The position numbers and the translations under genes are program-made. Source: Planctomycetota bacterium (GTDB lineage Bacteria > Planctomycetota > UBA8742 > UBA2392). Taken from it: a stretch of DNA of 64,000 nt. The stretch covers positions 1 through 64,000 of the forward strand of contig JAJVIO010000005.1 of the NCBI GenBank assembly GCA_022071975.1, in the 5' to 3' direction. Numbering within the stretch: the first letter of the stretch is position 1; every line of letters starts with the position of its first letter. The notes beneath the pieces were generated by a model that worked only from the letters and a program-made list of their open reading frames with translations, searched no databases and had not been told where the DNA came from. This document shows positions 1-64,000 of the stretch, piece by piece.

Positions 1-836
1 GCCATCTGCAAAGGCGTTTGCGCACGAAGACACAGGAAGTTCACGAAGAACGACAACTGCCTAAACCACGCGGAGGCGCAAAGGCGCAAAGAGCCTTCCC
101 GGCTCGAACGCAGTTCGTGTTCAGGGAACGTCATCAAACGCCAGGACGCCAAGAGCGCCACGGCCTTTGCGTTGCTTGCCCGACCATCGGCCAAGGGGCG
201 CTCCAAAACGCTGGAGCCGTGGCGCAACCTGGCGCCCTGGCGTTGTTTGCCGCTCAGCCCCACAAGTGATCGCCGAGCGCCTATCAGCCCTTAGCGCCTC
301 CGCGCCCCCGCGTGGCCTGATGCTTTTCTTCGTGACCCTTGGTGCCCTTCGTGGGCAACCGCAGTTGCTTCCCATGAGCAGCCATCTGCAAAGGCGTTTG
401 CGCACGAAGACACAGGAAGTTCACGAAGAACGACAACTGCCTAAACCACGCGGAGGCGCAAAGGCGCAAAGAGCCTTCCCGGCTCGAACGCAGTTCGTGT
501 TCAGGGACAGTCGTCCAACGCCAGGACGCCAAGAACGCCACGGCCTTTTGCGTTGCTTGCCCGACCATCGGCCAAGGGGCGCTCCAAAACGCTGGAGCCG
601 TGGCGCGCCCTGGCGTTGTTTTCAAATCTGACCGGCGCATGGACCAACGAACACCGGTCATCCCCTTGCACATCTGCAGGGCTTCATCGAGACGTCACTT
701 GTGGGTTCGGCGACAGGGACAGTCCCCAACTGCGGGGACGGTCCCTATACACAGCGGCGCGCCCCGGCATGCCGGAGCCCAAAAGCCCGCAATCCCGGCG
801 TTTCCTTTATGCCTCTGCGGGGTTACGCTTCCCGTC
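1..836. repeat. Gene-free repeat block with a 380-bp-offset direct duplication
   Basis: No convincing gene lies here; the open frames follow repeat units. Bases 1-126 recur essentially unchanged at 381-506, and similarity continues to about 630, so the block is a tandem duplication with a 380-bp offset. It is built from short units such as CACGAAG, GGCGCAAAG and ACGCCAGG, with reverse-complement partners further along (for example CTTAGCGCCTCCGCG and GCCGTGGCGC). The same mosaic recurs in gaps near 2.3, 3.3, 7.3, 9.1, 17.9, 42.5, 49 and 59 kb. The last 90 bases form the tatC leader. Confidence 0.8.
715..746. repeat. Paired GGGGAC-GTCCC palindromes (copy 1)
   Basis: Two near-perfect 13-bp palindromes, AGGGACAGTCCCC at 715 and GGGGACGGTCCCT at 734, lie 19 bp apart start to start. 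Further pairs lie at 8864, 9698, 35807 and 49034, most of them with the same 19-bp phase. Confidence 0.8.
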
Positions 837-2201
837 ATGCCTGACGATGCCGCCGAGCCGGTAGCCTTCTCCAGCCACCTCGATGAGCTGCGCAAGCGGC
901 TGATCTGGTCGCTGATCGGCGTGTTCATCGCATTCTCCGTGGTGTTCGCCACCTTCGCCGACGACATCGTCCGCTACATCCTCGATATCGCCGTGGACAG
1001 CCGCGACGGACACCGCATCCAGTTCGTCGTCATCAACCCCATGGAAACCTTCAGCACCACCATGCGCGTCAGCATGTACGCGGCCGTGGTGTTTGCGTAC
1101 CCGTGGGTGATGTTGCAGGCCTACCTGTTCATCGCGCCCGGCCTGTATCGCCACGAGCGCAGCTTCTTCCGCTTCGCCATTCCCACGATTTTCGTGCTGT
1201 TCATGGGCGGCGCGGCATTCGGGCGCTATGTGCTGCTGCCGGTCAGTATTCCGTTCTTGCTCAGTTTCAACGTGAACGAGTTTGGCGTGCAGGAGAACTA
1301 CACCCTGGGCCAGTACCTGGGGCTGATCTTCGCCATGACCTTCGGCCTGGGATTCATCTTCCAGATCCCGCTGATCGTGGCGCCGCTGATCCGTTTCGGT
1401 CTGCTGTCGCCGGAGTTCTTCAAGAGCAAGCGGCGCTACACGCTGCTGATCGCCGTCATCATCGGCGCCGTGGTTTCACCCACGGGCAGCCCGGTGGACA
1501 TGCTGCTGGCCGGCCTGCCGGTGTTCTTCCTGGTGGAGGGCGGCGTCTGGATCGGCCGGCTGTGGAAGCTGCGGGTGCTGAAACGCGCCGAGAAAGAGGC
1601 GCTGGCCGCGGCCGAGCGCGGCGAGAAGGTGGACCCGGAGGCGCTGGCGGGCGGGCTGGCGGTTGACCTGGAGAAGAAGCTGCTGGAGTTCAGCCAGGGC
1701 GGGGCGCGCAAGTTCGCGCGCGAGCTGGTGGCGGGCTTCCGCGAGAGCGGCAAGGACATCGAGACGATTTTTGACGACGACTACAAAGACAGCGACAAAC
1801 CGCCGGTCGAGGTGAAGCTCAAGCCCCGCAAGCCCAAGCCGAAGTTCGAGCAGGAAACGGCGACAGCGAGTGCCGAGTCGGGAACGGCCGGTCAGGAGTC
1901 GAGCGTCCCGAGTCCCGTGTCCACAGCGACTGCGGAGCAAGCATCCGAACCGCAAGACACGGAACCCGGGACACGGGACGCGGGACAAGCAGTAACCGAC
2001 ACGGAACCCGGGACACGGGACACGGAACAGGAGTACCCCGACCGTCCCTGGGACGAAAACGTGGACGAGCAGCTGGCGCGCTACATTGAGGACCGCATCA
2101 GCCAGCGCATGGAACAGTTCTTCGAGCGCGAGCTGCGCCCCTGGATGGACCGCATCGAACACGAACTGCAGGACCGCAACGGCAACGGCAAGCACGAGTA
2201 G
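837..2201 (+). CDS. tatC: Sec-independent protein translocase subunit TatC with long charged C-terminal extension
   Basis: This is the polytopic receptor subunit of the Tat pathway, which recognises twin-arginine signal peptides and moves folded proteins across the inner membrane. The start at 837 opens with the family motif SHLDELRKRL near residues 12-21. FIAPGLYRHER (near residue 98) and SPTGSPVDMLLAGLPVFF (near residue 214) are typical, with about six membrane segments before residue 240. TatC is normally about 250 residues; this one is 454. The extra 200 residues are charged and partly encoded by heptamer repeats (TEPGTRD twice). No tatA is visible nearby. The fold assignment is firm; the role of the tail is unknown. 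Confidence 0.93.
   Translation: MPDDAAEPVAFSSHLDELRKRLIWSLIGVFIAFSVVFATFADDIVRYILDIAVDSRDGHRIQFVVINPMETFSTTMRVSMYAAVVFAYPWVMLQAYLFIAPGLYRHERSFFRFAIPTIFVLFMGGAAFGRYVLLPVSIPFLLSFNVNEFGVQENYTLGQYLGLIFAMTFGLGFIFQIPLIVAPLIRFGLLSPEFFKSKRRYTLLIAVIIGAVVSPTGSPVDMLLAGLPVFFLVEGGVWIGRLWKLRVLKRAEKEALAAAERGEKVDPEALAGGLAVDLEKKLLEFSQGGARKFARELVAGFRESGKDIETIFDDDYKDSDKPPVEVKLKPRKPKPKFEQETATASAESGTAGQESSVPSPVSTATAEQASEPQDTEPGTRDAGQAVTDTEPGTRDTEQEYPDRPWDENVDEQLARYIEDRISQRMEQFFERELRPWMDRIEHELQDRNGNGKHE
1901..2030. repeat. Heptamer repeat arrays inside the tatC tail
   Basis: Units such as GGGACAC, GGGACGC and GGGACAA run in phase at about 1967-1986 and again at about 2009-2029. A reverse-complement tract (CGAGTCCCGTGTCC) lies just upstream near 1908-1921. 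This is the same inverted-pair layout seen in intergenic heptamer arrays elsewhere in the window, but here it is translated. Confidence 0.7.
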
Positions 2202-2678
2202 TGTGCAGTGGCGCGGACATTCCTGTCCGCGCGGGGGTTTTCACGCGAAGGGGGCGAAGAACGCGAAGAACTGAAGAGCGGCAGTGAGCACCTCTGCGTA
2301 CTCCCTGCGCTCTGTGCGATGTCGCAGTAGCAGTGCTTCGCGGCCCTTTGCGGTTGCCGGCCTTTTCCAGCTGCAGACTGCGGTTGAGCCACGAAAACAC
2401 GAAACCACTACGTACGAAAACAACCGGCAGTTTTTGTGGCAGTGCCTTTGGTGTTTTCGTGTTTTCGTGGCCCATTAACGCGAAGAGCGCGCAGCTCGCG
2501 AAGAGCGGCATGTGCCGGTATGCTGTGGCCGGCATCAAAGTGGCGCGGAGGTTACGGTCCGCGCATGATTCGAACACGAAGAAACAAAGATCGCCAGCAT
2601 GCCCTTCGCGAACTTCGCCCCCTTCGTTTCTTCGCGTAAAAGGACGAAGTTCCCCGCACCAGAAGGAGCGGCCGTCTC
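2202..2678. repeat. Repeat-filled gap between tatC and kdsC
   Basis: No gene is supported. A hairpin GCGCGGACA-ttcc-TGTCCGCGC lies at about 2210-2233; a near copy occurs at about 8990-9011, and a relative with a longer loop near 2553. The rest is made of ACGCGAAG, CACGAAAACACGAAA and CACGAAGAAAC-type units with reverse partners. An AGAAGGAG ribosome-binding site for kdsC precedes base 2679. Confidence 0.7.
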
Positions 2679-3236
2679 ATGAGCATCACCAACGATGAAT
2701 GGCGCAACGTCAAACTCTTCGTCTGCGACGTGGACGGCGTGCTGACCGACGGCACCGTGATCTACGGCCCCGAGGGCGAACTCGCAAAGCCCTTCTTCAT
2801 CCGCGACGGCATGGGCCTGCGCCTGCTTGAGGCCGCGGGCGTGCGCGTCTGCATCATCACCAGCGAAGACAGCCCCGTGGTCGCCGGCCGCGTCAAGCGC
2901 CTGATGCTGAGCGCTTATCGGCCGGGCATGAAGCGCAAGGGCGAGGCGCTGAAGGCGCTGATGAAGCAGTTTGGCGCCGAGGCAGCACAGACCGTCTACG
3001 TGGGCGATGACGTGAATGACGCCGAAGCATTCGAGATTGCGGGCATCCCCTGCGCGCCGGGCGACGCCTCAAGCTTTGCGATTGAGCGCGCGAAGTACGT
3101 CACCGCCAAGCCGGGCGGCCGCGGCGCCGTGCGCGAGCTGGCCGACCTGGTGATCGCTGCCAAGGGGCTCAACCCCGACCAGCTCTGGCGCGGCATCCAC
3201 CGCGCCGCCGAAAGCCACGACGCAGGCTCAGTGTAG
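2679..3236 (+). CDS. kdsC: 3-deoxy-D-manno-octulosonate 8-phosphate phosphatase (HAD superfamily)
   Basis: It is predicted to hydrolyse Kdo-8-phosphate to Kdo in the cytoplasm, a step of lipopolysaccharide core synthesis. The 185-residue protein has the HAD nucleophile motif CDVDGVLTDG near residues 15-24, the IITSEDS motif (HAD motif II region) and the metal-binding GDDVNDAEAF motif. Length and the absence of a cap domain fit the KdsC type of HAD enzymes. The start follows an AGAAGGAG site. A related sugar-phosphate HAD enzyme associated with sialic-acid synthesis is the main alternative. If correct, the cell makes Kdo-type LPS. Confidence 0.85.
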   Translation: MSITNDEWRNVKLFVCDVDGVLTDGTVIYGPEGELAKPFFIRDGMGLRLLEAAGVRVCIITSEDSPVVAGRVKRLMLSAYRPGMKRKGEALKALMKQFGAEAAQTVYVGDDVNDAEAFEIAGIPCAPGDASSFAIERAKYVTAKPGGRGAVRELADLVIAAKGLNPDQLWRGIHRAAESHDAGSV

Positions 3237-3555
3237 CCCAGTACGGCGTCAACCAGGTTCTGCGGCAGTTGACGGTGTCGAACCATGCGGGAGCCGCCAA
3301 GGGCCGCAAAGCACTGCTACTGCGACATCGCGCAGAGTGTCCAGGCGCTGCCCCGCAGTTCTTTGCGACCTTCGCGATCTTCGCGTCAATGGGCCACGAA
3401 AACACGAAAACACCAAAGGTACTGCCACAAAAACTGCCGGCAGTTTTCGTGCGCAGTTGTTTTGTGCTTTGGTGTTTTCGTGGCCTGTTCGCAGTTGGCA
3501 ACCGGTTGTACTTCAGGACAGAGTGCAACTGGCGGAGAACCTGCCTGCCGCTGCG
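3237..3555. repeat. Repeat-bearing gap between convergent kdsC and the SulP gene
   Basis: This gap holds short-unit repeats (GGGCCGCAAAGCAC, CACGAAAACACGAAAACACC and reverse partners such as TTTGGTGTTTTCGTGG). The 2.4-kb gap carries a closely similar sequence. No gene is supported. Confidence 0.6.
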
Positions 3556-5298
3556 CTAGGCCGCCTGGTTCAAACCGGGCGGCGTGGCGCTCAGCGCCTG
3601 CACCGCGCGCTGCGTGCTCAGGAACACGCGGCCGGGGGCCAGGTGTTCCGCGAAGCCGACGCGGTCGAAGCGGTCCATCACCGGGCCCTTTACCTCGGCC
3701 AGGTGCAGCGTGATGCCCAGGCCGCGCAGGCTGTGCACCAGGCTTTCCAGGGCTTCCAGCGCGCTGGCGTCCACGCTGTTGACGGCGCTGAAGATCAGCA
3801 CGATGTGCCGCAGCTCCGGCTGCTCGGCCACCTGCTTCGTCAGGCGGTCCACGATGTTGCGGGTGTTGGCAAAGAACAGGCTTTCGTCGATGCGCACCAG
3901 CAGCAGGCCGGGGAAAGTCTCCACGGCGTGGCGCTTCACGTTGCGGAAGTGCTCGCTGCCCGCCAGGCGGCCCACCACCGCGATGTGCGGCCGGCTGCTG
4001 CGCGCGATGTAGGCCAGCAGCGAGGCGCCCACGCCCACCCCGATGCCGATCTCCACGCCCAGGCCCAGCACGGCCGCGATCGTCACGGCCATCAGCGCGC
4101 CGTCGGCCTTGCTGTAGCGCCACAGGCGCAGCAGCTCGCGGAAGTTCACCAGGCCGGCGACCGCCACGATCACCGTGGCCGCCAGCACCACCTGCGGCAG
4201 GCTGGCGAAGATCGGAGCCAGAAACAGCGCGATGGCGGCGATCAGCGCCGCGGTGATCAGGCTGGCCAGGCCGGTGTTGGCGCCGGCGTCGTAGTTCACC
4301 ACCGAGCGGCTGAAGCCGCCGGTGACGGGAAAGCCGCCCGTGAAGCCGCTCGCCACGTTGGCGGCGCCTAAAGCCAGCAGCTCCTGGTTCGGCTCGATGG
4401 TCTGCCTGCGCTTGGCACCGAGCGAGCGCCCGACCGAAACACTCTCTACATATCCCGCCAGCACGATCGCCAGCGCGGCCGGCACCAGCGCGCCGATCAC
4501 CGGCAGCTCCAGCGAGGGCAGCGTCAGGCCCGGCAGGCCGGTGGGGAATTCGCCGACCACATTCACGCCGAAGCGCGCATCCAGGCCGAAGAAGAAGATC
4601 GCGCCCATGCCGGCCAGCACCAGCAGCGCCGGGCCGATGCGCGAGACCAGTTGCGCGGCGCCCTCGGACAGGCCCACGCGCTTGAGCAGCTTGCGCAGGG
4701 GGCTGCGCATCAGCACCAGCAGCGCGATTGCAGCCACGCCCATGGCCAGCGTCACCCAGTTGGTGCCGGGCAAAGCCTGCGCCAGCGAAAGCACCGCTTC
4801 ATAAGGAAGGTGCCCGGCCGCGGCCTGCACGCCAAAGATGTGTTTGAGCTGGCTGATCACGATCAGGATGCTGGAGCCGGTGATGAAGCCCGCCACCACG
4901 GGGTGCGACAGCAGGTTGGCGACAAAGCCCGCGCGCAACGCGCCCAGGGCAAGCTGGATCACGCCGGTCATGATCGCCAGCAGCAGCGCCAGCTTGATGT
5001 ATTCCTCCGAGAATGGCTCGGCGAACGGGGCCAGCGCCGTGGCGGTCATCAGGCTGATCACCGCCACCGGGCCCACGCTCAGCACGCGGCTGCTGCCCAG
5101 CAGGCCGTACACGAACAGGGGCACGATGCTGGCGTACAGGCCGTACTCGGGGGGCAAGCCGGCGAGCATGGCGTAGGCCAGGCTCTGGGGGATGAGCATG
5201 ATGGTGACGATCAGGCCGGCGGTGATATCGCCGCCGAGGTTCTTGCGTTCGTAGCGGAACAGCCAGTTCGTGAAGGGCAGGAGGTTCTGGAGTTTCAT
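3556..5298 (-). CDS. SulP/SLC26-family anion permease with C-terminal STAS domain
   Basis: This inner-membrane transporter is predicted to carry sulfate, bicarbonate or a related anion. Of its 580 residues, the first 420 or so form the multi-span SulP core, with IPQSLAYAMLAGLPPEYGLY near residue 37 and the conserved TGGFPVTGGFSRSVVN segment. A STAS domain follows at roughly 440-555 (IVLIFSAVNSVDASALEAL). It lies downstream of the ArsR gene on the same strand, 63 bases away, so the two are probably cotranscribed. With the divergent persulfide-metabolism gene, a sulfur-anion substrate is the best inference; sequence alone does not fix specificity. Confidence 0.88.
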   Translation of the reverse strand: MKLQNLLPFTNWLFRYERKNLGGDITAGLIVTIMLIPQSLAYAMLAGLPPEYGLYASIVPLFVYGLLGSSRVLSVGPVAVISLMTATALAPFAEPFSEEYIKLALLLAIMTGVIQLALGALRAGFVANLLSHPVVAGFITGSSILIVISQLKHIFGVQAAAGHLPYEAVLSLAQALPGTNWVTLAMGVAAIALLVLMRSPLRKLLKRVGLSEGAAQLVSRIGPALLVLAGMGAIFFFGLDARFGVNVVGEFPTGLPGLTLPSLELPVIGALVPAALAIVLAGYVESVSVGRSLGAKRRQTIEPNQELLALGAANVASGFTGGFPVTGGFSRSVVNYDAGANTGLASLITAALIAAIALFLAPIFASLPQVVLAATVIVAVAGLVNFRELLRLWRYSKADGALMAVTIAAVLGLGVEIGIGVGVGASLLAYIARSSRPHIAVVGRLAGSEHFRNVKRHAVETFPGLLLVRIDESLFFANTRNIVDRLTKQVAEQPELRHIVLIFSAVNSVDASALEALESLVHSLRGLGITLHLAEVKGPVMDRFDRVGFAEHLAPGRVFLSTQRAVQALSATPPGLNQAA

Positions 5299-5315
5299 GG
5301 CTTTTCCTTATTACT

Positions 5316-5357
5316 GCGGGCGTGACGCCCGCGCTCCGGCTGCGGGCGAGGCGCCCT
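5316..5357. repeat. Palindromes between arsR and the SulP gene
   Basis: GCGGGCG-tga-CGCCCGC at 5316-5332 is a perfect hairpin, followed by a weaker GCGGGCGAGGCGCCC hairpin. They may attenuate transcription between the two genes. They also resemble the palindrome cluster at 26494-26592. Confidence 0.6.
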
Positions 5358-5361
5358 GTTC

Positions 5362-5700
5362 CTACGCGATGGCCTGCAGATCTTGCCCCAGCTTGCGGGC
5401 GATGCTGCTGCACATCAGGTCGCAGAGCTGGAACACGCTGTCGTCCGCGATGCTGTAGACGGTAAAGAGGCCGTCCTTGCGGCGGTTGACGTAGCCCGCG
5501 TCGGCGAGCTGCGCGAGGTGCTTGCTGACGTTGGCCTGGCTGAGGCCGGTGCTGTCCACCAGCTCGTTGACGTTCTGCTCGCGGCTCATCAGCGAGTTCA
5601 GCAGCGCCAGCCTCGCGGGCTCGCCCAGCAGCTTGAAGCGGGCGGCCACCAGCCCGAGTGCGGCGGGGCCTAAGGGTTTGAAGTCTTTCTTGCGTGCCAT
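5362..5700 (-). CDS. ArsR-family winged-helix regulator, candidate sulfide/persulfide sensor
   Basis: This is a 112-residue metalloregulator-type repressor. The start at 5700 is chosen because GGAG lies just upstream; a TTG 15 bases earlier is less likely. The helix-turn-helix reads LSQANVSKHLAQLADAGYV, followed by the wing RRKDGLFTVYSI. The classic ELCVCD metal motif of ArsR is absent. Two cysteines sit in the C-terminal helix (QLCDLMC). Thiol-switch members of this family (BigR, SqrR) control genes for metallo-beta-lactamase/rhodanese proteins like the divergent neighbour. Sensing of persulfide is therefore inferred from context. Confidence 0.85.
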   Translation of the reverse strand: MARKKDFKPLGPAALGLVAARFKLLGEPARLALLNSLMSREQNVNELVDSTGLSQANVSKHLAQLADAGYVNRRKDGLFTVYSIADDSVFQLCDLMCSSIARKLGQDLQAIA

Positions 5701-5732
5701 GGGTGACTCCTTCAAGTTTTGTGCTTCTGCCT

Positions 5733-5766
5733 ATTGACTATATAACCATCAGGGAATATAGTCAAT
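5733..5766. promoter_or_regulatory. Perfect inverted-repeat operator in the arsR / MBL-rhodanese divergent promoter
   Basis: ATTGACTATAT at 5733-5743 and its exact reverse complement ATATAGTCAAT at 5756-5766 are separated by 12 bases. The site sits in an AT-rich patch between the divergent starts at 5700 and 5821, the position expected for an ArsR-dimer operator acting on both transcripts. The arms resemble -10 elements, so binding could block polymerase. Confidence 0.8.
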
Positions 5767-5820
5767 TCCATAGATGTTCCTATAGCAACACCGAAACACG
5801 GTAACAAAAGGAGAACACAA

Positions 5821-7146
5821 ATGACTGCAATCGCGACCAAGCCGTTCATCAAGCAGGTCACCATCGAAGGGGAAGGCTGCCTGGGCTACATCATCGGCGA
5901 CCGCGCCAGCGGCAAGGCCGCCATCATCGACCCCCGCCACGACCTGGTGGATGAGTTCCTGGCCATCCTCAAGAAGGAAGGCCTGAAGCTCGAGCTGGTG
6001 ATCGACACCCACACCCACGCCGACCACCTGTCCGGCGCCGCGGACCTGAAAAAGCGCACCGGCGCGAAGTACGGCATGATCCAGGGCACCCTGGTCGAGC
6101 CCGCCGACAAGGCCTTGGCCGACGGCGAAATCTACCACCTGGGCGAAACCGAGCTGCGCATCATCGCCAGCCCGGGACACACCCCGGATTCGCTCACCGT
6201 CTACGTGGACGGCAACCTGTTCACCGGCGACACCATGCTGATCGGCGGCTCCGGCCGTACCGACTTCATGGGCGGCGACGCCGGCGAGCTGTACGACAGC
6301 TTCCAGAAGTTCAGCGAGTTCGGCGACGACGTCACGGTGTGGCCGGGCCACGACTACCAGGGCCGCAGCCACAGCACGCTGGGCAAAGAGCGCGAGCACA
6401 ACCTGATTTACACCCTGGGCACCCGCGAAGCGGTGGTCGAGAAGCTTTCCGTGCGCGGCCCGCTGCCGCAGGGCATGGCCGAGATCCTGACCTTCAACCG
6501 CAAGGGCACCGACAGCGCCTCGCACATCGAGTGCAAAACCGTGCACGAGATGCTGAAGGACGACCCGCACGCCCTGCAGATCGTGGACGTTCGCAGCGCC
6601 CTTGAGTTCAGCGGCGACCACATCGAAGGCGCCTGGAACATCCCCCTGGAAGAACTCGAAAAGCGCGTCACCGAGCTGAACACCGCCAAGGGCACCGTGG
6701 TGCTGACCTGCGCCACCGGCAACCGCGCCCTGATGGCAAGCCAGATCCTGCAGCGCCGCAAGTTCAACAACTTCAAGATCATGGACGGCGGCATGAACGG
6801 CTGGATCAAGAAGAAGCTGCCCTACAACAAGGGCCGCCGCGTGCTCAGCCTGATGCGCCAGGTGCAGATCGGCGCGGGCCTGCTGGTGCTGCTGGGCATG
6901 GTGCTCGGCACCTTCGTGAACCCCTGGTTCTACGGCATCAGCGCCTTCGTGGGCCTGGGCCTGACGGTCGCCGGCACCACCGGATTCTGCGGCATGGCGC
7001 TGATCCTGATGCAACTGCCCTGGAACAAGGTCGCGCCCACACCGGGCGGCGGCACCACCGGCGGCTGCAGCGTGGGCGGCACGGCCTCAGGCGGCTGCGG
7101 GGTAGGCGGCGGCGTGGCCTCCGGCGGCTGCTCAGTCGGCGGCTAA
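5821..7146 (+). CDS. Metallo-beta-lactamase/rhodanese/DUF2892-like fusion with Cys-Gly tail
   Basis: This is a predicted persulfide dioxygenase-type hydrolase fused to a sulfurtransferase. Residues 1-245 form a beta-lactamase fold of the ETHE1/glyoxalase-II group (THTHADHLSG, GHTPDS, TGDTMLIGGSGRTDF, WPGHDY). Residues about 250-340 are a rhodanese domain with active-site loop CATGNR. Residues about 345-405 are a two-span membrane segment of the DUF2892 type. The last 33 residues are a Gly/Ser/Cys tail with three GGC motifs. AAAGGAGA precedes the start. It is divergent from arsR and probably controlled by it. The cysteine tail is not a usual part of the family. Confidence 0.9.
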   Translation: MTAIATKPFIKQVTIEGEGCLGYIIGDRASGKAAIIDPRHDLVDEFLAILKKEGLKLELVIDTHTHADHLSGAADLKKRTGAKYGMIQGTLVEPADKALADGEIYHLGETELRIIASPGHTPDSLTVYVDGNLFTGDTMLIGGSGRTDFMGGDAGELYDSFQKFSEFGDDVTVWPGHDYQGRSHSTLGKEREHNLIYTLGTREAVVEKLSVRGPLPQGMAEILTFNRKGTDSASHIECKTVHEMLKDDPHALQIVDVRSALEFSGDHIEGAWNIPLEELEKRVTELNTAKGTVVLTCATGNRALMASQILQRRKFNNFKIMDGGMNGWIKKKLPYNKGRRVLSLMRQVQIGAGLLVLLGMVLGTFVNPWFYGISAFVGLGLTVAGTTGFCGMALILMQLPWNKVAPTPGGGTTGGCSVGGTASGGCGVGGGVASGGCSVGG

Positions 7147-7155
7147 GCAACCAAC

Positions 7156-7198
7156 GGCCGGTGGTCAGAGCGTTCGCTGACCACCGGCCCGTATTCTT
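7156..7198 (+). terminator. Intrinsic-terminator-like hairpin after the MBL-rhodanese gene
   Basis: GGCCGGTGGTCAG (7156-7168) pairs perfectly with CTGACCACCGGCC (7177-7189) around an 8-base loop. The following tract CGTATTCTT is only weakly T-rich. Confidence 0.65.
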
Positions 7199-7764
7199 CG
7201 GCAACCGCGAGACCTGGGCTCCGGCTCCAGCCTCCCTTCGCTCCTTCGTTCCTTCGCGTAAAAAAACCCGAACCACAAACACCAGCCCATGAAAAGCCAG
7301 CTGCGCAACACGGTTGTCCACGAAGATCACCATGAACTGCAACTGCGTCAGCAACGCGAAGGAACGAAGGAGCGAAGGGTCTTGCTTGATTGGCTGGATG
7401 CCTCTGTTCAGGGACGGTGCTTCAACGCCAGGACGCCAGGAAACGCCACGGCCTTTTTGTGGCTTGCCTGTCCCTTGGCCACTGGGCGGACTGCCAGGTT
7501 GGAGCCGTGGCGCACCCTGGCGGCCTGGCGTTTCATGACGTTCCCTGCGCACGATCGGCATTCGAAACTCGCAAGACCCTTTGCACCCTCGCATGCCTGA
7601 AGTTGGTTCGCTGGACCAGGCCGCGCACAGCCTTGCCCGCCCGCGCGCGGCCCGAAGGGGTGGCGAAAGCCACCCCTTCCTTTTCCGCGGGAAGCGAATT
7701 CCATGCCCCGTCGTTTCCACCGTAAGGCCCGCAGGCTATCTTGAGGGCCTCAAGGAGATCGCCA
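7190..7764. repeat. Repeat-filled gap with a second hairpin terminator
   Basis: No gene is supported. The block contains GAAGGAACGAAGGAGCGAAG units with reverse partners (CGCTCCTTCGTTCCTTCG). It also holds the ACGCCAGGACGCCAGGAAACGCC / GCCGTGGCGCACCC inverted pair shared with other gaps. At 7655-7684, AAGGGGTGGC-gaaa-GCCACCCCTT is followed by CCTTTT, a good intrinsic terminator with a GNRA loop. AAGGAG at 7752 serves the next gene. Confidence 0.65.
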
Positions 7765-8856
7765 ATGCCCGTCGCCACACTCGAGATGAAGGTCGTTGAC
7801 TTCGGCCGTGACTGCAAGACCTACCTGTTGTGGGACGCGGCCAGCAAAGAGGCCGCACTGATCGATCCGCGCTTCGACTACACGGCGGCTTACCTGAAAG
7901 AGCTGCAGGGCGCGGGCCTGAAGCTGAAGTACGCGATCGACACCCATACCCACGCCGACCACCTGTCGGGCGCGGACCGCCTGCGCAACCTGACGGGCTG
8001 CGCGATCGTGATGAGCGAGCACACCAAGTCCAAGGTCGCCGACTACAAGGTGGCGGACGGCGAGAAGCTGAAACTCGGCGAGCACGAACTGACCTTCGTG
8101 CTGACCCCCGGCCACACGCCCGACAGCATGAGCATCTTCGATGGCGCGCGCGTCTACACCGGCGACACCCTGTTCATCGGCAGCGCCGCGCGCACCGACT
8201 TCATGGGCGGCGACGCCGGCAAGCTGTACGACAGCTTCCGCAAGCTGGAGGCGCTGGGCAAACACGTCGAGGTCTGGCCCGGCCACGACTACAACGGCAA
8301 ACACAGCAGCACCATCGCCGCCGAACTGCAGAACAACCCGCACTTCAAGGCCGACAAGGACGGGCTCAAGGCCATGCACCGCATGAAGGGCGAGCTGCCG
8401 GCCAACATGGCCGAGATCCTGAGCTTCAACAGCGAGGCCGGTCTGCCGGAAGACAAGATCATCCGCCCCGCCGACGTGGCGAAGCTGGGCACGCCGGGCA
8501 AGGACTTTACCCTGCTGGATTCGCGCTTCATCGACGAGTTCGAAGCCGGGCGCATCAAGGGCGCGGTGCAGATCCCCCTGCCGGAGCTGCGCGACCGCTG
8601 GGCCGAGGTCGAGAAGCTGCCGCACCCCATCGTGAGCGTGTGCCGCAGCGGCGTGCGCGCCACCATGGCAATGATGACCGCGCGCCACGCCAGCGATAAG
8701 GACTGGCTGCTGCTGGAAGGCGGCATGCAGGCCTGGCAGAAAGACGGCAAGCCGATGGTCAGCGACACCGGCAAGGCGCCGGACGTGATCACCTCCAAGT
8801 TCGCCACCGGGGGCTCATGCGCGGCCGGCGGCGGGACGTGCTCGACTGTGGGGTAG
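7765..8856 (+). CDS. Metallo-beta-lactamase/rhodanese fusion protein (second copy)
   Basis: This 363-residue paralogue of the fusion at 5821 lacks the membrane segment. The start at 7765 follows AAGGAG; an upstream TTG is disfavoured. Metal-binding motifs are THTHADHLSG, GHTPDS, TGDTLFIGSAARTDF and WPGHDYN. A rhodanese domain with the loop CRSGVR lies at about 245-345. The protein again ends in a short Cys/Gly tail containing GGSCAAGGGTC. It probably oxidises or hydrolyses glutathione-type persulfides and handles the sulfane sulfur, which suits the neighbouring sulfur divergon. The substrate is inferred from the family. Confidence 0.88.
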   Translation: MPVATLEMKVVDFGRDCKTYLLWDAASKEAALIDPRFDYTAAYLKELQGAGLKLKYAIDTHTHADHLSGADRLRNLTGCAIVMSEHTKSKVADYKVADGEKLKLGEHELTFVLTPGHTPDSMSIFDGARVYTGDTLFIGSAARTDFMGGDAGKLYDSFRKLEALGKHVEVWPGHDYNGKHSSTIAAELQNNPHFKADKDGLKAMHRMKGELPANMAEILSFNSEAGLPEDKIIRPADVAKLGTPGKDFTLLDSRFIDEFEAGRIKGAVQIPLPELRDRWAEVEKLPHPIVSVCRSGVRATMAMMTARHASDKDWLLLEGGMQAWQKDGKPMVSDTGKAPDVITSKFATGGSCAAGGGTCSTVG

Positions 8857-8863
8857 AGAACAA

Positions 8864-8895
8864 GGGGACTGTCCCCGCGGTTGGGGACTGTCCCC
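8864..8895. repeat. Paired GGGGACTGTCCCC palindromes (copy 2)
   Basis: GGGGACTGTCCCC occurs at 8864-8876 and 8883-8895, two perfect palindromes 19 bp apart, eight bases after the stop codon of the upstream fusion gene. Confidence 0.85.
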
Positions 8896-9697
8896 GTCTT
8901 CGAGCCGGGCGTTGAACAGCGAATTACCAATAACCAGTTTTCAATTACCAATTGGCTGGCGTGCAGTGGGACGGCCATGTCTGCAGTGGCGCGGACATTC
9001 TTGTCCGCGCTTTGAAACTGCATAAGCCACGCGGGGGCGCGAAGGCGCTAAGCGTCTTCTGCGATTCGACGGCCGCTCGTGTTCAGTGACAGGTTTCAAA
9101 CGCCAGGGCGCCAGGAACGCCACGGCCTTTTCGTGGCTTGTGCGTCCCTTGGTCAATCGGCTTGCAGCAACGTTGGAGCCGTGGCGCACCCTGGCGCCCT
9201 GGTGTTGATTGCAGCTCGGCTGGCCGATTGACAGTCAGCCACCAATCAGCCCTTTGCGCCTCCGCGCCCCCGCGTGGCCTGAAGCTTTTCTTCGTGTCCT
9301 TAGTGGGCAACCGCAGTTGCCTTTCAAACCGTGCGGCACACGGGAAGCGAACTGCAAAAAGCGATTGCCCACGAAGCCGCACGAAGTTCACGACGCACTG
9401 CAACTTCATTGGCAACACGAAGGAACTAAGGAGCGAAGAGTCCTGCGTGGTTCGAATGCGGTTTCTGTTCAGGGTCGGCGTCCAACGCCAGGGCGCCAGG
9501 AACGCCACGGCCTTTTCGTGGCTTGTGCGTCCCTTGGTCAATCGGCTTGCAGCAACGAATGAGCCGTGGCGCACCCTGGCGCCCTGGCGTTGATTGCAGC
9601 TCGGCTGGCCGATTGACAGTCAGCCACCAATCGGCCCTTTGCGCCTCCGCGCCCCCGCGTGGCTTGTTGCCGTTTGCTTTTTTGGGGATTCGACGAC

Positions 9698-9726
9698 AGG
9701 GACAGTCCCCTGCGGGGACAGTCCCC
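9698..9726. repeat. Paired palindromes (copy 3)
   Basis: AGGGACAGTCCCC at 9698 and GGGGACAGTCCCC at 9714 are spaced 16 bp here rather than 19. They follow TTCGACGAC, a sequence that also precedes the copies near 35888 in part. Confidence 0.8.
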
Positions 9727-9878
9727 GGCCTGACCCAAAAAAACTTTCGGCTGGCGAGGCGCTTGGTTGCGGGCTTTGCGGGCGTTTGCTGATTCCCGGG
9801 CCGGAAAAACTTCCCGCAGCCCCGAATTTTGTCGCACTGGTCTGGATACTGCCGGGGTGACCAGAACAGGAGTTCGTT

Positions 9879-10313
9879 ATGTCCCGTTACCCCCATGTCA
9901 GACCCAGGCCGCAACAGCACAAGCAGGCGCCCGCAAAGCCGGCCGACGAAAAGCTGGACCAGGACGCGCTGCGGCTGTACCGGCTGAAAGGCGGCGAGTT
10001 CATTGAGGCTTCGATCAAGCGCCTCGAGAAGCTGCTGGCCCTGCACGACCGCGAAATGGCTGAGCCCGACGTCGAGAGCCTGGGCAAGAAGCGCTGGCTG
10101 GTTTCGCCCTCCATGGTGCTGCGCCTGCAGCGCGAGCTTGAGCGCTATCTCAAGATCCGCGCCGACCTGATCCAGCAGGTTTTCCAGCTCACGGACGAAG
10201 GCTCCTCCGTCCCGGACGTGCCGCAGGTCACCCCGCCGCAGGTGAAGCAAGACCAGCCGGTTTCGCGGCCGGAAAGGAGGCAGGCCGAATCGGCCGCCAG
10301 CGCTGTGGCGTGA
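9879..10313 (+). CDS. Conserved-looking hypothetical protein, basic and helical
   Basis: This 144-residue soluble protein is one I do not recognise. It starts with a basic, proline-containing segment (residues 1-25). A helical, Leu/Arg/Glu-rich core with heptad-like spacing covers about residues 30-105. The tail is Pro/Gln-rich. It has no signal peptide, cysteines or membrane spans. Codon use matches its neighbours, and it ends in a 4-base-type overlap with the longest possible reading of the downstream rdgB frame. The short distance to rdgB suggests cotranscription. A structural or nucleic-acid-binding role is possible but not shown. Confidence 0.7.
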   Translation: MSRYPHVRPRPQQHKQAPAKPADEKLDQDALRLYRLKGGEFIEASIKRLEKLLALHDREMAEPDVESLGKKRWLVSPSMVLRLQRELERYLKIRADLIQQVFQLTDEGSSVPDVPQVTPPQVKQDQPVSRPERRQAESAASAVA

Positions 10314-10390
10314 CGGGCGGGAAGTGGTCAATAGAGGCTTTTCAAGGGCGGGCAGTGACCCTAAATTCTGCCGCAACCCAGAAGGCCGTA

Positions 10391-11206
10391 ATGACCGCCA
10401 ATCCCGTGAACATCGTCGTCGCCACCAACAACCGGCACAAGTTCCGTGAGATCAACCAGATTCTGCACGGTCTGCCGGGCATTGAGCTGCAGGCGCTGAC
10501 AGCCTACACAGGCGTGCCGGACGTGCGGGAAGACGCCAGCACCTTCGCCGGCAACGCGCAGAAGAAGGCGCTCGAGATCGCGCGTTTTATCGCGCTGGTG
10601 GGGCACGTGGGTTTTGCCAGCCAGTCCACGGCGATCGACGACGACGACGAGACGGACTTCGAAGAGCTTTCCGCCAAGCGCCACCGCAGCACCAGCGGGC
10701 GCCAGCGCAAGGTAAGCCTGACGCCGGAGCGCATGCCGAAGGTGGAGCGGCCTCGCAACCTCGAGCTGCTGGTGATGGCCGACGACAGCGGCCTGGAAGT
10801 GGATGCACTCGGCGGCGCGCCGGGGGTGATCAGCGCGCGCTACGCCGGCAAACAGGGCGACGACGCGGCCAACAACGCGCTGCTGCTGAAGAACCTGAAG
10901 GGTGTGCCGGCAGGCAAGCGCAAGGCGCGGTTCGTGTGCGAGATCGCGCTGGCGTGCCCGGAAGGCATACTGTTCACGGTGCGCGGCACGGTGGAAGGCA
11001 CTATCATTGACGATCCGCGCGGCAAGGGCGGCTTCGGCTACGACCCGCTGTTCCTGTATCCGCCGCTGAACAAGACTTTCGGCGAGCTTCCGGCGGAAGA
11101 AAAGAACAAGATCAGTCACCGGGCAAACGCGCTGGCGAAGTTCAGGCTGGAGCTGGAGAAGTTGTTAGGGGGAGGCGGCAGGCGGGAGGCGGCAGGCGGC
11201 AGTTAA
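10391..11206 (+). CDS. rdgB: RdgB/HAM1-family XTP/dITP pyrophosphatase with large internal insertion
   Basis: It is predicted to hydrolyse non-canonical purine nucleoside triphosphates (XTP, dITP) to monophosphates, protecting DNA. The ATG at 10391 places IVVATNNRHKFREI at the N terminus, the classic substrate-loop motif. ADDSGLEVDALGGAPG, SARYAGKQGDD and GFGYDPLF follow, and KNKISHRANAL near the end completes the signature. The protein is 271 residues against about 195-200 usually. The excess is an acidic-then-basic insertion of about 55 residues (near residues 75-130, including DDDDETDFEE) just before ADDSGLEV. The last ten codons are made of the GGCGGCAGGC repeat. Confidence 0.9.
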   Translation: MTANPVNIVVATNNRHKFREINQILHGLPGIELQALTAYTGVPDVREDASTFAGNAQKKALEIARFIALVGHVGFASQSTAIDDDDETDFEELSAKRHRSTSGRQRKVSLTPERMPKVERPRNLELLVMADDSGLEVDALGGAPGVISARYAGKQGDDAANNALLLKNLKGVPAGKRKARFVCEIALACPEGILFTVRGTVEGTIIDDPRGKGGFGYDPLFLYPPLNKTFGELPAEEKNKISHRANALAKFRLELEKLLGGGGRREAAGGS

Positions 11207-11677
11207 CGGCCACAGCGGGAGACCTCAATGGCGCGGCGGGAACGAAGCGGTTTTCGGAACCTCAACGTGTGGCAGAAGGCGATGGTCGCCGTAAAAGAGA
11301 TCTACCAACTGACCCGCAGGTTCCCGAAAGACGAGCTGTACGCCCTGACCAGCCAGATTCGCCGCGCGGCCGCCTCGGTACCGATGAACATCGCCGAGGG
11401 GTATAAGCGCCGGCGATACCCTAAAGACTATGTGCGGCTGCTGGTCACCGCACACGGTTCCCAGGGTGAAGTTGAAACTGCGATTGAGATAGCATTCATG
11501 CTTGAGTACATCACCGAGGCGGACTGCGAGAGACTGCTGGACGTGTACGACGAACTCGGACGTATGCTGAATGGCCTGATTGACAGCGTCGACAAAGGCG
11601 CCAGCAAAAGTGACCGGTAGACCAGGGTAGTCAGCGGTGAACTGCCGCCTGCTGCCTGCGGCCTGCCGCCTGATCCA
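11168..11677. repeat. Inverted repeat pair enclosing the S23-type gene
   Basis: The left tract (about 11168-11206) consists of GGCGGCAGGCGGGAGGC units ending in GGCAGGCGGCAGTTAAC. The right tract (about 11636-11677) starts GTGAACTGCCGCCTGCTGCC, nearly its reverse complement. The pair brackets a single complete gene (11228-11620). The units are of the same CCTGCCT/AGGCAGG heptamer type as the arrays near 28.7, 31.5 and 62.1 kb. Confidence 0.75.
11228..11620 (+). CDS. Four-helix-bundle protein of the 23S rRNA intervening-sequence (S23) family
   Basis: This is a 130-residue protein of the S23/IVP/bAvd-like group. Members form pentameric four-helix bundles, and some are encoded inside 23S rRNA intervening sequences. 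Family signatures are FRNLNVWQKAM near residue 7, LTSQIRRAAASVPMNIAEGY near residue 42 and the late helix YDELGRMLNGLI. GGGAGA precedes the ATG. It stands alone, away from any rRNA, between rdgB and ilvE, and is bracketed by an inverted repeat pair, which suggests a transferable cassette. The function of free-standing members is unknown; nucleic-acid binding is plausible. Confidence 0.88.
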   Translation: MARRERSGFRNLNVWQKAMVAVKEIYQLTRRFPKDELYALTSQIRRAAASVPMNIAEGYKRRRYPKDYVRLLVTAHGSQGEVETAIEIAFMLEYITEADCERLLDVYDELGRMLNGLIDSVDKGASKSDR

Positions 11678-11688
11678 GGAGAAGCACC

Positions 11689-12609
11689 ATGACTCAAAAA
11701 CTCTGCGAAAAGATCTGGCGCAACGGCGAGTTCATCGCCTGGGAAGACGCCACCGTGCACGTCTGCGCGCACGTGCTGCACTACGGCAGCTCGGTGTTCG
11801 AGGGCATCCGGGCCTATGACGTCGGCGGCCAGCCCGGCATTTTCCGGCTGCGTGAGCACATCCGCCGCCTGTTTGACAGCGCCAAGATCTATCGCATGGA
11901 GCTGAAGTTCACGCCCGAGCAGGTCGAGCAGGCCTGCATCCAGGCCGTGAAGGTCAACAACTTCAAGGCCTGCTACCTGCGTCCGATCGCGTACCGCGAC
12001 CTGGGGCCCATGGGCGTGAACCCGCTCAAGAACCCGGTCACGCTCGACATCATCACCTGGCACTGGGGCGCCTACCTGGGCGCCGAGGCGCTCGAGAAGG
12101 GCGTGGACATGCAGATCAGCACCTGGACCCGCAACCGGCCGAACACCACGCCGGCGATGGCCAAGGCGGGCGCGAACTACGCCAGCGGGGCGCTGATCAA
12201 AATGGAAGCGATCCTGAACGGTTACAGCGAGGGCATCGCGCTGGACAACAACGGTCTGCTGAGTGAAGGCAGCGGCGAGAACATCTTCGTGGTGCGCGAC
12301 GGCGTAATCGCCACACCCAGCGGCGGCCACTCGATTCTCAAGGGCATCACCCGCGACACGGTGATTCGCCTGGCGCGCGACATGGGCATCGAGGTGGTCG
12401 AGACCAACATCACCCGCGAGCAGCTGTACATGGCCGACGAGGTGTTCGCGGTCGGCACGGCCGCCGAGGTGACGCCGATCCGCAGCCTGGACAAGATCAC
12501 GATCGGCATCGGCAGCCGCGGTCCGATCACGGAGAAGATCCAGAAGGCGTACCTGGACCTGGTGCAAGGCCGCAGTGAAGACAAGTGGGGTTTCATCACG
12601 AGGGTGTGA
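11689..12609 (+). CDS. ilvE: Branched-chain amino acid aminotransferase (class IV PLP enzyme)
   Basis: It transfers amino groups between leucine, isoleucine or valine and 2-oxoglutarate, the last step of branched-chain amino acid synthesis. The 306-residue length is typical. Family marks are HYGSSVFEGIRAY near residue 30, YLRPIAYRDLG near residue 99, the PLP-lysine region SGALIKMEA near residue 165, the substrate loop LSEGSGENIFVV and EVFAVGTAAEVTPI. CAGGAGAAG precedes the ATG. A strong hairpin terminator follows the stop. A D-amino-acid or ADC-lyase paralogue is unlikely because the BCAT signature is well kept. Confidence 0.93.
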   Translation: MTQKLCEKIWRNGEFIAWEDATVHVCAHVLHYGSSVFEGIRAYDVGGQPGIFRLREHIRRLFDSAKIYRMELKFTPEQVEQACIQAVKVNNFKACYLRPIAYRDLGPMGVNPLKNPVTLDIITWHWGAYLGAEALEKGVDMQISTWTRNRPNTTPAMAKAGANYASGALIKMEAILNGYSEGIALDNNGLLSEGSGENIFVVRDGVIATPSGGHSILKGITRDTVIRLARDMGIEVVETNITREQLYMADEVFAVGTAAEVTPIRSLDKITIGIGSRGPITEKIQKAYLDLVQGRSEDKWGFITRV

Positions 12610-12627
12610 TACATCACAAAATGCCTG

Positions 12628-12654
12628 CGACCCGCGCTTCGGCGCGGGTCGTTT
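12628..12654 (+). terminator. Intrinsic terminator of ilvE
   Basis: CGACCCGCGC (12628-12637) pairs with GCGCGGGTCG (12642-12651) around a TTCG tetraloop, followed by TTTCAT. Confidence 0.85.
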
Positions 12655-12755
12655 CATGTAGGATTGCTTGAACTATGAATTCTTTCTTACGTTCTGATTG
12701 GAAATTTCGCCATTGAGGCGGTAGCCTCTTCTTTAACTGCACATACTGTCCGTAT

Positions 12756-12769
12756 TGACCGGTTGGTCA
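12756..12769. promoter_or_regulatory. TetR-type operator at the tetR start
   Basis: TGACC-ggtt-GGTCA is a perfect 5-bp-arm inverted repeat ending one base before the ATG at 12771. This is the usual form and place of an autoregulatory TetR operator. Its 12-bp core recurs, in reverse complement, at 60850-60861. Confidence 0.7.
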
Positions 12770-12770
12770 C

Positions 12771-13379
12771 ATGCGCCTTTCTTCCCCCAAGCGCGAGGCA
12801 CGACACCGCCAGCTTTTACAGGCGGCGTTGCGCATCTTTGCCCGGGACGGCATTGACGGCGCCTCGGTCGCGGACATTGCCGAAGCGGCCGGCGTGGCCA
12901 AGGGCAGCGTCTACCTTTACTTCGACAGCAAAGAAGCGCTGGCCGGCGACCTGGTGCGCCACCTGTTCACCTTTGAGGACGACGGCCCGCGGCTCTCCGA
13001 AGAGCCGGAGCCGCTGGCCCGCATCCTGGCGTTCTGCGATTCCCACGAGCAGCGCATTCTCAGCCTCGGCGACGACGCCACGGTGGTGCTGCACATGTTC
13101 GGCCACGTCGGCAAGACGGCCGACGACCAGCTCGGGCGCGGGGTGCGGCAACTGATGGCGGAGAGCCGTTTCGCCATCCAGGTGCTGCTGCGCAGGGCCA
13201 TGGATCTGGGGCAGGTGCCCGGCTGTGAGGACTGCGGTCGCGGCGCGGCGATCCTGCTGGCGACCATGATGGGCACCGTCCACCAGAAGCTGGCGATGCC
13301 GGGATTGGTGATGCAGGGCGGGCTTAACGTGCGCGACACCGTGATGAACGCGATGCGCGGCCTGGGAGCGCAGGTTTAG
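12771..13379 (+). CDS. TetR/AcrR-family transcriptional regulator
   Basis: This is a 202-residue repressor. The N-terminal helix-turn-helix (about residues 10-57) shows ALRIFARDGIDGASVADIA and GVAKGSVYLYFDSKEAL, the standard TetR signature. The remainder is a helical ligand/dimer domain of normal length and does not reveal the effector. The gene overlaps its likely operator and is followed nine bases later by the 13388 gene, suggesting a two-gene operon under autorepression. A second copy of the operator core near 60.85 kb points to a remote target. Confidence 0.9.
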   Translation: MRLSSPKREARHRQLLQAALRIFARDGIDGASVADIAEAAGVAKGSVYLYFDSKEALAGDLVRHLFTFEDDGPRLSEEPEPLARILAFCDSHEQRILSLGDDATVVLHMFGHVGKTADDQLGRGVRQLMAESRFAIQVLLRRAMDLGQVPGCEDCGRGAAILLATMMGTVHQKLAMPGLVMQGGLNVRDTVMNAMRGLGAQV

Positions 13380-13387
13380 GGGGCGGT

Positions 13388-13927
13388 GTGTTCAGGGTTT
13401 TCCAGGCAAGTTCACCGGAAGTCGAGGTCGACGGGCGCACCGTGCTGGCGGTTGTTTCGGGCATGCTGGTCGGCTCGGTGGCGCGCGAGCTGCTGACAAG
13501 TTGCGGGCTTTCGCTGGTGCAGACGGCGCAGTGGTACCCGCAGCAGGCGTGGCTTGATGTCTACCGCAAGATTCATGACCACCTGGGCCCGGACACGCTG
13601 AACTCGATCGGCCGGCGCATTCCGTACACGGCGGATTTCCCCGACGAGCAGATGTTCGACGTGCCTTCCGCGCTGCAGTCGATCGACGTCGCATACCACC
13701 TCGCGCACCGCGGCGGCGAGATCGGCCAGTACAAGTTCGTTGAAGTCGGCATGGACCATTACGAGATCCGCTGCGACAACCCGTACCCCAACGTGTTTGA
13801 CATCGGGATCATCGCCTCGCTGGTCGAGCGCTTCCACGGCCGGCTGCAGTTCAACGTCAACATGAAGCAGCCCGCGGTCGAGCCGGAGCGGGACAACGCC
13901 TGCATCATCGAGATTGTGCGCGTGTAG
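13388..13927 (+). CDS. Hypothetical protein cotranscribed with tetR
   Basis: The 179-residue soluble protein starts with GTG eight bases after the tetR stop, and AGGGGG overlaps the tetR end. I do not recognise the family with confidence. The middle (WYPQQAWLDVYRKI, GRRIPYTADFPD, ALQSIDVAYHLAHRGG) and a C-terminal half with beta-rich character recall small-molecule-binding domains of the V4R or haem-NO-binding type. That resemblance is weak. There are no membrane spans. It probably works with, or is controlled by, the adjacent TetR protein. Confidence 0.7.
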   Translation: MFRVFQASSPEVEVDGRTVLAVVSGMLVGSVARELLTSCGLSLVQTAQWYPQQAWLDVYRKIHDHLGPDTLNSIGRRIPYTADFPDEQMFDVPSALQSIDVAYHLAHRGGEIGQYKFVEVGMDHYEIRCDNPYPNVFDIGIIASLVERFHGRLQFNVNMKQPAVEPERDNACIIEIVRV

Positions 13928-13930
13928 GGC

Positions 13931-14842
13931 TCAGCCCGCCCGCGGGTGGAAGCGCTGCATCACGCTGCGCAGCCGCTTCTGGTCTACGTGCGTGTAGATC
14001 TGCGTCGTGCTGATGCTGACGTGGCCCAGCATCTCCTGCACGCTGCGGATGTCGGCCCCGTTCTCCAGCATGTGCGTGGCGAAGCAGTGGCGCAGGGTGT
14101 GCGGGTGGATGTCGTCGCTGCGCAGGCCCGCCATGCGGGCGTACAGCTTGACCAGGTCCCATACCCGCGTGCGCGAAAGCTTGCGCCCGGACTTGCTCAC
14201 GTAGACGAAATCGCCCGGCCGCTTCAGCAGGGCGGGACGGCCGCGCTCGAGCCAGCCGCGCACGTGCTCGATGGCGCGGGCGCCGATGGGCACCACGCGC
14301 TCCTTGTTGCCCTTGCCGCGCACGGACAGGTAGCCGGAGTCGAGGTGCAGGCGGTTGAGGGTCAGGCCGCAGACTTCGCTGACGCGGGCGCCGGTGGCGT
14401 ACAGGGTGTGCAGGATGGCGCGGTCGCGCAGCAGCAGGGGCTGGGTGCCGACGGGCGCGTTGAGCAGCGCCTCGACGTGCTCCTCGGTGAGGTAGTCGGG
14501 CAGCGGCTGCCCGAGCCTGGGCGGCTGCAGGTGCTGGGCGGGGTCGTGGTCGGTGCGCTGCTCGACGCCGCAGAAGCGGAAGAACATGCGCAGGGCGGAA
14601 ACGCGGCGCGCCACGCTGCGGGCCGAGATGCCGGCGTTGCGCTGCGCGGCCAGGAAATCGACCAGGTCGTCGGGCTGGACGCGGGCGGATTCAAAGATGC
14701 CGCGCAGGAACAGGAACTCGAGCAGCAACTCGAGGTCGCGGCGGTAGGCGATCAGCGAATTCTCGGCCAGCCCGCACTCGAGGCGCAGGTAGTCGAGGTA
14801 GGCCTCCAGCAGAAGCCGAAGTTCACAGGAACCACCGCCCAT
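13931..14842 (-). CDS. xerD: Tyrosine recombinase of the XerC/XerD type
   Basis: This 303-residue site-specific recombinase is predicted to resolve chromosome dimers. The start at 14842 follows GGGAGA; a longer reading to 14869 is less likely. The N-terminal SAM-like core-binding domain spans about residues 1-95. Catalytic residues are visible in order: Arg in GARVSEVCGL, Lys in GKGNKERVVP, His-x-x-Arg in HTLRHCFATHML, His in LGHVSISTT and Tyr in QIYTHV. Length and spacing match XerC/XerD rather than a phage integrase. Its stop lies three bases from the convergent upstream gene. XerC and XerD cannot be separated from this alone. Confidence 0.88.
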   Translation of the reverse strand: MGGGSCELRLLLEAYLDYLRLECGLAENSLIAYRRDLELLLEFLFLRGIFESARVQPDDLVDFLAAQRNAGISARSVARRVSALRMFFRFCGVEQRTDHDPAQHLQPPRLGQPLPDYLTEEHVEALLNAPVGTQPLLLRDRAILHTLYATGARVSEVCGLTLNRLHLDSGYLSVRGKGNKERVVPIGARAIEHVRGWLERGRPALLKRPGDFVYVSKSGRKLSRTRVWDLVKLYARMAGLRSDDIHPHTLRHCFATHMLENGADIRSVQEMLGHVSISTTQIYTHVDQKRLRSVMQRFHPRAG

Positions 14843-14913
14843 GGGATTCTCCCGGCGCACAGGCGCCAAGGCGGTTGATCGGCAGTCCGTAGCCCGGAAC
14901 TTGAACGGAGTCG

Positions 14914-15582
14914 CTACTCGGTCTCGCGGATGAAGCGGTCGATATCCCGGTTTTTGCCCACCAGCATCAGCACGTCGTTCGCCTCGGGCTTGGTCTCGGG
15001 GCCGGGGATGCTGATTGACTCCGCGCCCCCATCTGTGGCGGGCTTGCGGATCGCCACCAGGTTCACGCTGAAGTTCTTGCGCAACTGAAGCTCCAGCAGC
15101 GTCTTGCCCAGGATCGCCGACGGCGCCTTGATCTGCACGAAGCTGTGCTCGCTGCCGATATCCACGGCCTCCAGCAGGCTCGGCTTGGCCAGCTTCTGGG
15201 CCAGTTTCAGCGCCGCCTGCTCCTCGGGCATGATCACTTCGTCGGCGCCGAGGCGTTGCAGGATCGTGCGCTTCACGCGGTCGTTGGCGCGCGCGATCAC
15301 ACGCGGGTAGCTGAGGTCGCGCGCCGCCAGCATGGCCAGCTGGCAGGCCTCGAAGTTTTCGCCGATCGCGACCACCACGGTGTCCACCTTGCCCAGCCCC
15401 AGCGAGCGCTGGGTCTCCAGTTCCGTGGCGTTTGCGGTGACGGCCAGCGCGACCTTGTCTTTCACGCCGTCCACCACGTCGGGGTTGGTGTCGATGGCGA
15501 TCACCTCAAGCCCGTCCTTGGCCAGCGTCTCCGCCAGCGCCATCCCGAAGCGACCCAGACCTATCACTGCGACTTTCTGCAT
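14914..15582 (-). CDS. trkA: TrkA/KtrA-type potassium channel gating subunit
   Basis: A cytoplasmic regulatory protein that gates the membrane potassium transporter. The start at 15582 follows GAAGAG. Residues 1-130 form an RCK_N Rossmann domain with the NAD-binding turn VIGLGRFGMALAETL. Residues about 140-222 form an RCK_C domain, the subdomain known to bind c-di-AMP in KtrA and CpaA proteins. The protein is the single-unit KtrA length (222), not the doubled TrkA of enterobacteria. It lies 60 bases downstream of the trkH-like gene, and the operon is headed by a c-di-AMP riboswitch. Confidence 0.9.
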   Translation of the reverse strand: MQKVAVIGLGRFGMALAETLAKDGLEVIAIDTNPDVVDGVKDKVALAVTANATELETQRSLGLGKVDTVVVAIGENFEACQLAMLAARDLSYPRVIARANDRVKRTILQRLGADEVIMPEEQAALKLAQKLAKPSLLEAVDIGSEHSFVQIKAPSAILGKTLLELQLRKNFSVNLVAIRKPATDGGAESISIPGPETKPEANDVLMLVGKNRDIDRFIRETE

Positions 15583-15642
15583 GGGTTTCTCTTCCCGTTC
15601 CGGCACAACTTCGCGCCGGTCCCCGGCATTTACGCCGGGGCT

Positions 15643-17481
15643 CTACCCGATCATTACCTGTTCTTCGGGGTACTCGAACTTTCTTGCGTGCCTGCGGCCT
15701 ACAGCCAGCACCAGCGTCAGCGGCCCGATTCTTCCTATATACATGCACGCGATGATGATCAGCTTGCCCCATGGGGTCAATTCGGCGCTGACGCCGCTGC
15801 TCAGGCCCACGGTGCAGAATGCGCTGGAAGCTTCGAACAGAATTTGCTCGAAGCCGTGCCGCTGCGCGCCCATGCCCTCCGCTTCCGTCACCGTCAGCAG
15901 CAGCGTGGCGATGAAAATGAACGCCAGCGCCAGCACCAGCATCACCAGCGACTTGCGGATCAGCAGCTCCGGGATCCGCCGCTTGAAGGCCTCCGGCGGT
16001 CGGCCGCGCACGGTGCTGAGCACCGCCAGCAGCATCACGAAGAACGTGGTGGTCTTGATGCCGCCCGCCACGCTGCCGGGGCTGCCGCCGATCAGCATCA
16101 ACAGGATGGTCCAGAACTGCGTGCTGGTGGTGGTGTGCACGGTGTCGATGCTGTTGAAGCCGGCCGTGCGCGCCGCCATGGACTGGAACACCGCCGCCGC
16201 CATGCGGTCGCTGAAATCCATGGCGCTCATGCTGTTGTTCCACTCGAGCACCAGAAAGCCGACCGCGCCGACAAGCAGCAGGCCGACCGTGGTGACCAGA
16301 ACGATCTTGCTCTGGAGTGACAGGCGCGGCAGCTGCTGATTCTTGACGCGACGGCGGATCATCGGCACGCGGCGCAGTGCCGGGTGCGCCCAGAAGCGGT
16401 AGGTGGCAATCTCCATGATCACCACGAAGCCGATGCCGCCCAGCACCACGAGAAAGCTGAGGCTCAGCACGATCGGCCAGTGGCCCACGTAGCGCACCAT
16501 GTTGTCCGGGTACAGGCTGAAGCCCGCGTTGCAGAACGCGCTGATGCTGTGGAATGCCGAGTAGTACAGCTGTTCGCCGGGCGGCAGCAGGTTGCCCGCC
16601 GCATCCACCCAGTAGCCGTACAACCACCACACGCCCAGCGCCTCGATCGCGAACGTCGAGCCGAGAATCCACACCGTCACGCGGCCCACGCGCCCCACCA
16701 TCTCGAGGTTCAGGACTTCGCCCACGGCCGCGGTACCGCGCACGCCCATGCCGCGCCCGAACGCAAGCCCGAAGAACGCGGCGAAGCTCATGATGCCCAG
16801 GCCGCCGACCTGGATCAGCGCGAGGATCACCAGTTGGCCGAAGCGCGTCCAGGCGGTGCCGGTGTCCAGCACGGTCAGTCCGGTGACGCAGGTGGCCGAG
16901 GTGGAGGTGAACAACGCATCCAGGAACCCGATCGGCTGCTCGGGCGCGTGGGCGCCGGGCAGCATCAGCAGGCCGGTGCCCAGCAGGATCAACCCGGCGA
17001 AACTGCCCAGGAAGACATGCAGCGGGCTCTGCGCAAGGCGCGTCATGAAGCTGAAGGCGCGCAGCAACCGCAGGCAGACGAACGCGCCGAGGCCGGCCTG
17101 GGTCAGCAGCGCGAAGGCGCCGAAGGTTTCGGACTGGGACAACGCGCCGGTAATCCAGTGAGAAGCCAGGAACAGGCCCAGCCCCATCAGGGCGCCGACC
17201 ACCAGCGCCAGGGTGTCGGCGGGAGCCTGGCGCCAGCCTTCGGACAGCTTTCGGCTTGCGATGTAGACGCCCAGGGTTTCACCGATCAGTACGACCAGGC
17301 ACACAGACTGGAACAGCGCGATCCAGGGATCCCATGATTCGGGGAACGCCTCGCCGTGGAAGAGCAGGAAGCTCGCGAACGCCAGCAGCGAGGTGACGGT
17401 GTTGACCCAGAAATAGCGTTCGCGCCAAGCCTCGACGCGCTCGTCTGTGAAGATGCGGGTGATCAGCCTGGTGTCTGTCAC
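15643..17481 (-). CDS. trkH: TrkH/KtrB-family potassium transporter
   Basis: Inner-membrane potassium-translocating subunit. Four pore-loop segments of the SKT superfamily are visible: STSATCVTGLTVLDTG, SISAFCNAGFSLYPD, FQSMAARTAGFNSID and FEASSAFCTVGLSSGVS, each carrying the filter glycine. The 612 residues include about 130 extra N-terminal residues with several additional membrane spans compared with KtrB (about 450). The C-terminal subunit gene trkA follows on the same strand. Expression is probably switched by the c-di-AMP riboswitch at 17548-17700, so the same second messenger may control both synthesis and gating. Confidence 0.92.
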   Translation of the reverse strand: MTDTRLITRIFTDERVEAWRERYFWVNTVTSLLAFASFLLFHGEAFPESWDPWIALFQSVCLVVLIGETLGVYIASRKLSEGWRQAPADTLALVVGALMGLGLFLASHWITGALSQSETFGAFALLTQAGLGAFVCLRLLRAFSFMTRLAQSPLHVFLGSFAGLILLGTGLLMLPGAHAPEQPIGFLDALFTSTSATCVTGLTVLDTGTAWTRFGQLVILALIQVGGLGIMSFAAFFGLAFGRGMGVRGTAAVGEVLNLEMVGRVGRVTVWILGSTFAIEALGVWWLYGYWVDAAGNLLPPGEQLYYSAFHSISAFCNAGFSLYPDNMVRYVGHWPIVLSLSFLVVLGGIGFVVIMEIATYRFWAHPALRRVPMIRRRVKNQQLPRLSLQSKIVLVTTVGLLLVGAVGFLVLEWNNSMSAMDFSDRMAAAVFQSMAARTAGFNSIDTVHTTTSTQFWTILLMLIGGSPGSVAGGIKTTTFFVMLLAVLSTVRGRPPEAFKRRIPELLIRKSLVMLVLALAFIFIATLLLTVTEAEGMGAQRHGFEQILFEASSAFCTVGLSSGVSAELTPWGKLIIIACMYIGRIGPLTLVLAVGRRHARKFEYPEEQVMIG

Positions 17482-17507
17482 GTCACCCCCGGCGCGTTAT
17501 GCGCCAA

Positions 17508-17535
17508 CCGCCCGGCAGGCTAGTAATCCTGCCGG
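17508..17535 (-). promoter_or_regulatory. Hairpin between riboswitch and trkH start
   Basis: CCGGCAGG and CCTGCCGG (17512-17519 and 17528-17535) form a perfect 8-bp stem in the trkH leader, with no following T-run. A second short hairpin (GGCGC...GCGCC, 17491-17505) lies next to the ribosome-binding site. They could form the expression platform of the riboswitch. Confidence 0.55.
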
Positions 17536-17547
17536 TGCACGCAAATG

Positions 17548-17700
17548 AGGACGCCGTGGAACGCTCTATACGGCTCCTCTCCAACGCCTGCGGGGTTAGC
17601 TGACGGGCTCGGGCCGAAGAGTAGCCCTACGCTGGTGCGATTAGCCCCGGAAACCTGGGTCCCCCGCTCGCGCCTTTGCGTGGCGCGACTCGGCGATGAA
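17548..17700 (-). ncRNA. c-di-AMP riboswitch (ydaO/yuaA motif) in the trkH leader
   Basis: Read on the reverse strand, the leader contains in order the conserved blocks of the ydaO-yuaA aptamer. These are ATCGCCGAGTC, GCGGGGGACCCAGG, TTTCCGGGGCTAATCGC, GTAGGGCTACTCTTCGGCCC, GAGCCCGTCAGCTAACC and GCAGGCGTTGGAGAGG. CGCCG at the 5' end can pair with CGGCG near 17550 to close P1. Known members bind c-di-AMP and usually turn off potassium-import or cell-wall genes. Placement directly ahead of trkH-trkA fits. Identification rests on recalled consensus blocks, not a covariance-model search. Confidence 0.9.
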
Positions 17701-17705
17701 AAAAG

Positions 17706-18429
17706 GCTATCCCGCCAAAGTTGACGAGTCAATAGCAACCGCCCGATCTCACAAGCTGAGTGCGCACGCTTCCGCTGCGCGGTCGCGCGCAGTTATCACG
17801 CGAAGAAGCGACCTGTCCGCAGAAGCCTTGGCGCAGGCGGAAGGGGGCGAAGTTCGCGAAGAGTCCTGTGTTGTTTCAACACCGAGTGAGTAGAAAGACG
17901 TTGTTCACGCTCGACTGGCCGATTGACAGGCAGTCGCCAATCAGGTCTTTGCGCCTCCGCGCCCCCGCGTGGCAGATGCTTTACTTCGTGCACTTAGTGG
18001 GCGACCGCGGCGTCGCTTCCCGGGAGAAAAGCCAACTAAAAAAGAGGTTGCCCACGAAGCCGCACGAAGTTCGCGAACTACTGCAACTGCATGAGCCACG
18101 CGGAGGCGCGAAGACGCAAAGCAACTTTCCAAACTCGAACACTGCCTCTGTTCACGGTCTGTGCTTCAACGCCAGGGCGAAAAGAACGCCTAGGCTCTTT
18201 TGCGGTTTGTCCGTCCTTCGGCCAACGGATGTGCCGCAACGATTGAGCCGCGGCGCGCTTTAGCGCTGTTCCCGGTCCGACTGGTCGAGAGATGGACGAG
18301 CACCTGTCATCTCTTCGCGTCCCTTCGCTCCTTCCACCTTCGCCGAGGCTACGGTGGACAGGTCGCTTCTTCGCGTGAAAATACAATGCGAGGGCGAAGC
18401 ACGAGCGCGTCAACCTGTGTTCCGGCGAG
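17706..18429. repeat. Repeat-filled gap upstream of the potassium operon
   Basis: No gene is supported. From about 17770 the sequence is the same mosaic as other gaps. GCGCCTCCGCGCCCCCGCG (about 17951) has its partner GCCACGCGGAGGCGCGAAG at about 18093. CCCACGAAGCCGCACGAAG and ACGCCAGGGCGAAAAGAACG units are also present. The promoter for the riboswitch-led trkH transcript should lie near 17710-17770 on the reverse strand, but no clear -35/-10 pair stands out. Confidence 0.6.
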
Positions 18430-19698
18430 TCACGCGCCCAGCATGCGGCGGCTGATGCGCTTGCCGAGCTCGACCGCCGGCTGGTCGTAAGGGTTCACGC
18501 CGAAGGCCCAGCCGGCATACGTCGTCGCTATCTCGAGCCCCATCACCAGCTCGCCGAGTGTTGACGCGTCAAGATGCGGCAGGGTCAGCGTCGCGTTGGG
18601 GCGCTTGCGCTCGGTGCAGGCCTGCGCCGTGCCCGCCTGCTGTGAGTTGATCACCTCGCCCAGCGTCTTGCCCTGCACGTAGCCCGAGCCGAAGTGCTCC
18701 CATTCGAAATCGCCCAGCCTGATGTCCGGCCGGTGCTTCTCCACCCGCATGAACAGCAGCGCCTTGTCGTTCGGGCCTTCCAGGAACAACTGCAGCTGCG
18801 AGTGCTGGTCGCTTGCGCCCACGGCCGGGATCGCCGCCTGGCCCTTGCCGTCCTTGCCCAGGGACTCGTCCCACAACTGCACGAACCAGTCGGAGAGATA
18901 CTCCAGCCTTGAGCTGTAGGGCATCACCACCAGGCTGTGCTTGCCGCGCTTCAGGCACAGCTCCGGCGCCAGCAGGCCCAGCGTGGCGGGCCAGTCTTCC
19001 GCGGGCGCGCCATCGGTTGACAGGTCAACAGTGCGGGCGGCGCCCTGCAGCAGCGCCGCGATGTCGATGTTCATCAGCGCCGCCGGCGCCAGCCCGGCCG
19101 CGGTCAGCACGCTGAAACGGCCGCCCACGGCGGGCGGGATTTCGGCGGTCGGCAGGCCGTGGCGCTCCGCGAAGTCGCGCAGGTGGCCCTTTGCGGGGTC
19201 GGTGATGGCCAGCATGTGGTCGGCCAGCTTCAGGCCAGCCTTGTTCAGCTCGCCGGTGAAGTAGCCCAGCGCGGCCACGGTCTCGATGGTCCCGCCCGAT
19301 TTGCTGACCGGGATGAACAGCGTGTGCTCAAGTTCGATCGCCTCACGCACCTCGGCGAACAGCGTGGGGTCGGTGTTGTCCACCACGTGCAGCGCGGGCC
19401 CGCGCGGCCGCAGCGCATGCACCAGCATCTGCAAACCCAGCGAGCTGCCGCCGATGCCCAGCAGCACGATGTGCCTGTGCCTGCCCAGCAGCGGCTGGGT
19501 GGCGCGCAGGATGTTCTCGAGCACTTCGGCGTCGTGGGCCAGGCCCATGTGCGCGTGCAGGCCGTAGGCGCGCTCGGCAGCCAGTGTGTTGCGGTACTCA
19601 AGAATGCGCGGGTCCAGCGCCGCGACGGCGTCCTCGCCCAGGCCGTGTTCGCCCACGGCCGGCTCAAGCAGGTTGCTGATGTCGAGTTTGATCGCCAT
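18430..19698 (-). CDS. pgi: Glucose-6-phosphate isomerase
   Basis: It interconverts glucose-6-phosphate and fructose-6-phosphate in glycolysis/gluconeogenesis. The ATG at 19698 gives 422 residues, the short bacterial form. Signatures are LLGIGGSSLGLQML near residue 80, the SIS-domain phosphate loop VSKSGGTIET near residue 130, VVGGRFSVL-like PAVGGRFSVLTAAG, and the C-terminal DQHSQLQLFLEGPNDK. The upstream in-frame extension to 19812 overlaps the small neighbouring gene and is rejected. It ends the operon gpmI - 114-aa gene - 53-aa gene - pgi, so two glycolytic enzymes are cotranscribed. Confidence 0.93.
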   Translation of the reverse strand: MAIKLDISNLLEPAVGEHGLGEDAVAALDPRILEYRNTLAAERAYGLHAHMGLAHDAEVLENILRATQPLLGRHRHIVLLGIGGSSLGLQMLVHALRPRGPALHVVDNTDPTLFAEVREAIELEHTLFIPVSKSGGTIETVAALGYFTGELNKAGLKLADHMLAITDPAKGHLRDFAERHGLPTAEIPPAVGGRFSVLTAAGLAPAALMNIDIAALLQGAARTVDLSTDGAPAEDWPATLGLLAPELCLKRGKHSLVVMPYSSRLEYLSDWFVQLWDESLGKDGKGQAAIPAVGASDQHSQLQLFLEGPNDKALLFMRVEKHRPDIRLGDFEWEHFGSGYVQGKTLGEVINSQQAGTAQACTERKRPNATLTLPHLDASTLGELVMGLEIATTYAGWAFGVNPYDQPAVELGKRISRRMLGA

Positions 19699-19705
19699 CG
19701 CGCGG

Positions 19706-19867
19706 CTAGCTTGCCTTGCGCTTGCGGACTCGCTTCGGCGGGCGCACGGTGCGCCATTCAGCGGTTTGTTCTTTGATGACTTCCCGGCCATCCTTGTCGG
19801 TATAAATGACAAGGCAGGTGTCCGATTTTACTTCGGTGGGTGCTGCTTTCTTCCTGGCCTTGCTCAT
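19706..19867 (-). CDS. Small basic protein, 53 residues
   Basis: The start overlaps the stop of the 114-residue gene by four bases (ATGA), the usual sign of translational coupling. The stop lies seven bases before the pgi start. The protein begins MSKARKKAAPTE, has a short hydrophobic strand (CLVIYTDKDGRE) and ends in a basic stretch (RPPKRVRKRKAS). No family is recognised. The basic ends suggest RNA or ribosome contact, which is speculation. Support for it being real comes from its tight placement inside the glycolytic operon. Confidence 0.65.
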   Translation of the reverse strand: MSKARKKAAPTEVKSDTCLVIYTDKDGREVIKEQTAEWRTVRPPKRVRKRKAS

Positions 19868-20208
19868 TGCCTCGCCTCAGTGATGCTGATGGTCCGGGTT
19901 GCGACAGCCTGCCCGTTGAGCCTCAGCGTGAGGTTCCACCGCTCGCCGGGGGGCAATCGCAGACTCCATATTACCACAAAACGATCCGACCCGCGCTCTC
20001 TTCTGGACGGAACGCGGGCATGTTGCATGACCTCCTGCAACCAGCCGTCGTCGGGGCCGCCGATGGCCTCGGCATCCAGAGAAACTTCCGGCGCGTCGTG
20101 GTCGTCCATCTCCAGGTACGCGATGAATCTGCGCCCGTGGGTCGTGCCTACCTGCCAAAGATTCACCGGGCTGTGGGTTGCCCTGCTGGCGGTTATGAAC
20201 TCAGGCAT
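19864..20208 (-). CDS. Hypothetical 114-residue protein in the glycolytic operon
   Basis: It starts eight bases after the gpmI stop and overlaps the next small gene by four bases. The sequence looks beta-rich: RRFIAYLEMDDHDAPEVSLD in the first half and RFVVIWSLRLPPGERWNLTL in the second. It has no signal peptide, membrane span or cysteine, and no recognised family. Position between gpmI and pgi suggests coexpression with central carbon metabolism, but no function can be named. Confidence 0.7.
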   Translation of the reverse strand: MPEFITASRATHSPVNLWQVGTTHGRRFIAYLEMDDHDAPEVSLDAEAIGGPDDGWLQEVMQHARVPSRRERGSDRFVVIWSLRLPPGERWNLTLRLNGQAVATRTISITEARQ

Positions 20209-20216
20209 CCGGCCCT

Positions 20217-21761
20217 CTACTCCAGCAGCGACTCGCCGGTCATCTCGGCCGGCTGCTGCAGCCCCATCAGCTCCAGCACCGTGGGCGCCACGTCCGCCAG
20301 CTTGCCGCCTTCCTTCAACTTCCGCGCAGGGTGTTGACCTGTCAAGATCAACGGCACCTTGTTGTGGCTGTGCTGCGTGCTGGTGCGGCCCTCGATCTGC
20401 ATCTCCTCGACGTTGCCGTGGTCGGCCGTGATCAGCACCGCAAAACCCTGCTCATGCGCCGCGGCGACGATCCGCTTCAGGCCGGCGTCCACCGCCTGCA
20501 CGCCCTTAACCGCGGCCTCGAACACGCCGGTGTGGCCGGTCATGTCCGGGTTGGCGTAATTCACCAGCACGAAGTCGAACCGGCTTGAGCGAATCGCCGC
20601 TTCCACTTTGTCGGTGACCTCGGCGGCGCTCATCTCCGGCTGCAGGTCGTAGGTCGCCACCTTGGGCGAAGGCACCAGGGCGCGTTCTTCGCCGGGGTTG
20701 GGTTGCTCGATGCCCCCATTAAAGAAGTAGGTAACGTGCGCGTACTTCTCGGTCTCGGCGCAGCGGAACTGGTGCAGGCCCAGCCCCGCCAGGTATTCGC
20801 CCAGGGTGTTCTTCAATGACTGCGGCTCGTACAGCACCTGGGCCGGAATGTCCGCCGCGTAGGGTGTCATGGTCACCAGCGTGGCGCGCGGTTGTTTGCG
20901 GCGTGTGAAGCCGTCGAACTTGTCTTTCGTCAGCGCCCAGCAGAACTGCCGCGCGCGGTCCGCCCGGAAGTTGAACCAGATCACCACGTCGTCGTCGCGG
21001 ATCAGCCCCAGGGGCCGGTCGTGCTCGGTGATCAGCTTGGGCGTGATGAACTCGTCGCTCACGCCCCTGGCGTAGCTGTCGCGGATCGCCTCCAGCACAT
21101 CGGGCACGATCTCGCCTTCACCCAGGGTGTACACGTCCCAGGCCTTCTGCGTGCGCTCCCAGCGCTTGTCGCGGTCCATGGCGTAGTAACGGCCGCTGAG
21201 GCTGGCGACGCGGCCGATGCCGGTCTGCGCCATTTTCTCCTGCAGCTTGTCCACGTAATCGAGGCCGCCGTGGGGGTTGGTGTCGCGGCCGTCGGTAATG
21301 ACGTGAAAGAACACGCGCTCGCCGGGGAAGCCGGCCTGCTTCAGCCAGTCCAGCAGCGCGAAGTAGTGCACGTCGCTGGAGTGCACGCCGCCGTCGCTGA
21401 CCAGGCCCATCAGGTGGATGCAGCCGCCTTCTTCGCTGTGGGGGCGGGCGGCCTCCAGCGCCTTGGCCAGTGCGGGGTTGCGGGCGAAGCGGCCTTCGCG
21501 GATGTCCTTGTTGATGCGGGTGATTTCCTGCCAGACGATACGGCCGGCGCCCAGGTTCAGGTGACCGACTTCCGAGTTGCCGAACTGGTCCGGCGGCAGG
21601 CCGACGTCTTCGCCGCTGGCCTCGATCACGGTGTGGGGCTCGGTCTGCCAGAGGCGGTTGAAGGTCTCCGGGTTGGCGGCCGTGACGGCGTTGGCTGGGC
21701 CGTGCGGTGCGACGCCCCAGCCGTCCATGATCACCAGAAGTACGGGGTTTGGCTTGCTCAT
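20217..21761 (-). CDS. gpmI: 2,3-bisphosphoglycerate-independent phosphoglycerate mutase
   Basis: This manganese-dependent glycolytic enzyme interconverts 3- and 2-phosphoglycerate. The start at 21761 gives 514 residues, the standard length. The metal site is seen in LLVIMDGWG near residue 10 and in ITADHGNVEEM near the C terminus. The phosphoserine loop is FGNSEVGHLNLGAGRIV near residue 60, and HVITDGRDTNP is also conserved. It is the first gene of the operon that leads to pgi. A 27-base-longer reading is possible but lacks a better ribosome-binding site. Confidence 0.95.
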   Translation of the reverse strand: MSKPNPVLLVIMDGWGVAPHGPANAVTAANPETFNRLWQTEPHTVIEASGEDVGLPPDQFGNSEVGHLNLGAGRIVWQEITRINKDIREGRFARNPALAKALEAARPHSEEGGCIHLMGLVSDGGVHSSDVHYFALLDWLKQAGFPGERVFFHVITDGRDTNPHGGLDYVDKLQEKMAQTGIGRVASLSGRYYAMDRDKRWERTQKAWDVYTLGEGEIVPDVLEAIRDSYARGVSDEFITPKLITEHDRPLGLIRDDDVVIWFNFRADRARQFCWALTKDKFDGFTRRKQPRATLVTMTPYAADIPAQVLYEPQSLKNTLGEYLAGLGLHQFRCAETEKYAHVTYFFNGGIEQPNPGEERALVPSPKVATYDLQPEMSAAEVTDKVEAAIRSSRFDFVLVNYANPDMTGHTGVFEAAVKGVQAVDAGLKRIVAAAHEQGFAVLITADHGNVEEMQIEGRTSTQHSHNKVPLILTGQHPARKLKEGGKLADVAPTVLELMGLQQPAEMTGESLLE

Positions 21762-22084
21762 GGGGGCAGGATAGCAGCGAAGCGGCACAACTGCAGGGAT
21801 TGGCCCGGATGCGGCTGCGCGACGGGCTGTTGTGCAATTTGAGGGTATTTGGAGTCGACCATGTGCACTCTAAACCACTGTTCAAATAACTGATCATGGA
21901 TTCAAAAATATGTATAACATGCTGTAAACATGTGATTTACAAGAATAAACAAGCCGTATTCTGGCCAAGAATTGCTTTACGCCTAAAGTATAATTGCCAA
22001 GAATTTCCTAAATGCACAGTGCATATTGGCGTTTATGTGCGATTGGCGTGGTATGCTTTGGGCGTACTCGAAAGGAGGTTAGTC
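21762..22084. promoter_or_regulatory. AT-rich divergent promoter region between gpmI and the Kelch gene
   Basis: This is the most AT-rich stretch of the window. A perfect TATAAT lies at 21989-21994, about 90 bases before the Kelch start, with no well-spaced -35 element. GAAAGGAGGT at about 22070-22079 is a strong ribosome-binding site. The remaining sequence, including ATGTATAACATG near 21910, shows no gene I can support. Confidence 0.5.
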
Positions 22085-23737
22085 ATGAAAACTCTCATCA
22101 ACATCCGTACTGTCCTGCTGGCCACGGTGGCCGGCTGCGCCCTGCCCCTCGCGGCACAGGACGCTTTCAAAGTTGCAGACCTGCCCTTCACCATCTCGGA
22201 ACACGTGATGGTCCTGGACGCCCAGAACGATCGACTGATCCTGTTCGGTGGCTTCCAGGATGGTGTCCTGTCGAACCAGGTGCTGGCCTATTCCTTTGCC
22301 GACGACACCTGGCGCAAGCTCAAGACCCTGGGCGTCGCGCCCAGCCCGCGCCGCGAAGCGGCCGCGGCCTATGACTCCAAGCGCAACCAGCTGATCGTCT
22401 TCGGCGGCCAGTCCGCTGACGGCTACACCAACGACCTCTTCGCCCTGGACCTGGATTCGGACGGCGAGTTCTGGACCGAACTGGGCATCGATGCCCTCGG
22501 TGACCGGCCCAAGCCCCGCACGCAGGCCTCGCTGGTGTATGACCAGCTGCATGACCGCGTCATCCTGTACAGCGGATATGCCTCGCCCGAAACCCTGCAC
22601 GACGTGTGGGCCTTCAACCTGGACGAGCGCGAACAGAACTGGGGCAAAGGCGCGCTGCCCACGGTCAACATCCCCGGCGGCACCAGCGTCGGCAACGCCG
22701 CCATCTACGACCCGATCGACCAGCGCATGCTGGTGTATCGCGGCCACACCGGCGGCCTGCACGCCCTGAGCCTGGACGACCAGCTGGTATGGACCACCCT
22801 GACCGATCCATCCACCCCCAGCGCCCGCCGCTACCCCGCGGTGGCATACGACCCGATCCGCCACGCCATGATCCTGCAGGGCGGCTTCCTGGGCGGCTAC
22901 AGCGCCACCAGCGAAACCTTCATGCTGGACATCAACAACATGAACTGGATGCAACTGGCCGTTGAGGACAAGTCCAACGATCGCTTCTGGCACACCGGCG
23001 CCTACGACGTGCGCCGTGACCGCCTGGTGGTGGTCGGCGGCCGCGACGGCGCCCGCGTCCTGCACCCCACCATGGCTGTGCTGCAGGGTGAAGTCGGCAT
23101 CCCGGTGCCCCTGGCGCCGATCAACATGGACATCGTGACCGGCGACGTGGTGAGCCTGGCCTTTGAGCCCGCCATCGGCTGCATCAACTACAGCGTGGAG
23201 CTGCTGCGCTACGACCGCGAGAGCGTGGTGGACGAATCCGCCCTCATCGAGATCCAGGGCAACACCGCCACCGCAGTGCTGTCGCTGGTCAAGCCGCAGA
23301 ACACCATGGTTGAGCTCAACTACATGTGGCGCGTGGTGGGTTACAGCGCGCTGGGCGACGCCGGCCAGTTCAGCGAATACGCCTTCTTCATCCGCCAGGT
23401 GCCGCCGGCCGAGGCCGTGATCGGCCCCGCCAACGGAACCTCGGATGACCTGGTGACCGACCCGAGCCTCGGCACCGCCGACCCCAGCCTGTCCGGCCTC
23501 CTCGTGGACGGGACCATGCCGGCCTTCCAGACCGCGGATGGTGAAGTGGCGACCGTGCAGGACGAATCCACCGGCCTGACCTTCCTTGCGGCGCCGGCTG
23601 CTACCCCCGCCGACGGGCAGGATGAAGCCGCGGGCTGCGCCGGCAGCAAGGCCGCCGACGGCCTGGCGCTCAGCCTGCTGGCCCTGCTGGGTCTCGCCGC
23701 CGCCCTGCGCATCAAGAGGAAGGGGCAGCGCGCATGA
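22085..23737 (+). CDS. Exported Kelch-repeat protein with C-terminal Cys-TM-basic sorting tail
   Basis: A 550-residue surface or periplasmic protein. Residues 1-24 are a signal peptide (RTVLLATVAGCALPLAAQ). About six Kelch blades follow between residues 45 and 330: RLILFGGFQDG, QLIVFGGQSADG, RVILYSGYAS, AMILQGGFLGG and RLVVVGGRDG. A fibronectin/Ig-like region covers about 335-450. The end carries AAGCAGSKAADG, a hydrophobic helix and RIKRKGQRA, the layout of MYXO-CTERM/GlyGly-CTERM-like sorting signals (Cys, membrane span, basic tail). The ATG at 22085 has a strong ribosome-binding site. A binding or adhesion role is likely; no catalytic motif is seen. Confidence 0.88.
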   Translation: MKTLINIRTVLLATVAGCALPLAAQDAFKVADLPFTISEHVMVLDAQNDRLILFGGFQDGVLSNQVLAYSFADDTWRKLKTLGVAPSPRREAAAAYDSKRNQLIVFGGQSADGYTNDLFALDLDSDGEFWTELGIDALGDRPKPRTQASLVYDQLHDRVILYSGYASPETLHDVWAFNLDEREQNWGKGALPTVNIPGGTSVGNAAIYDPIDQRMLVYRGHTGGLHALSLDDQLVWTTLTDPSTPSARRYPAVAYDPIRHAMILQGGFLGGYSATSETFMLDINNMNWMQLAVEDKSNDRFWHTGAYDVRRDRLVVVGGRDGARVLHPTMAVLQGEVGIPVPLAPINMDIVTGDVVSLAFEPAIGCINYSVELLRYDRESVVDESALIEIQGNTATAVLSLVKPQNTMVELNYMWRVVGYSALGDAGQFSEYAFFIRQVPPAEAVIGPANGTSDDLVTDPSLGTADPSLSGLLVDGTMPAFQTADGEVATVQDESTGLTFLAAPAATPADGQDEAAGCAGSKAADGLALSLLALLGLAAALRIKRKGQRA

Positions 23738-23822
23738 GCCGGAGAATCGGCGCAGGACACGCGGCTTTCCGCTCGCCCGAATGAGCCCCGCGTTCCGAGT
23801 ACAACGCAGTTCGGGCGAGCGA

Positions 23823-23858
23823 CAGAACCCGGCCCTCCTCCGGGTTCTGTGGTTTTTT
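23823..23858 (+). terminator. Intrinsic terminator of the Kelch gene
   Basis: CAGAACCCGG (23823-23832) pairs perfectly with CCGGGTTCTG (23840-23849), followed by TGG and six T residues. Confidence 0.92.
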
Positions 23859-23917
23859 CGGAATCACCCGCCTTTACACATCTTGGGGCGCGCGGCGCGG
23901 CGCTGTAAAACGAGCGC

Positions 23918-24511
23918 ATGTACGAATTCATCCGTGGCAAGATTCACTCGATGCTGCCCGGCACAGTGGTGCTGGAGGCCGGCGGCGTGGGCTATCGCAT
24001 TGCGGTGCCGCTCTCGACCAGCGGCAAGCTCAAGGGCACCGAGGCGCTGCTGCTGGTGCATCACACCATCAACGCCGAGCAGGGCGAGGAACGCCTGTTC
24101 GGCTTCCTCACCGAGCGCGAGCGCGACCTGTTCCGCGCGCTGATCACGGTGAAAGGCATCGGCCCTTCCACGGCGATTACCGTGATGTGCGCGGCCGACC
24201 CCGACCAGATCATCAGCCTGGTGGCCGCCGCCGACGTGGCCGGCCTGCGCAAGTTCAAGGGCATCGGCCCCAAGACCGCCGAGCGCATGGTGACCGAGCT
24301 GCGCGATGATTTTGCGAAGATGGAACGCGGACGTCCCGTCCGCACCGGAGCGGGCGGGCCGCCCGCGCTTCAGAACGACGCCATCCTCGCGCTGTTGGCC
24401 CTGGGCTACCCCCAGAACAAAAGCGAAGCGGCCGTAACCAAAGCCGCCGAGAAACTGGGCGCCAACGCCAGCACCGAGGAGATGGTGCGGCAGGCGCTGC
24501 AGCTTGTGTAG
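23918..24511 (+). CDS. ruvA: Holliday junction branch-migration protein RuvA
   Basis: This subunit binds four-way DNA junctions and loads RuvB for branch migration. It is 197 residues long. Domain I is an OB fold (residues 1-65; MYEFIRGKIHSMLPG, VGYRIAVPLST). Domain II has two helix-hairpin-helix motifs, ITVKGIGPSTAI and KFKGIGPKTAERMV. Domain III is the RuvB-contact helix bundle (residues 150-197). The flexible linker at about 137-150 is encoded by two perfect palindromes, which look like an inserted repeat element. No ruvC or ruvB is adjacent. Confidence 0.95.
   Translation: MYEFIRGKIHSMLPGTVVLEAGGVGYRIAVPLSTSGKLKGTEALLLVHHTINAEQGEERLFGFLTERERDLFRALITVKGIGPSTAITVMCAADPDQIISLVAAADVAGLRKFKGIGPKTAERMVTELRDDFAKMERGRPVRTGAGGPPALQNDAILALLALGYPQNKSEAAVTKAAEKLGANASTEEMVRQALQLV
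24327..24366. repeat. Palindromic elements inside the ruvA linker
   Basis: GCGGAC-gtccc-GTCCGC (24327-24343) and GCGGGCGG-g-CCGCCCGC (24350-24366) lie within ruvA codons for the domain II-III linker. The first resembles the GCGGACA/TGTCCGC hairpins of intergenic regions near 2.2, 9.0 and 28.4 kb. Confidence 0.75.
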
Positions 24512-24536
24512 ACTATGAACCCGCAAGTCGTTCTGC

Positions 24537-24776
24537 TTGGGTGACGAAGTGCCGAAACCTGAACGCGACTATCCCACTGCTGAAGAACTTATCGAACGCT
24601 ATCGCCCTATGGTGCTGTCCGGAGCGAGCGCGGCCGAGGTTGTGGTGAGAGCCGTGGCGGAAAACCAGTGGCCATTGCATGTCATCCTGGCGCTAATGCG
24701 GCTCTATGGTATTGGACTCGGCGAGGCAAAGAAGATTACAGAACAAGAGTGCGCGCGTGTTCGTAGGAAGGACTAG
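24537..24776 (+). CDS. Small hypothetical protein, 79 residues
   Basis: It has a TTG start (a GTG four codons later is an alternative). The sequence PTAEELIERYRPMVLSG then AENQWPLHVILALMRLYGIG and GEAKKITEQE is helical. The LRxxYGxGLxEAK pattern recalls the C-terminal fold of ribosomal protein L7/L12 and its small stand-alone relatives. The gene follows ruvA by 25 bases. No function can be assigned. Confidence 0.6.
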   Translation: MGDEVPKPERDYPTAEELIERYRPMVLSGASAAEVVVRAVAENQWPLHVILALMRLYGIGLGEAKKITEQECARVRRKD

Positions 24777-24807
24777 CGCAAGCTCACGACCAATTCGTTC
24801 AATCCGG

Positions 24808-24864
24808 AACAGACACGTTGCCTTGCGTGTTCATGGGTCTAGTCTGTGCCGAAACACGATCCAC
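24808..24864 (+). repeat. Left copy of a 57-bp direct repeat flanking the 24967 gene
   Basis: AACAGACACGTTGCCTTGC and what follows to CCAC recurs at 25449-25506 with about six or seven differences. The two copies bracket a single gene-bearing segment of about 640 bp. Confidence 0.8.
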
Positions 24865-24966
24865 CAAACACGGAAGAGCTCTTCGACAAGCTCTGCAACT
24901 CGTGTGACTAGTGTCCTTCCGCCAGGTTCGCCAAGTACGCCGTTGAGCGTTTGGTATGATGGTTAT

Positions 24967-25443
24967 GTGTCGTATCTCCTCTACCTGACAAGTCCCGTTA
25001 GGAATCAGCACATTGCGGAAGAGCAAGTTCGAGCCGCGTTTGAGTTGCAACTAGCTGACCTGATCGAAAAGGTGCAAGCGCGCATCGAGGCGACAACTGC
25101 CGCAATTCCACGCAATCCGGCAATGGCAACACAACTTGTTGCGGAGGCTCAATCGCTTCGGGCAACTCGCACACACCTCAAAGAGAAAGCGCGAGGCGCT
25201 GGTCCTAATCCGCGTCTTACGGACACAGAAGCTGCTCAGATATCCGGGCTCCTTCATGAGATGCTAAGAGACGGTATGTGCCGAGACATTCGATGCGGTG
25301 GTTGCGGGAGTTCATTTCCTGCGTCGAAGGTTCGTGAAAAGAAGTGGGGATACAGTCACGGACCGTTGGCTGCGGGCGGTGGGTACTACTGGACTTGCCC
25401 TCGCGGCCACGTGCTCCACTGGGAACTGCTGTTCGTCAGCTAA
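24967..25443 (+). CDS. Hypothetical protein with C-terminal zinc-ribbon-like cysteines
   Basis: The GTG at 24967 gives 158 residues; the start is uncertain. The N-terminal half is helical (AEEQVRAAFELQLADLIEKV and more). The C-terminal third holds CRDIRCGGCGSSFPASK and YYWTCPRGHVLHW, a pattern of Cys-x2-Cys and Cys-x3-His that could bind zinc. Base composition is clearly less GC-rich than its neighbours, and the gene sits between two copies of a 57-bp direct repeat. Both features suggest recent acquisition. I do not recognise a family. Confidence 0.6.
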   Translation: MSYLLYLTSPVRNQHIAEEQVRAAFELQLADLIEKVQARIEATTAAIPRNPAMATQLVAEAQSLRATRTHLKEKARGAGPNPRLTDTEAAQISGLLHEMLRDGMCRDIRCGGCGSSFPASKVREKKWGYSHGPLAAGGGYYWTCPRGHVLHWELLFVS

Positions 25444-25448
25444 TCGGG

Positions 25449-25506
25449 AACAGACACGTTGCCTTGCATGTTCATGCGTTTAGTCTGGGCCGAAAACACG
25501 AACCAC
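25449..25506 (+). repeat. Right copy of the 57-bp direct repeat
   Basis: It matches 24808-24864 and lies immediately before the aldo/keto reductase start, so it probably is that gene's original leader and the left copy its duplicate. Confidence 0.8.
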
Positions 25507-25518
25507 GGAACACCAACC

Positions 25519-26493
25519 ATGTTCAACGCTGACATGCAGTACCGCTACATGGGCAAGTCGGGCCTGCGCCTTTCGGCGCTCAGCCTGGGCGGCTGGACCA
25601 CCTACGGCGCCAGTGTCAAAGACGAAGACACCGTCGAGAGCATCATCAAGCACGCCTACTCGGCCGGCGTGAACTTCTTCGACATCAGCGACATCTACGA
25701 AAAAGGCGAGGCCGAAAAAGCCATGGGCCGCGTGTTCAAAGAACTGCCGCGCCACGAGCTGGTGATCAGCACCAAGGTCTTCTGGCCCATGAGCGAAGAC
25801 GTGAACGACACTGGCCTCAGCCGCAAGCACATCTTCGAGAGCATCGAGAAGTCTTTAAAACGCATCGGCACCGACTACGTGGACATCTACTTCTGCCACC
25901 GGCCGGACCCCAACACGCCGGCCGAGGAAACCGCCTGCGCCATGAGCGACCTGATCCGCCAAGGCAAAGTGCTGTACTGGGGCACCAGCGAGCACAGCGC
26001 CGCGCAGATTCACGCGGCATCCACGGCCGCCAAGGAGTGGTACGCCTACCCGCCGCGGGTGGAGCAGCCGCAGCTGAGCCTGGTCGCGCGTCACCGCTAT
26101 CACACAGAGGTGCAGCCGGCGATCGAAGAGCTGGGCATGGGCGTGGTGACCTGGAGCCCCCTAGCCAGCGGCCTGCTCAGCGGCAAGTACGACGACGGCC
26201 TGCCCGAAGGCGCGCGCCTGTGGCGCAGCGAGAACCTGAGAAACTCGTACCTGACCGAGGACAACAAGCAGCGCGTGAAGAAGTTCAAGACGCTGGCCGA
26301 TGAAGTGGGCGTGACCCGCGCCCAACTGGCAATCGCCTGGTGCCTGGCCCAGAAGGGCGTAAGCAGCGTGATCACCGGCGCGACGAAGCTCGAGCAGCTG
26401 AAGCACAACCTCGAGGCGCTGAAGGTGCAGATCACCCCCGAGGTAAGCAAACGCATCGACGAAATCTTCCCGCCCACCATGGGCAAGAAGTAA
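25519..26493 (+). CDS. Aldo/keto reductase of the potassium-channel beta-subunit (KCNAB) group
   Basis: NADPH-dependent carbonyl reductase, cytoplasmic, 324 residues. The start at 25519 gives MQYRYMGKSGLRLSALSLGG, the usual opening. Catalytic residues are present: Asp and Tyr in FFDISDIYEKGEAEKAMG, Lys in LVISTKVFW and His in IYFCHRPDP. The NADPH-binding end is GVSSVITGATKLEQLKHN. The sequence resembles bacterial members of the AKR6/KCNAB group (VVTWSPLASGLLSGKYDDG). Physiological substrate unknown; aldehyde detoxification is typical for relatives. Confidence 0.92.
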   Translation: MFNADMQYRYMGKSGLRLSALSLGGWTTYGASVKDEDTVESIIKHAYSAGVNFFDISDIYEKGEAEKAMGRVFKELPRHELVISTKVFWPMSEDVNDTGLSRKHIFESIEKSLKRIGTDYVDIYFCHRPDPNTPAEETACAMSDLIRQGKVLYWGTSEHSAAQIHAASTAAKEWYAYPPRVEQPQLSLVARHRYHTEVQPAIEELGMGVVTWSPLASGLLSGKYDDGLPEGARLWRSENLRNSYLTEDNKQRVKKFKTLADEVGVTRAQLAIAWCLAQKGVSSVITGATKLEQLKHNLEALKVQITPEVSKRIDEIFPPTMGKK

Positions 26494-26592
26494 GTGATGC
26501 GGGCGCCTCGCCCGCAGTTGTGTTGCGGCCGCCTCGGCCGCAGGCGCGGGCAGGGTGCCCGCGCCACAGTGCGGGCGGGGCGCCCGCATCAC
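26494..26592. repeat. Nested four-hairpin palindrome between convergent genes
   Basis: The outer arms GTGATGCGGGCGCC (26494-26507) and GGCGCCCGCATCAC (26579-26592) are exact reverse complements. Inside are further palindromes: GCGGGCGCCTCGCCCGC, GCGGCCGCCTCGGCCGC, GCGGGCAGGGTGCCCGC and GCGGGCGGGGCGCCCGC. The 99-bp element fills the whole space between the aldo/keto reductase and ETF-QO stops, so it may act as a bidirectional terminator as well as a repeat element. Confidence 0.85.
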
Positions 26593-26594
26593 GG

Positions 26595-28331
26595 CTACAT
26601 CTCCGTGTAGATCGGGCCGCCGCCGCCTTCTGGTACTACCCAGTTGATGACCTGGTAGGGGTCCTTGATGTCGCAGGTCTTGCAGTGCACGCAGTTGCTG
26701 GCGTTGATTTTCAGCACCAGGCCCTGGGCATTGGACCGACCCTGACCCTCACGATCCAGCTGCGGGCTCATGCCCTTGCCCTCGTCGCGCGGCACCATCT
26801 CGTAGACCTTGGCCGGGCAGAAGTGCTGGCAGGGGTTGCCGTACTCTACGGTGCACTTCGTGACGCACACGTCGGGCTGCGTCACCTGCAAATGGCAGGG
26901 CTGGTTTTCCTCGTGCGTGCTGCCTGAGTAGTACACGTCCTTCAGCTTGTCGAAGGTCAGCTTGTCGTCGTACTGGGCCGGGTCCTGCGCGGGCGTGGTG
27001 CCGGGGTAGGCCACGCGCCCGAGCTCGTGGTCCGGCTCGCTGCGCAGGCGGCCGAAGAAACCGCGGCCCCCGGTGACCAGGCTCGCGGCCGTGTTGGCCA
27101 TGCCGAAGATTTCACTGAGCTGGAAGCCCTGGCGGAAGTTGCGAACGGACCACAGCTCGGCCTTGGCCCAGCTGGTCTCGAAGGCGTTCTGGTACTTGTG
27201 CAGGCGCTCGGCGCTGAAGTCGTTGTCTTTCAGGCATTCGAAAATGGTCTCGGCCGCGAGCATGCCGGACTTCATGGCCAGGTGAATGCCCTTGAGGCGC
27301 ATGCTGTTCAGGAAGCCGGCGGTGTCGCCGACCAGCAGCACGCCGTCGGCGCTGAGTTTCGGCATGGCCCAGTAGCCGCCGTCGGGGATGGTCTTGGCGC
27401 CGTAGTGCAGGATTTCGCCGTCTTCGAGAATGCTGCGCAGGAAGGCGTGGGTCTTCCAGGTCTGGAACAGCTTGTGGGGGTCGAGGGTGGGGTCCGTGTA
27501 ATCGAGCCCCACGACAAGGCCGATGCTGACCATGTCGTTGTCCATGCCGTAGATCCAGCCGCCGCCGAACACGCCGTTGGGCAGCGGGTAGTTCATGGTG
27601 TGGTAGACGTCGCCCTTCTTGATGACCTGCTTGCCCTTCTCGCCCAGCTTCCAGACCTCTTTCACGCCGATCTGGTACATCTGGTGGTTGCGCTTTTCAT
27701 CCAGCTTGAGTTTCGGGATCAGGTGCTTGGCGAGCGAACCGCGGGTGCCTTCGCCCAGCACGGTGACCTTGGCGACCAGGTCGCCGCCGGGCATGAACTC
27801 GCCCTCTTTCCTTTCTCCCCACTTGTCCACGCCCATGTCGCGCGCGCGCACGCCCTTCACACGCTTGCCCTCATACAGGACTTCGGCGCCGGGGAAGCCG
27901 GGGAACACGTTGACGCCCAGCTCTTCGGCCTTGGCGGCCATCCACTTCACGACCTTGTTGAGGCTGACAATGAACTTGCCGTGGTTGCGCATCACGGGCG
28001 GCACGAACCTGGGCCCGCTGCGCTTGCCGTTCTTCCTGAGCTCGATCATCGCGTCGTTGATGACCTCGGACTCGACGGGGAAGCCGAGCGACTGCCAGTC
28101 GGGGAACAGCTCAGAGATGCCCTTGGGGTCCATCACCGCGCCGGAAAGCTGGTGGTGGCCGATCTCGGGGGCTTTCTCGATCAGGCTGATCTCGGCGCTG
28201 AGCGGCGTGGATGCGCTCTCGTTGTGCTTGTTGATCAGCTGCTTGAGTTTGATGGCGCAGGCCAGGTTGGCGGGCCCGGCGCCGACCAGCAGCACGTCCT
28301 GCTCCATCACTTCGCGTTGGATGTCGCTCAT
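26595..28331 (-). CDS. etfD: Electron-transfer-flavoprotein:ubiquinone oxidoreductase
   Basis: This membrane-associated flavoprotein passes electrons from ETF, and so from acyl-CoA dehydrogenases, to quinone. It is 578 residues long. The FAD-binding turn DVLLVGAGPANLACAIKL is at residue 13, with IEKAPEIGHHQLSGAVMDP following. A C-terminal 4Fe-4S ferredoxin-like domain carries FCPAKVYEM and NCVHCKTCDIKDP. The family's usual ending with the iron-sulfur domain is intact. The acyl-CoA dehydrogenase at 31927 could be an electron source through ETF. No etfAB is present in the window. Confidence 0.93.
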   Translation of the reverse strand: MSDIQREVMEQDVLLVGAGPANLACAIKLKQLINKHNESASTPLSAEISLIEKAPEIGHHQLSGAVMDPKGISELFPDWQSLGFPVESEVINDAMIELRKNGKRSGPRFVPPVMRNHGKFIVSLNKVVKWMAAKAEELGVNVFPGFPGAEVLYEGKRVKGVRARDMGVDKWGERKEGEFMPGGDLVAKVTVLGEGTRGSLAKHLIPKLKLDEKRNHQMYQIGVKEVWKLGEKGKQVIKKGDVYHTMNYPLPNGVFGGGWIYGMDNDMVSIGLVVGLDYTDPTLDPHKLFQTWKTHAFLRSILEDGEILHYGAKTIPDGGYWAMPKLSADGVLLVGDTAGFLNSMRLKGIHLAMKSGMLAAETIFECLKDNDFSAERLHKYQNAFETSWAKAELWSVRNFRQGFQLSEIFGMANTAASLVTGGRGFFGRLRSEPDHELGRVAYPGTTPAQDPAQYDDKLTFDKLKDVYYSGSTHEENQPCHLQVTQPDVCVTKCTVEYGNPCQHFCPAKVYEMVPRDEGKGMSPQLDREGQGRSNAQGLVLKINASNCVHCKTCDIKDPYQVINWVVPEGGGGPIYTEM

Positions 28332-28731
28332 GGCTGTTTAAACCCCGGTTCAAACCACAGCGTCCAACTTAGCGAAGCCACGCGCCACGCCAAGAGCGAA
28401 TACAGGAGGCCAAGGTCGGGAATCGGGTGGGGCGGACAGCCTGTCCGCCTGCGATGCTGAACAGCAAATTACCAATAACCAATTTTCAATTACCAATGAC
28501 AAAGGCCGGGAACCACGAAGGGCCACGAAGGACCACGAAGAACCGCACAGACGGGTGATCGCTTCGTACTCCCTGGTTGTCCTTCATAGTCGAGTCCACG
28601 CGAGGCAGTGCCAATTGGTAACTGGTAATTGGAAATTGGTTATTGGTAATTCGCTGTTGGTCGCATCTGCCGCCTGCCTCCTGCCTCCTGCCTCCTGCCT
28701 CCCGCCTCCCGCCTCCCGCCTCCTGAACTGC
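28332..28731. repeat. Gap with inverted heptamer arrays and CCTGCCT array
   Basis: AATTACCAATAACCAATTTT (from about 28454) and its partner GGTAATTGGAAATTGG (from about 28627) form an inverted heptamer pair. Between them are GGGCCACGAAGGACCACGAAG units. At about 28672-28735 runs a CCTGCCTC heptamer array. GGCGGACAGCCTGTCCGCC near 28432-28451 is another palindrome. No gene is supported. Confidence 0.7.
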
Positions 28732-28929
28732 CTACTCCCCGAACAGCATCATGTAGACCGCGAACACCGCCGCGGTGATGCCCAGCACCGCCTGCAAGCC
28801 TACCTGGATCGCGAGCGCCCAGGCCGGCGGGCGGCGGCTGCTGGTCTTCCAGTTGTTGATGCTGCGGTACGCGCCGATGAAGGCTATCGCCGCCACACCC
28901 AGGATCGCGCCCACGACCAGTCCGTGCAT
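28732..28929 (-). CDS. Small two-span membrane protein
   Basis: 65 residues, with helices at about 4-20 (VGAILGVAAIAFIGAY) and about 38-62 (IQVGLQAVLGITAAVFAVYM) and a basic loop between (NNWKTSSRRPPAW). It starts 15 bases after the glycerate kinase stop on the same strand, so it is probably the distal gene of that transcript. No family recognised; a small membrane accessory protein is all that can be said. Confidence 0.65.
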   Translation of the reverse strand: MHGLVVGAILGVAAIAFIGAYRSINNWKTSSRRPPAWALAIQVGLQAVLGITAAVFAVYMMLFGE

Positions 28930-28944
28930 GCGCCTATCGTGGAA

Positions 28945-30072
28945 TCATGCGCCCGCACGGGCAAGCAGCAGGCGCGTCACGTAGGCCGCGTGTTTGCGCA
29001 GGTTGGCCTTGCCCTCGTTCAGGCTGTCCTGGCGGCGCGCGCCGTAGGGGCTGATGCCGAACACGGCCGTGACGCCCGGGATGTTCACCTCGCCGGCAAC
29101 CTGGCCGGCCAGCACCACCAGCGGCACGTTCTGGCCCTTGCAGTCCTCGGCCAGTGAAGCGATCAGCTTGCCGTGGGCGGTCTGCGCGTCGTAGCTGCCC
29201 TCGCCGGTCAGCACCAGCGCGGCGCCCTGCAGCAACCTGCGGAAGCCGAGCAGCTCCAGCACGTTGTCCGCGCCGGGCAGCAGCCCGCCGCCCAGCAGCG
29301 AATACACGCCGTAGCCCAGGCCGCCGGCCGCGCCGCTGCCGGGCTCCAGGCCGTTGCCGCGCAGGCCGGCCTTGGCGGTCGCCAGCGACAGCATGGCGAG
29401 GCCTTCCTCCAGCTTGTGCATGGTACGGGTGGTGCCGCCCTTCTGCGCCACGTAGCTGCGGCTGGCGCCATGGGGGCCGAGCATGGGCGCCATGATGTCG
29501 CACAGGGCCGACAGCTTCACGGTCTTAAGGCGCGGGTCCAGGCTCGCCGTGTCGCAGGCGCGGATCTTCAGCAGGGTGTCGCCCGTGGGCGTGAGCGGTG
29601 TTCCGGCTTCATCGAAAAACTTCGCGCCCAATGCCTGCGCCATGCCAGCGCCGCCGTCGCTGGTGGCGCTGCCGCCGAGGCCGATCAGCAGCTCGCGCGC
29701 GCCTGCATCGAGCGCGGCCTTGAGCAGCTGGCCGACGCCGAAGGTGTGGGTGAGTGCCGGGTTGCGCTCGGCTTCGTCCAGCCGCCACAGACCGCAGGCC
29801 TGGGCGGACTCAACCAGCGCGCGTCTGCCGTCGGCGCTGAGGGCGAACTCGGCGTCGACTTCACGGCCGAGGGGGTCCTGCACGCGGATTCTGCGGCGTT
29901 GCGGGAAGGCTTCGCGCAGCACATCCAGGGTGCCTTCGCCGCCGTCGGCCACGGGCAGGCGCAGCACGTCGGCCTGGGGCGCGGCGTCCAGCACGCCAAG
30001 GGCCAGCGCCTCCGCGGCCTCGGCGGCGGTGCAGCACTGCTTGAACTTGTCCGGCGCACAAATGACGCGCAT
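28945..30072 (-). CDS. garK: Glycerate kinase (GlxK/GarK family)
   Basis: It phosphorylates D-glycerate with ATP, feeding glyoxylate or serine carbon into glycolysis. The 375-residue length matches the family. Typical segments are VICAPDKFKQCCTAAEAAEAL at the N terminus (CTAAEAAEA in place of the usual S-x-AxEAA), VADGGEGTLDVL, GLGGSATSDGGAGMAQALG near residue 126 and VLTGEGSYDAQTAHGK near residue 286. The ATG at 30072 is the natural start. Whether 2- or 3-phosphoglycerate is produced cannot be read from sequence with certainty. Confidence 0.92.
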   Translation of the reverse strand: MRVICAPDKFKQCCTAAEAAEALALGVLDAAPQADVLRLPVADGGEGTLDVLREAFPQRRRIRVQDPLGREVDAEFALSADGRRALVESAQACGLWRLDEAERNPALTHTFGVGQLLKAALDAGARELLIGLGGSATSDGGAGMAQALGAKFFDEAGTPLTPTGDTLLKIRACDTASLDPRLKTVKLSALCDIMAPMLGPHGASRSYVAQKGGTTRTMHKLEEGLAMLSLATAKAGLRGNGLEPGSGAAGGLGYGVYSLLGGGLLPGADNVLELLGFRRLLQGAALVLTGEGSYDAQTAHGKLIASLAEDCKGQNVPLVVLAGQVAGEVNIPGVTAVFGISPYGARRQDSLNEGKANLRKHAAYVTRLLLARAGA

Positions 30073-30082
30073 GGCTTCGCCA

Positions 30083-30170
30083 GGTTGTAGGGATTAGGTT
30101 GTAGGTTGTAGGGCGGCGACGCATCGGCATCGGCCCTACAACCTATAACCTACTACCTACAACCTGCTTC
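30083..30170. repeat. Inverted pair of GGTTGTA-type heptamer arrays
   Basis: AGGTTGTAGG, ATTAGGTTGTAGGTTGTAGG at about 30082-30111 is answered by ACAACCTATAACCTACTACC at about 30138-30168 after a short loop. The unit is seven bases with point variation. The same unit type recurs near 61.99 and 62.19 kb. Confidence 0.8.
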
Positions 30171-30386
30171 CTAGCCCTCGCGGGTCAGGTAGAACACGCG
30201 GCGCGAGTCGTCCTGCGAGACGGGCTCGGTGATTACGCTGACCAGCCGGTAGCCCTGCTGGGCGTAGTTGCGCAGCATCATGGACTCGCTGTCCACGCCG
30301 CAGAAGCCGGGGTTGTTCTTGTCGGTCTCGTGGCGCTCGTGGGCGTTGACGATGCGTTCCACTACGAGGTATTCCGCGGCTGCCAT
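30171..30386 (-). CDS. Small hypothetical protein (DUF4177-like appearance)
   Basis: 71 residues, with GGGAGA upstream of the ATG. MAAAEYLVVERIVNAH is followed by LRNYAQQGYRLVSVITEP and RRVFYLTREG. The pattern of an N-terminal strand, a helix ending in QQGYRLVSV and a C-terminal strand resembles the small DUF4177 fold, but the match is only by eye. The gene is soluble, free of cysteine clusters, and flanked on both sides by heptamer arrays. Confidence 0.65.
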   Translation of the reverse strand: MAAAEYLVVERIVNAHERHETDKNNPGFCGVDSESMMLRNYAQQGYRLVSVITEPVSQDDSRRVFYLTREG

Positions 30387-30403
30387 CGTGATCTCCCTTG
30401 TTG

Positions 30404-30500
30404 AGTTCGAAGTACAGAGTACTGAGTACAGCGTACAGAACTGCCTGGGGCGTCACTGTACTCAGCACTCTGTACTCTGGACTTCCTCTACTTCCTACTT
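30404..30500. repeat. Inverted pair of GTACAGA-type heptamer arrays
   Basis: AGTACAGAGTACTGAGTACAG (seven-base unit GTACAGA/GTACTGA) at about 30410-30440 is followed by the reverse array ACTGTACTCAGCACTCTG at about 30456-30478 and TACTTCC units to about 30500. These continue to the end of the next gene. Confidence 0.8.
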
Positions 30501-30824
30501 CCCTCTTACTTCTCCCATCAGGCGATCCAGCGCGTCCAGGTAACTCATCAGGGCCTGGCGCCCGGCGGGTGTGATTTCGTAGCTGGTCTGGGTGCGACGG
30601 CCGAACATGCCCTTGGAAGTCCGCACGTAGCCGGCCTGCTCAAGCTTCTGGGAATGCGTGCTGAGGTTGCCGTCGGTGGCCTCGGTCAGGGCCTTGAGCT
30701 CGTTGAAGCTCAGGCGCCCCTGGGTGCCGAGCGCGGACAGAATGGCCAGCCGCACGCGCTCATGGATGATGGGGTCGAGCTCCAGCGCGGCGTGGATCGG
30801 GTTGGCGCTTGTCTTACCAGCCAT
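30495..30824 (-). CDS. Winged-helix transcriptional regulator (HTH_34-like)
   Basis: A 109-residue DNA-binding protein. HERVRLAILSALGTQGRLSF opens the winged helix, NELKALTEATDGNLSTHSQK is the recognition region and RRTQTSYEITPAGRQAL the wing and C-terminal helix. This is the compact regulator type that resembles MarR/ArsR proteins. It starts within the end of the upstream membrane-protein gene (11-base overlap), so the two are cotranscribed. Regulators of this type often accompany a small membrane protein; the ligand is unknown. Confidence 0.85.
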   Translation of the reverse strand: MAGKTSANPIHAALELDPIIHERVRLAILSALGTQGRLSFNELKALTEATDGNLSTHSQKLEQAGYVRTSKGMFGRRTQTSYEITPAGRQALMSYLDALDRLMGEVRGK

Positions 30825-31419
30825 AGCGGACTCCTACCCAGACCCCCAGAAGGAAATGCCCGGCGCCGAAGGTGCTTGTGTACATCACGAAATCAAGGTT
30901 CAGGCCGGGGATCACGCCCAGCACACCGCCCAGCAGCGTGAAGATGCCCAGCATGCGCACGCTGGTCAGCGAGTGCGCGCTGGCGGCGATCAGCGCCGCG
31001 CCGTAGCACAGCATCCAGACGCCGAAAATGATGTCCAGATGGCCCTGCAAGGTCAGCCCGGCCGTCAACGCGCCGCCCACGGCCAGGGCGGGCAGCATGG
31101 CGAACAGCACCCGGCGCCCCAGGCGCGCGGCCAGCGGCTGGCCGTCTTTGCGCGCGCGGTACATCATGCCCAGCAGGTTGAGCGTCACCGAAAGCAGCAG
31201 GGTGGAGCCCCACAGGATCACCAGCTTGTGCAGCAGCGTGGTGGAAAGGGTCAGGCGCGCCAAAGGCTCGGCCGCGCCGGCCTGTGCCGTGAAGCCTGCG
31301 GCCAGGAAGGCCAGCACGCCGGAAGCGATCAAGGCCGCGCCGGAAAGCGAGGTAAGGCGCGAGTTAGCCTCAAGGGCCGCGCGTATGGTCTGCAGGTCAG
31401 TGGCGGAAGTCTGCTGCAT
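30814..31419 (-). CDS. Six-span hypothetical membrane protein
   Basis: 201 residues. About six hydrophobic helices: LSGAALIASGVLAFLAAGF, LHKLVILWGSTLLLSVTLNL, VLFAMLPALAVGGALTAGL, IIFGVWMLCYGAALIAASAH, LGIFTLLGGVLGVIPGL and GAGHFLLGVWVGV. No transporter or enzyme motif is visible. It overlaps the downstream regulator gene, so the pair probably forms a functional unit in which the regulator controls the operon. Inner-membrane localisation is inferred. Confidence 0.75.
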   Translation of the reverse strand: MQQTSATDLQTIRAALEANSRLTSLSGAALIASGVLAFLAAGFTAQAGAAEPLARLTLSTTLLHKLVILWGSTLLLSVTLNLLGMMYRARKDGQPLAARLGRRVLFAMLPALAVGGALTAGLTLQGHLDIIFGVWMLCYGAALIAASAHSLTSVRMLGIFTLLGGVLGVIPGLNLDFVMYTSTFGAGHFLLGVWVGVRYGW

Positions 31420-31926
31420 ACCTGCAGTGTAGTTCGGTCACAAATGGAATCGAGTGTGATGTAGGGGGCGGGTATCAGGCGGCAGGAGGCGGGAGGCGGG
31501 AGGCAGGAGGCCGGAGACAGGAGGCAGGCGGCAGGAGGCGGGAGGCAGAAACAAGAATCGCAAGCGCACCTGTCCACCGTAGCTTTAGCGAAGGTGGAAG
31601 CGCGCGGGGATTCACGCCCAAGACGCGCCTGCAATCTGTGGCCCCAAGGCGGGCCTGCTATCTGTGGCCCCAAGGCGGGCCTGCTATCTGTGGCCCCAAG
31701 GCGGGCCTGCTATCTGTGGCCCCAAGGCGGGCCTGCTATCTGTGGCCCCAAGGCGGGCCTGCTATCTGTGGCCCCAAGGCGGGCCTGCTATCTGTGGCCC
31801 CAAGACGCGCCTGCTATCTGTGGCCCTAAGGCGGGCCTGCCCGCTATAGCCCGAAGGGCGGCGGCGGGTTGCCCCGGCCCCGCGTTTCCGTTTATAACCG
31901 GGCCAAAACATGCCGCGGGATATGCC
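31420..31926. repeat. Gap with heptamer array and 26-bp minisatellite
   Basis: An AGGCAGGAGGCGGGAGG heptamer array covers about 31470-31550. CACCGTAGCTTTAGCGAAGG follows, then the 26-bp tandem repeat listed separately. No gene is supported; the acyl-CoA dehydrogenase frame is open through the repeat, but its natural start is the ATG at 31927. Confidence 0.75.
31628..31861. repeat. 26-bp minisatellite, eight copies plus a degenerate ninth
   Basis: Unit starts are 31628, 31654, 31680, 31706, 31732, 31758, 31784 and 31810, each beginning CCTGC(T/A)ATCTGTGGCCC and ending AAGGCGGG or a close variant. The central copies are identical; the first, seventh and eighth carry single changes. A degenerate unit begins at 31836. 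The 26-bp period is not a multiple of three, so the open frame through it has no coding meaning. Confidence 0.93.
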
Positions 31927-33135
31927 ATGACCACGACCGAAGCCTTCGCCACCAACTTCGACCTGACCGAAGAGCAGCAGCAGATCCAGCAGGCCGCGCG
32001 CGAGTTCGTGAAAGACCACGTTGCGCCCAAGGCCCAGGAGCTCGATGAAAAGGCCGAGTTCCCCGTGGACACTTACAGGGGCATGGCCGAGCTCGGTTTC
32101 CTCGGCCTCAGCATCCCCGAAGAGGCCGGCGGCAGCGGCTTCGACACACTCAGCTTCATCCTGGTCGTCGAGGAACTCAGCAAGGCCTGCGGCAGCACCG
32201 GCCTCGGCTACGCCGCGCACATCAGCCTGGGCGTCACGCCCATCTACCTGTTCGGCACTGATGAACAGAAGCAGAAGTACGTGCCCCAGCTTTGCCGGGG
32301 CGTCGATGACGACGGCAACCTCACATTGGGCTGCTTCGGCCTGACCGAGCCCGGCGCGGGCTCCGACGCCGGCGGCACCAAGACCACGGCCGAGCGCAAA
32401 TCCGACCACTGGCTGGTCAACGGCCGCAAGGCCTGGATCACCAACCCGCATTACGCCAAGACCTGCATCTTCACGGCCAAGACCAACCAGAACCCGAAAG
32501 AAGGCAAGGGCATCACGGCCTTCATCGCGGAGCTGGACACGCCCGGTTTCAAGGTTGAGGCCAAGGAAGACAAGCTCGGAATGCGCAGCAGCGACACCGC
32601 GCAGCTGGTGTTCGAGGACATGAAGCTGCCGCTGGATGCCGTGGCGGGCGGCGAGCCGCAGGTGGATGTCGGCTTCAACAAGTTCATGAAAACGCTGGCC
32701 GGCGGGCGCATCAGCATCGGCGCGCTGGCCCTGGGCATCGCGGAGGGCGCCTACCAGAAGGCGCTGGAGTACGCGCGCCAGCGCAAGCAGTTCAACAAGC
32801 CGATCGGCACCTTCCAGGGCGTGTCGTTCATGCTCGCGGACATGGCCATGGAGATCAGCGCGGCAAGACACCTCGTGTACCACGCGGCCAGGCTCAGAGA
32901 CGCCGGCCGCGACTTCGCGTTAGCGGGCAGCATGGCCAAGCTCTACGCCAGCGAAGTAGCCATGAAGACCTGCACCAACGCCATACAGGTGCTGGGCGGG
33001 GTGGGCTACACCAGGGAGTACGACGTAGAGCGCATGTACCGAGACGCCAAGCTATGCGAAATAGGCGAAGGCACCAGCGAAGTGCAACGCCTCGTAATCA
33101 GCCGCCAGATCCTCGGCGATTTGCGGAACGTTTGA
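31927..33135 (+). CDS. Acyl-CoA dehydrogenase
   Basis: FAD-dependent oxidation of an acyl-CoA to the 2-enoyl-CoA, with electrons passed to ETF. The ATG at 31927 gives 402 residues. Signatures are LTEEQQQIQQAAREFVKDHV, GCFGLTEPGAGSDAGG (FAD/substrate loop), NGRKAWITN, AYQKALEYARQRKQFNKPIG and the C-terminal AIQVLGGVGYTREYDVERM and EGTSEVQRLVISR. The short/medium-chain or branched-chain (isovaleryl/butyryl-like) group fits, but chain length cannot be fixed. The catalytic glutamate in the CEIGEGTSE region is plausible. ETF-QO at 26595 would complete electron transfer. Confidence 0.93.
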   Translation: MTTTEAFATNFDLTEEQQQIQQAAREFVKDHVAPKAQELDEKAEFPVDTYRGMAELGFLGLSIPEEAGGSGFDTLSFILVVEELSKACGSTGLGYAAHISLGVTPIYLFGTDEQKQKYVPQLCRGVDDDGNLTLGCFGLTEPGAGSDAGGTKTTAERKSDHWLVNGRKAWITNPHYAKTCIFTAKTNQNPKEGKGITAFIAELDTPGFKVEAKEDKLGMRSSDTAQLVFEDMKLPLDAVAGGEPQVDVGFNKFMKTLAGGRISIGALALGIAEGAYQKALEYARQRKQFNKPIGTFQGVSFMLADMAMEISAARHLVYHAARLRDAGRDFALAGSMAKLYASEVAMKTCTNAIQVLGGVGYTREYDVERMYRDAKLCEIGEGTSEVQRLVISRQILGDLRNV

Positions 33136-33157
33136 ACCCCGGTGTTTCCGCTCGTTC

Positions 33158-33267
33158 GAGCCCCGGCCGAAAGGCCGGGGACGCCCGCCGCTTCCGGCGG
33201 GCGAATCATGCCGCGTACGTTCACGCGACAAAGTCGCCGCGTGTCCCCGGCGTTTCCGCCGGGGCTC
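33158..33267. repeat. Complex REP element 1 (inverted orientation)
   Basis: A 110-bp element bounded by GAGCCCCGGC and GCCGGGGCTC. It contains hairpins CCCCGGCC-gaaa-GGCCGGGG, GCCCGCCG-cttc-CGGCGGGC and CCCCGGCG-tttc-CGCCGGGG. Its reverse complement has the same internal order as the elements at 34906 and 35538, so it lies in the opposite orientation. Confidence 0.85.
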
Positions 33268-33316
33268 GAATGTTGAGTAGCACCCTCTATCGCGATCTCC
33301 GGGGTAACTGGTTGCT

Positions 33317-33345
33317 TTGGTGGTTGTTGAAAAATGTGCTAACAT
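33317..33345 (+). promoter_or_regulatory. Candidate promoter of the DUF4419-like gene
   Basis: TTGGTG (33317-33322), a 17-bp spacer and TAACAT (33340-33345) preceded by TGC give a plausible sigma-70-type promoter with an extended -10. GAGGAG precedes the ATG at 33374. Confidence 0.4.
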
Positions 33346-33373
33346 CTGAGACTGCACTTCCGAGGAGTCGACG

Positions 33374-34906
33374 ATGCCAACTAAGACCGACCAACCGGGC
33401 ATCACGTTCGAAGTCGACGAAGTAGAACCCGCAACCGAAGCACTGGCAACTGCGCCCACACACGAAGTAGTAGAGCAGGTTCTTCGCAGCCAGATTGAAT
33501 CCTGCAGTTCCTACCACGAGCAGGTTGTCGCTCACTCAACCGTCCACCCGCTGATCTGGGCAGTGCATCTCGCCTGGACGGAACATCGTCCTTTGCGCTT
33601 GTCGCCCGACATGATCTGGCTCGCGATCGTGCAAGGTGTTTCCCAGCACGTGCGCAACCATGCCCCCGAATTCTGGTCCCGCCTCGCGGCCGACGCCGGG
33701 CAACTCGCGCTCGAGGTTCAACGTGGTGATCTCGTCCGTGGATCACCCGAAAACCTGTGGGCGGAGATAGTCGACGACTTCGCGGCGAATATTCGAACGC
33801 ACCTGCCGAAGTTGCACGACGCGTTTGTCCCGGAGTTCTCAACCACCGGTCGCTTGGAACGCATGGCATTCCAGACCGCGCTGATGGAAGCCGTCAGCCC
33901 GTTTTTCCGCTACGACCTGAAGTACATATGCGGTATCCCTCGCATCACATTGGACGGAACGCCAGATGACTGGGACGCTGTTGCCCGGGGCGCAGGCGTA
34001 CTGGCAGACATGGGCATGGACTGGTGGCTGGCGGAGTTGAAGCCGGTGCTGGGCGAGTTCGCTGCCGCAGCCCGCGGGAAACCGAACCGCAAGTTCTGGA
34101 AGGGCATCTACGTCGCCGACTCAACCTGCTTCGGCGAATCTTTCAATGGATGGATCGGCAAGCTCATCCCCTACACGCGGCATGCCCAGAACAACGAGTT
34201 CAGTAAAATGAACCCGATGCTGGATCCCACCAAGGGGTGGGATGTGGGCCTTGACGTACTGCCCCCGGCGATTTCGCGGGTGCCGTTCTACTGGATTCAG
34301 GATGAGCATACCTACGCCATGGAACTGGTCTCCGGACTCATTGGTGTTGCCCAGGACTCCCGGACACTGGAGGTGCGACCGAAGTTCGGCTGGGCGGTGC
34401 GTGTGTTGCCCACCTACGAGCGAGCTGTCGATACCTTTCGCAAGCGCGGCGCGTACTACCCGCCCAACGCGGCCGGCATCCGTGCCGCGGGCAAGCGTTT
34501 CCCGAACATCGGACACCTGCCACCCGATTTTCGCGAGTTCTACACCGTCGCCAACGGCGGGCGAATCATTGAAGATGGTCAAATCGTCTACGATTTCCTG
34601 TGTGCCCACGAGTTGCGGCCGTTCCCGGTACGGGAAGTCACGGCGGAGGGCGAGGCGGAAGGAACCCTTGTTCCGCTGTGCAAGCTGAATGACGGGCGTG
34701 CGTTTGCCCTGCTGTACGGTGAAGTGCCCCACAATGGCGCCATCGTGATTTGGCCAGCTGAGCCCGAAGAGAATTCCAGCGCGCCGATTGTAGCGGACAA
34801 CATGCCAGCCCTGATTGACCAGGCATGTAACAGCCCTGCCACACCTTTCGTGGATGCCGAGGACTGGAAACCTGAAGCCAAGATTCGGCTGCGTCCGAAG
34901 AAGTAG
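33374..34906 (+). CDS. DUF4419-type protein with C-terminal SMI1/KNR4 (SUKH)-like segment
   Basis: A 510-residue cytoplasmic protein. Residues about 45-340 match the DUF4419 pattern: HPLIWAVHLAWTEHRPLRLS, PDMIWLAIVQGVSQHVRNHA, GIPRITLDGTPDDWDAV, then KFWKGIYVADST and GWIGKLIPY. Residues about 370-480 contain RFPNIGHLPPDFREFYTVAN and NGGRI, a SUKH-like stretch. SUKH domains often occur in toxin-immunity settings; DUF4419 has no established activity. The gene is enclosed by REP elements and is less GC-rich at the third position than neighbours, so it may be acquired cargo. Function unknown. Confidence 0.8.
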   Translation: MPTKTDQPGITFEVDEVEPATEALATAPTHEVVEQVLRSQIESCSSYHEQVVAHSTVHPLIWAVHLAWTEHRPLRLSPDMIWLAIVQGVSQHVRNHAPEFWSRLAADAGQLALEVQRGDLVRGSPENLWAEIVDDFAANIRTHLPKLHDAFVPEFSTTGRLERMAFQTALMEAVSPFFRYDLKYICGIPRITLDGTPDDWDAVARGAGVLADMGMDWWLAELKPVLGEFAAAARGKPNRKFWKGIYVADSTCFGESFNGWIGKLIPYTRHAQNNEFSKMNPMLDPTKGWDVGLDVLPPAISRVPFYWIQDEHTYAMELVSGLIGVAQDSRTLEVRPKFGWAVRVLPTYERAVDTFRKRGAYYPPNAAGIRAAGKRFPNIGHLPPDFREFYTVANGGRIIEDGQIVYDFLCAHELRPFPVREVTAEGEAEGTLVPLCKLNDGRAFALLYGEVPHNGAIVIWPAEPEENSSAPIVADNMPALIDQACNSPATPFVDAEDWKPEAKIRLRPKK

Positions 34907-35040
34907 AGCCCCGGCCGAAAGGCCGGGGGTTCGCGAAGCGAACGTACGCGCAGCGAGGCGGCGCATTCGCCGCGTGAACAAACCCAAACCCAACCGCCCG
35001 CCGACCTCGGCGGGCGTCCCCGGCGTTTCCGCCGGGGCTC
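34906..35040. repeat. Complex REP element 2 (RAYT 3' side)
   Basis: A 135-bp element from GAGCCCCGGCC to GCCGGGGCTC. Order: GGCC hairpin, GTTCGCGAAGCGAACGTACG, CGCAGCGAGGCGGCGCATTC, GCCGCGTGA, then CGCCCGCCG-acct-CGGCGGGCG and the terminal GGCG/CGCC hairpin. Its first base is the last base of the DUF4419-like stop codon and its last base is the first base (stop complement) of the transposase gene. Confidence 0.88.
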
Positions 35041-35522
35041 TAGATGTCCGGCCCTTGTTCGTTCAGCACGTAGTTGATGGCGTCGTTGACGGCCTTCTCC
35101 GTCAGCAACTTTCCCTGGTTGCCTCGTTCGGTCCAGATCGGGCGGTTGGCTTCGAACGCACCAGCTTCGCGCAGCATGCGTGTAGCGCGGGCTTTGATTG
35201 CGTTCAACATTTTGCTACTTGTCTCGACGGCTTTGACAACCACGTGCACGTGGTTGGTGCGCACGCTCAGCGCGAACAGGGGCCAGTCCTTGAAGCGGCA
35301 GTAATCCTCGATGGCATCGCGAACGATCTTGCGGCTTGGCGCGTCAAGCGTTACCGGCGGGTGCTTCAGCTTTCCCTTCATGTACTCGTGCAGGAACGGA
35401 TCAGGCGCCAGCCGTGCTGACGGATTGCGGCTGACGGACCTGCGTTCATCACCATGCAACCACGTGCCATGAGTGGTGAACGTAAGGTGCCACGCCAAGG
35501 TCGCAGTGAAACGTTCGCGCAT
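35040..35522 (-). CDS. REP-associated tyrosine transposase (RAYT, IS200/IS605-like Y1 family)
   Basis: A 160-residue single-strand DNA transposase thought to mobilise or process REP elements. The start at 35522 is the first Met that keeps the family opening (WHLTFTTHGTWLHGDERRSV). The HUH metal/catalytic motif is NHVHVVV near residues 90-96, and the candidate catalytic tyrosine lies in AINYVLNEQ near residue 151. Longer in-frame readings run through REP DNA and are rejected. REP elements lie directly at both ends, 15 bases upstream of the start and abutting the stop. Such domesticated transposases usually occur once per genome with many REP copies. Confidence 0.92.
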   Translation of the reverse strand: MRERFTATLAWHLTFTTHGTWLHGDERRSVSRNPSARLAPDPFLHEYMKGKLKHPPVTLDAPSRKIVRDAIEDYCRFKDWPLFALSVRTNHVHVVVKAVETSSKMLNAIKARATRMLREAGAFEANRPIWTERGNQGKLLTEKAVNDAINYVLNEQGPDI

Positions 35523-35537
35523 GAAGCAAAGATACAA

Positions 35538-35661
35538 GAGCCCCGGCGGAAACGCCGGGGGTTCGCTAAGCGAACGTACGCGCAGCGAGGCGGCGATTTT
35601 GCCGCGTGAGCTTTTCGCCCGCCAAAAGCGGCGGGCGTCCCCGGCCTTTCGGCCGGGGCTC
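35538..35661. repeat. Complex REP element 3 (RAYT 5' side)
   Basis: A 124-bp element from GAGCCCCGGCG to GGCCGGGGCTC, in the same orientation as element 2. It shares TTCGC-(t/g)-AAGCGAACGTACG and CGCAGCGAGGCGGCG, plus the CGCCCGCC / GGCGGGCG and terminal hairpins. The outer hairpin sequences (GGCG and GGCC types) are swapped relative to element 2. Confidence 0.88.
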
Positions 35662-35987
35662 GAATCGTGTGTCGCACCCGCTGTTACGATCTCCGGGGGG
35701 TCTTCCCTTTGGAGGTCTTTATGAATCGTGCTGGTAAGAAGGCTTGGTTGCGGGGGTTGAAGCGGCGGCAGAAGGCGGCTCGCGGGGCGGGTTCGGATCC
35801 CGCTGTGGGGACTGTCCCCGCGGTTGGGGACTGTCCCCGTCCTGGATCGGCCGGTGAGGATGCGGCGTCTGCCACCGACTCGACGACGGGGACAGTCCCC
35901 AACCCGCCTTCGCCAAGGCTTCGGCGGGCAGGCGTCGGGGACAGTCCCCTGCACTCCGAGGTCGTGATTGCCGTGGCTGGTGCGGGG
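35662..35987. repeat. Gap with four GGGGAC(A/T)GTCCCC palindromes
   Basis: Perfect palindromes lie at 35807, 35826 (19-bp phase, copy 4), 35888 and 35937 (49-bp phase). An ATG at 35721 behind GGAGG opens a frame with a basic start (MNRAGKKAWLRGLKRRQ) that soon runs into the palindromes. It could be the remnant of a small gene but is not called. A short CGCCAAGGCTTCGGCGGGCA segment is present near 35910. Confidence 0.7.
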
Positions 35988-37244
35988 CTACGAGGTTTGC
36001 CGGCTGAAGGTGCTCTGCAGCTTGCTGAACAGCTGGGTGACCGCCTCGTCCTCGATCACGATGTGCTGGAGCAGGCAGGCCTGCTGGTACATCCGCGCAG
36101 CCTGTTCCCGGCATCCCTGGCGCAGCAGGCTGTCGGCGCAGCGCACCAGCACAGCGCGCGTCAGGGGCCCGGGCGTGTCGTGCTGGATCAGTTCCAGTGT
36201 CTGCTGCCACAGCGCGGCCGCCTCGGGTTCCCTGCCCAGGGCCTGACACGCCAGCGCCTGCATGCTCCGGGCCTGGCCGAGCATGTTGGCAGATTCCGCG
36301 CGGCGGGCGGCTTCTTCGGCCAGCTGGGCGGTGTCCAGCGTTGCCTGGTAGTTGGCCTCGGCAAACAGAAAGCGCGCCTTGTTGACCAGGATCAACGCCA
36401 CCCGGAAGTAGTCCTGCAGGCGCACGGCGATTTCGCGGGCTCGCTCGAAGTCCCGGTCGCGTTCCGCCATGCGTTCCGTCTCGCTGTACAGCGCTCCGCG
36501 GTCGATCAGCGCGCCCGCGAGCTCGCGCTCGTTGCCCAGCCGCTCCAGGATGGCGATGGCCTGGTTCACGCACTCCAGGCTCTTCCCGTACTCCTGCCGC
36601 CACACGAAGTAGCTGCTGCGAACCTTCAGGGCGCGGGCGTGCTCTTCGCCTTCCGGATCAGTGCCGGACACCTCTTCCAGCAACTCCGCGCTGCGCTGGC
36701 CCAGTTCCTCGTATTTGCCCAGGCTTCGAGCCACCAGGCACGCGTTGAACATCATGCGCACGCGCCCGACCGAGTCGCCGGCGCGGCTGCACAGCTCGAT
36801 CGCGCGGCGGACCGCATCGCGGGCGGCGACGTACTTGCCCATGTACATCAGGGCCGCCACCTGCATGGACTCGCCGATGGCGTGGTCCTGGGGCGTGGCG
36901 CAGGGAAGCTGCTGGACGCGCCTGGCGTGGCGGATCACCTCGCCGTGGCGCCAGGAAGCCGCGGCCCAGGAGGCTGCTCGGCGCAGGTGCCCCAGCTCGC
37001 GCAGCAGCAGCTCGGCCTGGCGGTCGGGCCCCGCCCCTTCCTGCGCGGCGCGGGCGTGTTCGGCAAGCTCGGCGGCGTGGGCCTTGAGCATCCGATCATT
37101 TTCAGACGTCAGCACGCCTTCCAGGATGTCCAGCGCCAGCAGGTGCAGGTGCGCACGGTAGGCGGGCGGCTGCAACTGGTAGGCGGCTTCGCGCACCAGC
37201 GCGTGGCGGAACAGGTAGGCCAGCTCGGCGCTGATGTCGCCCAT
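35988..37244 (-). CDS. TPR protein resembling the C-terminal part of MalT/adenylate-cyclase-type NTPases
   Basis: A 418-residue soluble protein. It begins AELAYLFRHALVREAAYQL and PPAYRAHLHLLALDILE, a motif that normally follows the NTPase module in large multidomain regulators (AAA-type ATPases with guanylate cyclase or LuxR domains). The rest is a TPR superhelix (for example ALIDRGALYSETERMAERDR, ANMLGQARSMQALACQALG). The NTPase part is absent. It starts three bases after the WD40 gene stop, so the two are cotranscribed and may work together. A paralogue begins the same way at 57299. Protein-protein interaction is the likely role. Confidence 0.82.
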   Translation of the reverse strand: MGDISAELAYLFRHALVREAAYQLQPPAYRAHLHLLALDILEGVLTSENDRMLKAHAAELAEHARAAQEGAGPDRQAELLLRELGHLRRAASWAAASWRHGEVIRHARRVQQLPCATPQDHAIGESMQVAALMYMGKYVAARDAVRRAIELCSRAGDSVGRVRMMFNACLVARSLGKYEELGQRSAELLEEVSGTDPEGEEHARALKVRSSYFVWRQEYGKSLECVNQAIAILERLGNERELAGALIDRGALYSETERMAERDRDFERAREIAVRLQDYFRVALILVNKARFLFAEANYQATLDTAQLAEEAARRAESANMLGQARSMQALACQALGREPEAAALWQQTLELIQHDTPGPLTRAVLVRCADSLLRQGCREQAARMYQQACLLQHIVIEDEAVTQLFSKLQSTFSRQTS

Positions 37245-37247
37245 GCA

Positions 37248-38189
37248 TCAGCCGGCGACCCACACGCGGCAGGTTTCGTCCTTGCTGCCGGTGATGATGG
37301 ATTTGCCGTCGCGGCTGAAGGCCACGGCGTTGATGTGGTTGGTGTGGCCCTTGAACAGCACGCGCTGGTCGCCCTGGCTGGCATCGCTCAGCGCCGGCGG
37401 CAGGGCCGGGTTCTCGATGTCCCACAGGAACAGGGCGTTGTCCGTGCCGCCCATGGCCAGCCACTTGCTGTCCGGGCTGAAGGCCAGCGCGGTCACCGTC
37501 TGCACGCCTGTGGGGAACGCCTTCACACTTTCGCCCGTGTCCGGGTTCCAGAGCCGGATGTGTTCTTCGTTGCCGCCGGTCGCGATCAGCTTGCCGTCGG
37601 GGCTCCAGGCCACGGTGAGCACGCTTTCGGGCCCGGCCTTGATCACGTGGAGCTGCTCGTTGGTCTCGAGGTTCCAGATGCGCACGGTGCCGTCGCTGCC
37701 CGCTGAAACGCAACGCTTGTTGTCGGGGCTGACCGCCACGCACAGGGCCGGCGCCTCGTGCTTGTTCATGACCGCGCGCTGCTTGCCCTTGGCGGCGTCC
37801 CAGCGCATCAGCTTGCGGTCGTCGGCGACGGACAAAACAAAACTGCCGTCATGGGCGAACGCGAGCCCGTTCACCGTGCCGTGGTGGCCGGTGCCGCCGC
37901 TGTACTTGGCGCCTTCCTTGCCGGCGGCGACGTCCCAGAACAGCACCTGGTTGGTGACGTTGCCGCTGGCCGCCAGCTTGCCGTCGGGGCTGATCGCCAC
38001 GCCGATGATCGGCGACTTGCTGCCGCCCATGGTGTGCAGCAGCTTGCCGGCCGTGACGTCCCAGACGCGGACGTTGGTGTCTTTGCTGCCGGTGACGAGT
38101 GTTTTGCCGTCGGCGGAAAGCGCCAGGCAGAACACGTTGCCCTTGTGCCCGCGCAATACGTGTTTTGGCGTGAAGGTCGGTGTGGTCAT
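37248..38189 (-). CDS. WD40 beta-propeller protein
   Basis: A 313-residue protein made almost entirely of seven WD40 repeats. Examples are ALSADGKTLVTGSKDTNVRV, AISPDGKLAASGNVTNQVLF, AVSPDNKRCVSAGSDGTVRI, AWSPDGKLIATGGNEEHIRL, AFSPDSKWLAMGGTDNALFL and AFSRDGKSIITGSKDETCRV. The ATG at 38189 avoids an 11-residue unsupported extension. It has no signal peptide, so the propeller is cytoplasmic and is a scaffold. The downstream gene encodes a TPR protein; a WD40-TPR pair suggests a small assembly platform. No partner kinase is nearby. Confidence 0.9.
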   Translation of the reverse strand: MTTPTFTPKHVLRGHKGNVFCLALSADGKTLVTGSKDTNVRVWDVTAGKLLHTMGGSKSPIIGVAISPDGKLAASGNVTNQVLFWDVAAGKEGAKYSGGTGHHGTVNGLAFAHDGSFVLSVADDRKLMRWDAAKGKQRAVMNKHEAPALCVAVSPDNKRCVSAGSDGTVRIWNLETNEQLHVIKAGPESVLTVAWSPDGKLIATGGNEEHIRLWNPDTGESVKAFPTGVQTVTALAFSPDSKWLAMGGTDNALFLWDIENPALPPALSDASQGDQRVLFKGHTNHINAVAFSRDGKSIITGSKDETCRVWVAG

Positions 38190-38458
38190 GGTCTCAGTCC
38201 TCGTGGCGGACCTTAGCAGCAAGGCGGGCGCGCGACAATTTTACGATTGCATACAGCGCACCGGCGGTCGCCGTTGCCGCCTTGAGTGTATTGCCCTAAG
38301 CTGGGTCAGTGAAAGGCGCAGGTTGCGCTTGGCGGCTGCAGGCGTGAGGCGCGAGGCGTGTGCGAGAGCGTTGCCCGCGCCGCATGGCAAACGCCTTAAG
38401 CCATTCAACCTGGACCTTTTGGGCACCGGACTTACCAAGAGTCGCAACGGGGGGTTGC

Positions 38459-39085
38459 ATGCTGGCATCCGTGGGGTTGTACGTCGGTATCGCCGCCGGC
38501 GCTGTGCTGGTGATCGTGATCGTGGCGCTGGCAATGCGCGGCAAGCACCAGTCCGCCGAGCCCGCGAAGCCGCAGGTGCCCGCCAATCCGCCACCGGCCG
38601 TGGACGCCGCGGTGATGACTCCCGCGCCCACCCACACGGCCGAGCCCGACCCGAGGCCCGCGCCGGAGCCGGCCAAGTCCAAACCCGCCGAGGCCGCCAA
38701 ACCCGCCACCCTGCAGGTGGAAGCGCTGGCGCCATCCATGACCGACACCATGCCCGCCCTCGCCGAAGAGGAAGCGCTTTCGCCGTCGATGACGGACTCT
38801 GTGCCGATGCTGGGCGCCGAGGCCGACGAGTTGAGAATGGGCACCGACGAGCTGCCGAAGTTCGGCACCGCCGAAGTGCCGAAGCTGGATGATGGTCCAG
38901 CGAAGTACCGCACGCCCGCCGCGCAAGCTTTGTCGGAAGCCATCGCCAGCGGCACCTGCCCCAAGTGCAAGGCGCCCACGTTCGTGGGCGACGAAACCAG
39001 CGAAGACAACACCATGTACACACTGGAAGCCCGCTGCGGCGCCTGCGGCCACAAGGCCAGGCTCATCGACATGCGTGTGGGGTAG
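38459..39085 (+). CDS. Single-span membrane protein with Pro/Ala-rich linker and C-terminal zinc ribbon
   Basis: 208 residues. The ATG at 38459 is preceded by GGGG and gives an N-terminal membrane anchor (VGLYVGIAAGAVLVIVIVAL). A Pro/Ala/Glu-rich spacer covers residues 35-140, with two near-repeats of ALAPSMTDTMPAL and ALSPSMTDSVPML. The end has CPKCKAPTF and CGACGHKARL, a four-cysteine zinc ribbon. The ribbon would face the cytoplasm or periplasm depending on orientation, which I cannot determine. No family recognised; a sensory or scaffolding role is possible. Confidence 0.75.
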   Translation: MLASVGLYVGIAAGAVLVIVIVALAMRGKHQSAEPAKPQVPANPPPAVDAAVMTPAPTHTAEPDPRPAPEPAKSKPAEAAKPATLQVEALAPSMTDTMPALAEEEALSPSMTDSVPMLGAEADELRMGTDELPKFGTAEVPKLDDGPAKYRTPAAQALSEAIASGTCPKCKAPTFVGDETSEDNTMYTLEARCGACGHKARLIDMRVG

Positions 39086-39208
39086 GGACACGCGGCAGCG
39101 TGTCCCCACGGCCGGCGCAAGATGGGCGTCGGGTAGGGACACGCGGCAGCGTGTCCCCACGGACGGCGCAGGATACGCGCGGGGCAGGGACACGCGGCAG
39201 CGTGTCCC
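39085..39208. repeat. Three identical hairpins in a 51-bp array between convergent genes
   Basis: GGGACACGC-ggca-GCGTGTCCC occurs at 39085-39106, 39136-39157 and 39187-39208, exactly 51 bp apart, with a partly conserved spacer (CGGCGCA). The array starts at the last base of one stop codon and ends at the first base of the opposing gene's stop, so it fills the space exactly. It may terminate both transcripts. Confidence 0.92.
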
Positions 39209-40107
39209 TACGATCGGCGCAGAATCCGCCCGTCCACCAACAGCAGCCCCAGCGCGATCACGGCCATGCCCGCGACCTGCCGCCACTCCAGCACTTCGCC
39301 CAGCAGCGGCACACACAGCAGGGTCGAGCTGACCGGCACCAGCAGCGTCACCAGCAAAATGTTCGTCGCCCCCGCCGCCTTCAGCAGCTTGAAGTACAGC
39401 ACGTAGGCGAACGAAGTGCTCACCAGCGCCAGCGCAACCAGCGAAGCCAGCGACTGCCAGCCGGGCGTCGCGTGCCAGGGCTGCTCCAGCGCCGCCAGCG
39501 GCGCGATCAGGATTGCCGCGGCCGTGAGCTGCCCGGTCGCCAGGGCCAGCGGCGGCACCTGGCCGACTCTGCGGCCGAAGATGCCGGCCAGGGCGTAGCA
39601 CACGCCGGCGCCGAGCACTGCCAGGTAGGCCAGCAGCTCGCCCTCGCCGGACAGGGCTTCGCGCCCGACCATCACGCCGACGCCGACCACGCCCAGCAGA
39701 CAGCCGGCGAGGCGGTTGAGCGTGAGCCGTTCATCGCGGGTCATGAAGTGCGCCAGCACCACGGTGAACAGCGGGGTGGTGGCGTTCAGCATGCTGGCGA
39801 GCGCGCCGCCGATGCGGGTGAGGCCCCAGAACATCAGGGCGAAGGGCAGCGCGTTGTTGAACAGGCCCAGCAGGAAGTACCAGCCCCACATGCGCCCGCC
39901 GGGCAGCTTCACGCGCATGGGGCGCAGCGCGATGTGCAGGGCCAGCGCCGCCAGGGCCAGGCGCAGGAACACCAGCGACATGGGGCCGAAGTCGCGCAGG
40001 CCCAGCTCTATAAAGAGGAAGGATCCGCCCCACAGCACCGACAGGCCCAGCAGCAGCCCCCATTCGCGGGCGGTCATGGCGCGTGCTGCGGTGGGGGGCG
40101 CATTCAT
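39208..40107 (-). CDS. DMT-superfamily permease (EamA type)
   Basis: A 299-residue inner-membrane exporter of metabolites or amino acids, with ten predicted helices in two EamA halves. Recognisable segments are WGLLLGLSVLWGGSFLFIEL near the N terminus and ALAGIFGRRVGQVPPLALA at the start of the second half. ALMFWGLTRIGGALASMLNA and FAYVLYFKLLKAAGATN are the matching internal-repeat helices. Length is standard. Substrate cannot be inferred. It converges with the zinc-ribbon gene across the 51-bp hairpin array. Confidence 0.9.
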   Translation of the reverse strand: MNAPPTAARAMTAREWGLLLGLSVLWGGSFLFIELGLRDFGPMSLVFLRLALAALALHIALRPMRVKLPGGRMWGWYFLLGLFNNALPFALMFWGLTRIGGALASMLNATTPLFTVVLAHFMTRDERLTLNRLAGCLLGVVGVGVMVGREALSGEGELLAYLAVLGAGVCYALAGIFGRRVGQVPPLALATGQLTAAAILIAPLAALEQPWHATPGWQSLASLVALALVSTSFAYVLYFKLLKAAGATNILLVTLLVPVSSTLLCVPLLGEVLEWRQVAGMAVIALGLLLVDGRILRRS

Positions 40108-40152
40108 GGCGCGGCAGCATACGCGGCGGCAAGGCGCGCGCCATGGGTGCTG

Positions 40153-41505
40153 CTAGAGGTACGCCTGCTCAACCAGCGCGTGCAACTCGGCGATCGCGCC
40201 GGGCTCACCGGCTTGTGCCGCCCTCGAGGCGTTGGCGATGCGCTCGTACAGCCCGCCGATGTCACGGCCGGGAATCGGCAGCGCGCGCAGGTGGCTGATC
40301 TTCACCTGCGGGAATGCTTTCTGGCGCGCGTCTCTGAACATCGCGCGGTGGATGCGCGCGGCGGTGTTGCTGTTCAGCACGCCCAGCAGGTAGTCGAGAT
40401 CGTGGCCGGGCGCGCCGTAGCAGGCCAGCACCGAGTTGCGAAACAGGGCCCAGGGCTGGTGCTTTGCGGCGATCGGGCGCGAGGCGGTCTGGCGCAGCAC
40501 GATCAGCGCTTCGCGGTAGCGAGCCTCGGGCGACACGCGCGCGTAGCGGCCTTCCGGCAGCTCCACCTCGCGCAGCCAGTGGTTCGGAGCCGCCAGCTTG
40601 AACGGCTCAATGTCGCGGCCCACGCGCAGGGGGCGGCCTTGCGCCTCGCGCGAAACGATCAGTTGCGCGGCGTTGCCGGTGTGCACACCCACGTCGCCGA
40701 AGCTTTCGGCCGGCAGGGGCGCGAAGCGGCGCACGCGGGCCAGCAGGGCGGCGTCGGCGTCGGCAAGCCAGGGGCGCTCAGAACCGCCGCCCGCGCCGAA
40801 CACGAACATACCCGTGGGTTCGGTGACGCCCTCGAACACGCCTTCGCCCAGCTCAAGCGCGTGCTGCAGGCTGAAGTGCGCCGTCACCGCGCGGCGCGCG
40901 GCACCGTAGCCGACCAGGTCCGCCATCTGCATGGGCAGCAGCAGGCCCAGGCGGCCGTAATCTTGACGTGTCAAGTGTGCGCACTGCTCGGCAAAGGCGG
41001 TGTGCAGCGCAGGCCAGCCCGCGAAGGCGGCAAAACGCGCGGCCAGCGCCGCTCTCCGCGCGGGCGCAAGCTCTACGGCATGCCGCCCGGAAAAGCTGAC
41101 CCAGGGCGGGTTAGCCAGCACCACGTCATACTCGCCCGTGGCGACCAGCCCGTCGCACACACTCGCCACGGGCGCGGCTTGAAGTCCCAGTGCGGCGGCG
41201 GCCTGGTTCAGCACTTCGTTACAGGCGGCCACGTTGGCGGCGTCGATGTCCCAGCCCTGCAGGCCGCCCTGCATCCAGTGGGGCAGCCAGTGCGGGCGCT
41301 CGGCGGCTGCCCACTCCAGCGCGCCCAGCAGCAGCGCGCCCGCGCCGCAGGCCGGGTCCAGCAGGCTGGGCGGATTCTCCAGCGGCTCCAGTGTCAGCCG
41401 CGCCAGTTGCAGCGCGACCTCGCGCGGCGTGAACACGCGGCCGGGCCCGCGCGCCAGCCGCCGAGCGTGCTGATCGTGAAGCTGCCAGGCGGAATCGAAA
41501 CTCAA
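40153..41505 (-). CDS. Orphan adenine-specific DNA methyltransferase, TaqI/Eco57I-like
   Basis: A 450-residue N6-adenine methyltransferase. The N-terminal half has FTPREVALQLARLTLEPLE, the AdoMet motif LLDPACGAGALLLGAL near residue 48 and the catalytic motif LANPPWVSFSG near residue 130. The C-terminal part (from about 290; LRVGRDIEPFKLAAPNHWL, ILRQTASRPIAAKHQ, YLLGVLNSNTAARI) resembles the TaqI-like specificity domain. No restriction nuclease is nearby, so it may act as a solitary regulatory or protective methylase. It overlaps the end of the upstream gene by four bases. Confidence 0.88.
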   Translation of the reverse strand: MSFDSAWQLHDQHARRLARGPGRVFTPREVALQLARLTLEPLENPPSLLDPACGAGALLLGALEWAAAERPHWLPHWMQGGLQGWDIDAANVAACNEVLNQAAAALGLQAAPVASVCDGLVATGEYDVVLANPPWVSFSGRHAVELAPARRAALAARFAAFAGWPALHTAFAEQCAHLTRQDYGRLGLLLPMQMADLVGYGAARRAVTAHFSLQHALELGEGVFEGVTEPTGMFVFGAGGGSERPWLADADAALLARVRRFAPLPAESFGDVGVHTGNAAQLIVSREAQGRPLRVGRDIEPFKLAAPNHWLREVELPEGRYARVSPEARYREALIVLRQTASRPIAAKHQPWALFRNSVLACYGAPGHDLDYLLGVLNSNTAARIHRAMFRDARQKAFPQVKISHLRALPIPGRDIGGLYERIANASRAAQAGEPGAIAELHALVEQAYL

Positions 41506-42359
41506 CGGGGCGCCTTGAAAAGCTGGTTGCCGTTTTCGTCCAGCAGCTCCACCACCGGCTTGTCCTTGTCGGTCACCACCACCGCGGCGCGCGACTTGCC
41601 GGCCTTGTCGGCGATGGTCAGGCCGTTGTCGCCGTTGCGTTCGCTGAACAGCAGAGTGCGCACGGTGTCGGACTCATCCAGCACGCCGACGCCGGCCCAG
41701 CCGTCGGCGTTCACGCCCGCCACCATGCGCGGCTTGCCGTTGGCATCACGCAGCATGATGGCCGGCGAGCTGTCTTCCTTCAGTACAAATTTCATGCGCT
41801 CGTTGCCCTTGGCATCCAGCAGCAGCAGGTTGGGCTGGCCGTTGCTGTTGCCGAACGCGGCCATGTTGGCCCCCTTGGGGTCGTTCATCACCAGGATCGA
41901 GTCTTTCTCTCCCTGCACGGTCAGCAGGCTGGCGAGTTTGCCGTTGGCGAAGTTCATGCTCAGCGTGGGCGCGCCGTCCTTGTCGTTGCCCAGGCCCGCG
42001 CGCTGGCGGCCTTCCTTGTCGGCGAACGCGAGGCCGCTCCAGCCGTCGGCCGTGGCGCCCAGCACCACGCGCGACTTCTGTTTCGCGTCGGTGAAGTTGA
42101 TCGCCATGGAGCCGTCTTTCTTGATGCGCACGGCCACGTTGCTCTTCATGTCGTCGCCCCAGAGCTCGAACTCGGTGGCGCCGCCCGCCGCGGACATGCG
42201 CGCGCGCACGCGGCCCTGGTCGTCCACGATCTCGAGGCGCTTGCCGCGAAGGGTGTCGCCGTCCTGGGCCTGCACGGCGCCCGGCTGGAACAGCCACTGG
42301 GCCAGCGCCCCACCAAGCAGCGCGGCGATCAGGGTGAAGATCAGTTGGGTGGTCTTCAT
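41502..42359 (-). CDS. Secreted protein of unknown function with repeated D-x-G-K-x-R strands
   Basis: 285 residues, with an N-terminal signal or anchor (IFTLIAALLGGALAQWLF). The mature part consists of about ten beta-hairpin-like repeats (LEIVDDQGRVRARMSAAGG, LLLDAKGNERMKF, IMLRDANGKPRMVAG, VELLDENGNQLF), suggesting a beta-solenoid or propeller. No enzyme motif. It is upstream of, and overlaps, the methylase gene by four bases (ATGA), an unusual pairing of an exported protein with a DNA methylase. Family not recognised. Confidence 0.72.
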   Translation of the reverse strand: MKTTQLIFTLIAALLGGALAQWLFQPGAVQAQDGDTLRGKRLEIVDDQGRVRARMSAAGGATEFELWGDDMKSNVAVRIKKDGSMAINFTDAKQKSRVVLGATADGWSGLAFADKEGRQRAGLGNDKDGAPTLSMNFANGKLASLLTVQGEKDSILVMNDPKGANMAAFGNSNGQPNLLLLDAKGNERMKFVLKEDSSPAIMLRDANGKPRMVAGVNADGWAGVGVLDESDTVRTLLFSERNGDNGLTIADKAGKSRAAVVVTDKDKPVVELLDENGNQLFKAPR

Positions 42360-42635
42360 GGCAGCCTCCGGGTTGGATTCTGGATTTTAGATTCTGGATT
42401 GCGGATTGCTGTCAATGACTGACAACAACTGGAGTTCCATTCCTGGGTTTGTGCCGTCGCATACTGCGACACGCGAAGACGCAAAGGTCGCGAAGATCGC
42501 GAAGCAAAAGCCTGCTTCAAGCAGTTCTTCGCGTATTCTTCGCGCCTTCGCGTGAGGCAGTTTGAGAGACGTTCAACTCGAAGGAGTAGCTTTGAAGCGC
42601 AGTGATCCGCGCGCTCGAATCGGCGCAATCCAAAA
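42360..42635. repeat. Gap with GGATTCT heptamer array and AACGCGAAG-type units
   Basis: GGATTCTGGATTTTAGATTC (seven-base unit) at about 42374-42410, then GCGAAGACGCAAAGGTCGCG units near 42473 with reverse partners near 42530. No gene is supported; part of the 42621 region may be the distal reverse heptamer arm (GCAATCCAAAATCACC). Confidence 0.6.
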
Positions 42636-42827
42636 TCACCCTTTGCGCCGGGGAGGGAACTTGGGGTAGAGGGCCTGCTTGTGGCCCGGCTGGCCGCCCT
42701 GCTGGGTGCCGCGGCCGGCGTGGGTTCCCTGGGTGGATGGCGGGGCGTGCTGCGCCAGGGCGTCCTCTTCGGTGCCCTTGAGTACGCGGGCGTTGCCGCC
42801 CTCTTCGTGCCAGTTGGCCTGCCTCAT
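42636..42827 (-). CDS. Possible small hydrophilic protein, translationally coupled to the redoxin gene
   Basis: 63 residues, with a start codon overlapping the redoxin stop by four bases. The sequence is polar, Gly/Gln/His-rich (HEEGGNARVLKG, GRGTQQGGQPGHKQALY) and has no hydrophobic core, so it would be disordered. The coupling is the main support; base composition does not discriminate. It may instead be non-coding trailer. Confidence 0.45.
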   Translation of the reverse strand: MRQANWHEEGGNARVLKGTEEDALAQHAPPSTQGTHAGRGTQQGGQPGHKQALYPKFPPRRKG

Positions 42828-43600
42828 TGCTGCTCCGGGGCGGGCTGAACTTTTGCGGGTTCGGGCTCGGGCTTGTCGGCGCCCAGCTTGTCGATCGGGC
42901 AGCAGCCCTTGGCCGGCAGATAGCGCCAGTCGGGCGTCTTGCCGGCAAGCAGCTGCTTCAGCACCAGGCGCAGGTAGCGCACGCTGACGCGCTGCGGGTT
43001 GCGGGCGTCGTCAATGCCGCCGCGGTACTGCAGGCGGCCCTGCTGGTCGAACACGAAGCACTCGGTGCTCACGCGCGCGCCGAAGCGGTCGGCCAGCGCG
43101 TTGCCTTCTTCTTTCAGCACGGTCAGGCGCAGGCGGTCAGCATCGCCGTCATGGAAGTGCGCGCGCAATTCCTCAAGGCTTTCCATCGCGCTGCTGTTCA
43201 CGGCCCAGAACTTCACGTCGCCCGCGAAGTCCGAAGCCAGCGTGTTCAGCCGCTCTTCGTAAATCTTGCTGGTCGGGCAGAAGCTTGAAACCCAAACGAT
43301 TACCGTGAACTTGTTCGCGCTGAAGTCGATGCTGTGCTTGTTGCCGTCAATGTCCGCCAGCGTGACTTCGCCGGCCGGGTCATTCAGTTTCAGGCCGGGC
43401 AATGTGGCCGGTATGCTGCCGTCAGTGGTGGCGGCCTCGAAATCGACGTGTTCAACGCCGGGAGTCTCGGAAACGCCCTCAGGCGCGAGCAGTCCGAGGT
43501 ACTCGCAGCACTCCTCAACCGTTTCCGGCATAAAGAGATACGTCGCGTAGCCGGTGAATACCACCAGCGCAATCACGATCAGAGGCGTCAGGTATTTCAT
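42824..43600 (-). CDS. Membrane-anchored redoxin (AhpC/TSA-like thioredoxin fold)
   Basis: 258 residues, starting at the ATG at 43600. An N-terminal membrane segment (LIVIALVVFTGYATYLF) holds the domain on the periplasmic side. The redoxin part spans about 70-225 with VTLADIDGNKHSIDFSANKF, VIVWVSSFCPTSKIYEERL and a later VFDQQGRLQYRGGIDD. The active-site motif has a single cysteine (FCPTSK), so it resembles one-Cys redoxins, not a CxxC thioredoxin. The C-terminal YLPAKGCCPIDKL adds a vicinal cysteine pair. A periplasmic peroxide or thiol role is inferred. Confidence 0.85.
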   Translation of the reverse strand: MKYLTPLIVIALVVFTGYATYLFMPETVEECCEYLGLLAPEGVSETPGVEHVDFEAATTDGSIPATLPGLKLNDPAGEVTLADIDGNKHSIDFSANKFTVIVWVSSFCPTSKIYEERLNTLASDFAGDVKFWAVNSSAMESLEELRAHFHDGDADRLRLTVLKEEGNALADRFGARVSTECFVFDQQGRLQYRGGIDDARNPQRVSVRYLRLVLKQLLAGKTPDWRYLPAKGCCPIDKLGADKPEPEPAKVQPAPEQQ

Positions 43601-43685
43601 GGTCAAAATATCCGCAACTCGGTTGGCTCAGGCGTGTTTCATGGCCGAAGATATCAACAAGCCCGACAGGGCATAAGGAGCAATC

Positions 43686-44501
43686 ATGAAACGCGCCATG
43701 GTAGTGGCAGCATTCCTTGGATCGCTGGCGTTCAGCGTCCCACTTTTCGCACAGGATGAACAGAAGCCCGCCGAGACTCCCAAAGAGGAGCCGAAGGAAG
43801 AAACCAAGGAAGAAGCCAAGCCCGCACGGCCAGAACGCAAGCGCATGGACCGCACCGCCCTGCAGGAGCTCGGCCGTGTGATGCGCACCCTGGACACTGA
43901 CAAAGACGGCAAGGTCAACGGCGATGAGCTGGGTGACGAAGAACTGTTCAAGAAACTCGATAAGGACGAAGACGGCTTCCTGACCGTGCAGGAAATGCTG
44001 GCGGACAAGGATGCCGTGGTAGCCGGCGTCGAGAAGCGCGAAGCCGAGGCCATGAAGGAAGAGTTCGGCATTCTTGACCGCGACGACAGCGGCAAACTCA
44101 ACAAGGAAGAGCTGGGCAGCGACTTCGCCGGCCTGCTGGAAAGCGGCGACAAGGACAAAGACGGCGAGCTGAACCTCGAAGAGTTCAACGAGGCGCGCAA
44201 GGCAGCATCCAAAGCCCCAGCCGACAAAGAGCGCCCCCAGCGCGGCAACATCATGGAGCAGCTGGACAAGGACGGCGACGGCAAGATCAGCAAGGAAGAA
44301 GCGCCGGAGCGGTTGAAGGAGAACTTCGACAAGCTGGACAAGGACGGCGACGGCTTCCTCACCCAGGAAGAGTTGAAGGCCGCGCGCCCCCAGCGCCAGC
44401 GTCCCAACCGCCAGGCCCCGGAAGGCGAGAAGAAGGAAGAAGCGCCAAAGAAAGACAGCGAAGCGCCCAAGGGCGAAGGCGAAAAGGAAGACGAGTTTTA
44501 G
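43686..44501 (+). CDS. Secreted EF-hand calcium-binding protein
   Basis: 271 residues. Signal peptide MKRAMVVAAFLGSLAFSVPL with cleavage near AQDE. The acidic mature part contains six EF-hand loops in order: DTDKDGKVNGDE, DKDEDGFLTVQE, DRDDSGKLNKEE, DKDKDGELNLEE, DKDGDGKISKEE and DKDGDGFLTQEE. Pro/Lys/Glu-rich segments lie at both ends. AAGGAG precedes the ATG. It is divergent from the redoxin gene over a short promoter region. It probably buffers or senses calcium outside the cytoplasm; no catalytic domain is present. Confidence 0.92.
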   Translation: MKRAMVVAAFLGSLAFSVPLFAQDEQKPAETPKEEPKEETKEEAKPARPERKRMDRTALQELGRVMRTLDTDKDGKVNGDELGDEELFKKLDKDEDGFLTVQEMLADKDAVVAGVEKREAEAMKEEFGILDRDDSGKLNKEELGSDFAGLLESGDKDKDGELNLEEFNEARKAASKAPADKERPQRGNIMEQLDKDGDGKISKEEAPERLKENFDKLDKDGDGFLTQEELKAARPQRQRPNRQAPEGEKKEEAPKKDSEAPKGEGEKEDEF

Positions 44502-44509
44502 GCCAACGC

Positions 44510-44594
44510 CCGGGATGCCAATCCCGGGCGGGTTAACCCTCGAATCGCGACTTCAGCTTGAGCAGCCCGGTGTTTGCACACCGGGCTTTGGCTT
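44510..44594. terminator. Hairpins between convergent EF-hand and SnoaL-like genes
   Basis: CCCGGGATgccaATCCCGGG lies at 44510-44529, and GCCCGGTGT-ttgc-ACACCGGGC at 44565-44586, followed by TTTGGCTTT. The second looks like a terminator for the EF-hand gene; on the reverse strand the flank is AAAGCC, so it is mostly forward-acting. The first hairpin is the exact reverse complement of the terminator stem at 46498-46517. Confidence 0.75.
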
Positions 44595-44932
44595 TAACTC
44601 TTCGCCACCAGCGTTACGTGCCAGATTTTGTCGCCGCGCACGCGATAGATCGCCACTGCGTTGCGCCGCACGTTGTCGGCGCGGCCTATCACTTCTTCAT
44701 CGTCGATCACCCAGTCGGCGGCGGTGATACGTTTGGTGATCAGCGCCATCTGGTTCGGGTTGGCCTTGAACAGCGGGCCGTAAACTTCGCGCAACTGGGC
44801 AATGCCGTCGCAGCGCACCTTGCCGTTGCCGTCCACCACTTTGACGTCGTCGGTGTAGGTGGCGGCGAAGGCGTCAATGTCGCACTGGTTGTAGGCCTCA
44901 AGCTGTTTCTGGACCACTTCTTCCGGTGTCAT
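44594..44932 (-). CDS. SnoaL/NTF2-like fold protein
   Basis: 112 residues forming a small alpha+beta cone: VVQKQLEAYNQCDIDAFAAT, YTDDVKVVDGNGKVRCDGI, AQLREVYGPLF and a C-terminal strand set VAIYRVRGDKIWHVTLVAKS. This pattern is typical of SnoaL-like or DUF4440-type domains, which bind or isomerise small hydrophobic ligands or serve as scaffolds. The start lies within the end of the upstream membrane-protein gene (35-base overlap), so the two are cotranscribed. Ligand unknown. Confidence 0.82.
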   Translation of the reverse strand: MTPEEVVQKQLEAYNQCDIDAFAATYTDDVKVVDGNGKVRCDGIAQLREVYGPLFKANPNQMALITKRITAADWVIDDEEVIGRADNVRRNAVAIYRVRGDKIWHVTLVAKS

Positions 44933-45605
44933 CGTCTTCCTCGGCTGGCGGGGTCTCTACGGGCTCGGTCTTACCGAACAGCAGCACCGCAATCCAGCCC
45001 AGCGGTGACGCGAACAGCGCGCCCAGCAGGCCGGAAACCAACAGGCGCGCAAGCAGCGTACGTTTCAGGGTCACTGACAGCTCAGCCCCATCCATACCCG
45101 CCATGCGGGCCGCGCCCAGGGCAATGCCGACGACGAATCCGATCGCGATGCAGGCCGGCAGGATGGCGCGAGCGGCACCTGACAGTCGCCAGACCGGCCC
45201 CTTGGGCGCAGGCGGAGGTGCTTCGCCCGGCCAGGGCTCCGAACGCTGCAGCAGGCCGATGCGGGCCTCGGTGCTGTTGATCGCGGTAAGGTACTCGTGC
45301 AGCTTGCGCTGGCCGTCGGGATCGGCGAATACCTTGTTTTCGTCACCCAACTCTTCAAGCTCGATGCGCTTCTGGTCGCGCAGCTTCATCACGGCGACCA
45401 CCACGAAGACCGGGAAAAACCAGAACACGAACACCAGGCAGTAGCCGGCAAGGAACGCCAGCACCCAGTGCAATGCATAGCTCAGCAGGCCGGGATCTCG
45501 GCCGATGTCCCAGATCAGCAGAAAGAACCCGGTGCTGATCGCCCAGAACACCAGGCTCAGCGTAACGCCCACCTTCAGCCTTCTCTTTTCGTGCGGCCTC
45601 AACAT
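44898..45605 (-). CDS. Hypothetical four-span membrane protein
   Basis: 235 residues. Two helices near the N terminus (VGVTLSLVFWAISTGFFLLI, LSYALHWVLAFLAGYCLVFV continuing through FWFFPVFVVVAVM) and two near the C terminus (ILPACIAIGFVVGIALGAAR, LLARLLVSGLLGALFASPLG). They flank a cytoplasmic helical middle (QRKLHEYLTAINSTEARIGL). The acidic tail ends EEDDDTGRSGPE. No family recognised. It overlaps the SnoaL-like gene; the partnership of both is not known. Confidence 0.75.
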   Translation of the reverse strand: MLRPHEKRRLKVGVTLSLVFWAISTGFFLLIWDIGRDPGLLSYALHWVLAFLAGYCLVFVFWFFPVFVVVAVMKLRDQKRIELEELGDENKVFADPDGQRKLHEYLTAINSTEARIGLLQRSEPWPGEAPPPAPKGPVWRLSGAARAILPACIAIGFVVGIALGAARMAGMDGAELSVTLKRTLLARLLVSGLLGALFASPLGWIAVLLFGKTEPVETPPAEEDDDTGRSGPETA

Positions 45606-45709
45606 GGCTTCATTTCATCAACTGCCCGTGGGCGGCCAATTACAATCCCGTCCCCGTGATGTACTGAAATCCGCGGCCGTGCAATTCGGAATCACGCACG
45701 GAGGCGAAC

Positions 45710-46480
45710 ATGATCTTCGGAAGCTACCAGGAAATCGGCATCGTCAACCGCGTGGTCGGCATCGGCGCGGACGTCACACGCCTGATCATCGAGAACGGCC
45801 ACGGCGACATCAAGCTGGAGGCCGGGCGCGCCGGCCTGGTCGAAATCACCGCGCGCTTCACCGCCCCGGACGGCGCTGACTACGCGATCTCGGAGCACGA
45901 CGTCGAGGTCACCAGCGGCGACGGCAAGCTGAAGATCCGCGCAGTGGAAGCCCCCCGCGCCCTGCAGCGCCGCAAGATCAGCTGGGAAATCCGCCTGCCC
46001 ATGACCCTCGACGTGCGCGCCCGCAACGGCATGGGCGACATCGAGGCCAACGGCCTGAACGGCGAGCACGACCTGCGCACCGGCGTAGGCAGCATCACCG
46101 TGCGGGCCGAGCGCATCTGCGGCGCCAGCCGTTTCCGCGCCGGCACCGGCAAGCTCGAGGTGAACGCTCACCGCCTCGAGGGTGAGCCCGGCCTGCTGAC
46201 CGGCGTCGGCGCCATCCGCCTGCAGGCGGGCTCGGTCTCGCTGGCCCACGCCAGTCTGAAGGTCGCCACCGGCAACATCACGCTTGATCTGCCGTCGCAC
46301 TACCTGGGACGCGTGGACCTCAAGACGGCCGTCGGGCGCATCAACCTCGGGCGCGACCAGGGCGCCATCCCGGTGCACACGGCGATCGTGGGCGCCAGAG
46401 CCCACGGCCAGCTGGGTCCCGGCCAAGGCGACATCGAAGCCAAGACGGCGGTAGGAAACATCACGCTGAACCGCGCGTAG
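45710..46480 (+). CDS. DUF4097-like beta-solenoid protein
   Basis: 256 residues, no signal peptide. The pattern is a series of short strands with repeated G-x-G-x-I/L turns: IIENGHGDIKLEAGRAGLVE, RARNGMGDIEANGLNGE, RTGVGSITVRAERICG, RAGTGKLEVNAHRLEG, LTGVGAIRLQAGSV, ATGNITLDLPS, KTAVGRINLG and KTAVGNITLNRA. This matches the putative-adhesin-type DUF4097/DUF4098 beta-helix. Members are often near anti-sigma factors, but none is seen here. Function unknown; a cytoplasmic or unusual-export location is implied by the missing signal. Confidence 0.82.
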   Translation: MIFGSYQEIGIVNRVVGIGADVTRLIIENGHGDIKLEAGRAGLVEITARFTAPDGADYAISEHDVEVTSGDGKLKIRAVEAPRALQRRKISWEIRLPMTLDVRARNGMGDIEANGLNGEHDLRTGVGSITVRAERICGASRFRAGTGKLEVNAHRLEGEPGLLTGVGAIRLQAGSVSLAHASLKVATGNITLDLPSHYLGRVDLKTAVGRINLGRDQGAIPVHTAIVGARAHGQLGPGQGDIEAKTAVGNITLNRA

Positions 46481-46495
46481 AGGGTGCGAAACCAG

Positions 46496-46526
46496 AACCC
46501 GGGATTGGCATCCCGGGTTTTGTTTT
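46496..46526 (+). terminator. Intrinsic terminator of the DUF4097-like gene
   Basis: AACCCGGGAT (46496-46505) pairs with ATCCCGGGTT (46510-46519) around TGGC, followed by TTGTTTTTT. It is a textbook terminator. Confidence 0.92.
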
Positions 46527-46541
46527 TTGAAAAAAGGGGTC

Positions 46542-46640
46542 GGCCTGGAGAGCCGCCAAACTCTCCAGGCCGGGTGCACGTGCAACATGGCGTCACACGT
46601 ACCGCGATTGTTCCGTTGTCTGGCCGGGCGGCCACACGGG
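46542..46640. terminator. Hairpins downstream of the BshC-like gene
   Basis: GGCCTGGAGAG (46542-46552) pairs with CTCTCCAGGCC (46561-46571), and GGGCGGCC pairs with GGCCGCCC near 46625-46646. On the reverse strand the first is followed by GACCCCTTTTTT, a good terminator for the reverse-strand gene. Confidence 0.75.
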
Positions 46641-46647
46641 GCCGCCC

Positions 46648-47931
46648 CTACGCCTGCTCCTCCGCCAGGTAGACCGCCTGGTGGCGCACGTCGTCGAACT
46701 GCAGCACCGCGCGCAGCCCTTCCAGGAAGTCGGGCCCGTAGAAGTCGAGGTAATGCAGCAGGCTCATCACCTCCTGCTGCGGACGGCCGTCGGGCAGCAT
46801 GTACTGGAACAGCCGGCCCAGCTGCTTGGCGTTCACGTCCACTTCCCGCGCGGCCTCAGTCACCGCGCGCTGGCGCAGCTTGTCGAAGCCGATGTCGGTG
46901 CCGGTCAGGGCCTTCTTCACTTCGGATTCCGGGTGGAAGCCCAGTTCCTCCAGGCCCATCTCGAGGCGCAGCAGCGCGCCCAACACCTGCTCTTTGGCGT
47001 GGTTCACCACGGCCGGCACGTCGTCCGGCAGGTGGCGACGGCTGGCGGTCTCGGGGCGCACTTCGCCGGTCAGCACGGCCTCGGGCTGCAGGCCGAATTT
47101 GTTGAGCCAGCTTTCGACCTTGCCCTCGATAATGGTGGCGCTGCTGCCGGGGAATGGCACGGGCTCACCGGGCGGAATGCCGCCGGTGGGCGAGCCGGTG
47201 CCGACCGCTGCCACCATGGGGATGCGCTTGAACCAGGTGCGCAGGTTGGTCTCGAAGCCGCCGTCACTGGTGGGCGCCAGGAAGGTCAGCGCTTCATCGT
47301 CGAACCAGCGCAGCAGCATGCGCGCCTTGAACACGTCGGGGTCTTCGTCGGCGTCGCGGCTGATCTGGTCCATCAGCAGGCTGCTGAAGCCGGTGCCGGG
47401 CAGGGCTCCGCGCAGCATCTTGAGGTAGCGCGGCAGGTCGCCGCCGCGGAAGCCGATGTCATCCAGCTCGCCGCTGCGCTGCATGATGGCGCTGATGCCG
47501 CTTTCGCCCGCTTCGCCGATTTCGAGGCAGGGCCACACCAGGGTGATCACCTTGCCGACGCGCCGGTTGCGCAACTGGCGCGCGAGGTCAAGGCCGGCCA
47601 GCAGGCGCAGCACTTCATCCATGCGCGGCGCGGCCACGCCCTTCAGCACCGGCACCACCACGGCGAAGCCTTCGCCGCGGGTGAGTGTGCGCAGCGCGTC
47701 GGAGTAGCGGCGCGCCTTGCTGACCTGCTTCAGCCACGCGAGCTGCGCTTCCTCGATGGCGGGATCAAGCTTGAACGGATGACGGCCGAGCCTGCGCGCC
47801 ATGACCTGGAAGTTGGTGTAGGCGCTCTTGGGCAGCTTGCCGCGACGTCGTGACAACCGCGCGAGCGTGCGCGACCGCGATGTCACATCGCGGGTCGTGG
47901 TGAGCGGAAGTTTTCGCACGCGGTACGTCAT
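46648..47931 (-). CDS. BshC-like protein with degenerate catalytic region
   Basis: 427 residues, starting at the ATG at 47931. The C-terminal end LFQYMLPDGRPQQEVMSLLH followed by YLDFYGPDFLEGL closely follows the ending of BshC, the cysteine-adding enzyme of bacillithiol synthesis (usual form P-x-G-x-x-Q-E-R, YG-x-x-F). Central FKLDPAIEEAQLAWLKQV and FEVVVPVLKG-like stretches fit the length and order. The diagnostic GHQPGL motif and the EDHDF acidic motif near one third of the protein are replaced (VPVLKGVAAP; WPCLEIGEAGES). It is therefore probably a catalytically altered paralogue. No bshA or bshB is visible. Confidence is in homology, not activity. Confidence 0.7.
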   Translation of the reverse strand: MTYRVRKLPLTTTRDVTSRSRTLARLSRRRGKLPKSAYTNFQVMARRLGRHPFKLDPAIEEAQLAWLKQVSKARRYSDALRTLTRGEGFAVVVPVLKGVAAPRMDEVLRLLAGLDLARQLRNRRVGKVITLVWPCLEIGEAGESGISAIMQRSGELDDIGFRGGDLPRYLKMLRGALPGTGFSSLLMDQISRDADEDPDVFKARMLLRWFDDEALTFLAPTSDGGFETNLRTWFKRIPMVAAVGTGSPTGGIPPGEPVPFPGSSATIIEGKVESWLNKFGLQPEAVLTGEVRPETASRRHLPDDVPAVVNHAKEQVLGALLRLEMGLEELGFHPESEVKKALTGTDIGFDKLRQRAVTEAAREVDVNAKQLGRLFQYMLPDGRPQQEVMSLLHYLDFYGPDFLEGLRAVLQFDDVRHQAVYLAEEQA

Positions 47932-48485
47932 CGGAATCCACAACCTTCAAACAAACGAGGACGGCGAACACCGTCCCGCGAATTCTAGCAGCATAGAGTA
48001 CGGGGGCGACACCGGTGGAAAGGCCGTAAATAAGGGGTTTGAAGCTAACTTCCGCTATTGTTTCGGGTTAGGAGGAATCAAAAAAATCGCCCAAGGCGAG
48101 GTTGGCGTTTTGTGGATATTATGCGGATTCTCTGGCGTCGCCTGTCAGTAACTCCGTAACCTGCCAAGACTAATGATCTTGGGCATGATGTGTCAGAAGT
48201 CTTGTGATGAAAGTCTTACTGCCGCCGGTGGTCAGTTTACTGTTGACAGTCGGGGGACAAGCTGGCCGTGGATTCCTGGCTTTTTCGTGTTTTTTTCTGC
48301 GTTGGCCGGCCTGGAGTCCGCCTGTGAAGCGGGCTGCGGGGCAGGTCTTAAGAAGCCGCTAATTTTTCCGTCTTACGACTCGCGCGCCGGAGCGTTTGGG
48401 TTTACATAGGCACCCTTGTGAGTTGCCAAAGCGACTCGCAGTGGGCTGGCAACACCTCATCGCACCAGAGATTCGGGAGACACAC
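47932..48485. other. AT-richer gap without a supported gene
   Basis: Composition is clearly less GC-rich than the surroundings. An open frame at 48173-48409 has unremarkable composition and no ribosome-binding site. GGGGGCGACACCGGTGGAAA near 48003 and TAGGAGGAATCAAAAAAATC near 48069 stand out but give no recognisable RNA. T-runs lie near 48284-48297. GGGAGA at 48475 serves the next gene. An unannotated structured RNA is possible but unsupported. Confidence 0.4.
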
Positions 48486-48842
48486 TTGAGCGAGAAAACC
48501 AACATCTACATCGACGGCGAGCACGCCGCCACGATCGAAGGCCTGCAGCACGACCTCCCCTGGCACTTCGGCACCCTGATTCCCGGCGAAGCCTTTGAGG
48601 AACTGAAGGAGTCCCTCGAGACCGCGCCCTGGAGCACCGGCCAGGAAGGCGCGATCGAGCTGGTCGCCGGCCAGGACACCGTGGACCGCGTAAGCTGGGG
48701 TTCGGAAGTGGACAGTTCCGAGATGATCACCAAGCTGACCCTGGCGCAATTTGAGCCGGGCGGCCCCTGGGAACTCGAGTTCACCTGCGAAGAAGAAGAA
48801 GGTGTCGAAGCCAGCGACGAAACCGCCGAAAACGCGGCCTAG
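48486..48842 (+). CDS. Hypothetical acidic protein, 118 residues
   Basis: The TTG at 48486 follows GGGAGA; longer readings lack a site. The sequence NIYIDGEHAATIEGLQHDLP, then EAFEELKESLETAPWSTGQE and VDRVSWGSEVDSS is soluble and alternates strands and helices. The end is strongly acidic (CEEEEGVEASDETAENAA). No family is recognised and no operon neighbour is present. The balanced composition and defined start support it being real. Confidence 0.65.
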   Translation: MSEKTNIYIDGEHAATIEGLQHDLPWHFGTLIPGEAFEELKESLETAPWSTGQEGAIELVAGQDTVDRVSWGSEVDSSEMITKLTLAQFEPGGPWELEFTCEEEEGVEASDETAENAA

Positions 48843-49698
48843 TCTCTACGTCATTCCATGGCGGCGGGCACGTCCCGCCGCTTTCTCTTTAACCAATGCA
48901 ACGCGAAGGGGCGAAGGATCTTCCGTGACTCGTTCGCTGCTTCTGCTTGAGGCACGTCGTTCAACGCCAGGCCGCCAAGAACGCCACGGCTCTGTCGTGA
49001 TTTGCCTGTCCCTGGACGTGACGCAACGCAGGTGGGGACTGTCCCCGCATTTGGGGACTGTCCCCGTCCTCGACCCCCGCAATCTCTGCCGTCCGTCGGC
49101 CGAACGACGCGCCACAACGATTGGGCCGTGGCGCACCCTGGCGCCCTGGCGTTGAAAACCCCTCATGCTCGCAAGTGACGGGCAGACCACAGCCAGCTCT
49201 TCGCGCCTTAGCGCCCCCGCGTGGCCTGAGCTTTTCTTCGTGTCCTTGGTGCCCTTAGTGGAGAACCGCAGTTGCCTTCCAAGCTTGTCACGGCGCAGGA
49301 GGGGCGAACTGCATAAACCACGCGGAGGCACGGAGGCGCTAAGAGCCCTGCGCGAATCGCAAGCTGATAGTGTTCAGGGACCGTCTTTCAACGCCAGGAC
49401 GCCAGGAACGCCACGGCCTTTGCGTGGCTTGCACGTCCATCGGCCGATCGACCTGCCGTAAAGTTAGAGCCGTGGCGCACCCTGGCGTCCTGGCGTTGTT
49501 GCCGGTCTCGCTGCGTGAGTGACGGGCAGGCAACTCTCAGCCCGTTGCGAGCTTCGCTCCCGAGGCCTCTCTTACGGATTCGCGAAGGATCATGCCGCTT
49601 GCTCAATGCGCGATGGCGAATGTGCATTCCGTTTGGTCTTCCACCGCGTACGCCTTACCTTACATGCAGCCCCTCGGAGTCACCCCTCAGCCACCCGC
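48843..49698. repeat. Repeat-filled gap with paired palindromes (copy 5)
   Basis: No gene supported. GGGGACTGTCCCC at 49034 and 49053 (19-bp phase) sit among ACGCCAGGCCGCCAAGAACG / GCCGTGGCGCACC inverted pairs (twice, about 48965-49155 and 49391-49500). GCGCCTTAGCGCCCCCGCG near 49203 has its partner CCACGCGGAGGCACGGAGG near 49318. The last 100 bases are the leader of the 49699 gene. Confidence 0.7.
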
Positions 49699-52227
49699 AT
49701 GCGCAAGCTTCTCACGAGTCTTCTTGTCGCCCTGCTGCTCAGCGCCCTGTGCGTGCATCAGCCTGTCGCCCAGCAGACCGGCGCCAAGGAAACCGCCCAG
49801 CCTCGCGAGATCAGCGACGCAGAGATCAAGGCCGCTGACGAGCTGCGCCTCACACTCAGCGCCGAGCACCAGGCCCTCTACAACGGCCTGCGCTACCTGA
49901 CGCGCCCAGCCTTTGAAGAAGAGCTGCTGCAGGGCAGGCGTTATCGCCCCTGCACGCTGGATCCCTTCGAACAAAAGGGTGACGGCCCGCTCAGCCTGCT
50001 GGAAACCCTGCGCCTGTGGGCCGTGCTGCAGAGCGGCATGCCCTCCAGCGCGGCCATGGACCGCCAGTTGCAGCGCCTGCTCGACACGCCTGAACCGCGG
50101 GCGGAATCCGGATTGGCGCTGGTGGCCGTGCGCTTGCTGACGGTGCGCGCCGCGTTGCTTCGCCCCGAGCTGGGTCGCGCCGACGAACTGAAGGAGCAGG
50201 CGGCCGCGCTGCTAAGCGTCGCGGACGCCTGCAAGGGCGACACCTCTGACCGTTCGCCACTGATCGGTGAATCCAGCATCCAGGTGCGCTGGTTCGCCAA
50301 CCACCTGTGGCGCGCGCTGGTGATGCGCAGCGCCCTGGAACTCGAACTGAAGGTGGACGACAAGCAGTGGGAGAAAGACCTGCGCGCGCTGGGCGCAGCG
50401 TACGTCAACAACCGCGGCTGGCCCTGCGCCAAGCGAGGCGCCTCGGCCCGCGAAGACCTTGACCCCAACCTGCTGGCGTTGGCCGCGCTGGGACTGGCGC
50501 GGGGAGCGCCGGAGAAGACCATTGGCGCCGGGCTAGCGCGCGCCAATGAAAAGAAGCTGAAAGACGTGCCGGAAATCCTGGCGCGCCTGGAGAAAGACTA
50601 CGGCGCGGAGCCCTGGGTGGGCTCGAGACTGCTGCTGGTGAACTCGCTGGCGCCGGGCTTCGCGCCCGAGCGCAAGAGCGCAGACAGCTGGCGCGCCGAG
50701 GTTACCCGCCGCGGCGTCGCCAGCCCGGACCCCTCCGGCGCGGTCTGGATGCGCCAGGAACTTGCGCCCGCCATGGGCCTTTCCGAGCCGGGCTGGGGCC
50801 GCACCGAATCGGCGGTGTGCGAGACCGCGTTGACCTGCCTGGCGCTCAGCGGCGGGCTTCTCCCCGCCGCGCCGGGCCCGCTCAACGGCCGTGAACTTGC
50901 TGGCATCGGGCGCATGCTGCATGCGCTGGCGGTGCTGCATGCCGCGCGCGCGGGCAAGGGCGGCGGCGATTTCGCCGCCCGCGTGAACTTCACGATCCAG
51001 GACGGCGCGGCGTACCTGGCGTCTCTGCAGACGCCGGAAGGAGACTTCCCCGGCCAGTACAAGACCTTCACGGGCAACACCGCCTACTGCCTGCTGGCCA
51101 TGATGCACGGCGGGGTTTCGCGTGAAGAAGACTCGATCCAGCGCGGCATCGCCTGGCTGCTCAAGAACGCCGACAACACCGGCAGCACTTACGACGTCGC
51201 CGCCAAGCTGATGTGCCTGCAGCAATACTATGAGCCCGAGCAGCGCCAGGCCGGCATCCTGTATGCCGATAACGCCGCCGACTTCGAGCGCGCCCGCCGC
51301 AAGGTGTGGGAAAGCATCAGCGACAAGCATCGCTCGTACATCGAGTCGCTGGTGCGCTTCCTGAACGAGAGCCACGTGGGCGGCAGCAACGGAGGATGGG
51401 GCTACTACACGACCATGCGCAGCCACAGCGACAACTCCTGCAGCCAGTACGCGGTGCTGGGTTACAAGTCCGCCAGCCTGCTGGGCGCGCAGCTCGACAC
51501 CCGGCTGCTCGAGCTTGAGGCCGAGCGGCTGATCAAGCAGTACTGGGCCGACGAAAACTGCGCGCCGGTAGTCTATGAGCACAACGCCGACGACCGTGAA
51601 GGAGACGACGCCGAGCGCAAGGCGCGCAGCACGCGCGCGGTGTTCCGCAAGGAAATCCGCCCCGGCGGATGGGGCTACATGTGCGGACAGGTCGGCGGCG
51701 CCTGCATGCAGTTGACGGCGGCCGGCATTTCCAGCCTCACCATCTGCATGGACGAGCTGAAGGTGCGCGGCAAGCTGAAGGAAAAGCTGGCCCAGGAGAT
51801 CGGCCTGACCATCCGCGGCGCGCAAGCATGGCTGGCCGGCAAGTACTACAAGGCCGAGCAGTTCACCGGCCCCGCGGACGTGATGGCGTACGGGGGTGAC
51901 GGCTGGGGCGTTTTCTACAACCTGTACTCTGTGGAGCGCGCCTGCGTGATGGCGGGCATCCGCAAGCTGGAAGGCGAGACTGACTGGTACGCGATCGGGG
52001 CCGAGGCGCTGCTGGAGCACCAGAACCTTGACGGCGGCTGGGGCGACGAAAAGACCGCGCAGCCGGCCATCAACTCCGACCGGCGCCAGCTGGTGAACAC
52101 CAGCATGGCGATCCTGTTCCTGAAACGCGCGGCCCCGCCGGTGATCACCGAGCACAAGAAGCGCGAAAAAGAAGCCGAAGAGGAACAGAAGAAGGAAGCC
52201 CCCAAGAGCCCCGTCACTGGCAAGTAG
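49699..52227 (+). CDS. Large exported squalene-cyclase/prenyltransferase-fold (alpha-alpha barrel) protein
   Basis: 842 residues. Signal peptide KLLTSLLVALLLSALCVHQP with cleavage near AQQ. Repeats of the QW/alpha-alpha-barrel type are clear: AAYLASLQTPEGDFPGQYK, YCLLAMMHGGVSREED, RPGGWGYMCGQVGGACMQLT and LEHQNLDGGWGDEKTAQP. The acidic DXDD catalytic motif of squalene-hopene cyclases is not seen. Many Planctomycetes encode several such exported proteins of unknown role. The C terminus is lysine/glutamate-rich. It converges with a WD40 gene six bases away. Structural or carbohydrate-related roles are possible. Confidence 0.85.
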   Translation: MRKLLTSLLVALLLSALCVHQPVAQQTGAKETAQPREISDAEIKAADELRLTLSAEHQALYNGLRYLTRPAFEEELLQGRRYRPCTLDPFEQKGDGPLSLLETLRLWAVLQSGMPSSAAMDRQLQRLLDTPEPRAESGLALVAVRLLTVRAALLRPELGRADELKEQAAALLSVADACKGDTSDRSPLIGESSIQVRWFANHLWRALVMRSALELELKVDDKQWEKDLRALGAAYVNNRGWPCAKRGASAREDLDPNLLALAALGLARGAPEKTIGAGLARANEKKLKDVPEILARLEKDYGAEPWVGSRLLLVNSLAPGFAPERKSADSWRAEVTRRGVASPDPSGAVWMRQELAPAMGLSEPGWGRTESAVCETALTCLALSGGLLPAAPGPLNGRELAGIGRMLHALAVLHAARAGKGGGDFAARVNFTIQDGAAYLASLQTPEGDFPGQYKTFTGNTAYCLLAMMHGGVSREEDSIQRGIAWLLKNADNTGSTYDVAAKLMCLQQYYEPEQRQAGILYADNAADFERARRKVWESISDKHRSYIESLVRFLNESHVGGSNGGWGYYTTMRSHSDNSCSQYAVLGYKSASLLGAQLDTRLLELEAERLIKQYWADENCAPVVYEHNADDREGDDAERKARSTRAVFRKEIRPGGWGYMCGQVGGACMQLTAAGISSLTICMDELKVRGKLKEKLAQEIGLTIRGAQAWLAGKYYKAEQFTGPADVMAYGGDGWGVFYNLYSVERACVMAGIRKLEGETDWYAIGAEALLEHQNLDGGWGDEKTAQPAINSDRRQLVNTSMAILFLKRAAPPVITEHKKREKEAEEEQKKEAPKSPVTGK

Positions 52228-52233
52228 GCCCGG

Positions 52234-53379
52234 CTACTTCTGTTCCGGTGTGCTCCACAGCAGCAGGTTGCCGCCTCCGTCGCCGGAGGCCAACACCGAG
52301 CCGTCAGGGCTGAACGCCACGCAGCGCACATCTTTTTCGTGACCCTTCAGCACCAGCTTGCAGCCCTTCTCGCCGCGATCTTCAGGGTCCCAGATGTACA
52401 GGTGGTCCTGACTCAGGGCGAACAGCAGCCAGCTGCTGTCCCGCGTCCAGGCCACGCACCACACGCCATGCATGGGGCATTCCAGGAAGTGGCGGTACTT
52501 CATTCCCGGCGCGTGCCAGACCGTTACCCATGGCTGGCTGTGGCCAGAGGCGAAGCGCTTGCCGTCGTCGCTGAAGGCCAGGTCCAGCATCTCCGTATCC
52601 GGCTGCACGCGCGGGATTTCGAGCTTGCGCCCGCTGCCGGTCGCCAGGTCGAACTCGTACAGCACGCGCGTGGTGGTGCCTGTCACGAGCTTCCGGCTGT
52701 CGATGGAAAATGCGCAGTCGCGCATGGGCTCGGGCGTTTGCACCCGGGCCAGCTGTTTGCGCGACTGTGTATCCCACAGGGTCAGCAGCTTGCCCCAGCT
52801 CGAGGTCGCCAGCAGCCGGCCGTTGGGGCTTACCGCCACCCGCATCACCTGCCCGAGTTCTTTGCCGACTTCAACGGGCGTGCCCAGCCGGCCGTCTTGA
52901 TCCAGTGGCCACCAGTACAGGTGTTCATAGGCGTCGCCGGTCCAGAAGCCGGAACCGTCGGGGGCCATCGCCATGGTGTCGAGGCGCCAGGGGTGGGTTG
53001 CTTCCGCGCGCATTTCGCCGCTGCGCCAGTCCCACACCCGAGCGCGCATGTCGCTGTAGTCCACGGTCACGAGCCAGCGGCCGTCGGGCGTGAAGGCCAT
53101 GTCAGAGACCGCGGCGCCGTTGGCCAGGCGGCGCAGCTCGGTGACCTCGGGATTGGCCGGGTCGAAGAAGGGCAACGGGCTCGGCCGCGCGGGGACCTTT
53201 GCATCCAGCAGCTCCGGGGGGACGGGCGGCAGAGACGGCAGGTCCTGCACGATGCCGTTGGGGTCTACCCAGGGCGGATAACTCACCGGCTCCGGCGCCA
53301 GGTACAAAATCGCCCCGAACGCAGCGCCGCCCAGCAGCAGGCCGACGAGCACCAGCACGACCAGGCGTTTGAAGTTCAT
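52234..53379 (-). CDS. Membrane-anchored WD40 beta-propeller protein
   Basis: 381 residues, with an N-terminal membrane anchor (RLVVLVLVGLLLGGAAFGAI) and a Pro-rich stretch to about residue 70. Seven WD40-like blades follow, including AFTPDGRWLVTVDYSDMRAR, AVSPNGRLLATSSWGKLLTL, AFSIDSRKLVTGTTTRVLYE, AFSDDGKRFASGHSQPWVTV and AFSPDGSVLASGDGGGNLLL. The propeller is probably periplasmic. It sits between two genes for squalene-cyclase-fold repeat proteins, so the three may belong to one exported complex. That link is inference from position. Confidence 0.88.
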   Translation of the reverse strand: MNFKRLVVLVLVGLLLGGAAFGAILYLAPEPVSYPPWVDPNGIVQDLPSLPPVPPELLDAKVPARPSPLPFFDPANPEVTELRRLANGAAVSDMAFTPDGRWLVTVDYSDMRARVWDWRSGEMRAEATHPWRLDTMAMAPDGSGFWTGDAYEHLYWWPLDQDGRLGTPVEVGKELGQVMRVAVSPNGRLLATSSWGKLLTLWDTQSRKQLARVQTPEPMRDCAFSIDSRKLVTGTTTRVLYEFDLATGSGRKLEIPRVQPDTEMLDLAFSDDGKRFASGHSQPWVTVWHAPGMKYRHFLECPMHGVWCVAWTRDSSWLLFALSQDHLYIWDPEDRGEKGCKLVLKGHEKDVRCVAFSPDGSVLASGDGGGNLLLWSTPEQK

Positions 53380-53611
53380 GGCGGCCCCCGTGACAACAGT
53401 CTACTTCACGGGTGGGCGCAACGCCAAATCGCCGCGGGTTCGGGCAGGGCGGCAGATTGGTCAGCCGGCGCGCCGTGGCGTCAGAAACCGAGTTGTGAGA
53501 AGCAACCAGGGGAAAGCACGAAACTCATGCAAGCACGAATGTGCACCCGTGTTCATCCGTGGTTCCAACGAGGTTCTTTTCCCGCCGCGTTCTTCGCAGT
53601 TCCGGTGAGCG
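53380..53611. other. 232-bp gap with CACGAA-type units
   Basis: Holds GAAAGCACGAAACTC, GCAAGCACGAATGTGCACC and a TTCATCCGTGGTTCC segment, a divergent copy of the mosaic found elsewhere. No gene or terminator is clear. Confidence 0.4.
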
Positions 53612-54826
53612 CTACGGCGCGTCCTGTTGCACGGCCTTGCGGCAGTTGCTGAGGATGATCACCGCGTAGCCTGTGCCGTAGGGCTTGTGGTAGCCGTACA
53701 GCGGGTAGTCCCAGAAGCTGCCGTCGTCGTACTGGCCCAGTGCCACCAGCCTGGCCAGCTCCGCCCCGTACTTCGGCTGCTGCTCGCGGGGCAGGCCCAG
53801 CACGTTGCGCGAGGCGTAGTAGTGCCCGAAGTAGTAGTAGTAGGGCGCCGTCGCGTACCAGGCCTCGTGGGGGAACTGGCGGCCGCGGCCGATCTCGATG
53901 AATGCGTGGTCCTTGAAGAAGTAATCGAGTTGCGCCTGCAACGTTTCGGGCGTGATGGTGCGGTTCCAGGTGAACAGCGCGTTGTCGCCCGACTGCGAGC
54001 GCCCCAGGCTGCCGCGCGGCAGGTTGGCGTCGCTCATGGGGTAATACATGTGGCCGCTGCTGTAGTAGTAGGCGCCGTTGGGGATGCGGTGGCGCTCGAG
54101 GTAATCCAGGCCGATCTGCACGTTGTGGTCGCGGATCGGCAGGTCAACGGTGCGGGCGTCGCGCATGGCGACCAGCGCCGCGGCGGTGGTGAAGCTGGTG
54201 CTGATTTCGCCGCTGGGGCGGTAGGTACGCTCGCTGAAGTCGTAGTAGCCCCAGCCGCCGTCGAGCGACTGGTGGTCCAGCAGGCGGCGCAGCTCAAGCT
54301 CGGCACGTTTCTTGAGGCGCGGCTTCATTTCAGTGAAGCGCGCGTCCTGCATGGCCTGGCACAGGGCCTGCACCATGTAGGCGTGCGACCACACGTTGTA
54401 GAAGGTGTCCATGGTGGCGCGCGGGGTGTCGGGCGCCTCGATCAGGTACTCCAGCGCCCGGGTCAGCGCGCCGTCAATCTCCTCCGTGGGCGGCTGCATC
54501 ATCAGGCCCATGGCGCACAGGGCGGTGCTGGCGTTGCCCCACACGTGCAGGCTGTTGATGCTGCCCAGGTAGATGTCGTAGGGGCGCTCCTCCATGTAGC
54601 CCCAGTCGCCCTTCTTCTTCTGGTTGTCGAGTATCCAGCGCACGGCCTTGTCCAGCTCGGCCTGGTGCTTCCACTCAATCCTCTGCGCGGGCTGCACGGG
54701 CACGGGCTGCACGGGCGCGGCGTTGCCCGGCCCGGGCTGATTGGAATCAGCCGGCTTGCCCGAGGGAGCGCAGGCCGCAAGAGCAGCGACGGCCAGGCCC
54801 GCGATCAACAGCATGGACTTGCGCAT
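53612..54826 (-). CDS. Lipoprotein with squalene-cyclase/prenyltransferase-fold repeats
   Basis: 404 residues. The signal LLIAGLAVAALAACAPSG has a lipobox with Cys at about residue 19, so it is a lipoprotein. Alpha-alpha-barrel repeats follow: VRWILDNQKKKGDWGYMEER, ALEYLIEAPDTPRATMDTFY and RLLDHQSLDGGWGYYDFSER. Acidic DXDD is not visible. It is distal in the operon smpB - HlyD-like - lipoprotein (11 bases after the adaptor gene). With 49699 it makes two members of this fold in five kilobases. Activity unknown. Confidence 0.86.
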   Translation of the reverse strand: MRKSMLLIAGLAVAALAACAPSGKPADSNQPGPGNAAPVQPVPVQPAQRIEWKHQAELDKAVRWILDNQKKKGDWGYMEERPYDIYLGSINSLHVWGNASTALCAMGLMMQPPTEEIDGALTRALEYLIEAPDTPRATMDTFYNVWSHAYMVQALCQAMQDARFTEMKPRLKKRAELELRRLLDHQSLDGGWGYYDFSERTYRPSGEISTSFTTAAALVAMRDARTVDLPIRDHNVQIGLDYLERHRIPNGAYYYSSGHMYYPMSDANLPRGSLGRSQSGDNALFTWNRTITPETLQAQLDYFFKDHAFIEIGRGRQFPHEAWYATAPYYYYFGHYYASRNVLGLPREQQPKYGAELARLVALGQYDDGSFWDYPLYGYHKPYGTGYAVIILSNCRKAVQQDAP

Positions 54827-54837
54827 AAAGGCTCCGG

Positions 54838-56004
54838 TTACGGCAGGGCTACGTTCACCTTCTGGCCGGTCAGCAGCGCGCCGGCGGCGTTGTCCACCTC
54901 GATCACGGCCGTCACCATGCCGGCCTTGTTGACCACGAAGCCGATGGCCTTCACCACGCCGGTGGCGGAAACCTCGCCGGCCTTGACGTTGACCTGCGTG
55001 CCGGGCTGGAACTTGTCGCGCGAGCCGACCTGCACGTTTACGGTGACGCTGAGCTTGCCGGTGTCCACCACGGTGGCGAGTACGGCGCCGCGGCCAAGCC
55101 GGTCGCCGACGCGGGCGGGCTGGCTGGCGCCGTCGTTGTTGTTCCAGGCGCCGGCGGCTACCACGCCGTCATGGGGCGCCAGCAGCTTCAGGCGGACGGC
55201 GTCGCCCTCCAGGTCGGCCAGGGCCTTGCGCGCGTCATCCAGGCCGCGCTCGGCGCGGATCAGCTTGGCCTGCATGTCCACGTTCTCGCTGGCGACGCTG
55301 CTGCTGACGCGGGCCAGTTCAAGGGCCGCCGAGTCACGGGCTGAGCGCAGGTCTTCCTCGCGGCGCACGATGCCGACCTCAATGAAGCGCTTGTGCTCTT
55401 CCTTGGCCATCTCGAAGCGCTCCTTGCTGTTGGCAAGGCGGCGGCGCGAGCGGTTCAGCACGATGTCCTGGCTTTCCTTGGCCAGGTCGTTGCCCTGGTA
55501 CAGCTTCTCGAGCTGCGCCAGTTCTTCCTCCTGGTCCTTGATGTTGTGCGAGAAGCTCTCCAGCCCCAGCTCGCTGTTCCGGATCGACTGCTGCTTCTGC
55601 ACCTTCAGGAAGTAATCCAGGTCCTGTTCCGCGCGCTGTGCGGCGCGCTGCGTGCGCTCAAGCTGCAGCTTGTAGCCTTCCTGCGCGCCCTTGGCCGCTT
55701 CCTGCATCAGCTGCAGGCCCATCTCATTGAGCCGCACATTCTCGCGGGCGCGGGCCAGCGCGTCCTCGTAATCCGTGGCGCTTGCCTCGGCCACCACCTC
55801 ACCCTTCTTTACGGCCGTGCCGGGCGCCAGCAGCAGCTTGAGGGTCAGCTCGCCCCCGTAGGCCTTGGGCTCAAGCCGCAGTTCCGTGGCCTGGACGGGC
55901 TGCAGGCGGCCGCTGAGGGCTTCCGGCTCGCCGCGTTCTTCCTGGGCGATGGCAAGGCTGCTGACGAGCAGCAGCAGGATGGTTGCAGGTGCAAGTGTGC
56001 GCAT
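54838..56004 (-). CDS. HlyD/RND-type periplasmic adaptor-like protein
   Basis: 388 residues, with signal peptide TLAPATILLLLVSSLAIAQE. A biotinyl-lipoyl-like half-hairpin (LLLAPGTAVKKGEVVAEAS) leads into a long alpha-helical coiled coil (about 95-265; KDQEEELAQLEKLYQG, RFEMAKEEHKRFIEVG). The second lipoyl half (RLKLLAPHDGVVAAGAWNNN) and a beta-barrel region (GTQVNVKAGEVSATGVV) follow. This is the order of membrane-fusion proteins. No inner-membrane pump or outer-membrane channel gene is adjacent; the neighbours are smpB and a lipoprotein. Its partner is therefore unknown. Confidence 0.87.
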   Translation of the reverse strand: MRTLAPATILLLLVSSLAIAQEERGEPEALSGRLQPVQATELRLEPKAYGGELTLKLLLAPGTAVKKGEVVAEASATDYEDALARARENVRLNEMGLQLMQEAAKGAQEGYKLQLERTQRAAQRAEQDLDYFLKVQKQQSIRNSELGLESFSHNIKDQEEELAQLEKLYQGNDLAKESQDIVLNRSRRRLANSKERFEMAKEEHKRFIEVGIVRREEDLRSARDSAALELARVSSSVASENVDMQAKLIRAERGLDDARKALADLEGDAVRLKLLAPHDGVVAAGAWNNNDGASQPARVGDRLGRGAVLATVVDTGKLSVTVNVQVGSRDKFQPGTQVNVKAGEVSATGVVKAIGFVVNKAGMVTAVIEVDNAAGALLTGQKVNVALP

Positions 56005-56096
56005 TCCGGCGTCTCCGGTACAGACTGGATCGGTTCAGGGAGTACAGGAGAATACGTTCGGGCATCGTCGCCGCGCCCGGAAAAAACGGAAACTGA

Positions 56097-56588
56097 TCAG
56101 CGTTTGACGCGCCGGGCGATTTCGCGTTTGGCCTGCTTTTCCTTCAGGGCCTCGCGCTTGTCGTAAAGCTTTTTCCCCTTGCACACGCCCAGCTCGACCT
56201 TCGCGAAGCCGTGCTTGAAATAGATGGAAAGCGGGATCAGCGTCAGCCCCTGCTCCTGCAGCTCCGCGCGCAGCTTCAGGATCTCGTGCTTGTGCAGCAG
56301 CAGCGCGCGCTTGCGCTTGGGCTCGTGGGCCACGATCTGGTTGCCGCGGTTCCACTCCGGGATCTGCAGGTTCATCAGCCAGGCCAGTGACTTCTTCTTG
56401 TCCACCGTGGCGTGGGCGTCGCTGATCACGCAGTGGCCGGCGCGCAGCGACTTGACCTCGGCGCCGGTCAGCTTGATGCCGGCCTCGTACTTCTCCAGCA
56501 CGTGATAATCATGGAATGCGCGGCGGTTGGTCGCGATCAGCTTGCGGCCTTCGTTTTCCTTCTCGGCTTTGTCCGGCTTCTTTGCCAT
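56097..56588 (-). CDS. smpB: SsrA-binding protein SmpB
   Basis: 163 residues. It binds tmRNA and brings it to stalled ribosomes for trans-translation. The start gives a lysine-rich N terminus, then LIATNRRAFHDYHVLEKYEA, GIKLTGAEVKSLRAGHCVIS, RKRALLLHKHEILKL and LIPLSIYFKHGFAKVELGV. The basic C-terminal tail (KREIARRVKR) is present. Length and motifs are standard. No tmRNA gene is seen nearby in this window. Confidence 0.96.
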   Translation of the reverse strand: MAKKPDKAEKENEGRKLIATNRRAFHDYHVLEKYEAGIKLTGAEVKSLRAGHCVISDAHATVDKKKSLAWLMNLQIPEWNRGNQIVAHEPKRKRALLLHKHEILKLRAELQEQGLTLIPLSIYFKHGFAKVELGVCKGKKLYDKREALKEKQAKREIARRVKR

Positions 56589-56703
56589 GGCCAGAGGTTG
56601 GGCGAAAATCGGCCGCTACGCAAGTGGGCTGCAAGGCCTTCCGTGGTTGCGGTGCACATGCCCGGGCGGCTAACCTGCGCCATACTTTGCGCGGGACAGG
56701 CCC

Positions 56704-57267
56704 TTGCTGCTGCTGCTCGACAACTACGACTCGTTCACCTTCAACCTCGCCCAGTACTTCCTGGAGCTGGGTGAGCAGGTGCGCGTGGTCCGCAACGACG
56801 AGCTCAGCGTCGAGCAGGTTCTGGCGCTGCGGCCGGCGCGGGTCTGCATCTCGCCGGGCCCGGGCCGCCCGGCCGGCGCCGGCATCACGACGGCGCTGAT
56901 CGGCGCTTGCGACGTCCCGCTGCTGGGCGTGTGCCTTGGCCACCAGGCAATCGCCGAGCATTTCGGCGGCCGTACCGTGCACGCGCCCATGCTGATGCAC
57001 GGCAAGACCAGCGCGATCCATCACCAGGGGGCCGGCGTGTTCAAGGGCCTGCCGTCGCCGTTCACGGCCTGCCGCTACCACTCGCTGGTGGTGGATCCCG
57101 TCAGCCTGCCGGAGTGCCTCAAGGTCACGGCCCGCACGGAAGACGGCGTGATCATGGGCCTGCGCCACCGCACGCGGGCGATCGAGGGTGTGCAGTTCCA
57201 CCCGGAAGCTATCCTGACCGAGCACGGGCACGCGCTGCTGCGCAACTGGCTGGAACAGACACGCTGA
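56704..57267 (+). CDS. pabA: Class I glutamine amidotransferase, PabA/TrpG type
   Basis: 187 residues. This subunit releases ammonia from glutamine for chorismate amination in folate or tryptophan synthesis. The TTG start gives [20 protein letters not shown] at once, as in the family. The nucleophile loop [15 protein letters not shown] is intact, as are ISPGPGRP and the terminal catalytic [14 protein letters not shown]. No synthase subunit (pabB/trpE) is adjacent. It could serve both pathways. The next gene starts 31 bases later. Confidence 0.9.
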
Positions 57268-57298
57268 CCCCGCCCGCAAACCCCGGGATGGCTGCGCG

Positions 57299-58909
57299 AT
57301 GGATGCCGAAACCGCATACCTGTTCCGCCACGCGCTGCTGCGGGACGCGGTCTACCAGCTGATGCTGCCCGGCGTGCGCGCGGAGCTGCACGCCCGCGTG
57401 GTGGAGGCGGCCGAGCAGGGCCCCGGCCTGCGCCTGGGGGCGCGGGAGATCGCGGGCCACGCGCGCGCCGCCCAGGAAGACGCCGAGCCGCAAACCGCGC
57501 GCCGCATGCGCGAGCGAGAACGCCACTGGCTGCGCATCGCCAGCGAGAAGGCCCGGGCGCGCTCCGACCTTGCGGCAAGCCAGCTGATGCTGGAGCGACT
57601 GCTCGAGCTTGAGCGCGGCACGCCCGACGAATTCGAGACCCGCGTCGCGCTGGCCGAGATGCTGCGCGAAACGGGCCAGCTTGCCCGCGCCGAGGCCATG
57701 CTTGAGCATGCCCGCGCCGTCGCCGGCGACGACGCCGCACGGCTGCCCCGCGTGCAGGGTGCGCTGGCCAGCGTGTACATCCGCACCGGCCGCTTGCGTG
57801 AAGCCGCGGACCTTGAGCAGGAGGTGCTGCGGGCGCACCGCGAGGCCGGCAATGAGAGCGCCGTCTCCGAGGCACTCGGCACACTGGGCGTGGTCCAGTA
57901 CCACCTGGGCGACTTCGCACGCGCCGAGGACTGCTATCGCCAGGCCTGCGAAGCCGCGGCGGGCCAGGGCGACGGCTCGCGGCTGGCGCGCTTCACCGCC
58001 AACCTGGCGCTGCTGCTGGCCGACGCCGGGCGCTACGACGAGGCCGAGCAAGCCCAGCGCGAAGCCATGCGCCTGGCCGAGCAGGCGGGCGATCGCCTCG
58101 CGCTGGGCAACAGCGTGGGCAACTACGCGTTGCTGCTCACCAACCTGGAGCGATTCGACGAGGCCGAGGACATGTACCGGCGCGCCCTGCAGCTTGAGCG
58201 TGAAGTCGGCCACCTGCCGGGCTACGCCGTCGCGCTGGCCAATTACGGCCGCCTGATGCGCATGATGCAGCGCCTCGACGAAGCAGAGCGGCTGCTGCAG
58301 GAGGCGGCCGGGCTGCACCGCGAAGTGGCAAGCGCCCGCAATGAGGGCTCGGCGCTCGGGCAGTTGGCGGACCTGTTTGCGGCACAGGGGCGCTTTGACG
58401 ATGCGCTGGCGTATTTCAACCGCGGCATCGAGCGGCTCGCGCAGGCCCAGGATCGCATGTACGAGGGCGTGCTGCGCACCGGCCGCGGCCGACTGCGTCT
58501 GCTGCTGACCGACCTGGCCGGCGCCCGCGAAGACCTGGCGCGCGCGCAGGAGCTGCTGGACGAGCCCACGCCGGAGTCGTACCGGTTGCTTTGCCTGTAC
58601 CCGTTGCAGGCATACGTGGCGGCCGCTTCCCTTGAGGAAGGCAAACCGCTGCAACGGGTGACGGCGGAGGTCGCGCAGGCCGCCGCGCGCTACAAGGCCC
58701 ATCCGGGCTTCGCAGATCAGCGGGATGTCAACGCGTTGCTGCAGGAGTTGCGGCGGGCGGAATCGGAGGGCGGCGAGGCACGGCTGCATTTCGGCCGACT
58801 GCTGTCGCAGATCCCGACCGGTGCGATCGACGCGCTGCTCGAGCGGCTGGCGGATCGCCATCCGGCCTTGGCACGGAAACTTCGCAGGTTGATGGAAGCA
58901 GCCGAGTGA
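57299..58909 (+). CDS. TPR protein with the N-terminal FRHAL motif (paralogue of 35988)
   Basis: 536 residues, no signal peptide. It begins AETAYLFRHALLRDAVYQLM, the motif that follows the NTPase in large adenylate-cyclase- or LuxR-type regulators. About nine TPR units follow (ALGTLGVVQYHLGDFARAED, GNSVGNYALLLTNLERFDEA, ALANYGRLMRMMQRLDEAER, GQLADLFAAQGRFDDALAYF). The NTPase module is not encoded. Such stand-alone TPR domains probably act as interaction platforms. The gene may be cotranscribed with the pabA-like gene 31 bases upstream. It is related to the 35988 protein and probably duplicated long ago. Confidence 0.85.
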   Translation: MDAETAYLFRHALLRDAVYQLMLPGVRAELHARVVEAAEQGPGLRLGAREIAGHARAAQEDAEPQTARRMRERERHWLRIASEKARARSDLAASQLMLERLLELERGTPDEFETRVALAEMLRETGQLARAEAMLEHARAVAGDDAARLPRVQGALASVYIRTGRLREAADLEQEVLRAHREAGNESAVSEALGTLGVVQYHLGDFARAEDCYRQACEAAAGQGDGSRLARFTANLALLLADAGRYDEAEQAQREAMRLAEQAGDRLALGNSVGNYALLLTNLERFDEAEDMYRRALQLEREVGHLPGYAVALANYGRLMRMMQRLDEAERLLQEAAGLHREVASARNEGSALGQLADLFAAQGRFDDALAYFNRGIERLAQAQDRMYEGVLRTGRGRLRLLLTDLAGAREDLARAQELLDEPTPESYRLLCLYPLQAYVAAASLEEGKPLQRVTAEVAQAAARYKAHPGFADQRDVNALLQELRRAESEGGEARLHFGRLLSQIPTGAIDALLERLADRHPALARKLRRLMEAAE

Positions 58910-59136
58910 CGCTATTTCGATTGCGCTTCCTTGGATTGAGCGTCCTTCAACAGCCTCACGCGAAGGCGCCAAGCACTTTGTAGAACAGGGCTTTTCTTCG
59001 TGATCTTCGCGCTCTTTGCGTCTTCGCGTGTTGCAGTTTGCAAGCGCACAAACCACTGGAGGGTAGATCGAGTCGGTATGAGAACGGCCCGGCTTGCGCC
59101 GGGCCGTGGAAGTTTGCGCCTGTGACGCCGCGCGAT
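58910..59136. repeat. Gap with repeat units and a hairpin
   Basis: Contains CTCACGCGAAGGCGCCAAG and reverse-type TCTTTGCGTCTTCGCG units, then ACGGCCCGGC-ttgc-GCCGGGCCGT near 59085-59108. The latter could terminate the reverse-strand gene, although no clear T-run follows on that strand. Confidence 0.55.
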
Positions 59137-60687
59137 CTACTTGAATTTGATGTCCCAGTCGTCGAGCTCATAGACGGTCATGGTGCCGCTGAACTTGACG
59201 TACACGGCCACCAGCCACTTGTTCTTGGTGGTGGTGCTGGCCTTCTCCCACCACTCGGTGAGGCTGGGCACGCTGTCGGGCACCTTGAGGTGCGAGATGT
59301 CCTGCTTGCCGACCTTGGGCTTGTCGCCGCTGCCTTCGCCTTCTTCTTTGTCTTCGCCCAGGGCGCGTTTCAGGATGTCCTTGATGTCGTCAGGGCTGAT
59401 GCCCTCCGGCAGCGGGATGCCGGGGCCTTCCTTCTTTTCCTGGAAGCGGTAGCCGTCCTCAGGGTCGTCGATGCCGTCGCCGTCGCGACCGCCCGGTCCG
59501 CGGCGCCCGTTGTCGCGCGGATTGGGGGTCGGGTTGGCATTGGGGTCATCCTGGGGCTTCTTGCCCGCGATGGGCAGGTGGCCGCCGACGATCTGGTAGA
59601 AGCCGTCTTCGCCGAAGCTGGTTTTCTTCAGTGACAGCTTCACCAGCTTGGCGTCCTGCAGGTCGAAGCGCTGGCCGAAACGCGCCTTGATGTCGTTGGG
59701 GTCCGTGCCGCCGACCAGGGCCATGATGCGCTCCTGGATCGCCACGTCCATCTGGCGGCGCGCCCAGTTCAGCGCCTCGGTCACGGAGACTTCCTTGTTG
59801 TCCTTGTCTTTCAGGTAGTCGCGCGCGGCGGGCTTCATCTGCTTGTACCACTCGCTGATCACAAACTTGGTGAAGTCGAGGTCGAGTTCGCTGTAGGTGT
59901 CATCCACCTTGGCCAGCACCGGGCCGGTGGGCTGGTAGGTGGTCTTGGCCTCGTCCAGGATGTTCAGCGCGCCCTGGAACACCTTCTTCTTGGCCTGCTT
60001 GCGTGCTTCCACCAGCAGCTGCAGCACTGCCGCCTGGCGGATCAGCTCATCGAGCTGGGTGTCGTACTCGGTGAGGCGCGCCTGCAGCTTGCTGTCGGGG
60101 CCGCTGGCGAGCGCGAGGGTGACGTAGTCCTTGGCCTCCTGGTAGAGGGCGAGTTTGTCGGCGATGCGGGCGAGTTCGTAATACTGCCGCGCGGTCTCAA
60201 GGGGCTCGCGGTCGGTCTCGGCGAGGCGCAGCACTTCCTGCTCGGGCATCATCACGGCGGCGTCGATCATGATGTCGGTGACGAAGCCTTCTTCGATGAC
60301 TTCGTCCTCGGGGATCAGTTTGCCGTTGGGAATGTCGAGGTTCTTGACGCGATAACCGCCGGAGGCGCGGGTGATGTCGCCCTCGTAGACGGTGCCGTCG
60401 ATCAGCTCAAGGCGCGCGCCGGGCACGACGACATCGAGGTTCAGGCCCTCGTCCGGGTCCTGCTGGTTGGTGAGGCGCTTCTTCAGGCCTTCGTCAACCT
60501 GGTTCCAGCGCAGGAACACCTGGCCGCCGGATTCCGTCAGCTTGAAGACGAAGCCGTCATCTTTCACCTCGACGACGTCGCCCTGCAGGAAGCGGCCGTC
60601 GGCCAAACGGATCTGCTCGGCGCTGATGAAGCTGGCGCTGAACAGCAGAGCGAGAATGACGACGGGAATCCATCTGAGGAAACGCAT
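59137..60687 (-). CDS. Exported hypothetical protein, 516 residues
   Basis: Signal peptide RWIPVVILALLFSASFISAE. Residues about 25-110 hold two SH3/Sm-like beta segments: QIRLADGRFLQGDVVEVKDD and RLELIDGTVYEGDITRASGG. Residues about 150-380 are helical and TPR-like in parts (ARIADKLALYQEAKDYVTLA). An acidic, Pro/Gly/Asp-rich linker (PNPRDNGRRGPGGRDGDGID) and a C-terminal strand set (WLVAVYVKFSGTMTVYELDD) follow. I do not recognise the family. A TetR-type palindrome lies 160 bases upstream of its start. Confidence 0.78.
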   Translation of the reverse strand: MRFLRWIPVVILALLFSASFISAEQIRLADGRFLQGDVVEVKDDGFVFKLTESGGQVFLRWNQVDEGLKKRLTNQQDPDEGLNLDVVVPGARLELIDGTVYEGDITRASGGYRVKNLDIPNGKLIPEDEVIEEGFVTDIMIDAAVMMPEQEVLRLAETDREPLETARQYYELARIADKLALYQEAKDYVTLALASGPDSKLQARLTEYDTQLDELIRQAAVLQLLVEARKQAKKKVFQGALNILDEAKTTYQPTGPVLAKVDDTYSELDLDFTKFVISEWYKQMKPAARDYLKDKDNKEVSVTEALNWARRQMDVAIQERIMALVGGTDPNDIKARFGQRFDLQDAKLVKLSLKKTSFGEDGFYQIVGGHLPIAGKKPQDDPNANPTPNPRDNGRRGPGGRDGDGIDDPEDGYRFQEKKEGPGIPLPEGISPDDIKDILKRALGEDKEEGEGSGDKPKVGKQDISHLKVPDSVPSLTEWWEKASTTTKNKWLVAVYVKFSGTMTVYELDDWDIKFK

Positions 60688-60848
60688 GGGAACTCCTGGA
60701 GATTGGGCTGACAGATTTAACCACGGTAAAGGTTAGAGGTACTGCGCAAAATCGCAAAGGTCTAAGGAATGAAAGGCTTGAAAGTTGGCGAAGCGGGCCA
60801 AGCGCTTTGCAGAAATTCCGGATTTGTGGGCTGCTGGGGGATGACAAT

Positions 60849-60862
60849 CGACCAACCGGTCG
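60849..60862. promoter_or_regulatory. Second copy of the TetR-type palindrome
   Basis: CGACC-aacc-GGTCG; the 12-base core GACCAACCGGTC is the exact reverse complement of the core at 12757-12768 next to tetR. It lies upstream of the 60687 start on the reverse strand and downstream of the 60979 stop. Confidence 0.6.
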
Positions 60863-60978
60863 TTTAGTTAGTGGCGTCGCTGGAAGCCGGTTGCCCGCCC
60901 GCCTTAACCCCGACTTCCGGCACGCCGAATTTGCCAGGCGTAAAGCCTGACACCTACACAAGATGAGCAACTGGGTAC

Positions 60979-61977
60979 CTACGACGCCGCGGTTTCTTCC
61001 GCGGCGTCCGTAGTTTCAGGCCGATTCGTCAGAATCTTCCTGTGCAGCAGCTTGGACCAGCGCAGGCCGCCGAGGGCGTCCGTGGTTTCCGGCTGCTCGG
61101 TTTGCTCGCGCTGGAAGGCGTTGATCTTGGCGTCCAGCATCTCGATGGTGTGGACTACCTGGGCTTCCGGCGTCATGGGCGGCTTGGGACTGCCCCATTC
61201 CTGCTCGCCGTGGTGGCTCAGGATGATGTGTTTCAACAGCACGCCCTTGCGGTGGGGGATTTCCGGCAGGGCCTGCAGTTTACGATCCAGCAGGTTGATG
61301 CCGATGGTGATGTGCCCCAGCAGCTCGCCCTCGATCGAGTAGCCCGGCGCTTCTTCGCCCACCAGCTCGATCACCTTGCCGCTGTCGTGCAGAAAAAGCC
61401 CCAGCAGCACCATGGAGCGGTCCAGCCACGGGTAGTGATCGCACATGCGCTCGCCCAGCTTCATCACCGAGTGCACGTGCTCAAGCAGGCCGAAACGGTA
61501 CGGGTGGTGCATCTTCTGCGCCGCGGGGCCGATCTCGAAACGCGCCATGTACTGCTCATCGGCCAGGTAGGCCTCGGCCAGTTGGCGCAGGTCTTCGTCT
61601 GGCAGGCCGGTGAGCATTTCGCGCACTTCGTTCAGCAGCTGGGCCGGGTCGAACGAGACCGTCTGCTCGAAGGCGTTGCGGTCGATGTCTTCCTCGGCGG
61701 GGGCGCGCATGGCGCCGATGATGATCTGGGGCGTGTTGCGGAAGAGTTCGACTTCGCCCTGGATCTCGACATAGCTGCCGACCTTGGCCAGGGCGGTTTC
61801 TTCGTCACTGCAGTCCCAGCGCTTGGCGTTGATGCTGCCGGTGTTGTCTTTGAGTGTCAGCGCCAGGTAGGGCTTGCCGTTGCGGGTGGTGAGGCGCCGC
61901 GCGTCCTGCACCAGGTAGATGGCGTGCACCACGCCCGGCTCAAGGTCGATGATGTAGGCGTGCCCGTCTTCCAGCAT
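60979..61977 (-). CDS. yhaM: OB-fold/HD-domain 3'-5' exoribonuclease of the YhaM type
   Basis: 332 residues. The N-terminal OB-fold nucleic-acid domain (about 10-110) shows AIYLVQDARRLTTRNGKPYL, ALTLKDNTGSINAKRWDC and GSYVEIQGEVELFRN. The HD phosphohydrolase domain has MHHPYRFGLLEHVHSVMKLG and LLGLFLHDSGKVIEL, then HIILSHHGEQEWGSP; the His and Asp ligands are present. YhaM relatives degrade RNA or single-strand DNA and act in RNA turnover. The ATG at 61977 is the natural start. The C-terminal tail is acidic. Confidence 0.88.
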   Translation of the reverse strand: MLEDGHAYIIDLEPGVVHAIYLVQDARRLTTRNGKPYLALTLKDNTGSINAKRWDCSDEETALAKVGSYVEIQGEVELFRNTPQIIIGAMRAPAEEDIDRNAFEQTVSFDPAQLLNEVREMLTGLPDEDLRQLAEAYLADEQYMARFEIGPAAQKMHHPYRFGLLEHVHSVMKLGERMCDHYPWLDRSMVLLGLFLHDSGKVIELVGEEAPGYSIEGELLGHITIGINLLDRKLQALPEIPHRKGVLLKHIILSHHGEQEWGSPKPPMTPEAQVVHTIEMLDAKINAFQREQTEQPETTDALGGLRWSKLLHRKILTNRPETTDAAEETAAS

Positions 61978-62220
61978 GGGGGCAGGTTACAGAATTCAGG
62001 TTTTAGGTTGTAGGTTTTAGGTTGTAGGGATTCCGCTTCGAACCCAAAACCCGCCCACTTCCTATCTTCCCGCCGCCTGCCTCCTGCTTCCTGCCTCCTG
62101 CCTCCTGCTTCCTGACTCCTGCCTCCTGCCTCCTGCTTCCTGCTTCCTGCCTCCTGCCGCCTGACTCCTGCACCTCACACCTACAACCTAAAACCTAAAA
62201 CCTATAACCTGACTCGCTCA
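61978..62220. repeat. Inverted GGTTTTA/GGTTGTA arrays flanking a CCTGCCT array
   Basis: AGGTTTTAGGTTGTAGG units at about 61996-62030 are answered by CTACAACCTAAAACCTA at about 62180-62212. Between them, about 62068-62170, runs CCTGCCTCCTGCTTCCTG (seven-base unit, about 15 copies). The gap is the only space between the yhaM-like gene and the CHASE2 gene and holds both divergent promoters. Confidence 0.85.
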
Positions 62221-64000
62221 TGGCCGACCAGAACACAATCGACCGCGCGATGTCCGGCCTTGGCAGCACCATGGTGCGCGCCGGCCAGGTGCTGAAACGC
62301 GCGCGGCAGGACTTCGGCCACGCCCACGAGCCGCGCCAGAAGCTGGTCACCACCCTGCTGGCCTGCCTTTCGGCCCTGGTGGCAATCTCAGTGCTGATGC
62401 TGAACTGGGGCGAAGCCGCGCCGCTGGATTACGTCGAGTTGCCGACCCGCAACCTGCGCGTGAACTGGTTCGAAACCAACGCCGAGCGCGACTCCGACAT
62501 CCTGATCATCACCATCGACGAGGCCGCACTGGCCTACGGCGACTCGCCCACCAACGACACGGGCAACGAGCGTTTCGCCTGGCCCTGGCCGCGCCACGTG
62601 CACAGCAAGATCATCCGCTACTGCCGCGAGGGCGGCGCGCGGGCCGTGGTGTTCGACCTCACGTTCAAAGAGTCCGGCCCCAACACCAACCAGCCCATGC
62701 TGCAGCGCGTCATCAACGGCAAGCTCACCCGGGTCTGGACGCTGGACAAGGCCAGCGACGACCTGTTCGCCCTTGAAGCCACGGCCCGCGACGACGTCGC
62801 CCTGGCGCTGGTACTGGGCGGCACCGCGCGCGAGGCCGACGTGCGCGACGAGCTGCTGCACCGCTACGCCGGTGAAATCGAGGGCCCGCAGGCCGACGCC
62901 GTCCGCGCCAATGTCGCCGCGCGCTATGCGCCGTTCCGCAGCTCCGACGCGCCGATCGCGCCGCTGCTGGACGGCTGGCCCAGCCTGGTAGCGGAGGGTC
63001 GCACGGGTGACGAGAAGGCGGCGCAGAAGCTCGCCTCGTTCCGGAAGAAGGTGAACACCGACCCCTGGATGCTCGAGACTTCCCAGTACCGCTCGATCCT
63101 CCCCATCACGGAGCCCGAGCAGCAGCAGGGCGTGGGCGGCGTCGGTCTGGTGATGGGGTTCAAGGACATCGACGGAGTCACCCGGCGCTTTGACGTGGTG
63201 GGCGAATACGACGGCAAGCTGTACCGCTGCCTGCCCCTCGAGATCTGGCGCCTCTACGTGCTGTCCTTCGCGCGCGAGGCCCAGGCAGACGCGGCCGCAC
63301 GTGACGGCTTCGCGCGCCGCTTCCCGGGCCTTGAGGTCAACGACGAGGGCCTTGTCTGCGACGGCCGCGGCTACAAGCTCGAAAACAAGCTGCGCGACGT
63401 GCCCGTGCGCTTTGAAGGCGGCGAGGCGCACTACCTGGGGCGTAGCATGCCGGTTGACGCGCAGGGGCGTGTGCAGTTGCGCTACCACAACTTCCTGCCG
63501 ATCGAGCAAAACGCCGACTGGCCCTTCCTCACGGAAGAGCAGCGCGCCGGCGTGCGTGAACGCAACCCGGACGGCACGGTGTTCGCGATCTACCCGCAGA
63601 TTTCGGCGGCGAACATCCTGATGGACTGGGATGCCTTGAACGAAAACCGCTTCAAGGTCTCTGAGACCGAGCGCCTGGGAAAGCTGATCCATGACCTGGA
63701 AGCCGAACTGGCAGCCGCAGGCGAAGACGAGCGCGAAGAGCTGCAGACCCGCCTCGCCGCCGCAAAGACCAGCCTGTCGGCCGTGGAAGCCCAGACCGTG
63801 AAAAAGCTCGGCCTGGCGCCGCCCGCCCAGATGGTGAAAGACAAGGTGGTGATCATCTCCAGCACGGCCTCGGTGCTGATCGACCGGCACGAGATTCCCC
63901 TGGGCAACAACGCGCCGGGCACCTGGGTGCTGGCGACGTATTTTGACAACCTGAAGAACAACGACTTCATGGGCGAAACGCCGGCCTGGCTGAACTGGCT
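62221..64000 (+). CDS. CHASE2-domain sensor protein, cut by the window end
   Basis: The gene is open to the last base, so at least 593 residues are encoded. A membrane helix lies near residues 44-62 (TLLACLSALVAISVLML). The extracytoplasmic CHASE2 domain is clear: LDYVELPTRNLRVNW, SDILIITIDEAALAYGDSP, WPWPRHVHSKIIRYC and EGGARAVVFDLTFKESG, with VVIISSTASVLIDRHEIPLG further on. The domain is unusually long, with inserted segments. CHASE2 is normally followed by three membrane spans and a cyclase, kinase or other output domain that would lie beyond the window. The ligand is unknown. Confidence 0.85.

Follow-up and report, generated by a model that had tools for sequence, protein, structure and literature searches.

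The window analysed here, a 64,000-nucleotide stretch of contig C13 of a 4.24-Mb planctomycete genome (G000; its sister genome, at 95–96%, is G005), contains a tatC gene with tandem heptamers inside the part that encodes the C-terminal tail. Did the repeat make this tail long, and how can units of seven nucleotides persist in a reading frame? The features of the locus are as follows.

837–2201, + strand: tatC, 454 residues, recognised as an open reading frame and by Pfam PF00902; the sole TatC match in G000
1605–1829, + strand: first conserved block of the tail, AAAERGEKVDPEAL...FDDDY...KPPVEVKLKPR, from an alignment of 11 sequences
1821–2036, + strand: variable linker of 72 residues (216 nt), with the heptamers inside, sitting between two conserved blocks
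1905–1921, + strand: left arm of GTCCCGN units, reading VPSPVS, inverted repeat with 1969–1986
1922–1955, + strand: loop of 34 nt, exceeding the loop length of many other copies, from the inverted-repeat analysis
1956–2029, + strand: right arm and array of NCGGGAC units, reading DTEPGTRDAGQAVTDTEPGTRDTE, from Tandem Repeats Finder and a repeat search
2034–2198, + strand: conserved C-terminal block, YPDRPWDENV...HELQDRNGNGKHE, in frame 3' of the array

Structure of the heptamer element in tatC

Residues 13–228 of the protein match the Pfam TatC family PF00902 (E = 2.6e-54; 184.6 bits versus a cut-off of 25.1). The C-terminal block contains the further motifs PDRPWDEN...ARYIEDRISQR...ELRPWMDRIEHEL. 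Among named genomes, the nearest TatC match is from Planctomycetota isolate FR_29, with 96% over the first 288 residues, and it matches the TatC of G005. An AlphaFold2 model built with 11 sequences gives coil at residues 313–410 and helix at 411–449, and with a mean pLDDT of 40 is too poor for conclusions.

The initial annotation placed translated heptamers at 1901–2030 in the tatC frame, in an inverted layout like that of arrays elsewhere. Its coordinates are right, the array is confirmed by two programs, and the heptamers are translated within the tail, as the frame 837–2201 spans the array. Specifically, Tandem Repeats Finder reports a period of 7 at 1956–2029 (10.6 copies, 65% matches, consensus GACACGG), and the repeat search reports an inverted pair, 1905–1922 and 1969–1986, of 18 nt with 94% complementarity. 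Copies elsewhere in G000 show the same arm arrangement. The array also has a higher-order unit of 42 nt, which occupies 1956–1997 and, partially, 1998–2029 (1956–1987 and 1998–2029 are 94% alike). A stem-loop scan of the window, with criteria that were too strict, found two stem-loops and missed the tatC copy because of its loop.

The long TatC tail is a family trait

TatC relatives are present in all 16 family genomes, and all 16 have the long tail; a clear heptamer array is found in two of them, G000 and G005. The C-terminal block is likewise present in 16 of 16, with the DRPW motif in 13 and in a divergent form in three (G013, G014 and G015). Between fixed anchors, the linker has 72 residues in G000 and 70 in G005. 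Linkers without a clear heptamer array have 48–72 residues: 72 in G002 and in one of two tatC genes of G003 (C115), 66 in the other (C98), 63 in G004 and G008, 57 in G010, 50 in G009 and 48 in G001. In G016, the single representative of the order that falls outside the family, the TatC alignment is limited to residues 8–316.

Because heptamer-free relatives have the tail and a similar linker, the long tail characterises the family as a whole and is not a repeat artefact, and the repeat filled or replaced the linker. The proposal of the initial annotation that heptamers had, at least in part, lengthened a protein of about 250 residues to 454 thus fails, since heptamer-free family members are about as long and carry blocks on both sides. 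That proposal named a conserved tail without heptamers in distant relatives as evidence against itself, and the comparison of TatC tails found such a tail. Long tails in array-free relatives exclude the heptamers as the cause of TatC length. A search for TatC C-terminal extensions in Planctomycetes within a collection of open-access papers returned nothing pertinent.

A lag-7 test of the tatC linkers, which left out G012 because its anchor differs, gave weak period-7 signals in G003:C98 (codon-shuffle P = 0.008–0.011, uncorrected) and in G015 (P = 0.016, uncorrected). With these signals, the array could be older than the split between G000 and G005.

Some relatives differ in other respects. 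The TatC proteins of G001, G003:C98, G006, G009 and G010 align in two segments, interrupted after about residue 56 (loci L005, L006, L017, L018, L024, L025 and L026); the interruption in G001 (L005) is an insertion of ~140 residues. The two tatC genes of G003, a metagenome-assembled genome, are distinct (C115 and C98, 72% and 78% to that of the window) and point to either paralogy or a mixed bin.

A dispersed palindrome across genomes

The element has the layout (GTCCCGN)n-loop-(NCGGGAC)n and occupies 17 places in G000, of which 14 are palindromic and three have a single arm. These comprise 13 places from the palindrome pattern, a two-armed place on C72 and three single-arm places from the pattern CGGGACNCGGGACNCGG; the 16 outside the window were retrieved and read. 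Copies are ~53–114 nt long as delimited, and AACNGC or GGCAG, a candidate conserved loop core, occurs in many, not all, of the loops.

The pattern CGGGACNCGGGACNCGG matches 27 times in G000 (reversed control 0), nine times in G005, five in G008, three in G011, once each in G001 and G007, and not at all in the other 10 genomes of the family set. The palindrome pattern GTCCCGNGTC-N(4-34)-GACNCGG matches 51 times in G000 (reversed control 1), 21 in G005 (0), 18 in G011 (0) and 13 in G008 (1). Across the phylum, 147 of 294 genomes had matches to the pattern, in most cases about as many as to the reversed control; these four genomes and G195 (14), G017 (11) and G102 (10) reached 10 or more. Because most phylum-wide counts are close to the reversed control, the heptamer has expanded in few lineages.

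Seven of the 17 places in G000 lie in frame in conserved genes, with Pfam matches on or around both sides: those for an ABC-F ATPase, TatC, a Kdo transferase, PriA, an AAT-family hydrolase, a cation efflux protein and MnmG. The remaining places are outside recognised genes, several of them directly 5' of a start codon. For G005, eight of nine places were read (C1:1339382 was left out), and four of the nine are in genes, namely those for TatC, PriA, an FAD/Fe-S oxidoreductase (by Pfam) and a protein that we take, from reading its sequence by eye, to be a haloalkane-dehalogenase-like hydrolase (HLD).

The comparison of insertion sites covered nine gene sites, in up to six relatives. Of the seven G000 sites, G005 has the element at two, TatC and PriA, and other sequence at four (ABC-F, Kdo transferase, AAT hydrolase and MnmG); an orthologue of the cation efflux gene was sought in G005 and none was found. 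Little or no insert is present at the AAT site in G002, G003 and G004, or at the MnmG and HLD sites in G003. At the site of Acs, presumably acetyl-CoA-synthetase-like as judged by eye from its sequence, six of six genomes have little or no insert, compared with the element in G011.

Some of these sites have been used more than once. In the ABC-F gene, the element is found both in G000 and in G008, which belongs to another genus. The MnmG gene carries it in G000 and G001, and in G004 and G005 the site is occupied by another heptamer family, which reads ILDSGFSILDS...SIQNP.SKIQN. A GAACTCA-type palindrome is found in the FAD/Fe-S gene of G004. Such reuse across genomes reflects either repeated insertion or the drift of one old insert. 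We suggest tentatively, with more doubt than confidence, that protein loops (in ABC-F, MnmG, PriA, the FAD/Fe-S oxidoreductase and the dehalogenase-like hydrolase) might be standing slots for selfish heptamer palindromes, in which lineages load the same loop with different families, any phase or orientation gives the same mild spacer, and copy number changes in steps of three heptamers (21 nt). As a separate observation, the ABC-F gene of G008 (L101) has a second heptamer array, of CGAACAC type (TPNTEHR), directly behind its GGGACNC element.

In this uncultured planctomycete family, heptamer palindromes thus lie in frame in core genes, and close genomes have them, lack them or have swapped them. 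These genomes provide before-and-after pairs for how selfish DNA becomes protein sequence. The pairs also bear on why genes tolerate a period of 7 and on which loops in essential enzymes can take up 20–40 extra residues.

Proposed origin and role of the tatC copy

In the reading that we favour, with a probability of roughly 0.8, the heptamers of tatC represent a single copy of the dispersed palindrome, which entered the linker of an already long tail and serves as a neutral spacer whose frame is held by selection. The palindrome would have entered the linker before G000 and G005 separated, and the insert would be translated as a neutral hydrophilic spacer that is kept in frame by selection on the C-terminal block behind it. 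A selfish or passively spreading palindrome may survive in a loop or linker if its net length is divisible by three. The linker is probably disordered and the encoded peptide functionally neutral. Copy number and presence or absence at sites suggest that the element has spread, probably through transposition or template-directed copying; changes within arrays probably arise by slippage.

Y1 transposases are abundant in G000, with 28 Y1_Tnp matches. No element was found at the four Y1 transposase loci inspected (L189, L190, L207 and L208), and at these loci a RAYT mover is unsupported. A clean insertion with target duplication is likewise unsupported, because the boundaries of the element at empty sites are ragged. 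At L208 of G005, a 96-nt palindrome of TTTTGGA heptamers (3163–3258) lies ~1.3 kb from the Y1 transposase, probably by coincidence.

An alternative is that the element is kept for its RNA or DNA structure, as a hairpin or G-quadruplex tuning translation or DNA handling, with coding being incidental. The tatC stretch does fold better than its dinucleotide shuffles (−60.5 versus −48.9 kcal/mol; z = −2.9), and quadruplex formation in vitro is reported for the GGGAATC heptamers of Xanthomonas (PMC4692102). However, a hairpin follows from the palindrome, and a quadruplex motif (four GGG tracts with short loops) is absent from the tatC copy and present in just 5 of 25 copies. In addition, the element is missing from the tatC of most relatives and from many orthologous sites, hence has no conserved role there. 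We therefore regard a structural role as unlikely.

Reading frame and selection

Gain or loss of one heptamer shifts the frame, as the initial annotation pointed out, since 7 is not a multiple of 3. Its further suggestion, that copy number drives frame change downstream, does not agree with the comparison of G000 and G005. Specifically, the gaps in the tatC linker are 6, 21 and 21 nt in a MAFFT alignment, each divisible by three, and strong purifying selection acts on the block behind the array. A second aligner splits the upstream gap into 8 + 13 with the total unchanged. At the PriA site, common to both genomes, the differences are 15 and 42 nt; 42, like 21, is divisible by 7 as well as by 3.

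The 165-nt block 3' of the array has seven synonymous and no non-synonymous codon changes between the two genomes (dS 0.27, dN 0), which indicates that it is translated in the given frame and selected. The corresponding numbers are nine and one for the first tail block, and 37 and 11 for the TatC core.

Phase variation, in which heptamer slippage would switch the C-terminal 55 residues of TatC on and off, is accordingly very improbable. The array is tandem, its length differs between lineages and its unit is not a multiple of three, all of which speak for such a switch, but every indel that separates the two lineages in tatC or PriA is a multiple of three, and the block behind the array has no non-synonymous change. 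Moreover, the units are imperfect (65% matches), slowing slippage, and the element also occurs in PriA and MnmG, where switching off would be costly. At the sequence level, the two lineages compared speak against habitual frame switching by these arrays.

That the tatC stretch is an ordinary low-complexity Pro/Thr/Gly linker with heptamers by chance can be dismissed: low-complexity linkers of similar length do occur at the same place in relatives, but the lag-7 self-identity of 0.45 was reached by 0 of 2000 codon shuffles, a complementary arm is present, and copies across the genome (51 palindrome-pattern matches versus 1 in the reversed control) refute it.

Why a period of 7 is tolerated in genes

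Each strand of the repeat encodes one cycle of seven residues, GAGTCCC reading ESRVPSP and GGGACAC reading GTRDTGH. Because 7 = 1 mod 3, an uninterrupted arm gives the same seven-residue cycle in any phase, and because the element is palindromic with complementary arms, either orientation gives the same two peptides. Such repeats are unusually tolerable in genes, as only the net length must be a multiple of three. Consistent with this, the units of 12 coding copies enter at all codon phases and read as VPSPESR-like and DTGHGTR-like peptides.

The GGGACNC arms are stop-free on both strands, a property shared by about half of all heptamers and, where five or more of the seven letters are G or C, by at least 85%. 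Complete elements, loops included, are open in all six frames in 5 of 25 cases, compared with 2.4 expected from shuffles; few are open because the loops often hold TGA, and thus the element is not a fully frame-free cassette. Six-frame openness was rejected as a special property, since it is near expectation and only the arms are stop-free, as is usual for GC-rich heptamers.

Comparison with known systems

Rickettsia palindromic elements (RPE) are described in the cited sections of PMC10969869 as short palindromes of ~150 bp in several families, many in frame in unrelated housekeeping genes, with a conserved encoded peptide per family. The heptamer element resembles them in being a palindrome dispersed in one genome (14 palindromic places in G000), in frame in unrelated genes (seven in G000) and absent from four of seven sites in G005. 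It differs from the published description in being ~53–114 nt long and heptamer-built, with a peptide set by the repeat period.

Intragenic REPs of the GTAG and CGTC families are likewise palindromic repeats within genes. As summarised in part of PMC3733652, they occur inside genes including those for replication and repair, add 20–30 residues and are thought to occupy loops or linkers; the recB genes of two Xanthomonas species have different REPs at about the same site. GTAG REPs are described there as short single stems with a GTAG end and RAYT genes, and CGTC REPs as having a CGTC end, an 8–9-bp stem and a 4–5-bp loop, whereas the heptamer element has heptamer arms and longer stems and loops. 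A GTAG end is found in 1 of 25 heptamer elements (2.8 expected at random places). CGTC occurs near the end of 15 of 25 (6.3 expected), a count that is biased because the arm itself begins with GTC. By analogy, the heptamer element appears to work like RPE and intragenic REPs, and membership in neither can be asserted.

The GGGAATC and GGGGA(C/T)T heptamers of Xanthomonas and Nostoc are, in the consulted part of PMC4692102, distributed genome-wide with 70–75 inverted pairs per Xanthomonas genome, mostly in intergenic arrays with four G-tracts preferred. The planctomycete element is similar in its G-rich heptamers, genome-wide distribution and inverted pairs, and dissimilar in that conserved genes hold seven of its 17 places and a quadruplex motif is absent from the tatC copy. 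For the TAACTGA heptamer arrays of Beggiatoaceae, translation as a repeating heptapeptide has already been noted (PMC4679880, in the section cited); TAACTGA has stops in all forward frames and lies mostly at gene ends, unlike the stop-free GGGACNC arms. PARCELs and nematomorph mitochondrial palindromes are also palindromic yet protein-coding (excerpts of PMC2996958 and PMC6649704), PARCELs being tandem 25-residue domains and the nematomorph palindromes encoding conserved residues, not spacers.

Within the cited portions of this literature, coding palindromes come chiefly from Rickettsia, plus occasional intragenic REPs. Within a collection of open-access papers, a search on planctomycete heptanucleotides, in-frame palindromes in Planctomycetes, and heptamers and reading frames found no earlier description of this planctomycete element.

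Other repeats in the window

The window contains further heptamer palindromes and nested heptamer arrays, in the same inverted layout, at 30081–30166, 30411–30483, 61998–62210 and 28467–28725, with the motifs AGGTTGT/ACAACCT, AGTACAG/CTGTACT, AATTACC/AATTGGT and CTGCCTC. Positions 1–230 and 382–620 form a near-identical intergenic direct duplication with 8- and 9-nt repeats. A double hairpin, GGGACAGTCCCC / GGGGACGGTCCCT, lies just 5' of tatC at 716–746, and a similar sequence is found in frame within the Kdo transferase gene of G005 (L147).

Follow-up and report, generated by a model that had tools for sequence, protein, structure and literature searches.

The reverse strand of the analysed window, a stretch of 64,000 nucleotides from a Planctomycetota genome, carries a genuine and correctly recognised c-di-AMP riboswitch (ydaO/yuaA, RF00379) ahead of a ktrB-ktrA potassium uptake operon. 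Our reading as a whole, to which we assign a probability of roughly 80%, is that of a functional riboswitch in the 5' leader of this operon, acting as a translational OFF switch and complemented by gating of KtrA. The element is a well-supported, yet ordinary representative of an established riboswitch class, in a phylum where that class has received little attention.

When the window was compared to all Rfam families with cmscan, a single match above gathering threshold was obtained, namely RF00379 at positions 17570–17705 (minus strand, as for all leader and operon features below). The score of 91.9 bits is far above the curated gathering threshold of 38 bits, which places the element in the c-di-AMP riboswitch class, and the E-value of 2.8e-20 excludes a chance match. 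All 134 model positions are covered without truncation, corresponding to a full-length aptamer. An initial sequence-only reading had recognised a ydaO/yuaA aptamer in the reverse-strand leader of trkH and had named a scan with the Rfam model as the check, which is passed clearly; its span of 17548–17700 denotes the same element, with ends displaced by 5–22 nt. The 3' end of the aptamer lies 88 nt from the start of the ktrB/trkH-like open reading frame. A genome-wide search of the 4.24-Mb host assembly yielded this one copy only, and in relatives the same aptamer recurs upstream of TrkH genes, both orthologues and paralogues.

The first operon gene (15643–17481) starts with GTG and codes for a 612-aa K+ channel subunit of the KtrB/TrkH family (TrkH Pfam E-value 1.5e-59), whose best solved relatives are KtrB (3.8e-74) and not TrkH. 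The second gene (14914–15582) codes for a KtrA-type regulatory subunit with a single RCK_N and a single RCK_C domain (Pfam TrkA_N and TrkA_C), for which KtrC (1.3e-35) and KtrA are nearest. Its frame opens at 15606 and aligned relatives begin at the ATG at 15582, giving a product of 222–230 aa. Judged from these matches, the operon is of the Ktr type with a single-RCK KtrA rather than a classical double-RCK TrkA/TrkH system; the initial reading was right about a potassium uptake operon and wrong in calling it TrkH-TrkA. The combination of a KtrB-type membrane subunit and a single-RCK KtrA-type partner is that of Ktr K+ uptake systems (KtrAB/KtrCD), and the matches to solved KtrA and KtrB can be regarded as having already settled the fold of both proteins.

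The RCK_C domain of KtrA aligns with 4xtt, the RCK_C domain of S. aureus KtrA (E-value 3.4e-12). In the region of the ligand pocket, residues R176, N182, A185, I186, P201 and P203 are the same as in 4xtt and do not vary among 15 family sequences. With R, N, A, I, P and P of the pocket region conserved, the domain is a candidate member of the c-di-AMP-binding RCK_C domains; the pocket residues are just as conserved in relatives without the riboswitch. This pocket type has been described (PMC8517857), and 4xtt was solved with c-di-AMP (reference 66 therein), in line with the earlier suggestion that the operon encodes an RCK_C protein of a c-di-AMP-binding type. By homology, the KtrA of this operon may be expected to be gated by c-di-AMP.

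The host, considered beforehand as a possible planctomycete-like diderm, is indeed a Planctomycetota MAG. By comparison of the downstream protein, the closest named relatives, with 96% and 84% identity, are both Planctomycetota MAGs. Its genome encodes two diadenylate cyclases, the kind of gene for which the sequence-only reading had proposed to search. In L001, a dihydropteroate-synthase-like (folP) gene is followed by a CdaA-type cyclase of 264 aa (DAC 138.5 bits, CdaA_N slightly below the cut-off, motifs DGA and RHR in the translation). The following 428-aa gene has no Pfam match and is probably ybbR/CdaR-like, judged from gene order and length. The second cyclase (525 aa; L002:1438–3015, minus strand, contig C16) is a fusion of PTS_EIIA_2, DacZ_P and DAC domains; the combination of a PTS EIIA domain and the sensor-like DacZ_P with DAC is an unusual possible input to c-di-AMP synthesis. 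The host also encodes a 7TM-HD PgpH-like protein, presumably a phosphodiesterase with c-di-AMP as substrate. Two DAC genes together with a phosphodiesterase-like gene identify the organism as a c-di-AMP signalling host. A search of its genome for a KimA homologue, performed without a positive control, yielded none.

A putative promoter abuts the aptamer. The inverted repeat TTGACTCGTCAA at 17721–17732 contains in its first half a putative -35 box, TTGACT, supported by its spacing in family leaders and by the genome-wide excess of the palindrome. In 10 of 12 riboswitch leaders of the family, the -35 box is placed precisely 27 nt ahead of the aptamer start; in several relatives, the box reads TTGACA. 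The putative -10 box TAGCCT (17704–17709) follows 17 nt after the -35 box at a position conserved in family leaders; its agreement with the consensus is weak (3/6), and a stricter promoter scan did not match it. The promoter-like arrangement TTGACT-17-TAGCCT ends in the first bases of the aptamer.

Within the aptamer, the loop strand CUCUUCG (17615–17621) is complementary to the tail strand UGGAGAG (17577–17583), forming 7 pairs including G-U. This is the loop-tail pseudoknot of the solved ydaO aptamer, whose sequence carries the equivalent strands CUCCUUCG/CGAAGGAG (PMC5393176). The pairing recurs across the phylum with letters altered on both strands. Hairpin A (GAGGAGCCGU ... ACGGC-G-UCCUC; 17547–17579; -15.6 kcal/mol, z -3.35) is the probable switch stem of the expression platform; folding of 11 family leaders gave an equivalent in every one of them (z -1.7 to -4.4). 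The last three bases of the pseudoknot tail form the base of hairpin A, making the two structures mutually exclusive over 3 nt. Further downstream, hairpin B (CCGGCAGG/CCUGCCGG; 17512–17535), which shows a compensatory change to CCGGAAGG/CCTTCCGG in the relative L048, and hairpin C (GGCGC/GCGCC; 17491–17505), kept in L048, L050 and L051, precede the putative Shine-Dalgarno sequence GGGGG (17486–17490), which hairpin C directly adjoins on the 5' side, and the GTG start. GGGGG is also present in L048, L050, L051 and L060.

Starting from the observed parts (aptamer, operon, cyclases, phosphodiesterase-like gene, identity of KtrA and KtrB, conserved pseudoknot and hairpin A), we infer ligand binding, an OFF direction, a translational step and KtrA gating as follows. 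Transcription would start at the promoter that adjoins the aptamer. When K+ is replete and c-di-AMP levels are high, the aptamer and its pseudoknot would form, and the pseudoknot would take the base of hairpin A, freeing the pyrimidine-rich UCCUC strand. The freed strand would lower access to the GGGGG ribosome-binding site, leading to less synthesis of KtrB and KtrA, while c-di-AMP bound to the RCK_C dimer of KtrA would close existing channels. Folding predictions on native sequences, with the pseudoknot tail blocked in silico, gave a lower Shine-Dalgarno accessibility in 6 of 6 ktrB leaders. The decrease was strong in four (0.33 to 0.00, 0.73 to 0.14, 0.53 to 0.19 and 0.40 to 0.10) and slight in the window (0.35 to 0.26) and L050 (0.28 to 0.26). 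Of seven leaders from other families, all but L092 and L094 showed either a small change or a site that was occluded from the outset. Because predicted accessibility falls on tail blocking and the conserved hairpin A overlaps the pseudoknot strand, the modelling suggests translational OFF control by the ligand-freed UCCUC strand.

The main rival to translational OFF control keeps the same riboswitch but lets it act by premature transcription termination, with hairpin A and AUUUG(C/U) as a weak intrinsic terminator. In its favour, the switches of B. subtilis and B. thuringiensis are known to act by termination (PMC9960051, PMC6488665); hairpin A is also conserved, and several relatives have an imperfect U-tract, such as AUUUCUUGU, after it. 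However, of the 5 bases that follow the stem in the window leader only 3 are U, a consensus scan revealed no canonical terminator between aptamer and start codon, leaving an intrinsic terminator as expression platform unsupported by that scan, and pseudoknot formation would cost the stem its lower part, an effect opposite in sign to that of an OFF switch. We therefore consider termination rather unlikely. The mutual exclusion of hairpin A and pseudoknot over 3 nt would also fit an ON switch, in which c-di-AMP binding breaks hairpin A and expression proceeds; a terminator role of hairpin A would indeed give ON control. Such a switch would, however, raise K+ uptake while c-di-AMP signals ample K+, and in the known cases of kimA and kdp, both K+ importer genes, the c-di-AMP riboswitch in front acts as an OFF switch (PMC6488665, PMC9960051). 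Of all alternatives, we give this one the least credence.

The repeat that provides the putative -35 box is one of many copies of the palindrome TTGACNNGTCAA, which is confined to this family. It occurs 229 times in the host genome compared to 3 times for a reversed control (about 76-fold), 18–229 times in each of the 16 family genomes and 0–7 times in 25 other planctomycetes. The window contains five 12-nt copies, at 17721, 18561, 19017, 20334 and 40963, against 0.01 expected. Of 15 sampled copies, 13 fall within a long open frame and share one phase in it (xTT GAC NNG TCA A), on which ground we reject a general promoter element; it is a candidate for a HIP1-like or chromosome-organising motif. 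It is quite doubtful that the leader adds two layers to the known one, i.e. a translational c-di-AMP switch based on competition of the aptamer's pseudoknot strand with an anti-Shine-Dalgarno hairpin, and a promoter whose -35 box, as a copy of the family-specific palindrome spread over the chromosome, is bound by some protein. If true, K+ uptake would be coupled to chromosome-level regulation through this box.

All 16 family genomes contain a ktrB orthologue and 11 of them at least one riboswitch, which in relatives is located directly on ktrB in five leaders besides that of the window. In G006, the riboswitch is followed by trkH2, a shorter paralogue, and then by ktrB and ktrA, whereas its congeners G011 and G014 carry the riboswitch directly on ktrB, with no trkH2 in between. 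In G010, G013 and G015, the riboswitch lies in front of trkH2 at another place in the genome. No riboswitch was found in G001, G003, G008, G009 and G012, even at a relaxed threshold in the ktrB region, and a weak-threshold Rfam search detected no degenerate aptamer at nine riboswitch-less ktrB loci. The ktrB gene of the sister genome G001 is 84% identical and lacks a detectable switch; this patchy presence indicates that riboswitch control of ktrB is dispensable. In G008, G009 and G012, a phosphoglucose isomerase gene directly adjoins ktrB upstream. Its counterpart in the window (18430–19812, minus strand) lies about 950 bp upstream of ktrB, with the riboswitch in between. Related intergenic repeat elements (74–98% alike) occur at 9096–9666 and 17909–18266 of the window, one of them between the phosphoglucose isomerase gene and the riboswitch.

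Elsewhere in the phylum, the TrkH gene usually found behind the switch is trkH2, and the congeners G011 and G014 of G006 have the switch directly on ktrB. It was therefore probably acquired together with trkH2 and came to serve ktrB upon loss of that gene. In the TrkH tree, several forks are under the support cut-offs and the outgroup row TrkH2_G010 is a wrong-frame translation, so only the relations among the 16 orthologues were used; presence of the riboswitch is patchy on it, and the tree does not settle gains versus losses. The patchiness and the gene orders in G006, G011 and G014 would also fit a relic aptamer, left after loss of its original target trkH2 and no longer controlling ktrB. 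This is very improbable given that the aptamer is of full length and high score, and that pseudoknot, hairpins and promoter spacing are retained, with compensatory changes.

The yuaA (ktrA) gene of B. subtilis is one of the two genes behind the name of the riboswitch. B. subtilis ktrAB shares with the operon described here the aptamer family, the KtrA and KtrB proteins and control at two levels by one messenger; riboswitch control of ktrAB and control of the transporter subunit through bound c-di-AMP have already been described there (PMC8517857). The planctomycetal operon differs in its gene order (ktrB-ktrA), its 612-aa KtrB with about 150 extra N-terminal residues, the lack of a canonical terminator and its diderm host. 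The C. glutamicum nlpC riboswitch likewise has no canonical terminator, and ligand binding is proposed to release a CUCC strand pairing with the ribosome-binding site (PMC9960051), similar to the pyrimidine-strand release proposed here; its target is a cell-wall peptidase and not a K+ channel operon. The switch of B. thuringiensis kdpFABC also precedes a K+ uptake operon, which codes for a Kdp pump and has a clear intrinsic terminator (PMC6488665). The initial reading saw, should the host be a planctomycete-like diderm, an extension of a mainly Gram-positive scheme. This holds for the diderm phylum, in which riboswitch-plus-RCK_C control of K+ uptake is now placed; given the KtrB/KtrA-type pair, what is extended is the ktrAB scheme of B. 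subtilis and not a new scheme. The extension is worthwhile, but not surprising. The terminator-less leaders offer material for dissecting the still-unproved translational mechanism.

A literature search, with many journals outside its coverage, returned no study of c-di-AMP riboswitches from Planctomycetes. RF00379 is present in at least 45 of 392 sampled planctomycete genomes (about 11%; a lower bound due to stricter filters), mostly in front of K+ importer genes, and is thus not special to the host genome. Genes downstream of 50 planctomycete switches code for ktrB-type TrkH (6), trkH2 (14), KimA-like permeases (14; that of L067 matches KimA with an E-value of 6.6e-63), Kup (2), Usp-fused APC permeases (6), Band_7 proteins (3) and unassigned products (5). 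K+ uptake genes (TrkH/KtrB, KimA-like, Kup) follow 36 of the 50 switches, or 42 when the Usp-fused permeases are included, which are weakly KimA-like and whose K+ role is less sure. A regulon consisting mostly of K+ import supports K+ homeostasis as a widespread function of c-di-AMP. In L096, one switch is followed on the same strand by trkH2 and a KimA-like gene, i.e. two types of K+ importer. In L091, L098 and L103, the riboswitch precedes Band_7/SPFH (flotillin-like) genes instead of K+ transporter genes, and in L055 (2338–2502, plus strand) an 81.6-bit c-di-AMP riboswitch is located in front of a methyltransferase-like gene.
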